DNA of 43,480 nucleotides, from the NCBI GenBank assembly GCA_030692765.1, contig JAUYUB010000012.1, positions 1 through 43,480 of the forward strand, written 5' to 3'. The position numbers and the translations under genes were made by a program. The notes beneath the pieces are model-generated. The model was not told the DNA's origin and ran no database searches. It was given only the letters and a program-made list of their open reading frames with translations. Within the stretch, counting starts at the first letter, position 1, and every line of letters starts with the position of its first letter. Positions 1 to 43,480 of this stretch are shown piece after piece. Source of the DNA: Sulfuricurvum sp. GTDB lineage: Bacteria > Campylobacterota > Campylobacteria > Campylobacterales > Sulfurimonadaceae.

Positions 1-11
1 TTCGCTTCTGA

Positions 12-132
12 GTGCTCAGGTGGCTATAGAGAGGGGGAAACGCCCGGTCCCATTCCGAACCCGGAAGCTAAGACCCTCTTCGCTCATAATACTGCATCTT
101 TCAGGTGTGGAAACGTAGGTCGCCGCCTGGCC
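12..132 (+). rRNA. rrf: 5S ribosomal RNA
   Basis: About 120 nt with the bacterial 5S landmarks: the loop region around CCGAAC followed by CCGGAAG (55-67), the segment GGAAACGTAGGTCG (109-122), and a terminal helix in which the 5' CTCAGGTGG pairs, with G-U wobbles, with the 3' CCGCCTGGC. The ends are approximate by a few bases. It sits at the window edge, so it is probably the last gene of an rRNA operon whose 16S and 23S genes lie to the left. Confidence 0.9.
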
Positions 133-134
133 TC

Positions 135-548
135 AGATTTATCTCTTCTTTATTATAAAATCAGATCTTTACAAACCTAGAATGCAACACCTAAATCCTC
201 TAATGCGTACTCTGCGTATCCACTCAATTGCTTGTTATCACAATAATATCACCCACTTTGTTACGATTCGATACATAATTTTAAAACAAAAGTTACATTA
301 ATAATACACCTGCTCCAATAGTAAATCAGACGGGACTGCCTCTTTCTGGGATTTAATTCTTATTTATGACGATAAATCTATATTATAAAGGTTTATTAAA
401 GCGTCGTATTACAGGTGTGATACTAACTATAAGAAAATACTATTATATAAACTTATAATTTTAAGTTTCGATTAATTTTAACACACCTATAATGACACTG
501 TTAACGAATCGTTTACCGAGTCGAACTAAATATAATTCAGGAGAATTA
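135..548. other. AT-rich intergenic gap between 5S rRNA and the FadL-type gene
   Basis: No open reading frame or RNA gene is visible in these 414 nt. It must hold the end of the rRNA transcript and the promoter of the next gene. Two TATAAT hexamers occur (454-459 and 488-493). A 7-bp inverted pair, AGGTGTG at 413-419 and CACACCT at 482-488, is present, but its arms are 62 nt apart and its meaning is unclear. No convincing intrinsic terminator was found after the 5S gene. Confidence 0.5.
488..493 (+). promoter_or_regulatory. Candidate -10 element for the FadL-type gene
   Basis: TATAAT matches the sigma-70 consensus and lies 55 nt before the chosen start codon. There is no clear -35 hexamer, which is common for epsilonproteobacterial promoters. 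A second TATAAT at 454-459 is an alternative. Confidence 0.35.
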
Positions 549-1814
549 ATGAAACGTACTATCAAATTAGCAGTTGCAGCAGCAGTTGCACTTACTTCTA
601 CAGCGGCATTCGCAACAAATGGTGATAATCTTATTGGTTTGGGTGCTAAGTCACGCGCAATGGGTGGAACAGGAATAGCTCACTACAATGGTTCAGAATC
701 AGCTACATCGAATCCGGCTTTGATTACTAAAGGTAAAGGGACGGAGTTTACATTTGGTGGTACATACTTTTCACCTGATGTAAAAGTTGATGCAACTGGA
801 TCTGGAGCACCTGGATCAGCTGTTTCTGCAGATAGTGATGCAAAGCATAATGTTATTCCTTATGTTGCATTAACAAATAATCTTGGCAATGGGTTTGCGC
901 TTGGTATGAGTATGTTTGGTTCAGCTGGTATGGGTACAGACTGGAGAGATGTTCCAGAGAATGCTGCTTTTGGTCAAATGGGTCTTTTCTCAATGAGATC
1001 TAATCTACTATTATTAAAATTCTCTTTGCCAGTAGCATACGGTCAAGACAATTGGTCAGTAGGTGTTGCACCTGTTATGATGTATGGTTCATTGGATATG
1101 TCTTTTAACAATCATTTTGCTGCTGGTAGCCCTGATGTTGGTAACGGTTCTTCTTCTGATTTCGGTTTAGGATATGAAGCAGGTGCAGCATATACAATAC
1201 CTGAAGCTGGATTAACGCTTGCAGCTACCTACCATTCTCCAATCATGATGGAATACAAAGACCAAATTTCAACTACAGCGGCTGCTTTTGGCTATGTAGG
1301 AGCTTCTGTTTTTGGACCATTTTCAGACAAATTAGAGCAACCAGCTGAAATTGGAGTTGGACTCGATTGGACTTCAGGTGATATTTCTTTGACTGCTGAT
1401 TATAAAAGAATCAAATGGGCAGATGCGGAAGGATATGGTGATTTTGGATGGGAAGATCAAAACGTATATGCAGTAGGTGCTGAATATCGTATGGATAAAT
1501 TAGCATTACGTGCTGGTTATAACTATGGGAAGAACCCAATTAAAAACAATACTGATGCGACTCCTGTATTAGGACCAAATAGTAATGGTGACACAATGAA
1601 TGCATTGAACCATGTTATGTTTCCAGGTATAACAGAAAGACATTATACTATTGGTGCTGGATATGATTTCACAAAAAATGTTGAAGTTGATTTTGCTGTA
1701 ACCTATGCAACAAGCCCTGATGTGACAGTTAGTACAGCAACTGTTGGTTTGGGTATTTTAACAGTAACAAATGACCAAATGGCTATCGCTGCAAACCTTA
1801 ACTACAAGTTTTAA
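549..1814 (+). CDS. FadL/TodX/OmpP1-family outer-membrane channel
   Basis: A 421-residue outer-membrane beta-barrel of the FadL family, which moves hydrophobic molecules across the outer membrane. The protein has a Sec signal peptide (residues 1-22, ending AFA). The mature N-terminus is Asn/Gly rich and carries the family pattern G-L-G-A-K-S-R-A-M-G-G-T-G followed by S-N-P-A. The body alternates hydrophobic and polar residues, and the last residue is Phe, the usual barrel-assembly signal. An upstream in-frame ATG at 492 would add 19 residues before the signal peptide. I chose 549 because AGGAGAA lies just before it and the signal peptide then starts cleanly. Next to secreted proteins and soxCDYZ, a role in taking up hydrophobic sulfur species is possible but is inference; classical FadL substrates are fatty acids and aromatics. 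Confidence 0.85.
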   Translation: MKRTIKLAVAAAVALTSTAAFATNGDNLIGLGAKSRAMGGTGIAHYNGSESATSNPALITKGKGTEFTFGGTYFSPDVKVDATGSGAPGSAVSADSDAKHNVIPYVALTNNLGNGFALGMSMFGSAGMGTDWRDVPENAAFGQMGLFSMRSNLLLLKFSLPVAYGQDNWSVGVAPVMMYGSLDMSFNNHFAAGSPDVGNGSSSDFGLGYEAGAAYTIPEAGLTLAATYHSPIMMEYKDQISTTAAAFGYVGASVFGPFSDKLEQPAEIGVGLDWTSGDISLTADYKRIKWADAEGYGDFGWEDQNVYAVGAEYRMDKLALRAGYNYGKNPIKNNTDATPVLGPNSNGDTMNALNHVMFPGITERHYTIGAGYDFTKNVEVDFAVTYATSPDVTVSTATVGLGILTVTNDQMAIAANLNYKF

Positions 1815-1822
1815 TCACTCGA

Positions 1823-1840
1823 GCCTGCTTTTATGCAGGT
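1823..1840 (+). terminator. Possible terminator hairpin after the FadL-type gene
   Basis: GCCTGC and GCAGGT form a 6-bp stem (last pair G-T) around a TTTTAT loop, 9 nt after the stop codon. The following bases are pyrimidine rich but lack a clean T run, so termination strength is uncertain. Confidence 0.4.
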
Positions 1841-2056
1841 AGCCTTCTTCACAATCACTTCACATTTGTTTAGTTTAATTTAATTAGGTAACTTTAGAAT
1901 CTAGTATTCCATAAAGTAACACAGGGTGCTTTACTTGTGCTGCTTTACAAATATTAGTGTCAAATTCATTCCATAAAAGGAAGAATTGAGACTCTTGTGA
2001 TAAAATAGTAACGGACAATATTCGCTTGTGCAAGTGAATAAATGAAAAGGAGAATC

Positions 2057-3067
2057 ATGTTTAATCGATTATTGATTAGTGCTGCGGCACTGTCATTGGC
2101 GGCATCCGCTGCATTTGGGATCCAAGGGGTAAAATTTTACGTTGGTGAAGGCGATAAATCTGAAGCCTATATGGAAATGATCAATGGGAAAATCGAGCCG
2201 ATCGGATTTATTTTATCTGATCCTCATGAGCACATTGACAATGCGTATAAAGAAAAATGGGGAACGCCAACCCAAACTGTCAAAGGTGTAACGGGTCCAC
2301 ATCCTGATTTTGATCCAAGCTTTAAAGTCACATTGGATAACCTTGGATTTTTCTCGGTAACCAATGATAAAGTCGTTGGGCCGTTGTTGATGAAAGAGCC
2401 AGCTCTTGGTGGTTTCTCTCCATTTAATTTTCACATTTACAAAAAAGCGGGTGAAAATAAGACCTATGTAGGTCATGTTATGCCTGAGACAATGCTCGAC
2501 ATCGTTGGGATCAAAGACAAAGACGTGCGTGCAAAATTTGTAGCCTCTTTTGGTGAATTGGATAAATTGACAGAAAAAGAGATCAGTTCAAAAGTAGAAT
2601 ACGTAGACTATAAAGCATTGCCTGCAAAGCCGATGATGACATTTGAAATTCCATTCGAGCGTACTGCTGATTTGGAAGCATTTATCAGTGATTTTCAAGG
2701 TCAATTCGAAGAAAAGTTTGAAGAGAAGAAGTACATCATTGCCGGCTATAAAAACATGAAAGAGTCAATGACGAACAATAATGTCAAATTTGATCGTTTT
2801 GACGCTTACTGGGTTTATTCTCTTTGTCACTTTCGATTTTCTGAGGGAATCTTCAACCGCGGTCGTCCTGATGCAGGTACGTTTGCACCATGTTCAATGT
2901 ACATGTACATCGACAAAGGTTCAAATAAGTTGATGGTAGGTATGCCGCGTCTTGAGAACTGGATTGCTGTTATGGCGATTAAGGATCCAAAAATGGTTGA
3001 GTCTATCTATACGTTGGACAAAGAGATCGTTAATATCATGAAAGAATTGGGAGCAACAGAATTATGA
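2057..3067 (+). CDS. Secreted two-domain protein with Cys-X21-Cys motif (DUF302-like), Sox-flanking family member 1
   Basis: A 336-residue protein of unknown function with a Sec signal peptide (about residues 1-21). The mature part looks like two tandem copies of one domain. The first contains G-F-x-L-S-D-P-H, then G-G-F-S-P-F-N-F-H-I-Y. The second contains S-L-C-H-F, then G-T-F-A-P-C-S-M-Y-M-Y. Only the second copy carries the two cysteines (about C257 and C279). The pattern recalls DUF302 domains, but I cannot confirm the family. It is clearly related to the protein at 9941-10969 and more distantly to that at 8873-9844. The start at 2057 is preferred over the ATG at 2042 because the latter overlaps the ribosome-binding site AAGGAGAA. 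Its stop overlaps the next start by 4 nt, so the two are translationally coupled. A periplasmic role linked to sulfur oxidation is inferred from context. Confidence 0.7.
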   Translation: MFNRLLISAAALSLAASAAFGIQGVKFYVGEGDKSEAYMEMINGKIEPIGFILSDPHEHIDNAYKEKWGTPTQTVKGVTGPHPDFDPSFKVTLDNLGFFSVTNDKVVGPLLMKEPALGGFSPFNFHIYKKAGENKTYVGHVMPETMLDIVGIKDKDVRAKFVASFGELDKLTEKEISSKVEYVDYKALPAKPMMTFEIPFERTADLEAFISDFQGQFEEKFEEKKYIIAGYKNMKESMTNNNVKFDRFDAYWVYSLCHFRFSEGIFNRGRPDAGTFAPCSMYMYIDKGSNKLMVGMPRLENWIAVMAIKDPKMVESIYTLDKEIVNIMKELGATEL

Positions 3068-3894
3068 AAAAAATAGTATCACTTATCGCATTGGCATTTG
3101 CCGTTGCATTTACAGGGTGCTCGACAGCAGCACCAAAGATCGAAGGTGGTGTTGCCGTTGATAAAATGGTTTCTGCATACAGAACAGGAGCTTATGTTGA
3201 TGTTGATGCTGCAAAAGCTAAATTGACAGCAGCAGGTTTTGAAATCGTGGGCACGTATAAGCCGGCTGAAAATGGTACTACCATTTTGTATACTAATGCC
3301 GCTATGAAAGCGGATGCTAATAAGCCGTCACGCGGATTTGCAGCAGTAGGACGTATGTTGGTGGATGATGAGCGCAAACAAGTGCACATTTCAAATCCTA
3401 TTTATTTTGGCAAAGCATACTTGCAAGACGAGTACAATCATGCAACAGCGTCTGCAACGTATACTTCTTTAGAGAAGGCTTTTGGACCATTGAAAGACTC
3501 TGAAGATCAATGGGAATTTGCTAAATTGGCAGATTATCACTTTATGATCGGTATGCCGTATTATAAAGATATGGGTGTTGTGGGTACAGGTACTACGGCT
3601 GATTTGTTAGCTAAAGCAAAAGCGGCTAAAGGGATCATCCTTGCACTAGGGGCTGATCGTTATTTAACATTTATTGAGTTGGACAAACGTACAAACGGAT
3701 TTGTTAAAAAAATCGGAACGGACAAGGCTGAAGTTCTTCCATGGCCGGTATTGATCGAGAATGGTGAAGCAAAAGCATTAAAAGCTGAATACCATATCGC
3801 ACTTAGCTATCCATTGCTTGATCTTGGCGGATTTGCAAACATTATGACGGTTCCTGCCGCAGTTTTGAAAAATCTAGAAAAATCATTTAAATAA
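3064..3894 (+). CDS. Putative lipoprotein of unknown function, coupled to the preceding gene
   Basis: A 276-residue protein with a lipoprotein signal: a charged start, a hydrophobic core and F-T-G-C with the lipidated cysteine at C19. No known catalytic motif is seen. There are alternating Gly/Ala-rich helices and strands, and a G-F-A-A-V-G-R-M-L-V-D-D segment near residue 90. It may be distantly related to its upstream neighbour, but the shared pattern is too weak to claim. The ATG overlaps the stop of the upstream gene (ATGA), so the two products are probably made together and may act together in the periplasm. It has no cysteine besides the lipidated one, unlike the two-Cys family around it. 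Confidence 0.65.
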   Translation: MKKIVSLIALAFAVAFTGCSTAAPKIEGGVAVDKMVSAYRTGAYVDVDAAKAKLTAAGFEIVGTYKPAENGTTILYTNAAMKADANKPSRGFAAVGRMLVDDERKQVHISNPIYFGKAYLQDEYNHATASATYTSLEKAFGPLKDSEDQWEFAKLADYHFMIGMPYYKDMGVVGTGTTADLLAKAKAAKGIILALGADRYLTFIELDKRTNGFVKKIGTDKAEVLPWPVLIENGEAKALKAEYHIALSYPLLDLGGFANIMTVPAAVLKNLEKSFK

Positions 3895-3908
3895 TTCTCA
3901 TACACGAT

Positions 3909-3926
3909 CTTCTCCGTACGGAGAGG
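3909..3926 (+). terminator. Hairpin after the lipoprotein gene, possible terminator
   Basis: CTTCTCC and GGAGAGG form a 7-bp stem (one T-G pair) around GTAC, 14 nt after the stop codon. The downstream sequence is pyrimidine rich (CTTCCCTCCCTGTTTCTT) but has no clean T run. Confidence 0.5.
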
Positions 3927-3976
3927 TCTTCCCTCCCTGTTTCTTACTATTGTTATGGATATATTATGGAGAAAAA

Positions 3977-4336
3977 ATGAAAACAAAGCTACAGCAAGAG
4001 CTTAATGCGTATCTAGATTCAAAGGGACAATTTTCCCCTTACTACCAATCAATGAAACATATTTTGAGTTCAGCGCTCTTTGAAGAACAGCTTCAAGAGA
4101 TTATAAACGGATTGGAAAAAGAAGACAGTAAGAGTGCTAAAAGCTTTAAGTTGTATTTAGACACGGTTATAATTAATATGGAAAGTAAAATTGCCAAATA
4201 CAAGCCGTCTGTCTATTTTGAGAATGAAAAAGTAAAAGAGATCGAAAATCAGGGGTATATTATCCCTTTTTACATCGATGAGGGTCAGGAAGCTTATGTC
4301 CTTCTTGGGATTTACAAGAAAGATGACCGATCATAA
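3977..4336 (+). CDS. Small cytoplasmic protein of unknown function
   Basis: A 119-residue, mostly helical, charged protein with no signal peptide or membrane segment. I do not recognise the family. The C-terminal part (pattern I-P-F-Y-I-D then Y-V-L-L-G-I) looks like a short beta-strand region. An earlier in-frame ATG at 3950 exists, but TATGGAGAAAAA directly before 3977 is a better ribosome-binding site. It stands alone between two non-coding gaps, just upstream of soxC. There is no visible antitoxin or partner gene. Confidence 0.55.
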   Translation: MKTKLQQELNAYLDSKGQFSPYYQSMKHILSSALFEEQLQEIINGLEKEDSKSAKSFKLYLDTVIINMESKIAKYKPSVYFENEKVKEIENQGYIIPFYIDEGQEAYVLLGIYKKDDRS

Positions 4337-4582
4337 CAATATTTAATTGTGCATGGGATAATTATTACGGTTAAGTTTCAAGAATGAGTCAAGTGGTAAC
4401 ATATGTTTTCAAATATAGTGTTCATTGTTTACGAATGACATTTAAATTATTGTAGTATTACAGTTGCGGTTTAATTGGTGATAAAAATATATGCCTTACT
4501 AAGGTTTAACCTAGTATTGTATTGGTCGCTTTATTGAGTGGCATCAAGATGTCGCTCCACTTAATCAGAAAAGGAAGAAAAG

Positions 4583-5872
4583 ATGAGCAATAATGATTCT
4601 TTATCTAATGAAAAAAAATTAGATAGAAGAGATTTTTTTAGAAAAACAGCTGCTTTGTCGGCAACTGCATTAGCTGGAACCAGTATTTTTGCAGATGATG
4701 ATGCAATTATGAAAACTCCAGAATGGGCAACAAAATGGGGTGACCCTGTAACAACCAACTTGTATGGTGTTCCATCAGCGTATGAGCATAATGTTATACG
4801 AAGAAGTACAGAGCTATTGTCTTCAGGTAACTTCAGAGCAAGTATCGCGGTTACCCCAATACATGAGTCCAAGGGTATTATTACCCCTAACGGTCTTTTC
4901 TTTAGCCGTTCTCATGGCGGAACTGCTCATATCAATCCTGAAGAGTATCGTTTGATGATTCATGGATTGGTTGAAAAGCCTATCGTTCTCACTTTGGCGC
5001 AATTAAAGCGTTACCCAAGTGTAACGCGTACTCACTTCATCGAATGTCCAGCTAACGGCGGGCAAGAGTGGAGAGCAACACAGTTTAACTCTGTACAGTT
5101 CGCTAAAGGCTTTATGGCCTCTGCTGAATGGACCGGTGTGTACGTTAAAACTATTTTAGAAGATCTTGGTATCAAACCAGAAGCACAATGGATGCTTGCT
5201 GAGGGTGGAGACAGTTCTAAAATGGGAAGAACCGTCCCTATGGATAAGGTTCTTGATGATGCAATGATCGTTTGGGGACAAAATGGTGAAGCACTACGTC
5301 CAGAACAGGGTTATCCTGTACGATTGCTTCTTCCAGGCTGGGAAGGTAACTTATGTGTTAAGTGGCTTCGACGTTTAGAGTTTGCTTCTGAGCCATGGTA
5401 TTGTAAAGAAGAGACATCTAAATATACGGCTCTCAAGGCAAGCGGAAAAGCGATTCAGCACTTTTACGCCAATGAAGTAAACTCAACCGTAGTTTCTCCA
5501 TCACCAGAGATTCCTTGGACGGATTTACCAGATGGCGCTGTTGTTGAGATCGAAGGTCTTGCATGGTCTGGAATGGGTACGATTACAGGCGTAGATTTCT
5601 CCCTAGACGGTGGAAGAACGTATGTTCAAGCGGAATTAAAAGGTCTAGTGCTTCCTAAATCTTGGACACGTTGGAGCTATATGCACACGTACAAAAAAGG
5701 TGACAAGCTTTTGCTTACATCTCGTGCTATGGATGATGCAGGTTATATTCAGCCAACAATTGATGAAGAAACGTCTGTCATGGGTGTTGAATCTGTATAT
5801 CATAGAAATGCAGTTGAAACATGGGAAGTAACAGAAAATGGAGAGGTGAATCATGTTCAAATTAGATCGTAA
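4583..5872 (+). CDS. soxC: SoxC, molybdenum subunit of sulfane dehydrogenase SoxCD
   Basis: A 429-residue molybdopterin oxidoreductase of the sulfite-oxidase family. With SoxD it oxidises the sulfane sulfur bound to SoxY in the periplasm. It has a Tat signal (D-R-R-D-F-F, R15-R16) for export after folding with cofactor. The Mo-binding cysteine is C155 in H-F-I-E-C-P-A-N-G-G. Other family landmarks are E-W-T-G-V (about 182-186), a G-Y-P-V-R-L-L-L-P-G-W-E-G-N segment (243-256) and a C-terminal dimerisation domain containing V-D-F-S-L-D-G-G-R-T. The length fits the family. The ribosome-binding site AAAAGGAAG precedes the ATG. The 3' end overlaps soxD by 20 nt. No soxXAB genes are present here, consistent with the split sox clusters known in this phylum. 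Confidence 0.95.
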   Translation: MSNNDSLSNEKKLDRRDFFRKTAALSATALAGTSIFADDDAIMKTPEWATKWGDPVTTNLYGVPSAYEHNVIRRSTELLSSGNFRASIAVTPIHESKGIITPNGLFFSRSHGGTAHINPEEYRLMIHGLVEKPIVLTLAQLKRYPSVTRTHFIECPANGGQEWRATQFNSVQFAKGFMASAEWTGVYVKTILEDLGIKPEAQWMLAEGGDSSKMGRTVPMDKVLDDAMIVWGQNGEALRPEQGYPVRLLLPGWEGNLCVKWLRRLEFASEPWYCKEETSKYTALKASGKAIQHFYANEVNSTVVSPSPEIPWTDLPDGAVVEIEGLAWSGMGTITGVDFSLDGGRTYVQAELKGLVLPKSWTRWSYMHTYKKGDKLLLTSRAMDDAGYIQPTIDEETSVMGVESVYHRNAVETWEVTENGEVNHVQIRS

Positions 5873-6992
5873 ATTAATCCTATCTGCTTCGGTATTTACG
5901 GCAGCAGCATTATTTGTAGCGGGCTGTGCTGGATTTTCAAATTCAAATACTACGCATGCACAACCTAGCATTGATGGCGGCGTATACTATCCTGTAGTAA
6001 ACGGTAAAACAGGTCCGTACCTTGTAGATCGCGTAGCTATGCCTATGAAGATCAATAATGGCCGTATCCCAACGGAAAATGAGCTTAAAGCTTGGGACAC
6101 TGATGTTATGGCTGACGGTACAGGTTTGCCTGAGGGTCATGGTAATGCATCTGATGGTTCAGAGATTTATGATGCCAAATGTGGTTCATGTCATGGTGAT
6201 TTTGGTGCTGGCGGAGCTGGATACCCATCATTGGCAAAAGGTAATGCATACAGCATGATGGACACTTTGAAGAGTCAAAGAAGTGTTGATGGCGCAGATG
6301 GTCCAAATCGTGTATTTGGTGTTTATTGGCCACAAGCAAGTACGCTTTGGTGGTACATCAAAGACGCTATGCCTCACCAGGCAACCGGTACGTTGACTGA
6401 GGATGAAGTGTATGCACTTACAGCGTATATTCTTAAATTGAATGAAATCAAGATTGATGGTGTTCTTGTCGATGATGAGTATGAACTTGATCGTGAAAAG
6501 TTTTTGAAGATCGTTATGCCTAACAGAGATGGTTTTGAACCAAATATTGCAGGTCCAAAATCTTTGCCTGGTGTACGTGCTTACTATGCAAAAGCAGAAA
6601 ACTTCGGCGGGAAAAAAGTTAAACCATCTGAGCGTTGTATGAAAGATTGTCAAAAACCGACAGTTAAAAATATTTACGTAACCAATGGCGGTATCAAAGA
6701 TTTCGTTCCTCCAATGGCTACTGCTAAAGACTTGCCAAAAGTAGAGTCAAAAGAGTTTAATGTTGCAAAAGCGTATGAAGAAAACTGTGCCGCTTGTCAT
6801 GCTAACAAAAGCATGGGTGCTCCTGCTATTGGAGATAAAAAAGCATGGGCTGCTGTGAATAAAAAAGGTATGCCTGCTGTTTACAAAAACGGTATGGATG
6901 GTATCAACGGTATGCCTGCAAAAGGTGGAAGTAATCTTTCAGAAGCAGAGTTTAAATTAGTCGTCGATTATATCGTTGGCTTAAGTAAATAA
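5853..6992 (+). CDS. soxD: SoxD, dihaem c-type cytochrome subunit of sulfane dehydrogenase
   Basis: A 379-residue electron-transfer subunit that passes electrons from SoxC to the respiratory chain. Two haem c sites are visible: C110-G-S-C-H114 and C312-A-A-C-H316. Likely axial methionines are M173 (D-A-M-P) and M354 (G-M-P-A-K). The region between them contains a C-M-K-D-C pair (C262, C266). The N-terminus has a hydrophobic stretch ending F-V-A-G-C, with C25 fitting a lipobox, so the protein may be membrane anchored rather than soluble. The ribosome-binding site GGAGAGGTG lies inside the end of soxC. soxY follows after a 16-nt gap, so soxCDYZ should be one transcript. Confidence 0.93.
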   Translation: MFKLDRKLILSASVFTAAALFVAGCAGFSNSNTTHAQPSIDGGVYYPVVNGKTGPYLVDRVAMPMKINNGRIPTENELKAWDTDVMADGTGLPEGHGNASDGSEIYDAKCGSCHGDFGAGGAGYPSLAKGNAYSMMDTLKSQRSVDGADGPNRVFGVYWPQASTLWWYIKDAMPHQATGTLTEDEVYALTAYILKLNEIKIDGVLVDDEYELDREKFLKIVMPNRDGFEPNIAGPKSLPGVRAYYAKAENFGGKKVKPSERCMKDCQKPTVKNIYVTNGGIKDFVPPMATAKDLPKVESKEFNVAKAYEENCAACHANKSMGAPAIGDKKAWAAVNKKGMPAVYKNGMDGINGMPAKGGSNLSEAEFKLVVDYIVGLSK

Positions 6993-7008
6993 AACAAAAG
7001 GAATTACC

Positions 7009-7461
7009 ATGGAAAGAAGAAAATTTTTAGGTTTTGGAATCTTTGCAGCTGCTGCTGCTTTAGTTCCAGGAACTCTTAGTGCAGAAGATTATAGAAAAAC
7101 AAAGCCTGACGTTTGGACGGCTCACACTATGGAAGACGCAATCGCAAAAATGTATGGTGCTAAACCATTGATTGAGCAAGGCGTTACACTTACTGCTCCG
7201 GATGTTGCGGCTAATGGTGGTGCGGTTCCTGTTGATTTCTCATCAGAGATTGCTGCAAAATCTGTAGCAGTATTCCAAAGCTCAAATCCTGAAGCTACGG
7301 TTTGTGCATTTACACTCAATGAATACAGTGTCATTGATTTCTCAATCAAAATGAAACTTAAACAAAGCGGAACTATTATCGTTGTTGTAGAAGGCAAAGA
7401 CGGTAAATTGTATGCAGCGAAAAAGAGTTTGAACGTTGCACTTGGTGGTTGTGAGGGCTGA
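7009..7461 (+). CDS. soxY: SoxY, sulfur-carrier subunit of SoxYZ
   Basis: A 150-residue protein that carries sulfur intermediates covalently on a C-terminal cysteine. A Tat-type signal (E-R-R-K-F-L-G-F) is followed by a hydrophobic segment and a likely cleavage site near L-S-A-E. The C-terminus is G-G-C-E-G with the carrier cysteine at C148. The textbook swinging arm is GGCGG, so the fourth position is Glu here. C102 (T-V-C-A-F) is a second cysteine. AAAGGAATTACC precedes the ATG. SoxY forms a heterodimer with SoxZ, encoded 48 nt downstream. Confidence 0.93.
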   Translation: MERRKFLGFGIFAAAAALVPGTLSAEDYRKTKPDVWTAHTMEDAIAKMYGAKPLIEQGVTLTAPDVAANGGAVPVDFSSEIAAKSVAVFQSSNPEATVCAFTLNEYSVIDFSIKMKLKQSGTIIVVVEGKDGKLYAAKKSLNVALGGCEG

Positions 7462-7509
7462 TTTGCCTTCCACTCGCGTATAAAAAATAATCGTATTAAA
7501 GGAAAAATC

Positions 7510-7803
7510 ATGGAAATCAAAGCAAAATTGAAAGATGGTGTTACAACGGTTAAAGCTATGGCGAAACACCCTATGCTTACGTATGACACAGCTAAAAAAC
7601 AAGGTGTAGAAGCTAATTTTATTACTCACATCACTGCAACTGTAAATGACAAGGTTGTACTTGATATGTCATCAAGTCAGTTTCTATCAAAGAACCCTAT
7701 CTTTAAATTTTCATTTAAAGGTGCTAATGCAGGCGATAAAATCGTTATGACTTGGGTAGATCTACTTGGCGGTACTGAAACTTCGGATGCAGTCATTAAA
7801 TAA
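7510..7803 (+). CDS. soxZ: SoxZ, partner subunit of the SoxYZ carrier
   Basis: A 97-residue immunoglobulin-like protein with the SoxZ patterns K-H-P-M-L-T near residue 20, N-F-I-T-H-I, S-K-N-P-I-F-K-F-S-F and W-V-D-L-L-G-G. It has no signal peptide, as is usual, because it is exported together with the Tat-targeted SoxY. AAAGGAAAAATC precedes the ATG. It is followed by a perfect inverted repeat at 7818-7848. Confidence 0.93.
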   Translation: MEIKAKLKDGVTTVKAMAKHPMLTYDTAKKQGVEANFITHITATVNDKVVLDMSSSQFLSKNPIFKFSFKGANAGDKIVMTWVDLLGGTETSDAVIK

Positions 7804-7817
7804 TTTTATTATTTCCG

Positions 7818-7848
7818 TAAGAGAAAATGGTTCCATCATTTTCTCTTA
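7818..7848 (+). repeat. Perfect 12-bp inverted repeat between soxZ and the thioredoxin-like gene
   Basis: TAAGAGAAAATG (7818-7829) is the exact reverse complement of 7837-7848, with a 7-nt loop GTTCCAT. As RNA it would be a stable hairpin 14 nt after the soxZ stop and 3 nt before the 7852 start codon. There is no T run after the right arm, so it is not a typical terminator in the + direction. An attenuating or mRNA-stabilising element that raises soxYZ expression over downstream genes is a plausible role. Confidence 0.65.
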
Positions 7849-7851
7849 AAA

Positions 7852-8346
7852 ATGGATTCACCTATGCATAAAGCTGTCGCTAGTCTTTTTCTTTTTATTA
7901 TCGCATTCAATATTTCTCTTTTCGCACGCAATATCGATATTGACGCTATTGTAAAAAACTCTGTAAAGAATGATAAGCATTTATTTGTTTTTCTTCATAG
8001 AACGGATTGTGGGTATTGTGAAAGTATGCTGATGTTTACACTCGATGATGAGCCCGTAAAAGAACTTATAACTAAAGACTTCATTTATCTTCACATCAAT
8101 ATAAGCGAAGACGATGTTGTCAAATATAAGAACTTTAAGGGAAGTGGTCGCGATTTCGCAAAGAATGTCGGTTATAACATCTATCCATCTTCACTTTTTT
8201 TAAACACTAAAGGTGAGATAATACATGCTGTTGCCGGCTATCAAGATAAAGATCAGTTCCTTCTTGTTTTGAAATATGTCAATAGCGGTGCATACAAAAC
8301 AATGGGTTTTCAATCTTTTAAAAAAAAGATGGATACTGTAAAATAG
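7852..8346 (+). CDS. Periplasmic thioredoxin-like protein (SoxW-like)
   Basis: A 164-residue thioredoxin-fold protein with a signal peptide or N-terminal anchor (hydrophobic residues 10-24) and the redox motif C53-G-Y-C56. A later Y-P-S-S-L-F segment supplies the cis-proline loop, followed by K-G-E-I. Such proteins in sox clusters (SoxW, SoxS) keep the SoxY cysteine reduced; assignment to SoxW here rests on context. A second start at 7864 (MHKAVAS) is equally possible, as neither start has a strong ribosome-binding site. It lies 48 nt after soxZ, with a perfect hairpin in between, and 33 nt before the MOSC gene. Confidence 0.8.
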   Translation: MDSPMHKAVASLFLFIIAFNISLFARNIDIDAIVKNSVKNDKHLFVFLHRTDCGYCESMLMFTLDDEPVKELITKDFIYLHINISEDDVVKYKNFKGSGRDFAKNVGYNIYPSSLFLNTKGEIIHAVAGYQDKDQFLLVLKYVNSGAYKTMGFQSFKKKMDTVK

Positions 8347-8379
8347 ATCATAGATTATTAGATTAGGGTCAGGTGTTAT

Positions 8380-8811
8380 ATGTCTGTAGAGTCTCGAGTT
8401 TTAGCTCTTTTTATATCGGTAGATAATGACAAAAAAAGAGTCCCTAAAGAAAAGCTTGAACTGGATGAGATGGGTGTCCTGGAAGATAAGTTTTATGCTA
8501 AGAATACCAATCGTTTAATACTGATTACTTCCACAACTGCCTATTCATTGGCGAAAAGCAGTAGTGTTGAGTTGGAGTATGGTAGTCTCGGCGAAAATAT
8601 ATTGATTGATCAGAGCATCAATCATTTATCTGTTGGCGATCGGTTAAAAATAGGTGATGTGGTTTTAGAAATAACTCAAAATTGTACCCTTTGTAACGGT
8701 TTATCGGTCCTCGATCCTAAGCTACCTGAGGTATTAAAAAATGATAGAGGATTATTTGTTAAAGCTGTTACAAGCGGCATCATTAAGAAAGATGATATTA
8801 TAATTATCTGA
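8380..8811 (+). CDS. MOSC-domain protein
   Basis: A 143-residue single-domain protein of the MOSC superfamily (molybdenum cofactor sulfurase C-terminal domain), predicted cytoplasmic. Recognisable patterns are a degenerate G-V-L-E-D-K-F-Y-A-K, then N-R-L-I-L-I, G-S-L-G-E-N-I-L-I (68-76), V-G-D-R-L-K-I-G (85-92) and I-T-Q-N-C-T-L-C with C102 and C105 in the place of the usual MOSC cysteine. MOSC proteins bind molybdenum cofactor or handle sulfur. Its position after soxCDYZ, which includes a molybdoenzyme, fits a role in cofactor handling for SoxC, but this is inferred. Confidence 0.75.
   Translation: MSVESRVLALFISVDNDKKRVPKEKLELDEMGVLEDKFYAKNTNRLILITSTTAYSLAKSSSVELEYGSLGENILIDQSINHLSVGDRLKIGDVVLEITQNCTLCNGLSVLDPKLPEVLKNDRGLFVKAVTSGIIKKDDIIII
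8799..8804 (+). promoter_or_regulatory. Candidate -10 element at the end of the MOSC gene
   Basis: TATAAT lies inside the last codons of the MOSC gene. Transcription from it would start near 8811 and pass through the palindrome at 8832-8851 before the next start codon. There is no clear -35 element. Confidence 0.35.
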
Positions 8812-8831
8812 TTTTGAAAGCTACTTGTCAA

Positions 8832-8851
8832 AATGTGATGAAGGTCACATT
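8832..8851. promoter_or_regulatory. CRP/FNR-type palindromic operator candidate
   Basis: AATGTGATGAAGGTCACATT contains the exact TGTGA-N6-TCACA consensus of the CRP/FNR superfamily, extended to 7-bp perfect half-sites. It ends 21 nt before the start codon of the next secreted-protein gene. It may control that gene, alone or together with a promoter near 8800. As RNA it could also form a 7-bp hairpin before the ribosome-binding site. Confidence 0.6.
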
Positions 8852-8872
8852 CATATTATTAAAAGGGTGAAA

Positions 8873-9844
8873 ATGAAAAACATATTCAAGACTATGCTTA
8901 TCGCTTTGTTTGCAATAGGAACAATGGCTAATGCAGCAGCAAAGACAAAGGTCGTAGAGCTTAACAAAGGTCAAAGTGTCCAAATTTATAGTGCTCCTAA
9001 TACAGATGGTGCTATTACAACCAAAACAATCGATGAGGCTTTTGAAAAAAGTGGTCTCACGGTAGGTGGGGACAACAATATGAACTCCCCTTTTGAAAAA
9101 AGATTTGGGAAAGTTCATTACAAAACATACAATTTGGCAATGTTCTCCAATACGGATTTAACGGTTAAATTGATAAAAAAATACCCAAAATTCGGCTCTT
9201 TGACTCCGTTAACGATGTCAATCTGGTCTGATGATACGAAAAAGACGATGAATGTAGCTACTTTGACTCTCACTGGGATGTCTAAAGCTGTCAATATTCC
9301 AGAGAGTGATCCAGATTTGATTGCGTATGCTGCTATGGTAAAAACGGCACTTAAAGCAGCGTTGCCAAAGGGTGACTTTCAAAAAACAAACTTTCCAATC
9401 GTAGATAAAAAAGCATCGTACAAGCAAGAGTTTACGATTGATATGACAGAAACAGATCCTGATAAGATTCAAGAGATCAAGGGAAATATCGAGGCTGCAT
9501 TTGAAGGTGAAATGGAGCCATTGGGCTTTTTGCTTCCAAACTACATGAATTTACAAGCGGATGTTTTTGCTCCTCTAGGATTTAATGAATACGACATATA
9601 TGTAACGTATTCTATTTGTAAATTTGATGTTATTTATCCTGTGTCAAAAGATTCCCCTGCTGCGGGTGCATGGGCTCCGTGTTCTATGTATATTTATCAT
9701 AGAAAAGGTGAAGATAAGATCCATATCGGATACTTGGGCGTTGACAGCTGGATCACAAGTTTGGGTATGAAAGACAAAGAAGGAATGGATAAGCTTTATG
9801 AAGCTCAAGGTATGATTACCAAAATTCTAGAAGGTTTGAATTAA
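8873..9844 (+). CDS. Secreted two-domain protein with Cys-X20-Cys motif, Sox-flanking family member 2
   Basis: A 323-residue protein of unknown function with a Sec signal peptide (about 1-22, ending ANA). It shares with the proteins at 2057 and 9941 the C-terminal block Y-S-I-C-K-F (C249), then A-P-C-S-M-Y-I-Y (C270), K-I-H-I-G and a W-containing helix. Its N-terminal half has a matching but cysteine-free block (L-T-P-L-T-M-S-I-W), supporting an internal duplication. It is the most divergent of the three and lacks the G-F-x-L-S-D-P-H segment. AAAAGGGTG precedes the ATG at 8873, which is favoured over a TTG at 8825. A CRP-type palindrome lies just upstream, so it may be regulated separately from the sox genes. 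Confidence 0.7.
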   Translation: MKNIFKTMLIALFAIGTMANAAAKTKVVELNKGQSVQIYSAPNTDGAITTKTIDEAFEKSGLTVGGDNNMNSPFEKRFGKVHYKTYNLAMFSNTDLTVKLIKKYPKFGSLTPLTMSIWSDDTKKTMNVATLTLTGMSKAVNIPESDPDLIAYAAMVKTALKAALPKGDFQKTNFPIVDKKASYKQEFTIDMTETDPDKIQEIKGNIEAAFEGEMEPLGFLLPNYMNLQADVFAPLGFNEYDIYVTYSICKFDVIYPVSKDSPAAGAWAPCSMYIYHRKGEDKIHIGYLGVDSWITSLGMKDKEGMDKLYEAQGMITKILEGLN

Positions 9845-9860
9845 TTTATAGTATAAACCT

Positions 9861-9882
9861 ACTTGCCCCATCGTGGGTAAGT
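9861..9882 (+). terminator. Hairpin after family member 2, possible terminator
   Basis: ACTTGCCC and GGGTAAGT form an 8-bp stem with one G-T pair around CATCGT, 16 nt after the stop codon. Only two T residues follow directly (TTAAAC), so termination may be partial. Confidence 0.45.
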
Positions 9883-9940
9883 TTAAACAGTAAAGCAAAT
9901 AATGTGATTTGTTTTATCTTTAAACTTTAGAGGAAGATAC

Positions 9941-10969
9941 ATGAAATTATTGAGCCAGATTGTTCCAACACTATTACTTAGCGCTACTCTTATAACATCA
10001 CTTGCTGCAATGGATGAGTATGTTCCAAGCAGTAATAAAAATCTTGCGGTTGAATATACTTTGGAAAATAAAGACATTGTATTTGACAAAGCCTTTTTTG
10101 ATTTTACGGTAAAGCCTTTGGAAAAAATTGGATTTTATCTAAGTGATCCGCATCATAACGTCAATCTCGTATATGAAGAGCTTAAGGGGGAGACTGCTTT
10201 AAGTCAATTGTCATTTTCTTCTCTTGTTAGTGACGATAAAGCAAGACCGCTTTTTAACAAAGATCCTAGAATAGGCGGTTTTACACCCTTTAATTTGGTT
10301 ATTTATCGAAAAAAATCAGATATGAAAACAGTTATAACCCATATCACTCCTGAAGCAGCACTGGATATCCTTCATATCACCGATAAAGATGTGCGAGAGC
10401 AATACATCGCTATGTATAAGCCGCTGGATGAATTGATAGAAAAACAGTATGGTGCCGAGGCTAAAAAAAGCTATACTAAAATTCAAGGCTATGCTAAAAA
10501 GAATATGATGAACTTTGAGATACCTTTTGAGCAACCGGAAGATATCGATGATTTTTTTGAGAAATTTCAAGAAAAGTTTGAAACAACATTTCAAACAAAG
10601 GGATACATCATTGCCGGTTTTTATAACATGAAATCCAGCTTAAATTCAAACAAAGATGTGCTTCCTGTTTATTCTAATTTTGTCGTTTGGTCTCTTTGCC
10701 ATATCCCGTTTTCCTATACCATTTTTGATGGTAAAGATCCCTTGCCGCAAGCTGCAGTTTTTGCCCCATGCTCTATGTATGCGTATATAAAAGAAGGTGA
10801 GAACAAGATCGTAATCGGTATGCCAACCCTAAGCGCATGGGCAGCGGCATTGGGCATTACCGATAAAGAGAAGCTTCAAAAGATTGAGGAGCTTGATACG
10901 GAGATTCCGTCTATCATACACAGTTTGGGCGGCGTTGACGTATCAAACGCGAACCCTTTAGTAAAGTAA
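9941..10969 (+). CDS. Secreted two-domain protein with Cys-X23-Cys motif (DUF302-like), Sox-flanking family member 3
   Basis: A 342-residue exported protein, a clear paralogue of the protein at 2057-3067. Shared blocks include G-F-Y-L-S-D-P-H (about residues 63-70), G-G-F-T-P-F-N-L-V-I-Y, I-T-D-K-D-V-R, M-M-N-F-E-I-P-F-E, Y-I-I-A-G-F-x-N-M-K, S-L-C-H-I (C253) and F-A-P-C-S-M-Y-A-Y (C277), with a similar tail. The signal peptide is about residues 1-22. AGAGGAAG stands before the ATG. It ends with a strong terminator at 10986-11010. The function is unknown; a periplasmic sulfur-related role is inferred from position and from the two conserved cysteines. Confidence 0.72.
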   Translation: MKLLSQIVPTLLLSATLITSLAAMDEYVPSSNKNLAVEYTLENKDIVFDKAFFDFTVKPLEKIGFYLSDPHHNVNLVYEELKGETALSQLSFSSLVSDDKARPLFNKDPRIGGFTPFNLVIYRKKSDMKTVITHITPEAALDILHITDKDVREQYIAMYKPLDELIEKQYGAEAKKSYTKIQGYAKKNMMNFEIPFEQPEDIDDFFEKFQEKFETTFQTKGYIIAGFYNMKSSLNSNKDVLPVYSNFVVWSLCHIPFSYTIFDGKDPLPQAAVFAPCSMYAYIKEGENKIVIGMPTLSAWAAALGITDKEKLQKIEELDTEIPSIIHSLGGVDVSNANPLVK

Positions 10970-10985
10970 TCTTTCACAAATATTC

Positions 10986-11010
10986 GGGATAGTTTCTATC
11001 CCTACTTTTT
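10986..11010 (+). terminator. Intrinsic terminator of the sulfur region
   Basis: GGGATAG-TTT-CTATCCC is a perfect 7-bp stem (10986-10992 with 10996-11002), followed by TACTTTTT. It lies 16 nt after the stop codon at 10969 and touches the stop codon of the convergent gene. This is the best terminator in the first 11 kb. Confidence 0.75.
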
Positions 11011-12039
11011 CTCCATAACTTCTTTGGCACTTTTGATGGCTGCTTTTGCAACGCTCCAAGCGCGTGCGCCCATCGCTTTGGCTTCTTGTGCAGAGGCTGA
11101 ATTTATCAACTGGTTTCTGCGATCATTCATCTCTTGTTTTAAACGGCTTAATTTACTTCGTAATAATTCAACGGTTTCATGTGACAAGATGGCAAGCTCT
11201 TCGGTATCAAAGCGGATGTCTTGCCCTATGTATTTGAGTTTATCAATCATGTCGGGAGAATTATTTTTTGACAAGGAATGAACGATTTGTTCAAAGAGCG
11301 TATGTATCTGCTCAAGTTCATCTTCAATCAGTTTGTATTCATCACGATAGAGAGCTTTTACTTCTTCAGGAACATAGAGAAGGTACTGGCGGAACTTTTC
11401 TATTGATTTATGCAGTGCCGATCGGATGCCCAGCATTGAGCCACGTAGAATTATGTTGGCCTGATTAGGAGTAGCTTCGGCAACATTAAGAGCACTTTGA
11501 AGAATACTGGAGAGTATACGGCGGATACGTACTGCATTGAGAACATTGGCATTGAGTGTCTCAAAAGTGATCTCTTTGATGATTTCATGCAAGGTCTCTT
11601 CGATATCAGACCCTTTTTCCAAAGTGGTAATAATGGCTGATTCGATCATCTCTTCGAGTAGATCCAGAAGATCAATAGATTGCAGTTTAATTTGATGAAG
11701 TTTTTCCAGTTGAGCGGCATCCTCGCCCATGTGTTTTTCAAGAGCATTAAACAGCGTATATTTAAGATGCTGAAGATCGTCGCGCTTGCGAGTGATTTGG
11801 CGTTCAATACGCTCTTTTTGTGCCATAAGATCTTCGAGAGTGTCTTGTAGCTCTGCTGTTTCTTCTTCAAGCAAGGCAGCACTTAATACTTTAAGTTCAG
11901 GAAGATTTAGGGCACTTGGTTTAAGTGACCATTCGTCATATACAGCCGTGATGATCGTATCAAGCTTACGTTCCATAGAGGAAGAAGAGAGCGATTTATA
12001 TCGCGTCTTTATATCACGTTTAAAAGTTTCTAGATCCAT
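11002..12039 (-). CDS. Coiled-coil protein of unknown function
   Basis: A 345-residue, almost wholly alpha-helical, Glu/Lys/Leu-rich protein without a signal peptide or clear membrane segment. Heptad-like patterns suggest coiled coils around residues 55-100, 215-250 and 285-310. The C-terminus has an Ala-rich segment (A-K-A-M-G-A-R-A-W-S-V-A-K-A-A) that could be an amphipathic helix. I do not recognise the family. It is the last gene of the leuC to DUF493 operon, 29 nt after the DUF493 gene; GGAGACGATT precedes the ATG. Confidence 0.65.
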   Translation of the reverse strand: MDLETFKRDIKTRYKSLSSSSMERKLDTIITAVYDEWSLKPSALNLPELKVLSAALLEEETAELQDTLEDLMAQKERIERQITRKRDDLQHLKYTLFNALEKHMGEDAAQLEKLHQIKLQSIDLLDLLEEMIESAIITTLEKGSDIEETLHEIIKEITFETLNANVLNAVRIRRILSSILQSALNVAEATPNQANIILRGSMLGIRSALHKSIEKFRQYLLYVPEEVKALYRDEYKLIEDELEQIHTLFEQIVHSLSKNNSPDMIDKLKYIGQDIRFDTEELAILSHETVELLRSKLSRLKQEMNDRRNQLINSASAQEAKAMGARAWSVAKAAIKSAKEVMEKK

Positions 12040-12068
12040 AATCGTCTCCTTAGAAAAGTTTGTAAAGG

Positions 12069-12338
12069 CTATAAAACCATTTTTATATGGACATGTGCTT
12101 TGAGTGTTTCATAAAAATAGGTTCTTTCGTCTTCATTATGAATTAAAAGTTCTAAGTTCATGCTGATGTACTTTCCGCTTTTGCTCGTATTTGAGGGAAC
12201 GAGGGTATAGGTACGTTCACTAAAAACTTCGATAGCGGCAATTTCCAAGCCTGCACGTTCGTATCCAACTACTTTGTAGCACCATTTACATGGGTATTCG
12301 AGCTGTAGTTTTTGCTCAGAGTCGTTTATAATCTCCAC
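12069..12338 (-). CDS. DUF493 (YbeD/HP0495-like) protein
   Basis: An 89-residue protein of the DUF493 family, a small ACT-like fold of unknown regulatory role. The patterns [25 protein letters not shown] and the terminal H-I-K-M-V-L fit the family. The start is taken as GTG at 12338 because AGGAGG lies 5 nt upstream (12344-12349). An ATG at 12362 would overlap moaC further and leave this ribosome-binding site inside the gene. It overlaps the end of moaC by 23 nt, so translation is coupled. Confidence 0.8.
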
Positions 12339-12789
12339 TTTTTCCTCCTGATTTGTTTTCAAGCTGTATAGGGCCTATAATCATGCTTTTATCAATGGCT
12401 TTGAGCATATCATAGATGGTGAGCAAGCCGATACTCGTTCCTGTTAATGCCTCCATCTCTACTCCAGTCTGTCCGCTGAGCTTTGCCGTTACGGTGAGTC
12501 TAAAGCCTGGTAACTCAGGAAGCTCATCTATGTCACAATTGACACCGCTAAGGTTCAACGGATGACACATAGGGATGAGATCAGATGTCTTTTTTGTCCC
12601 CATAATGGCTGCAATAACCGCAGTTTGGAGAACGGGGCCTTTTTTTGCGGTTTGTTGGATTACGGCATTGAAAGCGTCCTGGCTCATGGTGATGAGTCCG
12701 GAAGCAACAGCAACACGGGATGTGGTAGTCTTGTCAGATACATCGACCATTTTTGGTCGGTCACGTTCATCTAAATGGGTTAATTGCAT
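12316..12789 (-). CDS. moaC: MoaC, cyclic pyranopterin monophosphate synthase
   Basis: A 157-residue enzyme of molybdenum cofactor synthesis that, after MoaA, converts 3',8-cyclo-GTP to cPMP in the cytoplasm. Family landmarks: M-V-D-V-S-D-K (14-20), [13 protein letters not shown] (about 66-78), G-V-E-M-E-A-L-T-G (about 109-117) and Y-D-M-L-K-A-I-D-K near residue 130. The length fits. It lies 12 nt after mobA. Together they suggest that this operon supplies cofactor, perhaps for SoxC among other molybdoenzymes. Confidence 0.95.
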
Positions 12790-12801
12790 AAGCGGTCTCT
12801 T

Positions 12802-13386
12802 TTATTTATTTGTATTATTATAACGCGAAACAGCTTCTTCGTATTCATTTGGGCGGTTAAGGTTACTGAAGGGCGCTTCATGGGGGAATTGTACGTAATG
12901 CGTTTCGACCGATGAGAGAAGTTTTCCTAGGCGGTGATCGCCTTCATTCAGCATACGTTGTAATTGGTTCAAAAGTGATCGATGGTAAATACCGATCATA
13001 GGATGGGTGCCTGATGATGTTTTTGAAATAACGGCATCATAATGGGTTGTATCAGCGTCCAAGAGCATTTGAATAATACTTTCATCTACAAAAGGGGTGT
13101 CAACACTTAATACGAAAATACGTTCACTTTCTAGGTGTTCAAATGCGGCTACAAATCCTGCGGTCGGGGCAAAATCAGATTCAAGAGGATCTTGTATGAG
13201 CTGAGGATTAAAATTGAACTTATCACGATCTTTGGCAGAGAGATATACATGTGAAAAGAGCTTGTTTAAACGTTCGTATTGATACTGAGCAAGGGAGGGA
13301 AAATTTCCAAAAGGGAGAAGTGCTTTGTCTTGCCCCATTCGGGAGCTTTTTCCACCCGCAAAGATTATGCAGGGGAGATCGAACAT
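12802..13386 (-). CDS. mobA: MobA, molybdenum cofactor guanylyltransferase
   Basis: A 194-residue nucleotidyltransferase that adds GMP to molybdopterin to form the guanine dinucleotide cofactor. The N-terminal signature F-A-G-G-K-S-S-R-M-G-Q-D-K-A-L-L-P-F-G is complete, and V-D-T-P-F-V near residue 98 supplies the metal-binding Asp. The ATG overlaps the stop of the DUF2780 gene by 1 nt (TGATG). SoxC-type enzymes use the non-dinucleotide cofactor, so MobA more likely serves other molybdoenzymes of the DMSO-reductase class; that is inference from known families. Confidence 0.9.
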   Translation of the reverse strand: MFDLPCIIFAGGKSSRMGQDKALLPFGNFPSLAQYQYERLNKLFSHVYLSAKDRDKFNFNPQLIQDPLESDFAPTAGFVAAFEHLESERIFVLSVDTPFVDESIIQMLLDADTTHYDAVISKTSSGTHPMIGIYHRSLLNQLQRMLNEGDHRLGKLLSSVETHYVQFPHEAPFSNLNRPNEYEEAVSRYNNTNK

Positions 13387-13826
13387 CAGTTTGCCAAGGC
13401 TGCTTGAACGAGATTCATCATCCCCGGAGTCGTTCCACTTTTAACGTAGTCAAGAAGAAAAGGGGTGAATTTTCCGATCATCTCAGGTTTCATGCCCAAG
13501 GAAGAAAATTGTGACTGAATGGTTCCTGTTGTGGCAGGGGCTGCTGCGAGCAAGGTTCCAACCTGAGGCATTTTTGTTGTTAGAGCTTTGAAATCTGCAG
13601 GTTTCATGTCTTTTTTTGCATCGTTTAACAATGCTGCACTCCCTCCGATAGCCTGTGTTGGTGTTACGCCAAGATTTTTAGTGAGGCTACCTACTAAAGG
13701 GTTTGTTGAAAGCCCTGCATCAGCAACCGGGGCAACCGCTTGCATAACAGAACCAAAATCAAATGCCGATGCATTGTGGGTTAAAAGTGCGCTTAAGGCA
13801 AGTCCGGTCATAAGAATGCGTTTCAT
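13386..13826 (-). CDS. Secreted DUF2780-family protein
   Basis: A 146-residue protein with a Sec signal peptide (about 1-21, ending A-S-A). The body matches the DUF2780 pattern: L-G-V-T-P-T-Q-A-I-G-G-S-A-A-L-L, then a helix with K-P-A-D-F-K-A-L, then a short L-G-M-K-P-E-M-I-G-K-F-T-P-F-L-L-D-Y block. The function of this family is unknown. It sits between leuC and mobA, 12 nt after leuC, in an otherwise cytoplasmic metabolic operon, which is odd for an exported protein. Confidence 0.75.
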   Translation of the reverse strand: MKRILMTGLALSALLTHNASAFDFGSVMQAVAPVADAGLSTNPLVGSLTKNLGVTPTQAIGGSAALLNDAKKDMKPADFKALTTKMPQVGTLLAAAPATTGTIQSQFSSLGMKPEMIGKFTPFLLDYVKSGTTPGMMNLVQAALAN

Positions 13827-13838
13827 GGTAAAATCCTT

Positions 13839-15107
13839 TTATTTAATGGTGTCAGGATCGGTGATGTATCCTGTGATAGCCGAAGCTGCTGCTACGGCTG
13901 AGTTGGCAAGATAGACTTTTGAGCTGCGTGAACCCATGCGTCCTACGAAGTTTCGGTTGGTGGTTGCGATGGCTACTTCGTCATCGCCCAAAATACCCAT
14001 ATAACCACCCAAACATGCACCGCATGTCGGATTAGAGACAACACCGCCTGCATCGATGATGATATCCATGTATCCTGCTTTTGTTGCTTCTCGCGCGATG
14101 CGCTGCGTTGCAGGGGTTACGATTAGACGTACATCAGGGTGAACACGTTTACCCTTGAGAATTTCAGCAGCGATTTTGAGATCACCTAGTCGACCATTGG
14201 TACAGCTTCCGATAAACGCCTGATCGACTTTGATCTTGTCACTCACGGCTTGGCTGAGGCTGTGTCCGTTAGATGGCAAAAACGGATACGCAATAACAGG
14301 TTCGAGGTTACCGACATCGATTTCAAGTACTTGAGTATACACGGCATCTTCGTCAGAATAATGAAGTTTCGCTTCACGAGCCAATGGCTTATCAGCCAAG
14401 AAGGCTGCTGTAACATCATCGTAGGCGACAATACCGCTTTTTGCCCCTGCTTCGATAGCCATGTTACACATACTGAAACGATCGTCCATGTTTAAATGCT
14501 CAATAGTACTTCCTGTAAACTCAAGCGTACAGTAAAGGGCACCGTCGACACCGATGAGGCGGATCACTTCGAGGATGATGTCTTTACCGGTTGTGTATTT
14601 ACCCGGTTTTCCGCTCAATACCACTTTAATGCTCTCCGGGACTTTGAACCAGTTTCCGCCCGTGATCATGGCAAACGCCAAATCGGTTGATCCCATTCCT
14701 GTCGAGAACGCACCTAATGCACCGTGAGTACAGGTATGCGAATCAGCACCGATGATGACATCACCCGGAACGATAAGACCTTTTTCCGGTAAAAGTGCAT
14801 GTTCGATACCCATATCTTTTTCATCAAAAAAGTTTTTGAGGGAATGTTTTTTGGCAAAATCACGGCTGATACGTGCTTGGTTTGCAGACGCAATGTCTTT
14901 TGCAGGGATGAAATGATCCAAAACAAGAGAAAAACCATCGGGGTTCGCCAGGGCTTTTGCACCAGAGTCTTCGAATGCTTTGATCGAAATCGGGGTTGTA
15001 ATGTCATTTCCAATAACCATATCGATCGGACAGCGGATGATTTCGCCTGCATAAACAGTTCTTCCAACGTGTTGAGAGAAGATTTTTTCAGTAATGGTTT
15101 GTTTCAT
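13839..15107 (-). CDS. leuC: LeuC, 3-isopropylmalate dehydratase large subunit
   Basis: A 422-residue aconitase-family enzyme that, with LeuD, isomerises 2- to 3-isopropylmalate in leucine synthesis. The 4Fe-4S ligands are C302 (G-S-C-T-N-G), C362 and C365 (T-C-G-A-C-L-G-G). A-D-S-H-T-C-T-H-G-A-L-G near residue 121 is also typical. The ATG at 15107 is preferred; an in-frame TTG eight codons earlier has no support. The length fits the bacterial/archaeal short LeuC class. leuD and leuB are not in the window, so the pathway genes are scattered. It is probably the first gene of the - strand operon ending at 11002. Confidence 0.95.
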   Translation of the reverse strand: MKQTITEKIFSQHVGRTVYAGEIIRCPIDMVIGNDITTPISIKAFEDSGAKALANPDGFSLVLDHFIPAKDIASANQARISRDFAKKHSLKNFFDEKDMGIEHALLPEKGLIVPGDVIIGADSHTCTHGALGAFSTGMGSTDLAFAMITGGNWFKVPESIKVVLSGKPGKYTTGKDIILEVIRLIGVDGALYCTLEFTGSTIEHLNMDDRFSMCNMAIEAGAKSGIVAYDDVTAAFLADKPLAREAKLHYSDEDAVYTQVLEIDVGNLEPVIAYPFLPSNGHSLSQAVSDKIKVDQAFIGSCTNGRLGDLKIAAEILKGKRVHPDVRLIVTPATQRIAREATKAGYMDIIIDAGGVVSNPTCGACLGGYMGILGDDEVAIATTNRNFVGRMGSRSSKVYLANSAVAAASAITGYITDPDTIK

Positions 15108-15161
15108 AAAAGGTGCCTTGTTTAGGGTCAAAATAATGGGGAAATTATACCACAGTGCATC

Positions 15162-15926
15162 TTAGCGTTTTGGGGCATTGATGCATGAAGGTGCGAGCAA
15201 TTCAGGACGGTACTCAAAGTGCATCGTATCGTAATGGTACCATCGTCCCCCCCAGATGAATCCATGTTTCTCAAAAATACGGACAATGGAGAGAGGCATG
15301 GTATTTTTATACCCGATTTTTGCGGTTTCTGCAGCAGCTTCAGCTTTCCAGTATTGGGTTTTTGCAGGGGCTAGATCGATGGCGATACCAAAACTGTGCA
15401 TGGAGAGGCGATCGGTGTCTTTGATAACACGGTATTCATAGGTAGCGGCACCCTCGGCCCAAATACGCTGGGCTTTAGGGAGTTTGGCGATTTCTTGACC
15501 AACCATAAAGAGCTTTTGATCAACTCCTTGCATTCTGTTAACCCGCAATTTGATGTTGCCTTTGAGTGTTGGCCACTCTATGGTAGCGAGGTTTTGTTCG
15601 ATCTCTTTTTTATCTTTGCCATACAGCGCTTGGAAAAATGGCTGATAGCGTAAACGGCCGGGATCGAAAAGATAAGAAGGCGGCGTATCAAGCCCGCCAT
15701 TATCATACTGCTGCGAAAGTTGTGTTTTTAAATCAGCATTGTTGATTTTTTCATCCCATGATGTTTTAGGAGATGAGGTATGGTAGGGGATAACGGTACC
15801 GTCTTTTAAAATGATTGATGTCTCATTCGTAGATCGTACTAAATCAGGGTACCCTTGTTGATAACACTCAGGATTGGCAGTTAAGAGGGTTGCAAAAGAG
15901 ATAAGCCATGCATAGTGAAAATTCAT
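15162..15926 (-). CDS. M15-family peptidase (D-Ala-D-Ala carboxypeptidase-like), exported
   Basis: A 254-residue protein with an N-terminal signal peptide (about 1-17). The C-terminal half is an M15 (VanY/M15_4-type) zinc peptidase domain with ligands H177 and D184 (S-M-H-S-F-G-I-A-I-D) and H236 (M-H-F-E-Y-R-P-E-L). The G-F-I-W-G-G-R-W segment near 222-229 is typical. It should trim peptidoglycan peptides in the periplasm. It stands alone between leuC and the diguanylate cyclase gene, on the same strand. Confidence 0.85.
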   Translation of the reverse strand: MNFHYAWLISFATLLTANPECYQQGYPDLVRSTNETSIILKDGTVIPYHTSSPKTSWDEKINNADLKTQLSQQYDNGGLDTPPSYLFDPGRLRYQPFFQALYGKDKKEIEQNLATIEWPTLKGNIKLRVNRMQGVDQKLFMVGQEIAKLPKAQRIWAEGAATYEYRVIKDTDRLSMHSFGIAIDLAPAKTQYWKAEAAAETAKIGYKNTMPLSIVRIFEKHGFIWGGRWYHYDTMHFEYRPELLAPSCINAPKR

Positions 15927-15974
15927 AAATAAGTCCTTTTTTGTATGAGCGAAGTGATTATAACCAAAGTGGCA

Positions 15975-16982
15975 TTACAGCGGGAGTGCATCAGAGTACA
16001 GCGGGAGTTCTAAATGAATCGGAGTTTTCTTTCGAGCAGTTGGCTTGGTTCGCGGTTTTTTTGTTTTTTGTTTTTTCTGGAGATACATGGCAATATCAGC
16101 AGCTTTTATAAGGGAATCGGCATCGGCTGCATCATCGGGGTAGATAGCCATCCCAATGCTCGCGTTGGCTATCAATGAGGTCTCATTATTCAAAATAATC
16201 GGTTCTGAAATGGCAAACTCAATGGCTGTAAGGACAGATTGAATGTGTTCCTCTCCTTCTACGTCTTCAATAATGATGATGAATTCATCCCCTCCAAAAC
16301 GGCTAATGGTATCACTGTTGCGTAAACAAGCACGAAGTGCAGACGCAATTCCTATGAGTATTTTGTCGCCGGCTTCATGTCCATACTGATCGTTTATAGG
16401 TTTAAAATCGTTCAGATCAATAAAATACAGGGCGATTTTGGAACCGGCGCGTCGTGCACGATCAATGGCGTGATGAAGTCGATCGTCCATAACCGCACGG
16501 TTGGTTACACCGGTGAGTGGATCGTGGCATGCTTGATGGGTCAAAGTGGATACGTGAGAAGTAATTTCGGTAATGTCTCGCGCAGTACAGAGTATCCCCG
16601 GATAATTTTGATTAATTCGGCTGTTATGCCATTCACAAAAGATTTCTTTTTTCCCCTGCGTAAGATTGAAATTTTTAGAGTCGCTTTTTCCCTCTTGCAG
16701 CGCTTTTTGCAAAGCAGAATAGACATGTCCTCGATCTTTCAGGGGAACAATCAGGTCAATAACAGGTTGCCCGAGGGCTTCGGATTCATTCCATCCGAAG
16801 ATAATTTGTGCGCTTGTATTCCATCCCACAATGTTAAAGTTTTCGTCGAGTTCAACGAGTGCTGAAGGAGAAGATTGAAAAAGAGCATGGTATCGATTAT
16901 TGTCAGGGCTGGAGCGTTTGATCAAATAGATGATCCATCCAGCCATGGCAATACAGATAAGAGAAATAGCTATCGTTATCAA
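15975..16982 (-). CDS. Membrane-anchored PAS-GGDEF diguanylate cyclase
   Basis: A 335-residue protein that should make the second messenger cyclic di-GMP. It has one N-terminal membrane helix (residues 2-21), a PAS sensor domain (about 28-142) and a GGDEF domain (about 145-305). The active site G-G-D-E-F is intact at 230-234. R221-x-x-D224 five residues upstream is a standard inhibitory I-site, so product feedback is expected. The C-terminal tail is Lys/Arg/Thr rich, with many lysines and prolines, and is probably disordered. The very short periplasmic part suggests that the PAS domain senses a cytoplasmic signal. Confidence 0.9.
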   Translation of the reverse strand: MITIAISLICIAMAGWIIYLIKRSSPDNNRYHALFQSSPSALVELDENFNIVGWNTSAQIIFGWNESEALGQPVIDLIVPLKDRGHVYSALQKALQEGKSDSKNFNLTQGKKEIFCEWHNSRINQNYPGILCTARDITEITSHVSTLTHQACHDPLTGVTNRAVMDDRLHHAIDRARRAGSKIALYFIDLNDFKPINDQYGHEAGDKILIGIASALRACLRNSDTISRFGGDEFIIIIEDVEGEEHIQSVLTAIEFAISEPIILNNETSLIANASIGMAIYPDDAADADSLIKAADIAMYLQKKQKTKKPRTKPTARKKTPIHLELPLYSDALPL

Positions 16983-17169
16983 AGAATTGGTTTAAAGCAC
17001 GAGTCAATGGTTCGCGAAGCAGTTATCCTGATAAAAAAAGTGATAAATATGCAGGAACTCATTGGAACGGGCAATATCCTATAAATAATTTACTGATATT
17101 GTATAGCGTTAAAAATAATTTCTTGATTAATCTTATGCGTTAGTTAATGTTTAATTGCAATTCAAGCGA

Positions 17170-18054
17170 TTATTTACGTCCGATAATGTCAAAAATATTG
17201 ATCCCATCGGGAAGTTTTACTTCACCGTCACGAAAGCTTCGGGTGTGACCAATAATGCGTTTGAAATGTTTTCTCAGATGGAAGGCATCGGGAACATTGG
17301 GACGGAACCAATCGCCTTTGGCACTAAAGAGCCAATCGATTCCTGATTTAATATCCAGGAGTGTGTAGTTATCGGTTTGAATGAGATACTGAATCTGACG
17401 GGCCCAGCTCATGACATCAAACGGCTCTTCAAACTGCGGATCAACAGAAGCCAGACGGCGGATAAAATACTGTGCTATCTCGAATTGCCCACTGGAAGGT
17501 TTGCTCTCTTCGAGCTGTGATGGGGTAGCCAGTGCGGGAGCGTTGGAAGAGAGCGATCGGCGAATCCACCGCTCAAATTCGGAGTGCCAATCAAACGAAC
17601 GGCGATTTTCACTGCGCTGATAGAGGTTGAAGTCATCGAAAAGTTCACGGCGCAGACCTTCACGGTCGCAGGCTTCCAGGGCATATACGTGGAGCTCTTG
17701 GAATGCTTCGTTGGAGAGATTGAGATAATAGTTGCTGTCACTGTATTGGGTTGCAAGATTTGCGGATACGGCACTGCTTTGGATGGTTTGAATCGGCTCT
17801 AAAACGTAAAGAATCATGACACCCTCAGAGGTTTTTTCACGAATTGTTTTGAGAATTTTTTTGGCGGTGAGGGCATCGAGAGCATGAACGACTTCTTTGC
17901 TACTGTGACGCAAATGTTGGGCCAAGAAGGATGAACTTAAGGGTTTGAACTTCTCCCCCCATGTAAAACCGTGACGAACGATCAGAGGAAGAAGTGCACG
18001 TTCCAAGAGGCTGAGGTCCTCACGGTCGATGAGCGATACAGGAAGAGTGATCAT
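17170..18054 (-). CDS. Protein of unknown function with a possible winged-helix N-terminus
   Basis: A 294-residue cytoplasmic protein. Residues about 10-75 look like a winged-helix DNA-binding domain: L-S-L-L-E-R-A-L-L-P-L-I, then a recognition-like S-S-S-F-L-A-Q-H-L-R-H-S-S-K-E-V-V-H-A-L, then a beta-wing. The middle is helical and charged. The C-terminus (about 225-294) has an Arg/Lys/His-rich helix, L-R-K-H-F-K-R-I-I. The arrangement recalls replication-initiation or DnaD/DnaT-like proteins, but I cannot assign a family. It overlaps the upstream gene by 4 nt (ATGA), so the two are a coupled pair that probably works together. Confidence 0.6.
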   Translation of the reverse strand: MITLPVSLIDREDLSLLERALLPLIVRHGFTWGEKFKPLSSSFLAQHLRHSSKEVVHALDALTAKKILKTIREKTSEGVMILYVLEPIQTIQSSAVSANLATQYSDSNYYLNLSNEAFQELHVYALEACDREGLRRELFDDFNLYQRSENRRSFDWHSEFERWIRRSLSSNAPALATPSQLEESKPSSGQFEIAQYFIRRLASVDPQFEEPFDVMSWARQIQYLIQTDNYTLLDIKSGIDWLFSAKGDWFRPNVPDAFHLRKHFKRIIGHTRSFRDGEVKLPDGINIFDIIGRK

Positions 18055-18671
18055 AACTGCTTAGAACCAAGGATCGCTTGTGTTGTATGGGAAATGCTTT
18101 GGGTATTTTTAGCACGCTCCCTCTCAATGAGCAAATCTGAATATTCACGCTCGATACGCGCTTCAAACAATCCTCTGTCCAAGGTGACATAGTCGTAAAT
18201 CCATTGTTTTGTAACGTTGCGAATCACATCGATGTCGAGTGAATCCAGCAACAACTCTGCTGAATCAGCCCGCTTGATCGACGTGAATTTAACGTTTTCA
18301 AATCGTGCCAGGGCGCTGTGCTGTGCATTGCGCTCCTCGGTGATGCTGCGGCGCAGATCGTACATGAGATTGTAAAGTTTTTGAGTACGCTCTTTGGCTT
18401 CTTGGGCTAGCGGAGAGAGCTGTTCTTCGATGAGTTCTTGCGCAATGAGAGCAATTTTTTCAATTCCTGTTTTGAAGGCAAGGGTACGCGTAGAGAGGCG
18501 ATGAAGAAAGTCGCTGTAGCGTGTGACGGCTATGGGCCGGATCAGCTCATCGATGTGGGAGCGTAAAAAAACGTCCTCTTCTATTTTGAAATAGTTCATA
18601 AGCGAACTGACAAACTGTGCACGAATCTGATCATTGGTCGGGGTGTAATGTTCCATAAAAAAGTGTAACAT
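18051..18671 (-). CDS. Helical protein of unknown function, partner of the following winged-helix-like gene
   Basis: A 206-residue, all-helical, charged cytoplasmic protein without recognised motifs. It has long amphipathic helices around residues 70-115 and 160-190. Two starts are possible, 18671 and 18656 (MEHYTPT); neither has a convincing ribosome-binding site. It is the first gene of a two-gene unit and is divergent from the histidine kinase gene across 125 nt. Confidence 0.55.
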   Translation of the reverse strand: MLHFFMEHYTPTNDQIRAQFVSSLMNYFKIEEDVFLRSHIDELIRPIAVTRYSDFLHRLSTRTLAFKTGIEKIALIAQELIEEQLSPLAQEAKERTQKLYNLMYDLRRSITEERNAQHSALARFENVKFTSIKRADSAELLLDSLDIDVIRNVTKQWIYDYVTLDRGLFEARIEREYSDLLIERERAKNTQSISHTTQAILGSKQL

Positions 18672-18755
18672 GTCCAGCCAAAAGATGAGATTAAAAAATG
18701 CACAATAAAGTAAGAAGAATAGTATCTTGGTTTTTTAAGGTTTATTTCGATTAAT

Positions 18756-18761
18756 TATAAT
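18756..18761 (+). promoter_or_regulatory. Candidate -10 element for the histidine kinase operon
   Basis: TATAAT in AT-rich DNA, 35 nt before the ATG at 18797. No clear -35 hexamer is present; runs of T upstream fit the epsilonproteobacterial style. Confidence 0.5.
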
Positions 18762-18796
18762 ATCATATACAAAAAATAGAATAAAAAAGGGTGGTC

Positions 18797-20392
18797 ATGT
18801 CAAAGCAAGAGGCTGAATTGATAACGATTGCAACGATCAAGAAGCGATTGAACGACAAGGATCTCCAGTGTCATTATTATGAAGCTATCGTCAACTCAAC
18901 GAAAGATATGATTGCTCTGACAGACGGGGAACGTATCATTGATGCGAATACATCAATGATACATACTTGCCATTTGATGGGAAAAACGATTTTTTCAGAC
19001 GATTTCAGTTTTTCGGATTTTTTTGTACGCATTGATAAGTTTGGTTATATCTATGAAGGGTATCATAATAAGAGATGGTATGAACTTGCATTGGAATGTA
19101 GTGACGAGGGTTGTCGGGTTGGAATAATGAACAGTAACGCAATGCATTCATTTAATCTAACATTGACACGGTTAGAGCCTTTTGAAGCGATATATGTCAT
19201 GACACTAACCGATGTGACAAGCCTAATGGGGTATAAGACAACGCTGGAAGAGGGGATTAAAAGCAGTATGAAAGATCGGGATAGAACACAGTTTCTACTC
19301 CGTCAATACGATAAAGCGATTGACTCGGCGACACTTGTGTATAAGTGTGACTTGAATGGTGTAATCAGTTATGTTAACAAAGCATTGAGTAAGGTGCTCT
19401 TGTATGGATATGGTGAATTGATTGGTAAGAATATTTCCATTTTTCGTGGGCCGTCTATCAGCGATATAGAGTACAGCGCAACATGGGATAAGTTAAGACA
19501 AGGGAAAATACACAGAGCAATTTTAGAAAATATAGATAAACTCGGAGGAATACACTATTTTGATGTGACGATGGTACCGATTCATGATGAGAATGGTGCT
19601 ATAGTGGAGTTTCTTTCTCTTCGTCACGAGATTACTGAGGTGATGGAAGCAAAAGAGGAAGCGCTTAAAACACTTCAGGAAAAAAATAAATTTTTTGATC
19701 AAGTCTCTCATGAACTGCGCACACCCCTCAATGCGATTATTAATTTTACCGATCAAGCGCTTGAAAGCTTTGATGAGATTTTTTTAGACGAGGAAAGCCG
19801 TGATTTGGTTCGCATGTACATTGAACGATCGCATAAAAATTCGCAGCATCTTTTGCATTTAATAAATTCACTCTTAGATATGGCAAAACTACGAGCTGGA
19901 AAAGAAAAGTATGAGATGGTTGTTATCAATATCGTCACATTTGTGCAGGATGTCTATGAAGCAACGGATGCGCTCAATGACAAGACTACTGTAGAATATC
20001 TGCTGGAACTTCCAGAAAAAGATATCTTTGTTAAAGGAGATGTGCTTCGGTTACGTCAGGTTTTGGGCAATCTTGTCTCCAATGCACTAAAATTCACCGA
20101 ACGGGGATATGTACGTTTACGTGTCAAGGAGCGTGATGATGAGTGTTTGATAGAAATTGAAGACACTGGACGTGGGATTTCTGAAGATAAGCTTGATCGT
20201 ATTTTTGAACCGTTTGAGCAGGTAGGTACCCATGATCAAGGAACAGGTCTTGGTCTTGGAATTGTGAGCGAATACATCAAGGGGATGGGGATGCGGTTGG
20301 ATGTCATCTCCTCCGTGGGAGAGGGAAGCTGTTTTACGCTCAAGATAACCATAATAAAACAACCAAATGGGGATGAAACATGGAAAATTTAA
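18797..20392 (+). CDS. Soluble PAS-domain sensor histidine kinase
   Basis: A 531-residue cytoplasmic kinase without a membrane segment. Residues 1-150 look like a degenerate PAS-like region, 174-285 form a clear PAS domain (S-Y-V-N-K-A-L-S at 191-198, G-K-N near 210) and a short coiled linker follows. The HisKA domain has phospho-accepting H305 in S-H-E-L-R-T-P-L-N-A. The HATPase domain has the N box N425-x-x-S-N-A-L-K-F-T, the G1 box D-T-G-R-G-I and the G2 box G-T-G-L-G-L-G-I. The ATG at 18797 is preferred to the GTG at 18791. Its end overlaps the response-regulator gene by 13 nt, so the pair is translationally coupled. There is no receiver domain in the protein itself. Confidence 0.9.
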   Translation: MSKQEAELITIATIKKRLNDKDLQCHYYEAIVNSTKDMIALTDGERIIDANTSMIHTCHLMGKTIFSDDFSFSDFFVRIDKFGYIYEGYHNKRWYELALECSDEGCRVGIMNSNAMHSFNLTLTRLEPFEAIYVMTLTDVTSLMGYKTTLEEGIKSSMKDRDRTQFLLRQYDKAIDSATLVYKCDLNGVISYVNKALSKVLLYGYGELIGKNISIFRGPSISDIEYSATWDKLRQGKIHRAILENIDKLGGIHYFDVTMVPIHDENGAIVEFLSLRHEITEVMEAKEEALKTLQEKNKFFDQVSHELRTPLNAIINFTDQALESFDEIFLDEESRDLVRMYIERSHKNSQHLLHLINSLLDMAKLRAGKEKYEMVVINIVTFVQDVYEATDALNDKTTVEYLLELPEKDIFVKGDVLRLRQVLGNLVSNALKFTERGYVRLRVKERDDECLIEIEDTGRGISEDKLDRIFEPFEQVGTHDQGTGLGLGIVSEYIKGMGMRLDVISSVGEGSCFTLKITIIKQPNGDETWKI

Positions 20393-21828
20393 AGCTGCTA
20401 ATTGTTGACGATGTGGAAGACAATCGGCTTGTCCTGCGTGCTATTTGCCGTAAATTAGACGGCTTTGAAATTTTTGAAGCCGTAGACGGGCAGGATGCCG
20501 TTGAAAAGTGTGAAGAACTACGCCCGCATATCATCCTCATGGATATTATGATGCCGCGCTTGGATGGATTTCAGGCTGCAAAAATCATAAAAGACCGCTA
20601 CCCTGATACGATTATTATGGCCGTTACGGCTGTTATTGATCCAAAGATGGAAGCGAATATGGCCCAAATCGGTGTGGCGGCATACATTCGAAAGCCTATT
20701 GACAAAGATCTTCTGCGTATAAAACTTCAAAGTTATGCAGGTGTCCTCAGTGTCGGAGGGGATGAAAAAAAGATGTTCTCAAATAACATTGTCCTCAATC
20801 CGTTTAGTGAAGACATCCGCAGTTTTAAAACCATTTTTAGTATTCACAGCGTGGAAGCAATTATGGATTTTGGAATATGGATATTGGCCCGTTTTGAGTG
20901 TGCGCATGCTACGGTTTGTACTAATATTGATATGATTATTGAGTTGATTTATGAGCTTGTGAACCAAGAGCTTAAAAACAAAATTACGGTAACTATCACG
21001 ATTGAAGAGAGCTTTGAAGAAGTATTTATACATGCGTCATTGCCAAAGAAAGTGGTGCGTACTGCGGCAATGGAACATCTGATTTGCGGACTTGGGAGTG
21101 CTTGTTTGATTACAGAACCAATGGTGGCGTTTCGTATCAGCATAATTGCGAATGACGGAGAAAATAAAGGATGCGCACTCGCGTCTCCTGTGCCTAATGT
21201 GTGTGAAATAACCACTGCGGATCAAGAGCCTGTTATCTCCAAGAAGCAAGTGGTTGTTCCTGAGATAAAGGTGGAAGTACCTGAAAAGAGCGTAGAGTTG
21301 CGCACGGTCGGTGCTGCAGAGCATCAAGTTTTGCGTGAGAGTTTTGCGGAAAAAATGAATGCAAAAGATTATGTTGACAGTATCGACAGCGATGCATTTG
21401 GCGAGGTAAGTGATTTGCGTGAAGCTGATTTGGAGTGGTCATCATGGCTGCACACGCTAACAGATGAACCAACCGAAGAAAACTTTCGACATTTTGCGAA
21501 TGAAGTGCTTGGGGCCTATTCGAATGCTATAAGTGCTTTGTATGAGTTCTCAGGTCTCGCGTATGCCATCATTTCACTTTCTACCCTGATCAAAGCAAAC
21601 ACCGGTATATTGATATGCGATGAGGTAAAACGTGCGAAAATATTAGAGTTTTTAGGCTACTTTAAAAATGACCTTTCATCGTGGATTGAGCATGTATTTG
21701 AGCTTCAAGATACGCAAGATATTCACTATCTTGATGGTTCTTTTTTCAGTTCATGCATGCAAATTGAATCAATTATTACCGGAACGGAAGTAGATTTGGG
21801 TGATGAAGGCGAAATAGAGTTTTTTTAA
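20380..21828 (+). CDS. Response regulator with a long unrecognised output region
   Basis: A 482-residue protein. Residues 1-120 are a complete receiver domain: acidic pocket D10-D11, phospho-accepting D55, T83 and K105. The remaining 360 residues are not a known DNA-binding or GGDEF output. Residues about 145-250 have alternating helices and strands (I-D-M-I-I-E-L-I-Y-E-L-V-N-Q, then a beta-rich stretch), loosely like a degenerate histidine-kinase ATPase fold. Residues about 280-320 form a Val/Lys/Glu-rich linker. The C-terminus (about 365-482) is a helical domain. Its neighbour upstream is almost certainly its kinase. The output is probably by protein contact. Confidence 0.8.
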   Translation: MENLKLLIVDDVEDNRLVLRAICRKLDGFEIFEAVDGQDAVEKCEELRPHIILMDIMMPRLDGFQAAKIIKDRYPDTIIMAVTAVIDPKMEANMAQIGVAAYIRKPIDKDLLRIKLQSYAGVLSVGGDEKKMFSNNIVLNPFSEDIRSFKTIFSIHSVEAIMDFGIWILARFECAHATVCTNIDMIIELIYELVNQELKNKITVTITIEESFEEVFIHASLPKKVVRTAAMEHLICGLGSACLITEPMVAFRISIIANDGENKGCALASPVPNVCEITTADQEPVISKKQVVVPEIKVEVPEKSVELRTVGAAEHQVLRESFAEKMNAKDYVDSIDSDAFGEVSDLREADLEWSSWLHTLTDEPTEENFRHFANEVLGAYSNAISALYEFSGLAYAIISLSTLIKANTGILICDEVKRAKILEFLGYFKNDLSSWIEHVFELQDTQDIHYLDGSFFSSCMQIESIITGTEVDLGDEGEIEFF

Positions 21829-21876
21829 TCCAAAATTTCGCTAAAATACTGTGGGCGTTATGGATGATGCCTAGAA

Positions 21877-23016
21877 ATGCTCATAAAGAGGCTCCCGTTG
21901 TTAACCATAAATTCTACTGTCATTCCTCATGGAGATGAAGATCTCGGAGATAACCTATTATACTATGATTATAATATTGACCATTTGCTCTCACTGGGGG
22001 CTAAGGGCCTTACGATGGAAGACGAAGCCTATGTGAGTGCTTTTCGTTCGTTTGAGGGAGAAGTATACGAGAACTACATTTATGAAAAATTACTCCGTTA
22101 TGCTGCCAATGAACCTCAAATCAAACAGTTTATTATCAAAGGTCCTCACAAGCACCGTACCCATGCGCAAAGCGATGCGCTCTCGGTGAGCTGGAAAGGG
22201 CAGATTATCTATCGTGCCCGTCATAAAGAGATCGGGGAGTTTGACGGATTGCTGTTTACCGACAAAGAGCTCTATTTTGTTGAAATGACTCTTGTTAAAT
22301 CAGTAAGCAACCTCAAAAAACGGCTTCGTAAAAAAAGGGCTTTGCTCGAAGTGCTTTTTCCCCGTTACAACGTTAAGGCGTTGTTGGTTCTCAATGAAGG
22401 GGCGACAGGGACATCCGAGCTTCCAGCGTATGCCAGTGTATGGATGACCGAGCCTTACAGTGCGCGTCATATCCTGGAAAGCCTCAGTACCCGCGCACCG
22501 CGCGCAGAGATCGTACGGGTCCAGAGCGACAAAATCGCCCATGCGGATGATTTGAAAGTCGCGGCGTTTAAATACTACAGTACGCTTACGTGGATGATGC
22601 GATCATTGCGCAACGGCGGCACTCCGGTGAATTGGGATTTTTTCCGTAAAAGTGCGACACAGCGGTATCACGATATTTATACCAAAGTCTATGTCGGGTA
22701 TATGAGTATCGAAGATTTTCAAACGCTTGCACCTAGTATTTCTTTTGAGGGGAGCAATGCAAAAAGAGCAATCGTTGCAATTGAAAAAGATCATTCTGGC
22801 GGTTATTTTCTGACATACTTTTTGCGCCATGCCGGAAAAAAACTCGATAATATCACAATTAGCGATGGGAATGCCAAAGCAGTTAAGAAAGATCCCTTGG
22901 GAATTACCCTCACAGAGATGAACCATCTGGACAAAGCAATGGATGAGAGTTTTTATCTCACTCTTGAGCAATTACGCGAGATTCAAAATACCCTTGCTAC
23001 TGTTACGCATAAATAA
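21877..23016 (+). CDS. Protein of unknown function with a possible PD-(D/E)XK-like core
   Basis: A 379-residue cytoplasmic protein of no family I can name. Residues about 115-150 read E-F-D-G-L-L-F, then Y-F-V-E-M-T, then basic helix K-K-R-L-R-K-K-R. A D...E-x-(K/T) arrangement on adjacent strands followed by a basic helix is how PD-(D/E)XK nuclease cores look, but the usual Lys is Thr here, so activity is doubtful. It is 48 nt downstream of the response regulator on the same strand and may be cotranscribed with it. The gene is convergent with the MBL-fold gene. Confidence 0.55.
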   Translation: MLIKRLPLLTINSTVIPHGDEDLGDNLLYYDYNIDHLLSLGAKGLTMEDEAYVSAFRSFEGEVYENYIYEKLLRYAANEPQIKQFIIKGPHKHRTHAQSDALSVSWKGQIIYRARHKEIGEFDGLLFTDKELYFVEMTLVKSVSNLKKRLRKKRALLEVLFPRYNVKALLVLNEGATGTSELPAYASVWMTEPYSARHILESLSTRAPRAEIVRVQSDKIAHADDLKVAAFKYYSTLTWMMRSLRNGGTPVNWDFFRKSATQRYHDIYTKVYVGYMSIEDFQTLAPSISFEGSNAKRAIVAIEKDHSGGYFLTYFLRHAGKKLDNITISDGNAKAVKKDPLGITLTEMNHLDKAMDESFYLTLEQLREIQNTLATVTHK

Positions 23017-23031
23017 AAGTCTGATTGACCT

Positions 23032-23952
23032 TTATAGGTCTACCCTGAAATTTAAACTAGTCGTAGAGAATCGGTAGATTTCCCCGATTTTTAGTGAACA
23101 GGTTGAAAAAGTGAAATTTTCCTTTGAGATACACTCTTCAAACCATTCTAGCGGTTCGTGCATGAGCTCATCTGAGAGATCAAATGTCCCATAGTGAATG
23201 GGAATGAGAGTCTTAGCCCCCAAGTCGGTAGCGGCCTGCAGTGCCTGAGGAGGGTTGAGATGATTGTGGCTCATAATCCACTCAGGTTTATAGGCTCCGA
23301 TAGGCAAAAAGGCTTCATCTATTTCAAAACGCTCCCCTATGGTTTTAAAATGATCTCCCATAGCGCTGTCTCCGCTGTGATAGAGGGTGTGTTGCTCATT
23401 TTGGATGACATACCCTCCCCACAATGCCTTATTGGTGTCAAATAGTGTCCGTTTGCTCCAATGCTTTGCAGGTGTCAGAGTAATAAACAATCCCCCGACC
23501 ATCAACGATTCCCACCACTCCATCTCAAAACACTGTTCACGGTCTACGAGCCCTTTCATGTAGCGCCAGAATCCTGAGGGGGCGACAATGATGAGGTCTG
23601 GATTTTGGGCGAGCAGAAATTTTACAGAAGCTTTATCATAGTGGTCGTAGTGCGCATGGGTTATGAGGACGATGTCTACTTTTAACGCCTCTTTGGACAG
23701 GGGGAGTGCAGTGAAACGCCGATGCATAGGAATGTTGCCCAAAACAGGATCGATAGCGATAGTTGTCTCTCCCAGTCGCATCCACAGTGTTGCATGTCCC
23801 ATCCACATGGCGTATTCGCCTTGCGGAAGGTGTGCATGGGTTTGAACGTTTAAAGCTTCTTGCTGCGGAGTTTTTTTGGATAGGTATTTAGAAAACTGCC
23901 ATCGAAGTATTTTGAAAAAAGGTATTTTTGGAGAAGTCATTTCTTTGGACAT
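23032..23952 (-). CDS. MBL-fold metallohydrolase of the NAPE-PLD/RomA type
   Basis: A 306-residue metallo-beta-lactamase-fold hydrolase. The zinc motif T-H-A-H-Y-D-H-Y-D is at about 98-106; further ligands are the His in T-P-A-K-H-W, the Asp in H-S-G-D-S-A and the His in I-P-I-H-Y-G. The W-M-G-H-A-T-L-W-M and D-P-V-L-G-N segments are typical of the NAPE-hydrolysing phospholipase D/RomA branch. No clear signal peptide is present, so a cytoplasmic location is likely. The substrate is unknown. It is transcribed alone, between two + strand genes. Confidence 0.8.
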   Translation of the reverse strand: MSKEMTSPKIPFFKILRWQFSKYLSKKTPQQEALNVQTHAHLPQGEYAMWMGHATLWMRLGETTIAIDPVLGNIPMHRRFTALPLSKEALKVDIVLITHAHYDHYDKASVKFLLAQNPDLIIVAPSGFWRYMKGLVDREQCFEMEWWESLMVGGLFITLTPAKHWSKRTLFDTNKALWGGYVIQNEQHTLYHSGDSAMGDHFKTIGERFEIDEAFLPIGAYKPEWIMSHNHLNPPQALQAATDLGAKTLIPIHYGTFDLSDELMHEPLEWFEECISKENFTFSTCSLKIGEIYRFSTTSLNFRVDL

Positions 23953-23988
23953 AAAAAGCTACTTCATAGTAAAATTGAATATAAATTG

Positions 23989-24016
23989 TATAATGAACAT
24001 TGTAGTATAACAATGT
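23989..24016 (+). promoter_or_regulatory. Candidate promoter and operator dyad upstream of the REC-HPt gene
   Basis: TATAAT at 23989-23994 is a consensus -10 element. Just after it, ACATTGT-N6-ACAATGT (23997-24016) is a perfect 7-bp dyad that would span the expected transcription start near 24001. The position suits a repressor operator. The ATG is 26 nt after the dyad. Confidence 0.5.
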
Positions 24017-24042
24017 ATTAACTTTGGTTAGGAAGCAATGTA

Positions 24043-24798
24043 ATGAAAATAGTGGTTTTGGATGACTCAACGACAGTATTATTAACAATGCGTGTGTTGC
24101 TGGAGGATCTTGGTGTTGAAGCTGATGATATTCTTACTTTTGAAGATGGACTTAAAGCACTTTCATTTATAGAGCAAAATGGTGCGGATATTATTTTCAG
24201 CGATATAAATATGCCGGGAATGAACGGATTTGAGTTTGTTGAAAAGCTGTTGGAAGTTTCGGCAAAATTTGTTTCTGTCTTATTCGTTGTCAGCGGGGAT
24301 GACACGGGGCACAGCGTAGGGCAAATGAAAAAAGTCGGAGGAAAGCGATTTATCCGGAAACCGATCAGCTCAAAGCATTTTAATCATTTTGTATTGCCGG
24401 AGATCAATAAGATCAAGAGCCGTCAAAATGAGCGTGTACCTGTAGAAGAAAAGAGTGCACCTCCTTTGGAAAAAGTTAATCAGTATAGTGTTAATTATGA
24501 AGAACTAGCCGAAAAAATGGGAATAAAGATTAAGCATATTCCACGACTCATGAACAGTTTTATGGATGAGTCTAAAGCCATTATGGAAAGCTTAGAAGAT
24601 GCCATTGAATACAAGTATTATGAGCAAATAGAAAAATATGCCCACTCGCTCAAAGGCAGTAGCGGCAATATGCATTTTCTTGATTTGTCTGAACTGTGTG
24701 CAATGATGGAGTTCGCTGCGCGGGAAGAAGATGCTATGTTTGACTATAAAGAGTATAGAGATAAGATCGCAGAAGAATTATCACGTATTGGGCTTTGA
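24043..24798 (+). CDS. REC-HPt phosphorelay protein
   Basis: A 251-residue protein with a receiver domain (about 1-125; D7-D8, phospho-accepting D54, S84, K106) joined by a charged linker (about 125-150) to an HPt domain (about 155-251) with phospho-accepting H201 in A-H-S-L-K-G-S-S-G-N-M. Such proteins pass phosphoryl groups between a kinase and a further receiver. No kinase is adjacent; the nearest is the hybrid-free kinase at 18797-20392, so a link with it is possible but unproven. TTAGGAAGCAATGTA precedes the ATG. Confidence 0.88.
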   Translation: MKIVVLDDSTTVLLTMRVLLEDLGVEADDILTFEDGLKALSFIEQNGADIIFSDINMPGMNGFEFVEKLLEVSAKFVSVLFVVSGDDTGHSVGQMKKVGGKRFIRKPISSKHFNHFVLPEINKIKSRQNERVPVEEKSAPPLEKVNQYSVNYEELAEKMGIKIKHIPRLMNSFMDESKAIMESLEDAIEYKYYEQIEKYAHSLKGSSGNMHFLDLSELCAMMEFAAREEDAMFDYKEYRDKIAEELSRIGL

Positions 24799-24845
24799 TT
24801 GCTGAATAAGTAAGTTATTGTGGAGTTTGTGTTGATGTGTTGTGA

Positions 24846-24933
24846 TGGCGGGCCACCAAGGATTTGAACCTTGGGAGGTTTAACCCTCGCCGGTTTTCAA
24901 GACCGGTGCATTCGACCACTCTGCCAGTGACCC
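24846..24933 (-). tRNA. tRNA-Ser (UGA)
   Basis: An 88-nt class II tRNA with a long variable arm. The acceptor is GGGTCAC/GTGGCCC, the discriminator is G and CCA is encoded. The anticodon loop CTTGAAA gives UGA. The D arm GCAGAG and T loop TTCAAAT are normal. Confidence 0.95.
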
Positions 24934-24960
24934 GCATAAAAATGAGTATATTTTACAATC

Positions 24961-25034
24961 TGGAGGTGGCACCCGGATTCGAACCGGGGGTCAAGGTTTT
25001 GCAAACCAGCGCCTTACCACTTGGCCATGCCACC
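24961..25034 (-). tRNA. tRNA-Cys (GCA)
   Basis: A 74-nt tRNA with acceptor GGTGGCA/TGCCACC, discriminator T and encoded CCA. The anticodon loop TTGCAAA gives GCA. Confidence 0.95.
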
Positions 25035-25044
25035 ACCCATGTAA

Positions 25045-25131
25045 TGGTGCCCGGAGCCGGACTTGAACCGGCACAGTGTTACCACCGAGGGATTTTAAGT
25101 CCCTTGCGTCTACCGATTTCGCCATCCGGGC
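25045..25131 (-). tRNA. tRNA-Leu (UAA)
   Basis: An 87-nt class II tRNA with acceptor GCCCGGA/TCCGGGC, discriminator A and encoded CCA. The anticodon loop CTTAAAA gives UAA; the variable arm is long. Confidence 0.95.
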
Positions 25132-25145
25132 AACGATAACGAAAA

Positions 25146-25190
25146 ATATCTCAGTTAAGACATCAAAAATCGATATTTCAACTGAGATAT
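25146..25190. repeat. 11-bp inverted repeat inside the tRNA array
   Basis: ATATCTCAGTT (25146-25156) and AACTGAGATAT (25180-25190) are exact reverse complements with a 23-nt spacer. The repeat fills the gap between tRNA-Gly and tRNA-Leu, and its arms end 1 nt from the tRNA-Gly CCA. It would fold in the precursor transcript. There is no T run, so it is not a typical terminator. Confidence 0.7.
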
Positions 25191-25191
25191 A

Positions 25192-25266
<75 letters not shown>

Positions 25267-25375
25267 ATACTTTTCGTGGAGTGGAAGTATAGCAACTTTT
25301 TGATTGTCTGTAAAGAGTTTTTCTTAATTTTCCAGTTTTATGCGTAATTGAAAGTTTTTGAGAGTTCCTCTTGGC

Positions 25376-25381
25376 TATAAT
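25376..25381 (+). promoter_or_regulatory. Candidate -10 element for ilvD
   Basis: TATAAT in the context TTGGCTATAAT, 39 nt before the ATG. The upstream 30 nt are AT-rich, without a standard -35 hexamer. Confidence 0.55.
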
Positions 25382-25420
25382 CCTCCTAATTTAATGTATT
25401 AATTTATTCAAAGGATTTTC

Positions 25421-27112
25421 ATGCGCAGTGATACAATCAAAAAAGGGTTTGATAAGACTCCCCACCGAAGTTTGTTGCGGGCAACAGGACTAAAAGATGA
25501 AGATTTCGATAAACCGTTCATCGGTGTTGCAAACTCTCATATCGATATTATTCCGGGTCATTTCTTTCTGCAGGAATACGGCCGTATTGTTAAAGAGGCG
25601 ATCCGTGAGGCTGGAGGGGTTCCTTTTGAGTTTAATACGATCGGGGTTGATGACGGTATCGCGATGGGGCATGATGGGATGTTGTACTCACTTCCAAGCC
25701 GTGAGCTTATCGCAGACAGTATCGAAACGGTGATGAATGCACATAAGCTTGATGCAATGATTTGTATTCCTAACTGCGACAAGATTGTTCCAGGTATGTT
25801 GATGGGTGCACTGCGTGTTAATGTTCCTACTATTTTCATCTCCGGTGGTCCCATGAAGGCGGGTCATAAAAAAGACGGTACTCCGATTGATCTAGCGACA
25901 GCATTTGAGGCAGTTGGCAAACATGCTGAAGGTAAAATGACAGATGAAGAGCTTAAAGAGATTGAGTGTGAAGCTTGTCCAAGCGGTGGGTCATGTTCGG
26001 GTATGTTTACAGCAAACTCGATGAACACTTTATGTGAAGCTATGGGTGTTGCACTACCAGGCAATGGTACGGTATTAGCTATGACTCCTGAACGTATTGC
26101 TATGGTTAAAGTAGCGGCAAAGCGAATTGTTGAGATTGCCAAGATGGAAGATTCTAGCAAATATAATATGAAAAATATACTAAATCATAAAGCGATCAAT
26201 AATGCTTTTGTTATTGATATGGCTATGGGTGGATCATCAAATACGGTTTTGCACCTTTTAGCGATTGCTAAAGAGGCAGATGTTGATTTTGACATCGCAG
26301 ATATCAATAAGATCGGGGATAAAGTTGCTCATATTGCTAAGATCTCACCATCACTTTCTACGGTACATATGGAAGATGTTAATAATGCCGGCGGTGTTAA
26401 TGCCGTTATGTTGGAAGTAAGCCGTCGAGAGGGTAATGTTTTAGATACATCGGCTCTTATGATTACAGGTGAAACTTTGGCAGAGCGTATTAAAGATGCC
26501 GTCATTTTAGATGAGAATATCATTCACACAAATGAAAATGCATTCTCTCCCGTAGGTGGATTATCTATTTTATTTGGTAACCTTGCAGAAGAAGGTGCCG
26601 TTGTTAAAACTGCTGGTATTGCAGCAGGTATGCGTCAGTTTAAAGGCAAGGCTGTCTGCTTTAACTCCCAAGATGACGCAATCAAAGGCATCATGGGTCA
26701 TAAAGTAAAAGCGGGTGATGTTGTCGTTATTCGTTATGAAGGTCCTAAAGGTGGTCCAGGTATGCAAGAGATGCTTGCACCTACGGCACTGATTATGGGT
26801 ATGGGTCTGGGTGAATCAGTTGCTCTTATTACCGATGGACGTTTTTCTGGAGCTACGCGTGGTGCATCTATTGGACACGTAAGTCCTGAAGCTGCTGAGG
26901 GTGGTATGATTGGACTCATTGAAGATGGTGATGAGATCGAGATCGATGTTGATACTCACCTGCTTCAGTTAAATGTTTCTTATGAAGATCTTGAAAGACG
27001 CAGACACGGATTTAAACCATACAAAAAAGAGATTACCTCTAAGTGGTTAAAACGTTATGCCCTTTTAGTATCAAACGCTTCCAATGGCGCCGTTCTCAAA
27101 ACAGAACTTTAA
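25421..27112 (+). CDS. ilvD: IlvD, dihydroxy-acid dehydratase
   Basis: A 563-residue Fe-S enzyme that dehydrates 2,3-dihydroxy acids to 2-oxo acids in isoleucine and valine synthesis. Family landmarks: the start R-S-D-x-I-K-K-G, N-C-D-K-I-V-P-G-M near residue 120, [20 protein letters not shown] near 190 with cluster cysteines, and G-R-F-S-G-A-T-R-G near 475. The length fits the bacterial enzyme. AAAGGATTTTC precedes the ATG. It is monocistronic, ending at a hairpin shared with the convergent pglF. Confidence 0.97.
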
Positions 27113-27114
27113 AT

Positions 27115-27133
27115 CTTTTCCTTATTGGAAAAG
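27115..27133. terminator. Hairpin between convergent ilvD and pglF, possible bidirectional terminator
   Basis: CTTTTCC-TTATT-GGAAAAG is a perfect 7-bp stem, 2 nt after ilvD and 4 nt from the pglF stop. Neither side has a clean T run outside the stem, so strength is uncertain. Confidence 0.5.
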
Positions 27134-27137
27134 AATG

Positions 27138-28946
27138 TTATGCTAGTGAATCGGGTGTAAACTCAGGAACGATGTTTTTGAGGAGTGCTATGGGGTCATC
27201 GGCTTCCAGCAGGGATTGAATATCACGATTGAGCTGTTCGATAGGATAGTGTGTCGATCCTGCTATCATAATGGACGCATAGGATGTTGTTTGCTCGCTA
27301 TCGTCAATCAATAGTTCTTCATACAGTTTTTCACCTGGACGCAATCCACTCATCACGATCTCAATTTCCCCTGGAGCATAAAGCTTAATCATCGTACGCG
27401 CCAAATCAATAATTTTAACCGGTTCTCCCATATCTAGGATAAAGAGTTCTTTGCCTTTTGCAATGGCGGCCGCTTGAAGAACCAGCTGACAGGCTTCACT
27501 GATTAACATAAAATAGCGGGTAATATCAGGATGCGTCAATGTAATCGGGCCACCCGATTCAATCTGTGATTTGAATTTAGGGATAACACTTCCGCTGGAA
27601 CCCAATACATTTCCAAAACGAACCGCCGCTATCTCACTGTTTTTTGAATCAACGTTTTGGGCATAAAGCTCTACGATCCGCTTGGTCGTCCCCATGACGT
27701 TCGTAGGGCGTACCGCTTTATCGGTGGAGATAATAACAATCTTAGGAACATTATGCGCAATGGCGCTGTCGATGACGTTACAGCTTCCCTGTATGTTGTT
27801 CATGATAGCGGACTGGATATTGGCTTCACACAGTGGAACGTGCTTGTAAGCGGCCGCATGGATCACTATGTCAGGCTTGCTCGTACTCATAATGGAGTCT
27901 AAAGTCATTCGATCGATGATATTACACAAACAAAGCGTAGCTTGTGGAAGCTTTTCCCCAATTTGATAAAGATTATATTCGCTGTGGTCGATCAAAATCA
28001 GTTTTGAAGCCCCGAAATTTTGGCATTGCAGTGATATTTCACTCCCGATACTTCCTCCCGCTCCTGTAATGAGAACAGCTTTCCCCTGGATAAATTCTTG
28101 GATGATTTGGGAATCAAGATCTTGTGGATGACGGGCAAGGAGGTCTTCGATAGAGAGCTCAGTAATATTTCCGCGTCCTTCTGCAAGAATGGAAGATCGT
28201 TTAATATCTCGTATTCCCAAGTTGGTTAAAAATTGATAGGTTTCTCGCAGGTGTTCGGGGGGCAGTGATCCATCAATAATGGCAGCGGTAACCTTTTTTG
28301 ATTCGATAAGACTAGGGATATCTTGTGGTCGTGAAACTTTGATATTGTTGATGTAAGAACCAACCATATTTTGATTTTTGCTTTGGATAGTAACAATTCC
28401 TACGGGAGAATAGGCAAGAGAACCATCTAGGGCACTTTTAATTAGATTATTTGTATTAGGTGAAATACCTATTAACAGAGTTGGCTTGTAGTGAATGTCT
28501 TGAAGTGTTCGATCGGCAATAAGCCGCTTAGTGAAGCGCAGTTCTGCTAAAAGAATAACTGAGAGCATCATATCAATAAGGATGACACTGCGAGGAAAAG
28601 GGGTAAATAAGTTAGGAAAAAAAAGAATAATCAAGGTGAAAATGAAATAAGAGAGTAGGTGTGCTAGAACCAAATTCTTAGCTTCATTAAGGCCGTAAAA
28701 ACGCCATATAATAGAGTAGTTTTTGAAAATAAAGAGAAAAATTATTTTTAGAGATATGAGAATGGCGGCGATTTCACCAAAATGGATTAAAAAAGGATTG
28801 GGAATAGAAAAATTAAAGCGAAGTAAATAAGCCCCATAGAGACTTATAGCGGATAGAAATACATCAGCAATAAGAAAAAAGAAAAGCCTTTTTGTGTTGC
28901 TTGGAGCAAATAGAAATTTTTCCTCTTTATTTTCTAGTAGTGCCAT
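27138..28946 (-). CDS. pglF: PglF-type UDP-GlcNAc 4,6-dehydratase (membrane-bound)
   Basis: A 602-residue enzyme for the first step towards UDP-diNAc-bacillosamine. The N-terminal 150 residues hold about four membrane helices. A non-catalytic Rossmann-like segment follows (about 150-285). The catalytic SDR domain has the NAD motif G-A-G-G-S-I-G at 295-301 and the PglF/WbpM-type active site D-K-A-V-R-P-T-N-V-M-G-T-T-K (409-422), with Met in place of the usual Tyr. The length agrees with Campylobacter PglF. It is the last gene of the glycan operon, 3 nt after pglB. Confidence 0.92.
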   Translation of the reverse strand: MALLENKEEKFLFAPSNTKRLFFFLIADVFLSAISLYGAYLLRFNFSIPNPFLIHFGEIAAILISLKIIFLFIFKNYSIIWRFYGLNEAKNLVLAHLLSYFIFTLIILFFPNLFTPFPRSVILIDMMLSVILLAELRFTKRLIADRTLQDIHYKPTLLIGISPNTNNLIKSALDGSLAYSPVGIVTIQSKNQNMVGSYINNIKVSRPQDIPSLIESKKVTAAIIDGSLPPEHLRETYQFLTNLGIRDIKRSSILAEGRGNITELSIEDLLARHPQDLDSQIIQEFIQGKAVLITGAGGSIGSEISLQCQNFGASKLILIDHSEYNLYQIGEKLPQATLCLCNIIDRMTLDSIMSTSKPDIVIHAAAYKHVPLCEANIQSAIMNNIQGSCNVIDSAIAHNVPKIVIISTDKAVRPTNVMGTTKRIVELYAQNVDSKNSEIAAVRFGNVLGSSGSVIPKFKSQIESGGPITLTHPDITRYFMLISEACQLVLQAAAIAKGKELFILDMGEPVKIIDLARTMIKLYAPGEIEIVMSGLRPGEKLYEELLIDDSEQTTSYASIMIAGSTHYPIEQLNRDIQSLLEADDPIALLKNIVPEFTPDSLA

Positions 28947-28949
28947 GCG

Positions 28950-31061
28950 TTAAATTTTAAGTTTAAAAATTTTAGTCATTGGGCTCATAATAACTGGTTG
29001 AAAAAGATTCTTATCATACTGCTCAAAAACAAACATCTGTATGTATTGGGATTGTAAATAATAATCATCAAGAACCAAAAACTGTCCGTAGCTTGCCATA
29101 TAAATGACATTTAACCCAGCAGATGCAAAATTTTGTTGGCTCACTTGAAGCTTTTGATTTTTATCGTAGCTTACTTGATAAAAGGATTTGATTGGTAGGC
29201 TTTGCATTCCGATTTTTAAAGTGCTATTTGCTTTAATGATTGAAAGCCCTTGCCCAAGTTCAAGGGTTTTACCCGTATCTTGAACAGATTGTGTAGTGTA
29301 AAAGAATGGCTGTTGAGGCTGACTTTTACCGGTGAGATCCAGATTGCTAAAGAGCGCCACAGTAGGAAAGATTTCCATCATACGCAACGGCAAGTACAAA
29401 TAAACATCATGAGTTTTTTGCGGCAGCTTATATTCTGGGAGTGCAAGAGCGGTGATAAAGTCATTAGGATCTTCAACCCCTTCTTTTTCCATCATGTACT
29501 CAAAATTATTTTTTGTTTTGTTAGTTTCACTAAAGCCTTTTTTCATATATTCGGTGTAAAGCCGCATCATATGTGCTGCTGAAGTAGAATCTTTGGCAGT
29601 CAAAACAAAAGAAGCGGGGTAATTAGCGTCTCCACCATGTTGTGCTCCGTCAATCCATGTCTTTGTGTTACTGTAATATCGAATAGGAAAGCCATAATCC
29701 CACCAAGCAACAACGTAATCTTCTGGGGAGGAAATCTTTTGCAATTCATGTAGTGCAGATACTTCATCTGTTGTCATAACGGTGGGCATTATGTATTCTT
29801 TGATATGCAGGAAATTTGGATAGATAGCGCCGGCCGTCAAAGCAAAGGCGAAAATATAGCGAAGAGTTTTTTGTTGTATCAATTGCGCTATATGCATAAT
29901 GAGAAATGCAATCCCAAGAGCCATTCCAGGCACGGCATATATAGTAAAACGCAATCCTGATGACATAGCGATAAATCCAAGAGCTGTGAGTGGCAGTGTT
30001 ATTAAAAGCGGACGATAGACATAAAGTGCGCCAATATATCCGATGAAAGCGAGTATAAATGTAACGGAATGACCACTAATGCGCTCCGAGAAAAGATCAA
30101 ATGGGATTTTCCCAGCTTCTCTAACTGTTGACATTACATTGTAGTAATGCAAGGAAGAGGTAAGAACATTTTGGTCATGACCTCTCAAGATATATCCTTG
30201 AACAAAATGCCAAATAGGAGAAACTCCGCCGGTGTAAAAGTAAATTCCAGCAATCACAACAAAGATTGGCAATAGAAATTTGGCAGACAGTTCATTTTTA
30301 AAGTGGAAAAAAGAAAACATTGCAACTGCTAATCCTATTTTCACAACAAGCGGAAGTGATAAAATTCCGATCAGGATGAAAAGTGCGATTTTATAGATAT
30401 AGCTGTTTTTACGATCAAATAAAAGGGCATAAGCAATAATCAACACAAATAAGGCAGTGTCTAGTGCATAGGCCTGTGGATACCACCATTGATAAAGTGC
30501 GATTGAGGCAGTAATCGGGAGAAGATAGCGATTCCTCTGATGTGTGAGTGCAAGAATAAGCGAATACGTTTCAAAGACAGGAAAAACAATGTTCAGCATA
30601 TCCGTATCGTAATAGCCTGTCATAGTACGATTGTAATAGCTATGTGCAATAGAGCCGATGAGCGCAGCAATAAATCCCAGCGTTGTTTGATTAAGAGCGC
30701 GACCTATCAAGATCAGCGGAATAACAATAAGTGATCCTAAAAATGCAGGCATATAAAGTATTAAGGCTTCAAAGCTTACCGGAATAATTTTTGACAGTAA
30801 TACAGTTAATTTTGACATAGCCGAATCTACAGGAGATAAATCATTTTGCTCATGGTGACCAGCTAAAATATCTCGAGCTCCCTCAGCATAATAGTATCCG
30901 TCATTGTTATTGATCATAAGCTCATTATTCCAATGAAATTGGGGAATAGTGCCTACTTTATTAACCCAAATGAAGCGCATAGAAATAGAAAAAAGATAGG
31001 CAATAGCAAGGAGAATAAACAAGGCTCGCAGTGAGGTATGTTCCTCTTTTAATTTTAGCAT
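28950..31061 (-). CDS. pglB: PglB, bacterial oligosaccharyltransferase (STT3 family)
   Basis: A 703-residue membrane enzyme that transfers the lipid-linked glycan to Asn in periplasmic proteins. About 11-13 membrane helices fill residues 10-420; a periplasmic domain follows. Catalytic features are all visible: D54, the G-Y-Y-D-T-D-M-L segment (D152 and D154), E315 in T-V-R-E, W-W-D-Y-G at 453-457 and an M-M-E-I motif in the C-terminal domain. The ATG at 31061 is chosen; an in-frame TTG at 31121 has no ribosome-binding site. A 66-nt gap separates it from pglE, the longest gap inside this operon. The size matches Campylobacter PglB. Confidence 0.95.
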   Translation of the reverse strand: MLKLKEEHTSLRALFILLAIAYLFSISMRFIWVNKVGTIPQFHWNNELMINNNDGYYYAEGARDILAGHHEQNDLSPVDSAMSKLTVLLSKIIPVSFEALILYMPAFLGSLIVIPLILIGRALNQTTLGFIAALIGSIAHSYYNRTMTGYYDTDMLNIVFPVFETYSLILALTHQRNRYLLPITASIALYQWWYPQAYALDTALFVLIIAYALLFDRKNSYIYKIALFILIGILSLPLVVKIGLAVAMFSFFHFKNELSAKFLLPIFVVIAGIYFYTGGVSPIWHFVQGYILRGHDQNVLTSSLHYYNVMSTVREAGKIPFDLFSERISGHSVTFILAFIGYIGALYVYRPLLITLPLTALGFIAMSSGLRFTIYAVPGMALGIAFLIMHIAQLIQQKTLRYIFAFALTAGAIYPNFLHIKEYIMPTVMTTDEVSALHELQKISSPEDYVVAWWDYGFPIRYYSNTKTWIDGAQHGGDANYPASFVLTAKDSTSAAHMMRLYTEYMKKGFSETNKTKNNFEYMMEKEGVEDPNDFITALALPEYKLPQKTHDVYLYLPLRMMEIFPTVALFSNLDLTGKSQPQQPFFYTTQSVQDTGKTLELGQGLSIIKANSTLKIGMQSLPIKSFYQVSYDKNQKLQVSQQNFASAGLNVIYMASYGQFLVLDDYYLQSQYIQMFVFEQYDKNLFQPVIMSPMTKIFKLKI

Positions 31062-31127
31062 AGGATTTGTTTCTCCGTGTTTTAGTAAGTGTATTTTAGC
31101 CAAACTGAGGATCTTAATCAACTGAAA

Positions 31128-32249
31128 CTAGGAGAGCTTTTCTTTGATAAGCGAGCTTACAAGCTTAACCTCGCTATTGGACATAGATGAACCGCTTGGA
31201 AGGCATATTCCCTGTGTAAACAAAGTGTCACTTACCCCATTAATGCAACCATTTGAGTCTTTAAAAAGGGGTTGTGCATGCATCGGTTTCCAGAGAGGTC
31301 GTGCTTCAATATTATGTTTCTCCAAATAAGTTCTGATGCTTTCTGGTGATACCTTCTCTGGTAAAAGCAGGGTAGTTAGCCATCTATTACCATGAGAGGT
31401 TTCCAGTTCCGGCATAAAAGTGATACCCTCTATATTATCAAGCTCAGCTCGGTAGAGATCAAAAATTTCTCTACGGCGTTTAATTCGTTCAGATATGACC
31501 TCCATTTGTCCTCGCCCAATACCCGCGATAATATTGCTCATTCTGTAGTTGTAACCATACTCTGTATGTTCATAATGAGAAGCTGCATCTCGTGCTTGAG
31601 TTGAGAGATGGCGAGCATGCTCGATGAGTTTGGCATTATTACTTACAAGAATGCCACCGCCACTTGTGGTGATTATTTTGTTGCCGTTAAAGCTGTACAC
31701 ACCCATTTCTCCGAATGTTCCTGTATGCTGGCCATCCATTGTGGCACCTAAGCTTTCAGCAGCATCCTCGATGAGATGAACACCATACTCTTGGCAGATA
31801 TTTTTGATACGGAGAATATGGGCACTTTGACCGTAAAGATGAGTAAGTATTAGCGCTTTAGGCTGTTTTATTCCCTTGGTAGAACGCTTGGCTAATTCCT
31901 CTTCGAGCAAATCAGGATCAAGATTCCAGCTAGTAGTATCGGAATCAATAAAAAATGGGATACATCGTTCGTACAGTATGGGTGCTACTGAGCCTATGAA
32001 TGTAAATGTGCTTGCCATAATTTCATCACCGTCTTTGATTCCTAAAACTCGGAGGGCTAAATGGATCGCAGCTGTTCCGCTGGTAAGTGCCAATGCGTAT
32101 TTGGCCCCAGTATAATCTTTGAGCTGTTGTTCAAAAAAATCAACATTATGTCCAAGAGGGGCAATGTAATTAGTTTCGAATGCCTCGTTAATGTAGGCTT
32201 GTTCATTACCACCCATGTGGGGTGGAGAGAGAAAAATGCGAGGATTCAT
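31128..32249 (-). CDS. pglE: PglE-type UDP-4-keto sugar aminotransferase
   Basis: A 373-residue PLP enzyme of the DegT/DnrJ/EryC1/StrS family that adds the 4-amino group to the PglF product. The PLP lysine is K191 in S-F-N-G-N-K-I-I-T-T-S-G-G-G. L-T-S-G-T-A-A-I-H near residue 55 binds the cofactor phosphate, and E-D-A-A-E-S-L-G near 161 is typical. The ATG overlaps the pglD stop by 4 nt. Its position between pglD and pglB fits the bacillosamine pathway. Confidence 0.92.
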   Translation of the reverse strand: MNPRIFLSPPHMGGNEQAYINEAFETNYIAPLGHNVDFFEQQLKDYTGAKYALALTSGTAAIHLALRVLGIKDGDEIMASTFTFIGSVAPILYERCIPFFIDSDTTSWNLDPDLLEEELAKRSTKGIKQPKALILTHLYGQSAHILRIKNICQEYGVHLIEDAAESLGATMDGQHTGTFGEMGVYSFNGNKIITTSGGGILVSNNAKLIEHARHLSTQARDAASHYEHTEYGYNYRMSNIIAGIGRGQMEVISERIKRRREIFDLYRAELDNIEGITFMPELETSHGNRWLTTLLLPEKVSPESIRTYLEKHNIEARPLWKPMHAQPLFKDSNGCINGVSDTLFTQGICLPSGSSMSNSEVKLVSSLIKEKLS

Positions 32250-32854
32250 GATAAGCCTTTGATAATTTTAGCAGGTGTCCCGACGGCAGTAATATGGCTA
32301 GGAAGATTACAGATGACAGTTGCACCAGCTCCAATTACAGACTCTTCACCTATTGTAATTCCTTGTATGATAGAAGTCCCAATCCCAATATGCGTATAGT
32401 TTCCGATTGTTACATTCCCAGCTATTGAACTGTTAGGTGAGATATGAACGTACTCCCCGATATAACAATCATGTTCAATGATACTCCCTGAGTTTACGAT
32501 AGCTCCAGTAGCAATTTTTGTATCTGCATTAATAACGCAAAGAGGCATGACCACAGTAGCTTCTTTGAGTATAGCTGAAGGACTTACAATAGCAGAGGGG
32601 TGAATAAGCACAGGAAGTTTGTATCCTGCCAATTTTATTTTTTTTGCAATAGCGGCACGTATATGATTTGACCCAATACCCAAAGCAATATTGGCTTGCG
32701 TTTGAAGAGCACAAAAATCATCCCATGAGAGGCAATTTTTTGTTTTATCGTCATCAATCCAGCCACAAAGAGTAAAGCCAGATGCTTGGATTATATCAGC
32801 AATGACTTTACCATGACCACTAGCTCCATAAATGTATATATTATTCTCTGCCAC
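32246..32854 (-). CDS. pglD: PglD-type UDP-4-amino sugar N-acetyltransferase
   Basis: A 202-residue acetyltransferase that completes UDP-diNAc-bacillosamine. An N-terminal Rossmann-like part ([10 protein letters not shown]) is followed by a left-handed beta-helix of hexapeptide repeats with the likely catalytic His in I-I-E-H-D-C. The start is taken as GTG at 32854, with GGAGA 7 nt before it; this gives the usual PglD N-terminus. An ATG at 32875 would add seven residues. It overlaps pglC by 14 nt. Confidence 0.9.
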
Positions 32855-33446
32855 TAAACTTCTCCATTGTAACATTTCCTTCTTGGGAAATCCCCTCTTT
32901 CTTAAAGACTTTCAAAAGGGTAAGGTAAATAATTTTTAGGTCCATTCCCAGCGAAAGTTGATTGATATAATCAACATCATAACGAAATTTTTCTTCCCAA
33001 CTCATTGCATTTCTACCATTGACTTGTGCCCATCCAGTAATGCCTGGCTTGACATCATGGCGCTTGGTTTGTGTGGGTGTATAGAGGGGAAGGTATTCAA
33101 GCAATAAAGGGCGTGGTCCGATAAAACTCATGTCTCCTTTGAGGACATTCCAAAGCTGAGGCAGCTCATCAAGACTGGTCGACCGAATAAATTGCCCAAA
33201 CGTTCCCAGACGTTGTTCATCATTTAAAAGCTTTCCATTGAGATCTTTTGCATTGCTCATGGTCCGAAATTTGTAGATAGTGAATATTTTTCCCTTGTAT
33301 CCAGGCCGCTTCTGAGTAAAAAAGATGGGATGACCTAATTTAATAAGAATAAAGCATGCAGTTATTAGTGTGATGGGAGAAAAAATTATCAGCAAGACTA
33401 ACGCTCCCATAAAATCTATCAGAGGTTTTATTATTGATTTATACAT
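32841..33446 (-). CDS. pglC: PglC, phosphoglycosyl transferase
   Basis: A 201-residue monotopic membrane enzyme that moves phospho-diNAc-bacillosamine to undecaprenyl phosphate. A hydrophobic re-entrant helix lies at about 10-37. The catalytic dyad is D93-E94 in S-T-S-L-D-E-L-P-Q, and [10 protein letters not shown] follows. The ATG at 33446 (MYKSIIKP) matches the start and length of Campylobacter PglC; an ATG six codons earlier is less likely. It overlaps the upstream glycosyltransferase gene by 8 nt. Confidence 0.93.
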
Positions 33447-34602
33447 TTGAATTCTTACTCTCATTTAAAAGTGAATCAAGTTCATTATGGAGCTTTTCCC
33501 AATAAAGAGCCTGATCGTAGCGTCTAAGAATACTTGTCCGTGCATTGGTTTTAAATTTATTATAAAGGATAGTGTTAGTTAGAAGGGTTCCTATGGCATT
33601 TTCCAGAGCATTAGCGCTTTTAGGGGGGATAAGCAGGCCATTTTCACCTTCTATAATTACCTCATTGCACCCATTGATATTTGTTGCGATAAGGGGAAGC
33701 CCGCAGCTTCCACCTTCGATAAGGACATTTGGAAGTCCTTCGCGATACGAGGGGAGTATAAGTAAATCGGCAATGCAAAAATAGGGACGAACATCACTTT
33801 GAAAAGAGACGGTATGAATCCGTGAATTGTTTTGTATCAAATCGTATGTTTCTGGCTTAATAGGGTCGAGGTGATGCTCATAATCGCCTACCATAAGAAG
33901 ATGAATACGAGGATGTTTTTTGGAAAGTACATCAAATGCTTTCACGAGTTCATTGACCCCTTTATCGCTGACAATACGACCAGTGAACAGCAGTAAAAAA
34001 TCTTCATCATTGATGCCAAAACGATTTCGAAAGGCAGACTTCTCTTTTGAGGTCATTGTGTCTTTGAAAAACTCGGTATCAACTCCATTGACCGAACCGT
34101 ATCCGATGACGTTGATTTTTTTGGACGTTAATTCTTTGGCAATGATATTAGGAAGATTTAAACTATTGGCGTAGAGGTTTGTAGCGAAAAAATAAGTGAT
34201 TCTTTCAATGCTTTTCAGTAAAAATCGTCGTTTTCCTACCGAACCGAAGTAAGCCAGTCCGACGATAAGGTGCAGACGTACCGGAATTCGTGCAAGCCAA
34301 GCCGAAATCATCCCCAATAGTCCGGCTTTCGGGGTAATGGAGTAGACCATATCAGGTTTGGTACGGCGAAAATGGCTCCATAGGGTCATCAGCACTTTGA
34401 GATCTTTTATGGGATTGATTTGACGGGTGAAATCCACTAGGGTAACGCTGACATTTTCATACGTACAGATTTGTTCAATACTTTGACTATTGGAAGTGAT
34501 GAGCTCAATATCGTAAAAATTGGATAGGTATCGAGGCTGCCCTTTGAACCACGTTTCCAGTGAGATAGGGACAGTGACGATAATGGAGATTTTCTTTTTC
34601 AT
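33439..34602 (-). CDS. GT4-family glycosyltransferase (PglA-like)
   Basis: A 387-residue GT-B glycosyltransferase of family 4. The C-terminal domain has [13 protein letters not shown] near residue 209 and the donor-binding [13 protein letters not shown] block near 295. S-I-T-P-K-A-G and a conserved [11 protein letters not shown] segment match the PglA/WbpY-like branch. Next to pglC it most likely adds the second sugar to lipid-linked bacillosamine, as PglA does with GalNAc. The donor sugar cannot be told from the sequence. It overlaps the upstream gene by 4 nt. Confidence 0.82.
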
Positions 34603-35423
34603 GTGCTGTGTTGAGTCAGTTGTTTTAAAAGATAATCTTCAACTTTAATAAATTCATGATGACCTAACAGTGAAGTCATAATAGCGTTATTCGCTGTAGA
34701 GATTTTGAGTTCATCACGTGATAAAGTTTGTATTTTAAGCTCGATATGATTGATTTTTAAAAAATCGAGAATATTTCGGACAGAGGTACCATGGCCACTT
34801 CCTATATTGATAATCGGAATGTTGGCAGCAGTAAGTAATCTGCTGTAAGCCTCAACTACATGGTCGATGTAAATAAAATCGCGGATGGCATTTCCATTAT
34901 TGATGATGGTAAGTGTTTCATTTTGGATGTAAGCGGTTAGGATTTTACTAATGATGGAAAAAACATCATTGCCACCAAACATGTTGAAAATACGGGCGAT
35001 GGTATAGTCGATATGACGGTTTTGAGCATATTTTTCTATTAACTTTTCATTACTTGCTTTGAGCGTAGAGTGGAGACTAAGTGGCTTCACTTCATCTGCC
35101 TCATTGCAAAAAATGTTGTTTCCGTAGACTGAACTGCTGCTTGTATAGATGATCTTTTTAATAGGGGTCTCTTTGAAATAATCCAAAATTTTTGAAGTGA
35201 TCACGATCGAGTTTTCGATGTATTGAGTGTTGTTTTCAGATTCATTGAGTCGCGTAGCGGGTTGAAAGTTATTGAATATCAGACTTATTTCCTGATCTTT
35301 AAAAGGGGAAAGCAGCTCGATATTAGAGGAGAGCTCTCTGGAAGATAGGATGCAGCAATCAGGAATGTTATGAGCAAGTGCTTGAGTAAGATTACTGTTT
35401 TTGCCGATGATGAGGGTAGTCAA
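34599..35423 (-). CDS. Degenerate NAD-dependent epimerase/dehydratase-like protein
   Basis: A 274-residue extended-SDR protein with altered key motifs. The dinucleotide motif, normally G-x-x-G-x-x-G, reads G-K-N-S-N-L-T. The Y-x-x-x-K dyad reads H-S-T-L-K, so the Tyr is His while Lys, flanking Pro/Ser and the later E and Y still align. S-S-S-S-V-Y-G, R-I-F-N-M-F-G and R-D-F-I-Y-I-D-H are kept. It may be a binding or regulatory protein, or use an altered mechanism. The start is a TTG at 35423: GGAG lies 6 nt upstream, and it makes a TTGA overlap with the upstream stop. A TTG at 35435 is the alternative. Confidence 0.75.
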   Translation of the reverse strand: MTTLIIGKNSNLTQALAHNIPDCCILSSRELSSNIELLSPFKDQEISLIFNNFQPATRLNESENNTQYIENSIVITSKILDYFKETPIKKIIYTSSSSVYGNNIFCNEADEVKPLSLHSTLKASNEKLIEKYAQNRHIDYTIARIFNMFGGNDVFSIISKILTAYIQNETLTIINNGNAIRDFIYIDHVVEAYSRLLTAANIPIINIGSGHGTSVRNILDFLKINHIELKIQTLSRDELKISTANNAIMTSLLGHHEFIKVEDYLLKQLTQHST

Positions 35424-36229
35424 GAAGAACTCCAAGCAATGGCTATTTTACGTCGTAACAGTTTACAGCTATTTAGAGTGTTTGCCAAGAGAAAGTGGAA
35501 AAAAGAAATTTTGGATTCCAACAACAACAATGAATACATATAAAATATTTTACGATAACTTTTATCGGAAAGACGATTAGATAAAGAAGTGGTATGAATA
35601 CGATAGTTAATTAAACTTTGAGGGATACAGGCAGCATTTTTTTCTGCTCTAAAATTGCAAATATGAAAAAGCCAATCCTCAATAGCAATTAAGAAGGGGT
35701 CTTCATTAAAGAGATTGAGATCTGTATTTTTTATCATCAAGGTATTAATATTGATAAAATTTACATAATAAATAATATTATTATCTTTCATGAAAAAATT
35801 CAATAAATATTTTAAAAATTGATTTTTAGATTTTCCTCTTAAGGTGCCATCTTCATCGATAATATCGCTGGTTGAATAAACCATATCGATGTTATTATTG
35901 GTAGTGAAGTAATCGAGCTGTGATTGAAGCTTATGAGGTTTCCAGACGTCATCAGCATCGATAAATGCGATGTATTCTCCTTGTGCATACTTAATTCCCT
36001 CATTCCTTGGGTATGCTGGACCACCTTTGTTGATTTCAAGCTCGATTATTTTAATACGAGGATCAAGTGCCGCAAATCTTTTGATGATTTCAAGCGAAGA
36101 ATCAGTAGATGCATGGTTGATAAGGAAATATTCAAAATTGGTAAAAGTTTGATTTAAGACGGATAATATGGTCTCTTCAAGATACTTTTCTCCATTATAA
36201 ACAGGAGTGATGACGGAAACTTTAGGCAT
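35420..36229 (-). CDS. GT2-family glycosyltransferase
   Basis: A 269-residue GT-A enzyme. The N-terminus V-S-V-I-T-P-V-Y-N-G and the D-A-D-D metal-binding motif near residue 92 (A-F-I-D-A-D-D-V-W) are intact. An E-D-W segment near 184 is the likely catalytic-base region. The C-terminal 70 residues are hydrophobic and basic and may touch the membrane. The 3' half is strikingly AT-rich (for example 35760-35825), unlike the flanking rfb and pgl genes, which suggests separate ancestry. It overlaps the upstream SDR gene by 8 nt. Confidence 0.88.
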   Translation of the reverse strand: MPKVSVITPVYNGEKYLEETILSVLNQTFTNFEYFLINHASTDSSLEIIKRFAALDPRIKIIELEINKGGPAYPRNEGIKYAQGEYIAFIDADDVWKPHKLQSQLDYFTTNNNIDMVYSTSDIIDEDGTLRGKSKNQFLKYLLNFFMKDNNIIYYVNFININTLMIKNTDLNLFNEDPFLIAIEDWLFHICNFRAEKNAACIPQSLINYRIHTTSLSNRLSDKSYRKIFYMYSLLLLESKISFFHFLLANTLNSCKLLRRKIAIAWSSS

Positions 36230-37136
36230 GGAAGCCCTTGGAATGACTTAGGTACATTTTGACGCCTGTATCAAGGTCGATAAGAGATTCCCAGTCTAAG
36301 TCTTTAAAAATATTTTTGGTATTTGCGATGGCTATGGTGGTGTCACGTTTTCGAGGGGCAATGGCACCCCATTGAATATTAGGCACTTTAGAGCTGATGG
36401 TCTTAAATGTCTGTGCCAATTCTTTAATACTGGTTCCCTTACCTGTACCCAAGTGGTACTCATGATAATCAGGGGAAATCTCGTTTTGTTTTTTGATTAT
36501 GAGCATATAGAATCGAACAACATCATCAATATGAATAAAATCGAGAACTTGATTACCGTCACTCATTTTTATTGGAGGATGGGCATCGAGAGAATCTATC
36601 ATGTAGTCCATGATTTTTTTGTTACGATTCTCTGCTCCGTAAACACTGTATAAAATCGTGTTTATAAAGGCGAAGCTATAGGCTTTAGAGAAATAATCAA
36701 TTACAAATCGAGAGGCAGTCTTTGTAGCAGAGTAAAGATACGTAGGGTTGAGCACTCCATCATTATTGTGATATTCAGAAAATGATCCTGAGTTAACAAA
36801 AAGCTTTAATGGGATGTTTTTTAGGGCATCAAGCAGTAAAGAGACAAAAAGGATGTTGGAATTAATCAGAGTTGAGATACTTGTTATTTCATCCGAGCTT
36901 GTTGAATGTGAGGCTAGATGAATGACGATATCAGGACGTAAAGAGGATAAATTATGACTAAATGTGGTCCCATCATACAAGATATGAGTGACTTGATTGG
37001 AAAAAAGCTGTGTTGATTTTTCAAGATTTCGAACCACTGCTAAAACGGTATAATTTTCTTCTAAAAGGGTACGGATTAAAGCCTTTCCTATGGTTCCAGT
37101 GGCACCAGTGACGAGAATAGTTGATTTACCATTCAT
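36222..37136 (-). CDS. NAD-dependent epimerase/dehydratase (SDR), likely nucleotide-sugar reductase or epimerase
   Basis: A 304-residue extended SDR with intact motifs: V-T-G-A-T-G-T-I-G-K at the N-terminus and Y-S-A-T-K for the Y-x-x-x-K dyad. D-F-I-H-I-D-D-V is the usual late motif. Its place after rfbF, rfbG and the cupin gene suggests it reduces or epimerises the 4-keto group of a CDP-6-deoxyhexose. The ATG at 37136 is used because the glycine motif then starts eight residues later, as is normal; a further in-frame start at 37187 lies deep in the cupin gene. It overlaps the cupin gene by 11 nt. Confidence 0.82.
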   Translation of the reverse strand: MNGKSTILVTGATGTIGKALIRTLLEENYTVLAVVRNLEKSTQLFSNQVTHILYDGTTFSHNLSSLRPDIVIHLASHSTSSDEITSISTLINSNILFVSLLLDALKNIPLKLFVNSGSFSEYHNNDGVLNPTYLYSATKTASRFVIDYFSKAYSFAFINTILYSVYGAENRNKKIMDYMIDSLDAHPPIKMSDGNQVLDFIHIDDVVRFYMLIIKKQNEISPDYHEYHLGTGKGTSIKELAQTFKTISSKVPNIQWGAIAPRKRDTTIAIANTKNIFKDLDWESLIDLDTGVKMYLSHSKGFHA

Positions 37137-37527
37137 AGGCGATGTTATCCAAATTAATAGTGACAGCTTCCGCTGGATCATGTTCAAGTGATGCGAGATT
37201 TAGAAGCATATTATGCTGACCAAGACCTCGAAAGGCAACCCAAAGTCCTGACTTCACAGTGAGGCGTTGATAATTATTATGAGAGAGTTTGGCAGTAAAA
37301 AAGGTGGCTTCATTGTAAATGACAAATTCGATTTCGCCAGATACTACAACAAGATTGAGAGTCATTTGGAGATGCTTCTTCCACCCTTTAATGTCATTTT
37401 GATGAATCGTTGAGAAGTAGGCTTCCCCAAATCCTTCAAACCCTGAATCGCTTTTTTTCATAGCGTGAAAAATATCTCCCTTAGGGTGATAAATCTGTTT
37501 GAGGGGGGTGAGAATTACTCCGTCCAT
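37126..37527 (-). CDS. RmlC-like cupin, predicted sugar 3,5-epimerase or ketoisomerase
   Basis: A 133-residue cupin of the dTDP-4-dehydrorhamnose 3,5-epimerase-like superfamily. Recognisable are G-E-A-Y-F-S-T-I, W-K-K-H-L-Q-M-T-L-N-L-V-V-V-S-G-E-I-E-F-V and a late V-A-F-R-G-L strand. It is shorter than RmlC (about 180 residues) and closer to stand-alone cupin epimerases in CDP-sugar clusters. It overlaps rfbG by 13 nt. The substrate is probably the CDP-4-keto-6-deoxy sugar made by RfbG; this is inferred from the gene order. Confidence 0.75.
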   Translation of the reverse strand: MDGVILTPLKQIYHPKGDIFHAMKKSDSGFEGFGEAYFSTIHQNDIKGWKKHLQMTLNLVVVSGEIEFVIYNEATFFTAKLSHNNYQRLTVKSGLWVAFRGLGQHNMLLNLASLEHDPAEAVTINLDNIAYEW

Positions 37528-38615
37528 AATATTTTTTTTTCTTTTGCCATGAATTCATAGGCGGTAATCTGCTCTAATGTTTTGGTGTGCATATTTGCTG
37601 TGTTATGATAAAAGTCATAGTACCATTCACTTGTATATTGAATCGTTTGAAGATAGTCGAGATTAGCTTGCCATTTGAGATAAAAGAGTGCTTTATCGCA
37701 GTTGAGTTTGAGCAATCCTGCTTCATGAAAAGGGATATTATCGGTGATGGTAAATGCATCTGTAGCTACATTAAAATGCCAATAAACACTTAAGTCTTCA
37801 AGTAACTGTTTTACGGTGTGGTTTTGTTCGGCTCTCGGGCCAAAATTGAATGCTTCGCCATGCAAGGATACATCGTTATAAAGCTTTGCGCCTAGGGTCA
37901 AATAGCCACTAAGAGGTTCAAGAACATGTTGCCATGGACGAGTGGCGTTGGGACTTCGGATTTCTACGACATTGTTTTGGCTCCATGCTCGCATACAGTC
38001 TACGACAATACGGTCTTGTGCCCAGTCTCCCCCGCCGATTACATTTCCGGCTCTCCCTATTGCTAATCTAATATTGGACTTTTCTGATTTAAAAAAAGAG
38101 TGATAATACGATTTGATGATAAGTTCAGCTGCCCCTTTGCTTCCGCTGTAGATATCTTTGCCACCCATTTTATCGTCTTCTTTGTATCCCCATACCTGTT
38201 CGACGTTGTCATACGCTTTGTCACTGGTGATGATGATCGCGGTACATGGATGGTTTGAAGAACGAAGAGCCTCAAGAATATTGGCCGTACCCATGACATT
38301 CGAGGAAATAGTCTCTATGGGATTGTTGTATGAGAGCGAAACGATCGGCTGAGCTGCAAGGTGAAAAAGAAATTCTGGCTTTTCGTCGACAATGATCCGT
38401 TTCATGGTTTCAAGATCGCGGATGTCTTCGAGGTAATGGGTCATACTCTGATCCAGATTCAGTTCTTGAAACATCGAAGGGGAAGTAGGAATGTCTTTGG
38501 ATATCCCGATGACTTGTGCTCCAAGCTTCATAAGCCACACACTAAGCCAGCTTCCTTTGAATCCGGTATGACCGGTGATGAGGACTTTTTTATCTCGATA
38601 AACATTTCCAAACAT
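37515..38615 (-). CDS. rfbG: RfbG, CDP-glucose 4,6-dehydratase
   Basis: A 366-residue SDR that converts CDP-glucose to CDP-4-keto-6-deoxyglucose. The NAD motif reads T-G-H-T-G-F-K-G-S-W, typical of this family. T-S-D-K-A-Y then Y-S-G-S-K provides the catalytic residues, and G-R-A-G-N-V-I-G-G-G-D-W and R-P-W-Q-H-V-L-E-P are RfbG signatures. The ATG at 38615 lies 2 nt after the rfbF stop; an in-frame GTG at 38627 would overlap rfbF. Confidence 0.93.
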   Translation of the reverse strand: MFGNVYRDKKVLITGHTGFKGSWLSVWLMKLGAQVIGISKDIPTSPSMFQELNLDQSMTHYLEDIRDLETMKRIIVDEKPEFLFHLAAQPIVSLSYNNPIETISSNVMGTANILEALRSSNHPCTAIIITSDKAYDNVEQVWGYKEDDKMGGKDIYSGSKGAAELIIKSYYHSFFKSEKSNIRLAIGRAGNVIGGGDWAQDRIVVDCMRAWSQNNVVEIRSPNATRPWQHVLEPLSGYLTLGAKLYNDVSLHGEAFNFGPRAEQNHTVKQLLEDLSVYWHFNVATDAFTITDNIPFHEAGLLKLNCDKALFYLKWQANLDYLQTIQYTSEWYYDFYHNTANMHTKTLEQITAYEFMAKEKKILWTE

Positions 38616-38617
38616 TT

Positions 38618-39394
38618 TTATTTCCACATCTTCCAGGGTGCAATTCCTTCATTCCATAGTTGATTCAGATCGTTTTTGTCTTTCAGGCTGTCCATTGGTT
38701 TCCAAAAGCCTTCATGTTGATAGGTGAACAGCTCTCCATCTTCTGCCATTTTTTGGAGAGGTTCTTGTTCGAATACCGTATCATCACTTGATGAGATGTA
38801 ATCGAAAACTTTCGGTTCACAGACGAAGAAACCAGCATTGATCCAGTTTCCGTCGCCTTTTGGTTTTTCAGAAAATTTTGAAACTTGGTTGTTCTGATCA
38901 ATATTTAACGCGCCGAACCGCCCTGCAGGCTGTGAAGACATCATCGTCAGCGCTTTTCCGTGCGCATGATGAAACGCGATCAGTTTACCGATATCAATAT
39001 CTGAGACCCCGTCACCGTAGGTAAGGAGAAAAGGCTCATTTCCTACAAATTTTTGCGCTTTCTTGATACGGGCACCCGTCATGCTGTTCAAACCTGTGTC
39101 CAATAAGGTTACTTTCCACGGTTCGCTGGTGTTGTTCAATATTTCCATATGGTTATTTTTTAGATCTATCGAGATATCACTTTGATGAAGGAAATAATTA
39201 GCAAAATATTCTTTAATGTAATATCCTTTATATCCCAAAAGAACTACGAATTCATTAAACCCATAAGTAGAGTATAGCTTCATGATATGCCAGAGGATAG
39301 GTTTCCCTCCTATCTCTACCATTGGCTTGGGGCGGATATCTGTTTCTTCGCTGAGTCTTGTGCCGAAACCGCCGGCCAGGAGTAACACTTTCAT
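38618..39394 (-). CDS. rfbF: RfbF, glucose-1-phosphate cytidylyltransferase
   Basis: A 258-residue nucleotidyltransferase that makes CDP-glucose from CTP and glucose-1-phosphate. The start M-K-V-L-L-L-A-G-G-F-G-T-R-L-S-E-E-T is the family signature, with K-P-M-V-E-I-G-G-K-P following; Y-G-D-G-V-S-D holds the metal-binding Asp. AGGAAG precedes the ATG at 39394. It overlaps the preceding gene by 4 nt. Confidence 0.95.
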   Translation of the reverse strand: MKVLLLAGGFGTRLSEETDIRPKPMVEIGGKPILWHIMKLYSTYGFNEFVVLLGYKGYYIKEYFANYFLHQSDISIDLKNNHMEILNNTSEPWKVTLLDTGLNSMTGARIKKAQKFVGNEPFLLTYGDGVSDIDIGKLIAFHHAHGKALTMMSSQPAGRFGALNIDQNNQVSKFSEKPKGDGNWINAGFFVCEPKVFDYISSSDDTVFEQEPLQKMAEDGELFTYQHEGFWKPMDSLKDKNDLNQLWNEGIAPWKMWK

Positions 39395-40377
39395 ACTGCT
39401 TCCTTTTGGAATATTGTTGCCAACCATGTATCGAGATGATACTGGCCGATTTTTGGGTCCGATTCAAGCTGGTGATCAAAAAAAGCTCTATTCAATTTAA
39501 TATTTTTGCGGTCAAGGCAAAAAATGCGTTTTGGATCGAAAATTATTTCGTTCATTATATTCAGATTAGTTGTTATTAACTTGAGATTTGCCCCCAGTAC
39601 TTCGAGAGTTCTGATCGTCAATCCGTTTTGATTTGCCATTTCGATATCCAATACCGCTTTGGTGCGTGAATAAGTATCCTGAATCACCGAGGAGGGGACG
39701 GTGAATGTTTTGAGATAAGGCAAATCTTTAACGGAAAGCGTTCTAGTAATCAATCCTCTAAATAATGAAAACTTGGTGATATAGAGATGGTGATGGAATC
39801 GTAGATTATGAGTCTTCGCTTGTCGGTCAATTGTTTTAATGATACTGAGCCGGTCACTGTGAAAAGAGCCGTAGAATACGATATCGTAAATTTTTGGATC
39901 ATCATTCTTTGCTATTTTTTCGTACGCATCGGTATAAAAAAGAGGAAGATGCCGAATTCCAAGGCGGTCAGAATCGATTTTGTCGAAAGTGAAAGCGGTA
40001 TCAAAGCAGGGGATTAGAGCCTCGTAGTTATTGTGGGTCATAGAATCCCACTGATACAAAAGAGATTGATTTGGGGTTATAGCTGATTTTAGTCGGTCTA
40101 AAAATTCAGGAGTGAGTATTTCACCTCGGATGACAAACAGGATGTTATAATGAGACGATTGAACAGAATCGAGAGTTTTCTGAAGATATCGCTGCTGTAA
40201 GTGATTTTTGAAAGAGCTACTGAGTAGTTTTGCACATCGGTTGATAAAATCATTGACCATCTCAGGATAATAATCGACTTCGGCACCGAATAATTGCAGT
40301 TTTTGAATAATATTGAGGTGATAATCATAATAGCGTGGGGCGATGAAGAGAATTCTTTTTCCCGAGAGATCGATCAT
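39391..40377 (-). CDS. Putative glycosyltransferase (CgeB/RfaS-like)
   Basis: A 328-residue cytoplasmic protein. The N-terminal half looks like a Rossmann domain (I-L-F-I-A-P-R-Y-Y-D-Y). The C-terminal half contains the pattern S-R-T-K-A-V-L-D-I-E-M-A-N-Q-N-G-L-T-I-R-T-L-E-V-L-G, like the donor-binding region of CgeB-type and some LPS core glycosyltransferases. The acceptor and donor are unknown. It overlaps the upstream epimerase gene and the downstream rfbF gene by 4 nt each. Confidence 0.65.
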   Translation of the reverse strand: MIDLSGKRILFIAPRYYDYHLNIIQKLQLFGAEVDYYPEMVNDFINRCAKLLSSSFKNHLQQRYLQKTLDSVQSSHYNILFVIRGEILTPEFLDRLKSAITPNQSLLYQWDSMTHNNYEALIPCFDTAFTFDKIDSDRLGIRHLPLFYTDAYEKIAKNDDPKIYDIVFYGSFHSDRLSIIKTIDRQAKTHNLRFHHHLYITKFSLFRGLITRTLSVKDLPYLKTFTVPSSVIQDTYSRTKAVLDIEMANQNGLTIRTLEVLGANLKLITTNLNIMNEIIFDPKRIFCLDRKNIKLNRAFFDHQLESDPKIGQYHLDTWLATIFQKEAV

Positions 40378-41510
40378 TTATAAAGACCTTTTTCCCTCAT
40401 CTCTTCGATACTTTGTTCGTATTTGTCTTCAACGACCTCTTGCTCCTCAACCCACGCGGTAAATCGGCGGATACCCTCCTCAAAGCTCACGGAGGGTTTA
40501 AATCCAAGTTGTTTGGTAATAGTCCTCAAATCGGCGTAGTTGTGGCGAATGTCTCCGAGACGGTAGTTTCCGCTCACGTGTATCTTTGAGTCGCTTTGGT
40601 AGGCGTTTTTCAGTGTTTGCGCTACCGTGAGGACATCCGTCGCGACTCCTGAACCGACGTTAAAAACCTGATAATTTGCTTCTTCTTTTTCAATCCCCAA
40701 AATAGTAGCTTCTACAACATCGTCAATATAGACAAAATCACGGCTCTCTTTGCCGTCTTCAAAAATGGTGATGTCATTGCCGTTTTTGATACGGGTTGAG
40801 AAGATTGAGAGTATCCCTGTATAGGGATTGGAAAGCGATTGCCCCGCCCCATAGACATTTTGGTAGCGGAAAGCGACGGCAGGGATGTTCAGTGATTTGC
40901 CCATTACCATAAACATCTGTTCTTGAGCTTGTTTGGTGATACCGTAGATGGAGGTAGGATGAATTTTACTCTCTTCATCGGTTGCCAAGAGATTGGTATT
41001 TTGGTTACAAAGGGGACATTTTACATTAAAATCACCCGATTTCATATCACTATCTTGTCGCTCGGTGGGATAAACGATGCCGTGATCGGGACAGGAATGT
41101 TTTCCTTCCCCGTAGATCGCTCGAGAAGATGCGATGATCATTTTTTTAACCGAGTGCTCTTCATTCGCCAAAATATCGAGAAAAATCGAGGTTCCTTTGA
41201 TGTTGACATCAGTGTATTTTTCGATCTCATACATCGATTGTCCTGTCCCCGTCTCTGCCGCTAAATGGACGACGATCTGTATCCCTTCGAGGGCATTTTT
41301 CCAATCGTCGTAGCTTAAAACACTCCCTTTAATAAAACGAACTTTGTCGCAAATAGCACGATAAAGGACAGAACTTTTCCCATCATCGCCATGAATCTGG
41401 GGGGATAGGTTGTCGAGGACTGTGACACTGTATCCTTGATCGATGAGGCGAAGGGCGAGATTAGAGCCGATAAATCCGGCACCACCGGTGATTAAAACAG
41501 TTTTATTCAT
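40374..41510 (-). CDS. NAD-dependent epimerase, dTDP-L-rhamnose 4-epimerase-like, with Cys/His insert
   Basis: A 378-residue extended SDR. The NAD motif I-T-G-G-A-G-F-I-G-S-N is intact and the dyad reads Y-G-I-T-K. Before the dyad there is an insert with C-P-D-H and, 21 residues later, C-P-L-C, a likely zinc site. This insert is characteristic of a branch that includes dTDP-L-rhamnose 4-epimerases (WbiB/Tll type). Y-Q-N-V-Y-G and R-D-F-V-Y-I-D-D-V are also present. No dTDP-rhamnose genes are visible in the window, so its nucleotide sugar must come from elsewhere or differ. It overlaps the upstream gene by 8 nt. Confidence 0.78.
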   Translation of the reverse strand: MNKTVLITGGAGFIGSNLALRLIDQGYSVTVLDNLSPQIHGDDGKSSVLYRAICDKVRFIKGSVLSYDDWKNALEGIQIVVHLAAETGTGQSMYEIEKYTDVNIKGTSIFLDILANEEHSVKKMIIASSRAIYGEGKHSCPDHGIVYPTERQDSDMKSGDFNVKCPLCNQNTNLLATDEESKIHPTSIYGITKQAQEQMFMVMGKSLNIPAVAFRYQNVYGAGQSLSNPYTGILSIFSTRIKNGNDITIFEDGKESRDFVYIDDVVEATILGIEKEEANYQVFNVGSGVATDVLTVAQTLKNAYQSDSKIHVSGNYRLGDIRHNYADLRTITKQLGFKPSVSFEEGIRRFTAWVEEQEVVEDKYEQSIEEMREKGLYK

Positions 41511-42111
41511 GCGTACTTTCTTGGTCTGTAGTTGTCCATTGTTTTGTGAGAGAATTATACCTTTTTATTACCCGTGCGGGAGAACCGACGGCAATAGAGT
41601 AATCAGGAATATCGCGTGTTACCACCGAATTGGCACCGATAACACAATGTTTTCCGATAGAAGCACCGATAATCGAGACATTTTCACCGATCCAACTGTT
41701 GTCACCGATCTCGACACGCTGTTTAAAAAGAATCGGCTGATCCATGATCGGTTGCGTAATATCTTCATATGTGTGGAGATTATCTGAGATATACACTTTG
41801 TCAGCGATAAGGACATTGTTGCCGATCGTCACATCACGAATCGCGACGATATGGGCAAATCTGCCGATAGTTGTCCCCTTCCCTATGTCGAGCTGTGGGA
41901 GTGTATCGTTTTGACGCAATGCCAAAAGCCACGCTTTGGTGTTAATTGAGACGTAATCTCCCAGAGAAATAAAGCGTTCCCCTTCGATAATATCGGGAGC
42001 GATGATCGCTACATTTTTGCCGAATCGCTTGAAAGTGCGGGAAAAAAAGAGGGCAAAGCAACGGCGTCTCATAGTATTCACGGCTCGTCGATAAAAGTGA
42101 AAGGGTATCAT
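41503..42111 (-). CDS. Hexapeptide-repeat acyltransferase (WbbJ-like)
   Basis: A 202-residue left-handed beta-helix acetyltransferase. Hexapeptide repeats run from about residue 65 to 175, ending [18 protein letters not shown] and then the P-A-R-V-I-K-R cap. The N-terminus is basic ([10 protein letters not shown]). It likely O-acetylates a glycan sugar or its precursor. It overlaps its neighbours by 8 nt (downstream) and 4 nt (upstream). Confidence 0.88.
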
Positions 42112-42764
42112 CGGCTATTTTCCTCCACAGCATCTAAAAAAGCTTTCGGGTTAGTGAACAAAGGGGCAAGTTTTTCAAGTTTCGTTTCATCAAACTCCCA
42201 CCAACGTGAGGTCAATAGGCGTTGACAAACATCATCATCAAATCGTTTTTTGATTTCGCGTGCGGGGACACCGCCGACAACGCTGTAGGCTTCGACATCG
42301 CGGGTAACGAGCGCACCTGCTCCGATAACGGCACCTATACCTACAGTAAGTCCGGCTTTAATCATAGCCCCCTGTCCGATCCAAACATCGGCATGGACAG
42401 TTGTTGCAGGACTGTTGTCCTTGTAGTGGGATGTAGATATTAAAAAATGGGGAAGCGGTTGGCTGGGATCGTAAAATACGGGAGAACTGCTCACTCCATC
42501 GATCGGGTGTGATGCTAATCCGATGTGGACATTTGCGGCGATTGAGCAAAATGGACCAATCTGAGCATTGTTGATGACAGATCCGCTTTGTGCATAACTG
42601 TATCGTCCCAAAGAAGAGCGTATCAATATCGTATCGGGAAACAAAACAGAGTATGATTCCAAGGTGGATGAAAAATCTGCAATAGAGCCTGTATGAATGG
42701 TACTCATAGGAAATCTACGACGTACTTGCCATAATCGTATTGCTTTTTTAATACCTGAAATCAT
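42108..42764 (-). CDS. CatB-type hexapeptide O-acetyltransferase
   Basis: A 218-residue beta-helix acetyltransferase with [14 protein letters not shown] near residue 70, [13 protein letters not shown] near 80-92 and [12 protein letters not shown], as in the xenobiotic/CatB-like group. The V-P-A-R-E-I-K-K-R cap ends the helix, followed by a helical W-W-E-F-D tail. In this operon it most likely acetylates a glycan. It overlaps both neighbours by 4 nt. Confidence 0.88.
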
Positions 42765-43480
42765 TCGTTTTGCCCATCTTTTTCTAATAGTTCATACACG
42801 AAATCGATATTTCTCTGCATGTTGTTCCCATCCAGCGGACCGATATAGCGCTCCATGACAGTGCGATCTAAAAAAGCATTATAACGTGTATCGTCAGATT
42901 GGAAATCAACAAATGCCTGAACCAAATCATCAACACTAGCAACCGTTACCAGCTCAGAGGTACCATCAAACGGAGGATGCATTATCTCAGCATCTTTTTT
43001 ATAATAGATCGCTGGGATCCCGAGGCAAGAAGCCTCAAAAAGGGTTTGCGAATAAATGGTGATGTAAAGATCAGTCTTATTTAGAACGCTTTTCATAGGG
43101 GTGGTACTTATCAGCTGTACATCAAGATTGGGAAAAAAAGTTGCTATAAAATCGGAATATTGCTTTTTATAGCCGTTTGGCCGTACTTTGATAATAATAT
43201 CCATCGGGGAATTGTTGTTGATCATCTTCTGTAGAGCTGATAGTACATCGTGCATAAATTCAAATTCCACTGCTACGTACGAGTTCAGATCGACGGGACT
43301 AAATCCCGATGTGCCGATCGTGATGGTTGGATGGGTACGATTGATGACTTTTGGGGTTTCTAGCGGAGGGTAGTTATCCATGCGAGGGTCTCCGAGACAA
43401 ACGATGTTTTCCATATTCCGAAAATAGTGTTCTTTGATACTTGGTGAATAGGAGTTGATATAGGTGGCGTATTTGGCTTC
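42761..43480 (-). CDS. Putative surface-polysaccharide glycosyl/glycerophosphotransferase-like protein, 5' end beyond the window
   Basis: The frame stays open to the right edge: 22 more codons precede the first visible Met at 43414, so the start is outside the window. At least 239 residues are seen. The C-terminal domain is GT-B like: [25 protein letters not shown] is the kind of donor-binding block found in capsule and CDP-glycerol-type transferases. An internal Met at 43414 is not a convincing start. It overlaps the CatB-type gene by 4 nt, in the same operon. Confidence 0.6.

Follow-up and report, generated by a model that had tools for sequence, protein, structure and literature searches.

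Proteins made of two DUF302 domains are encoded with sox genes across species of Campylobacterota, beyond chance, and are very probably tied to the Sox system in function. The reading that we favour overall, with a probability of roughly 0.5, is that they serve as sulfane-sulfur carriers for SoxYZ and that hydrophobic sulfur may enter through FadL. At vents, seeps and redoxclines, a large part of sulfur oxidation is due to Sulfurimonas, Sulfurovum and Sulfuricurvum, whose sox set expressed on S0 and sulfide is soxCDYZ. A 2023 study of Sulfurovum gave the activation of S8, its crossing of the outer membrane and its route to SoxY2 as an open question. A cysteine-bearing family that tracks split Sox systems beside the sole FadL offers named, testable candidates for the handover of sulfur to Sox, and a first function for DUF302.

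Gene order around soxCDYZ

We analysed a stretch of 43,480 nucleotides from Sulfuricurvum sp. (the window). The genes around soxCDYZ were assigned as follows.

492 to 1814, + strand: FadL/TodX-family outer-membrane channel (PF03349, E 6.7e-30)
2057 to 3067, + strand: tandem DUF302 protein, subtype A1, exported, Cys257/Cys279 (PF03625, 23.1 bits; alignments, tree)
3064 to 3894, + strand: LPP276, probably a lipoprotein; DUF302-like fold, divergent, without the Cys pair (AlphaFold2 model, structure match)
3977 to 4336, + strand: ORF128, small conserved protein; in many loci its homologues precede soxC; Pfam scan without a match above cut-off
4583 to 5872, + strand: soxC, sulfane dehydrogenase molybdopterin subunit (TIGR04555, 564.6 bits, cut-off 420)
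5853 to 6992, + strand: soxD, c-type cytochrome subunit (cytochrome c Pfam domains, adjoins soxC)
7009 to 7461, + strand: soxY (SoxY2), carrier, C-terminus ...GGCEG (PF13501, E 2.9e-24)
7510 to 7803, + strand: soxZ (SoxZ2) (PF08770 match at 7519-7788)
7852 to 8346, + strand: SoxW-like exported thioredoxin-fold protein (PF13098, E 7.9e-11)
8380 to 8811, + strand: MOSC-domain protein (PF03473, E 5.2e-9)
8873 to 9844, + strand: tandem DUF302 protein, subtype B, exported, Cys249/Cys270 (PF03625, 32.9 bits; model, Z score)
9941 to 10969, + strand: tandem DUF302 protein, subtype A2, exported, Cys253/Cys277 (PF03625, 26.6 bits)
10986 to 11002, + strand: terminator-like hairpin closing the unit (7-pair stem, T-rich tail), terminator-like on the other strand too

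The first-pass annotation had placed three related proteins on both sides of soxCDYZ, with a FadL channel upstream. The flanking and the channel (E 7e-30) held, and the count rose to four DUF302-fold proteins with the inclusion of 3064-3894. In soxCDYZ clusters, subtype B is the usual gene at the 3' end; it follows the MOSC gene in 62 cases, and subtype A2 comes after subtype B in 28 cases. A promoter for the subtype A1 gene was considered and rejected, as promoter-like sites were no more frequent than in shuffled sequences. This gene has an alternative start, an in-frame ATG at 2042.

Three exported proteins are tandems of DUF302 domains

The open reading frames at 2057-3067, 8873-9844 and 9941-10969 were confirmed, and all three products have signal-peptide-like N-termini. 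Alignment showed that they are homologues with the common block S-[LI]-C-[HK]-[FI] ... A-P-C-S-M-Y-x-Y and an invariant Cys-X20-23-Cys, the paired cysteines being separated by 21, 20 and 23 residues, respectively. Thus, the earlier description of three exported proteins with a shared two-cysteine block and this spacing was borne out. At the DNA level, the motif for the APCSMY block has exactly 3 matches in the genome (2.15 Mb), all of them within these three genes, and 0 in a reversed control. A fifth tandem DUF302 copy lies elsewhere in the genome, in a second sox cluster (G000:C1:149686-150483), and has the cysteine pair C230/C251 and APCSLM instead of APCSMY.

The PF03625 scores of all three proteins exceed the Pfam gathering cut-off of 23 bits, and each protein is a tandem of DUF302 domains. 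We modelled 8873-9841 (pLDDT 90.6), for which the top Foldseek matches, with E about 1e-5, were 7TJ1, 1Q9U and 1J3M, the closest solved folds to the DUF302 tandems. The C-terminal half of this model gave Z scores of 10.0-10.6 against the same three structures (10.6 for 1Q9U), while the DUF302 fold of 2057-3067 and 9941-10969 was assigned by alignment. When the 9941 protein was compared with PDB entries by phmmer, no real match was returned, but a profile search gave one. The claim that the proteins have two domains stands, as each half folds as DUF302.

The solved structures are single-domain DUF302 proteins, namely TT1751 (1J3M), APC35924 (1Q9U) and Bab1_1389 (7TJ1), with the same fold as each half here. 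In contrast to them, the Sulfuricurvum proteins are tandem and exported, and their N-terminal half lacks cysteines, the pair being confined to the C-terminal domain. 1Q9U has the same cysteine pair (VCNP...FLPC). The C-x~20-PC pair occurs in part of the DUF302 family, and many Campylobacterota DUF302 proteins are without it.

The first-pass annotation knew of no named role for the family. The family does have a name, DUF302, and its genes have been noted in sox clusters before, without an assigned function. In Acidithiobacillia, a DUF302 gene lies between soxA and soxB, and the authors speculated on trithionate oxidation (PMC5037610); that protein is a single one of 191 aa in a cluster without soxCD, and a FadL link is not described there. 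In the Sulfitobacter sox cluster, orf3 (DUF302) is found between soxF and soxH/soxG (PMC11034169); it is not stated to be a tandem, and its position and neighbours differ from those in Sulfuricurvum. The literature that we searched held no demonstration of a persulfide on any DUF302 protein and no mutant or biochemical data for DUF302 in sulfur oxidation, and a literature search for COG3439 gave no report.

Tandem DUF302 genes accompany split sox clusters

We surveyed 298 Campylobacterota genomes and obtained 85 tandem DUF302 matches in 44 genomes. SoxZ was present in 38 of these 44 genomes versus 31 of the 254 others, so the possibility that homologues lie mostly in genomes without sox did not hold. 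In 49 of the 85 places the gene lay within 10 kb of soxZ, always on the soxZ strand; for the other 36, the same contig had no soxZ within that distance. A second, independent scan with organism names found core sox genes in 69 of 80 tandem DUF302 loci. The remaining 11 were mostly short or contig-end pieces, several of them with MOSC, DsrE, OprD or SoxH.

The linkage is wider than soxCDYZ. Both sox clusters have a DUF302 gene at the 3' end, in the orders soxCDYZ-trx-MOSC-DUF302 and soxXYZAB-OprD-soxH-DsrE-DUF302. By sox layout, tandem DUF302 proteins were found in 19/20 split, 13/13 soxB-only and 1/22 fused soxCDXYZAB genomes. The contrast between split, soxB-only or soxCD-only genomes taken together (35/42) and fused genomes (1/22) persisted after stratification by family (CMH p about 7e-5). 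Most fused-cluster genomes do without DUF302 proteins, so Sox chemistry in itself does not require them, and their link to split clusters may stem from joint inheritance with a cluster type and not from a need.

Two genomes (G139 and G250) have the order SoxY-SoxZ-Rieske-x-DUF302C and no match to SoxB or SoxC. Because DUF302 follows SoxYZ there, the gene order points to SoxYZ as the putative partner. A role through MOSC tied to SoxC or its Moco was rejected, as subtype C and the L090 locus are found where soxC is absent from the surroundings or from the whole genome.

The cysteine pair and its possible chemistry

In two counts, the cysteine pair was kept in 122/122 and in 60/66. All six exceptions lie away from sox and represent two independent losses in the tree; one off-sox member (L083) still has the pair. 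Variable cysteines, which had been raised as a possibility, were thus not found wherever the gene is sox-linked. An alignment of 78 relatives had P112, C249, A268, P269 and C270 as its sole invariant columns. Membrane-anchored single-domain DUF302 proteins with the same pair were found together with SoxZ in 29 of 29 genomes; one occupies the subtype B slot (L215), and others adjoin FadL (L204-L206). Sulfur-transfer proteins, DsrE and rhodanese, are among the DUF302 neighbours. In one family (f4), subtype A has housekeeping genes and an RND pump as neighbours, and a reading specific to sulfur was not supported there.

We propose that the tandem proteins, in each of which two DUF302 domains are joined covalently as a pseudo-dimer, would assist the Sox system as accessory factors in the periplasm. 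The cysteine pair would bind sulfane sulfur, as a persulfide or polysulfide chain, and exchange it with SoxYZ in loading or unloading. Subtype B may serve SoxCD-SoxYZ, and subtype C, along with periplasmic DsrE proteins, may serve SoxAX/SoxB-SoxYZ. We give persulfide carriage by the pair an even chance. The DUF302 proteins have genomic company and proposed chemistry in common with the sulfane-sulfur carriers DsrE, TusA and rhodanese but no sequence match, as Pfam and NCBIfam scans of the DUF302 proteins gave no hit to these families.

The SoxS/SoxW thioredoxins of Sox clusters are periplasmic and cysteine-based, and are presumed to act on SoxY. A similar task could be assigned to the DUF302 proteins, whose cysteines would form a disulfide and reduce or repair the thiols of SoxY (or SoxZ) and carry no sulfane sulfur. 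This is consistent with exactly two invariant cysteines, with SoxYZ as the common partner and with the thioredoxin-like SoxW gene two genes upstream in the window and present in many clusters. However, that gene also means that a dedicated thioredoxin is already there, and DUF302 proteins have neither the CxxC motif nor the thioredoxin fold of SoxS/SoxW. The FadL module and the DsrE and rhodanese neighbours are also less well explained, and we consider such a role unlikely.

The pair might instead bind a thiophilic ion such as Cu(I) or As(III), shielding Sox enzymes or delivering metal. In three genomes, short single-domain DUF302 proteins with CNP...LPC have RND/TolC, multicopper-oxidase or P-type ATPase genes as neighbours, two of these proteins with the full pair at copper or heavy-metal genes (L200 and L219) and one with a single cysteine (L213). 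Subtype A is near RND genes in some genomes, and one cyanobacterial DUF302 protein is similar to a gene in a Synechocystis sqr/arsenite locus. The exported forms, however, track the sox layout closely and accompany SoxYZ even where SoxC, SoxB and metal genes are missing nearby (L090), which makes metal handling quite improbable for them.

There is a slim chance that the proteins act non-covalently, by keeping hydrophobic sulfur in solution or as a scaffold for Sox parts, the cysteines forming a structural disulfide. Tandem and even longer fused forms exist, and Cys-less relatives persist (LPP276 and the six off-sox paralogues); therefore, the fold is useful without cysteines. Against this, every sox-linked copy has the pair, whose loss is confined to genes that have left sox, and both the P and the C of A-P-C are unchanged among the 78 relatives. 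Linkage alone cannot prove function and 36 places are away from soxZ, but that the genes are passengers inherited with split sox clusters and acting elsewhere is highly improbable, given three subtypes at two different sox clusters, the replacement of subtype B by a single-domain relative (L215) and the DsrE-DUF302 order in another phylum, where an alphaproteobacterial Methylosinus plasmid has soxB-DsrE-DsrE-DUF302.

FadL and the lipoprotein LPP276

The FadL gene is the single PF03349 match in the whole genome and adjoins the DUF302 set. In two sister genomes, the sole FadL likewise lies beside DUF302. The LPP276 gene overlaps the 2057-3067 gene by 4 bases, and it is directly downstream of subtype A1 in 24 of 30 cases. 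Residues 35-143 of the LPP276 AlphaFold2 model (pLDDT 80.6) matched 1J3M, 1Q9U and 7TJ1 with Z scores of 10.1, 9.9 and 9.4, and the next unrelated structure reached 7.6. A Pfam scan of LPP276 gave no PF03625 match, and hhalign against DUF302 aligned the N-terminus alone, with a probability of 74%. LPP276 is thus DUF302-like and not a DUF302 member, its N-terminal half having the DUF302 fold as modelled.

In our sulfane-sulfur carrier reading, subtype A, the Cys-less LPP276 and FadL would form an outer-membrane intake of hydrophobic zero-valent sulfur (S8 or polysulfanes). FadL as the port for S8 is a tentative proposal. A broader version is doubtful, in which FadL, tandem DUF302 and LPP276 would be the missing elemental-sulfur uptake route of Campylobacterota, loading SoxYZ without SoxAX, and the tandem proteins a new class of periplasmic sulfane-sulfur carriers coupling physically separate Sox modules. 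One genome without SoxZ, SoxB or SoxC (G289) has kept the FadL-DUF302A-LPP276 module. Because the module is present there without SoxZ, it is not solely a SoxYZ feeder.

Tandem DUF302 proteins in the window

The first-pass annotation had described an exported two-cysteine, two-domain family around soxCDYZ, and this observation was confirmed and enlarged. All three proteins passed the Pfam cut-off for PF03625 (DUF302), with two DUF302 halves in each. Their genes are part of a twelve-gene + strand run spanning 492-10969, in this 5' to 3' order:

from 492, +, fadL
2057-3067, +, DUF302A1, tandem DUF302 protein
3064-3894, +, LPP276, lipoprotein
3977-4336, +, ORF128, small protein
+, soxC
+, soxD
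+, soxY
+, soxZ
+, soxW-like gene
+, MOSC gene
8873-9844, +, DUF302B, tandem DUF302 protein
9941-10969, +, DUF302A2, tandem DUF302 protein

A terminator-like hairpin (10986-11002) directly follows the run, and the next gene lies on the opposite strand. Intergenic gaps are small, except for 242 bases 3' of fadL and 246 bases 5' of soxC; because of the former, fadL may have its own transcript. ORF128, in which a Pfam scan found nothing above cut-off, is conserved in many loci from Sulfurimonas and Sulfuricurvum, immediately 5' of soxC.

We modelled the 8873 protein with AlphaFold2 using 78 relatives as input, and found two similar alpha/beta halves (pLDDT 90.6). The top Foldseek matches were DUF302 structures only (7TJ1, 1Q9U, 1J3M), and the C-terminal half aligned to DUF302 structures with VIA-align Z of 10.0-10.6, against 6.3 for the next unrelated fold. 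Of the two cysteines, one closes strand 240-249 and the other opens strand 270-277, and the pair is also present in the solved structure 1Q9U (VCNP...FLPC). Since the halves are similar and the N-terminal one has no cysteine, we infer that the tandem protein is a fused pseudo-dimer with a single cysteine site. LPP276 had no DUF302 match in the Pfam scan and lacks the pair; its AlphaFold2 model (pLDDT 80.6) gave Z of 10.1, 9.9 and 9.4 to the same three DUF302 structures, falling to 7.6 for the next structure. LPP276 lies directly 3' of DUF302A1 in 24/30 cases. On the strength of the model, it is labelled DUF302-like, as a predicted fourth member.

Linkage to sox genes

Among 298 Campylobacterota genomes with completeness of at least 90%, tandem DUF302 was found in 44, SoxZ in 69 and both in 38 (Fisher p 8e-23, a statistic that ignores common descent). 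For 49 of the 85 tandem places, soxZ lies no more than 10 kb away and always shares their strand. Gene order distinguishes three subtypes, with labels taken from phmmer best-match names and loose around the B/C border. B stands at the 3' end of soxCDYZ-(soxH)-soxW-MOSC, C at the 3' end of soxXYZAB-OprD-soxH-DsrE, and A either forms FadL-A-LPP276 or follows B. A second, named collection agreed with this linkage: the best 80 of 286 relatives were all Campylobacterota as far as titled, and 69 of these 80 loci carried core sox genes.

The cysteine pair was present in 60/66 tandem proteins found by profile. It was also present in 122/122 of the named collection, where the scan demanded the APC motif and is therefore uninformative about the second cysteine. 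The six proteins without it (L069, L070, L071, L076, L079, L095) trace back to two separate losses on the tree, and all six lie away from sox; another off-sox protein (L083) nevertheless keeps the pair. Single-domain DUF302 proteins in 15/15 SoxZ-less genomes, a non-random sample chosen by hit rank, lacked the pair (FGNPK...LPL, or a lone Cys there). A lipoprotein or membrane-anchored single-domain type bearing the pair occurred in 29 genomes, all with SoxZ, with only 5/37 places within 10 kb of soxZ. It takes the subtype B position at L215, is near soxC at L203 and adjoins FadL at L204-L206.

Association with cluster layout

Layout classes were set by SoxC-to-SoxB distance. Tandem DUF302 occurred in 19/20 genomes with split clusters, 13/13 with soxB only, 3/9 with soxCD only and 1/22 with fused soxCDXYZAB; in the sole split genome without it (G218), a fused-looking cluster is interrupted by a contig end (L232). 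Counting the membrane-anchored single-domain form, cysteine DUF302 was found in 41/42 non-fused versus 5/22 fused genomes. Within families having both layouts, the direction was the same (f4, 6/6 vs 0/5; f7, 1/2 vs 1/14; f10, 1/1 vs 0/3; CMH p 7e-5, stratified by family, which is short of a full phylogenetic test).

SoxYZ is the smallest common partner of DUF302, because G139 and G250 (in the latter on a short contig) pair subtype C with it in SoxY-SoxZ-Rieske-x-DUF302C, in genomes where neither SoxB nor SoxC was matched. This cluster is preceded in G139 by a flavocytochrome c sulfide dehydrogenase flavoprotein. Elsewhere, at L224 (G053) and L225 (G057), a lone SoxYZ without other sox genes or DUF302 stands beside proteins resembling the FCSD-like flavoprotein and Rieske-like protein of locus L090, a reduced SoxYZ module.

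Proposed role

SoxCDYZ is expressed with S0 and sulfide, and the authors of a Sulfurovum study call S8 activation unknown and place the sulfur chain on SoxY2.

The 2.15 Mb genome has a single FadL, that of the window. The sole FadL also adjoins DUF302A in the sister genomes G133 and G217, and the single-domain type in G186. Hydrophobic compounds pass through FadL channels and S8 is hydrophobic; FadL might thus admit S8.

Tandem DUF302 proteins would act as a sulfane-sulfur relay to SoxYZ: location, export, conserved thiols and company (DsrE, rhodanese, FadL/OprD) are as expected of one, and we give this reading a probability of about one half. The sulfur delivery suggested in the first-pass annotation stays plausible and has gained comparative support. 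The thiols could instead serve redox repair of SoxY. They could also bind soft metals, a rival favored by short single-domain relatives adjoining copper/heavy-metal genes (L200, L219, and L213 with one cysteine only). A structural role is a further rival.

These short relatives, of 126-127 aa, neighbour genes for heavy-metal RND proteins, P-type ATPases or multicopper oxidases, and are possibly a separate metal-linked branch.

DUF302 is a known family whose presence in sox clusters was noted earlier: in Sulfitobacter (PMC11034169) and, between soxA and soxB, in Acidithiobacillia (PMC5037610), with no function given in either paper. The papers searched held no description of the tandem form, its position at the two split clusters, the dependence on layout or the FadL-DUF302-lipoprotein module. 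On plasmid pOB3b1 of Methylosinus trichosporium, we found soxZ-soxB-DsrE-DsrE-DUF302, whose DUF302 protein can be aligned, both cysteines included, to the lipoprotein type of Campylobacterota.

In the window's own genome, two single-domain DUF302 genes (L004, L005) adjoin sulfur-transfer genes, as rhodanese-DUF302-DsrE and as a DUF302 lipoprotein followed by a two-domain rhodanese. At L051, L053-L055 and L056 (G264:C1:583701-585575), two or three tandem units are fused into DUF302 proteins of 617-1040 aa; the L056 protein carries an identical cysteine motif in two units and none in its last unit. In the one-contig genome G221, a 3,883-bp unit (a partial soxH, two genes weakly similar to thioredoxin, DsrE and DUF302) is present 3' of OprD in three tandem copies, exact where checked (L064, G221:C1:1763000-1775000), and in one copy in its close relative G264. 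Unless an assembly artefact, the three copies suggest that the DsrE-DUF302 module was recently amplified for dosage.
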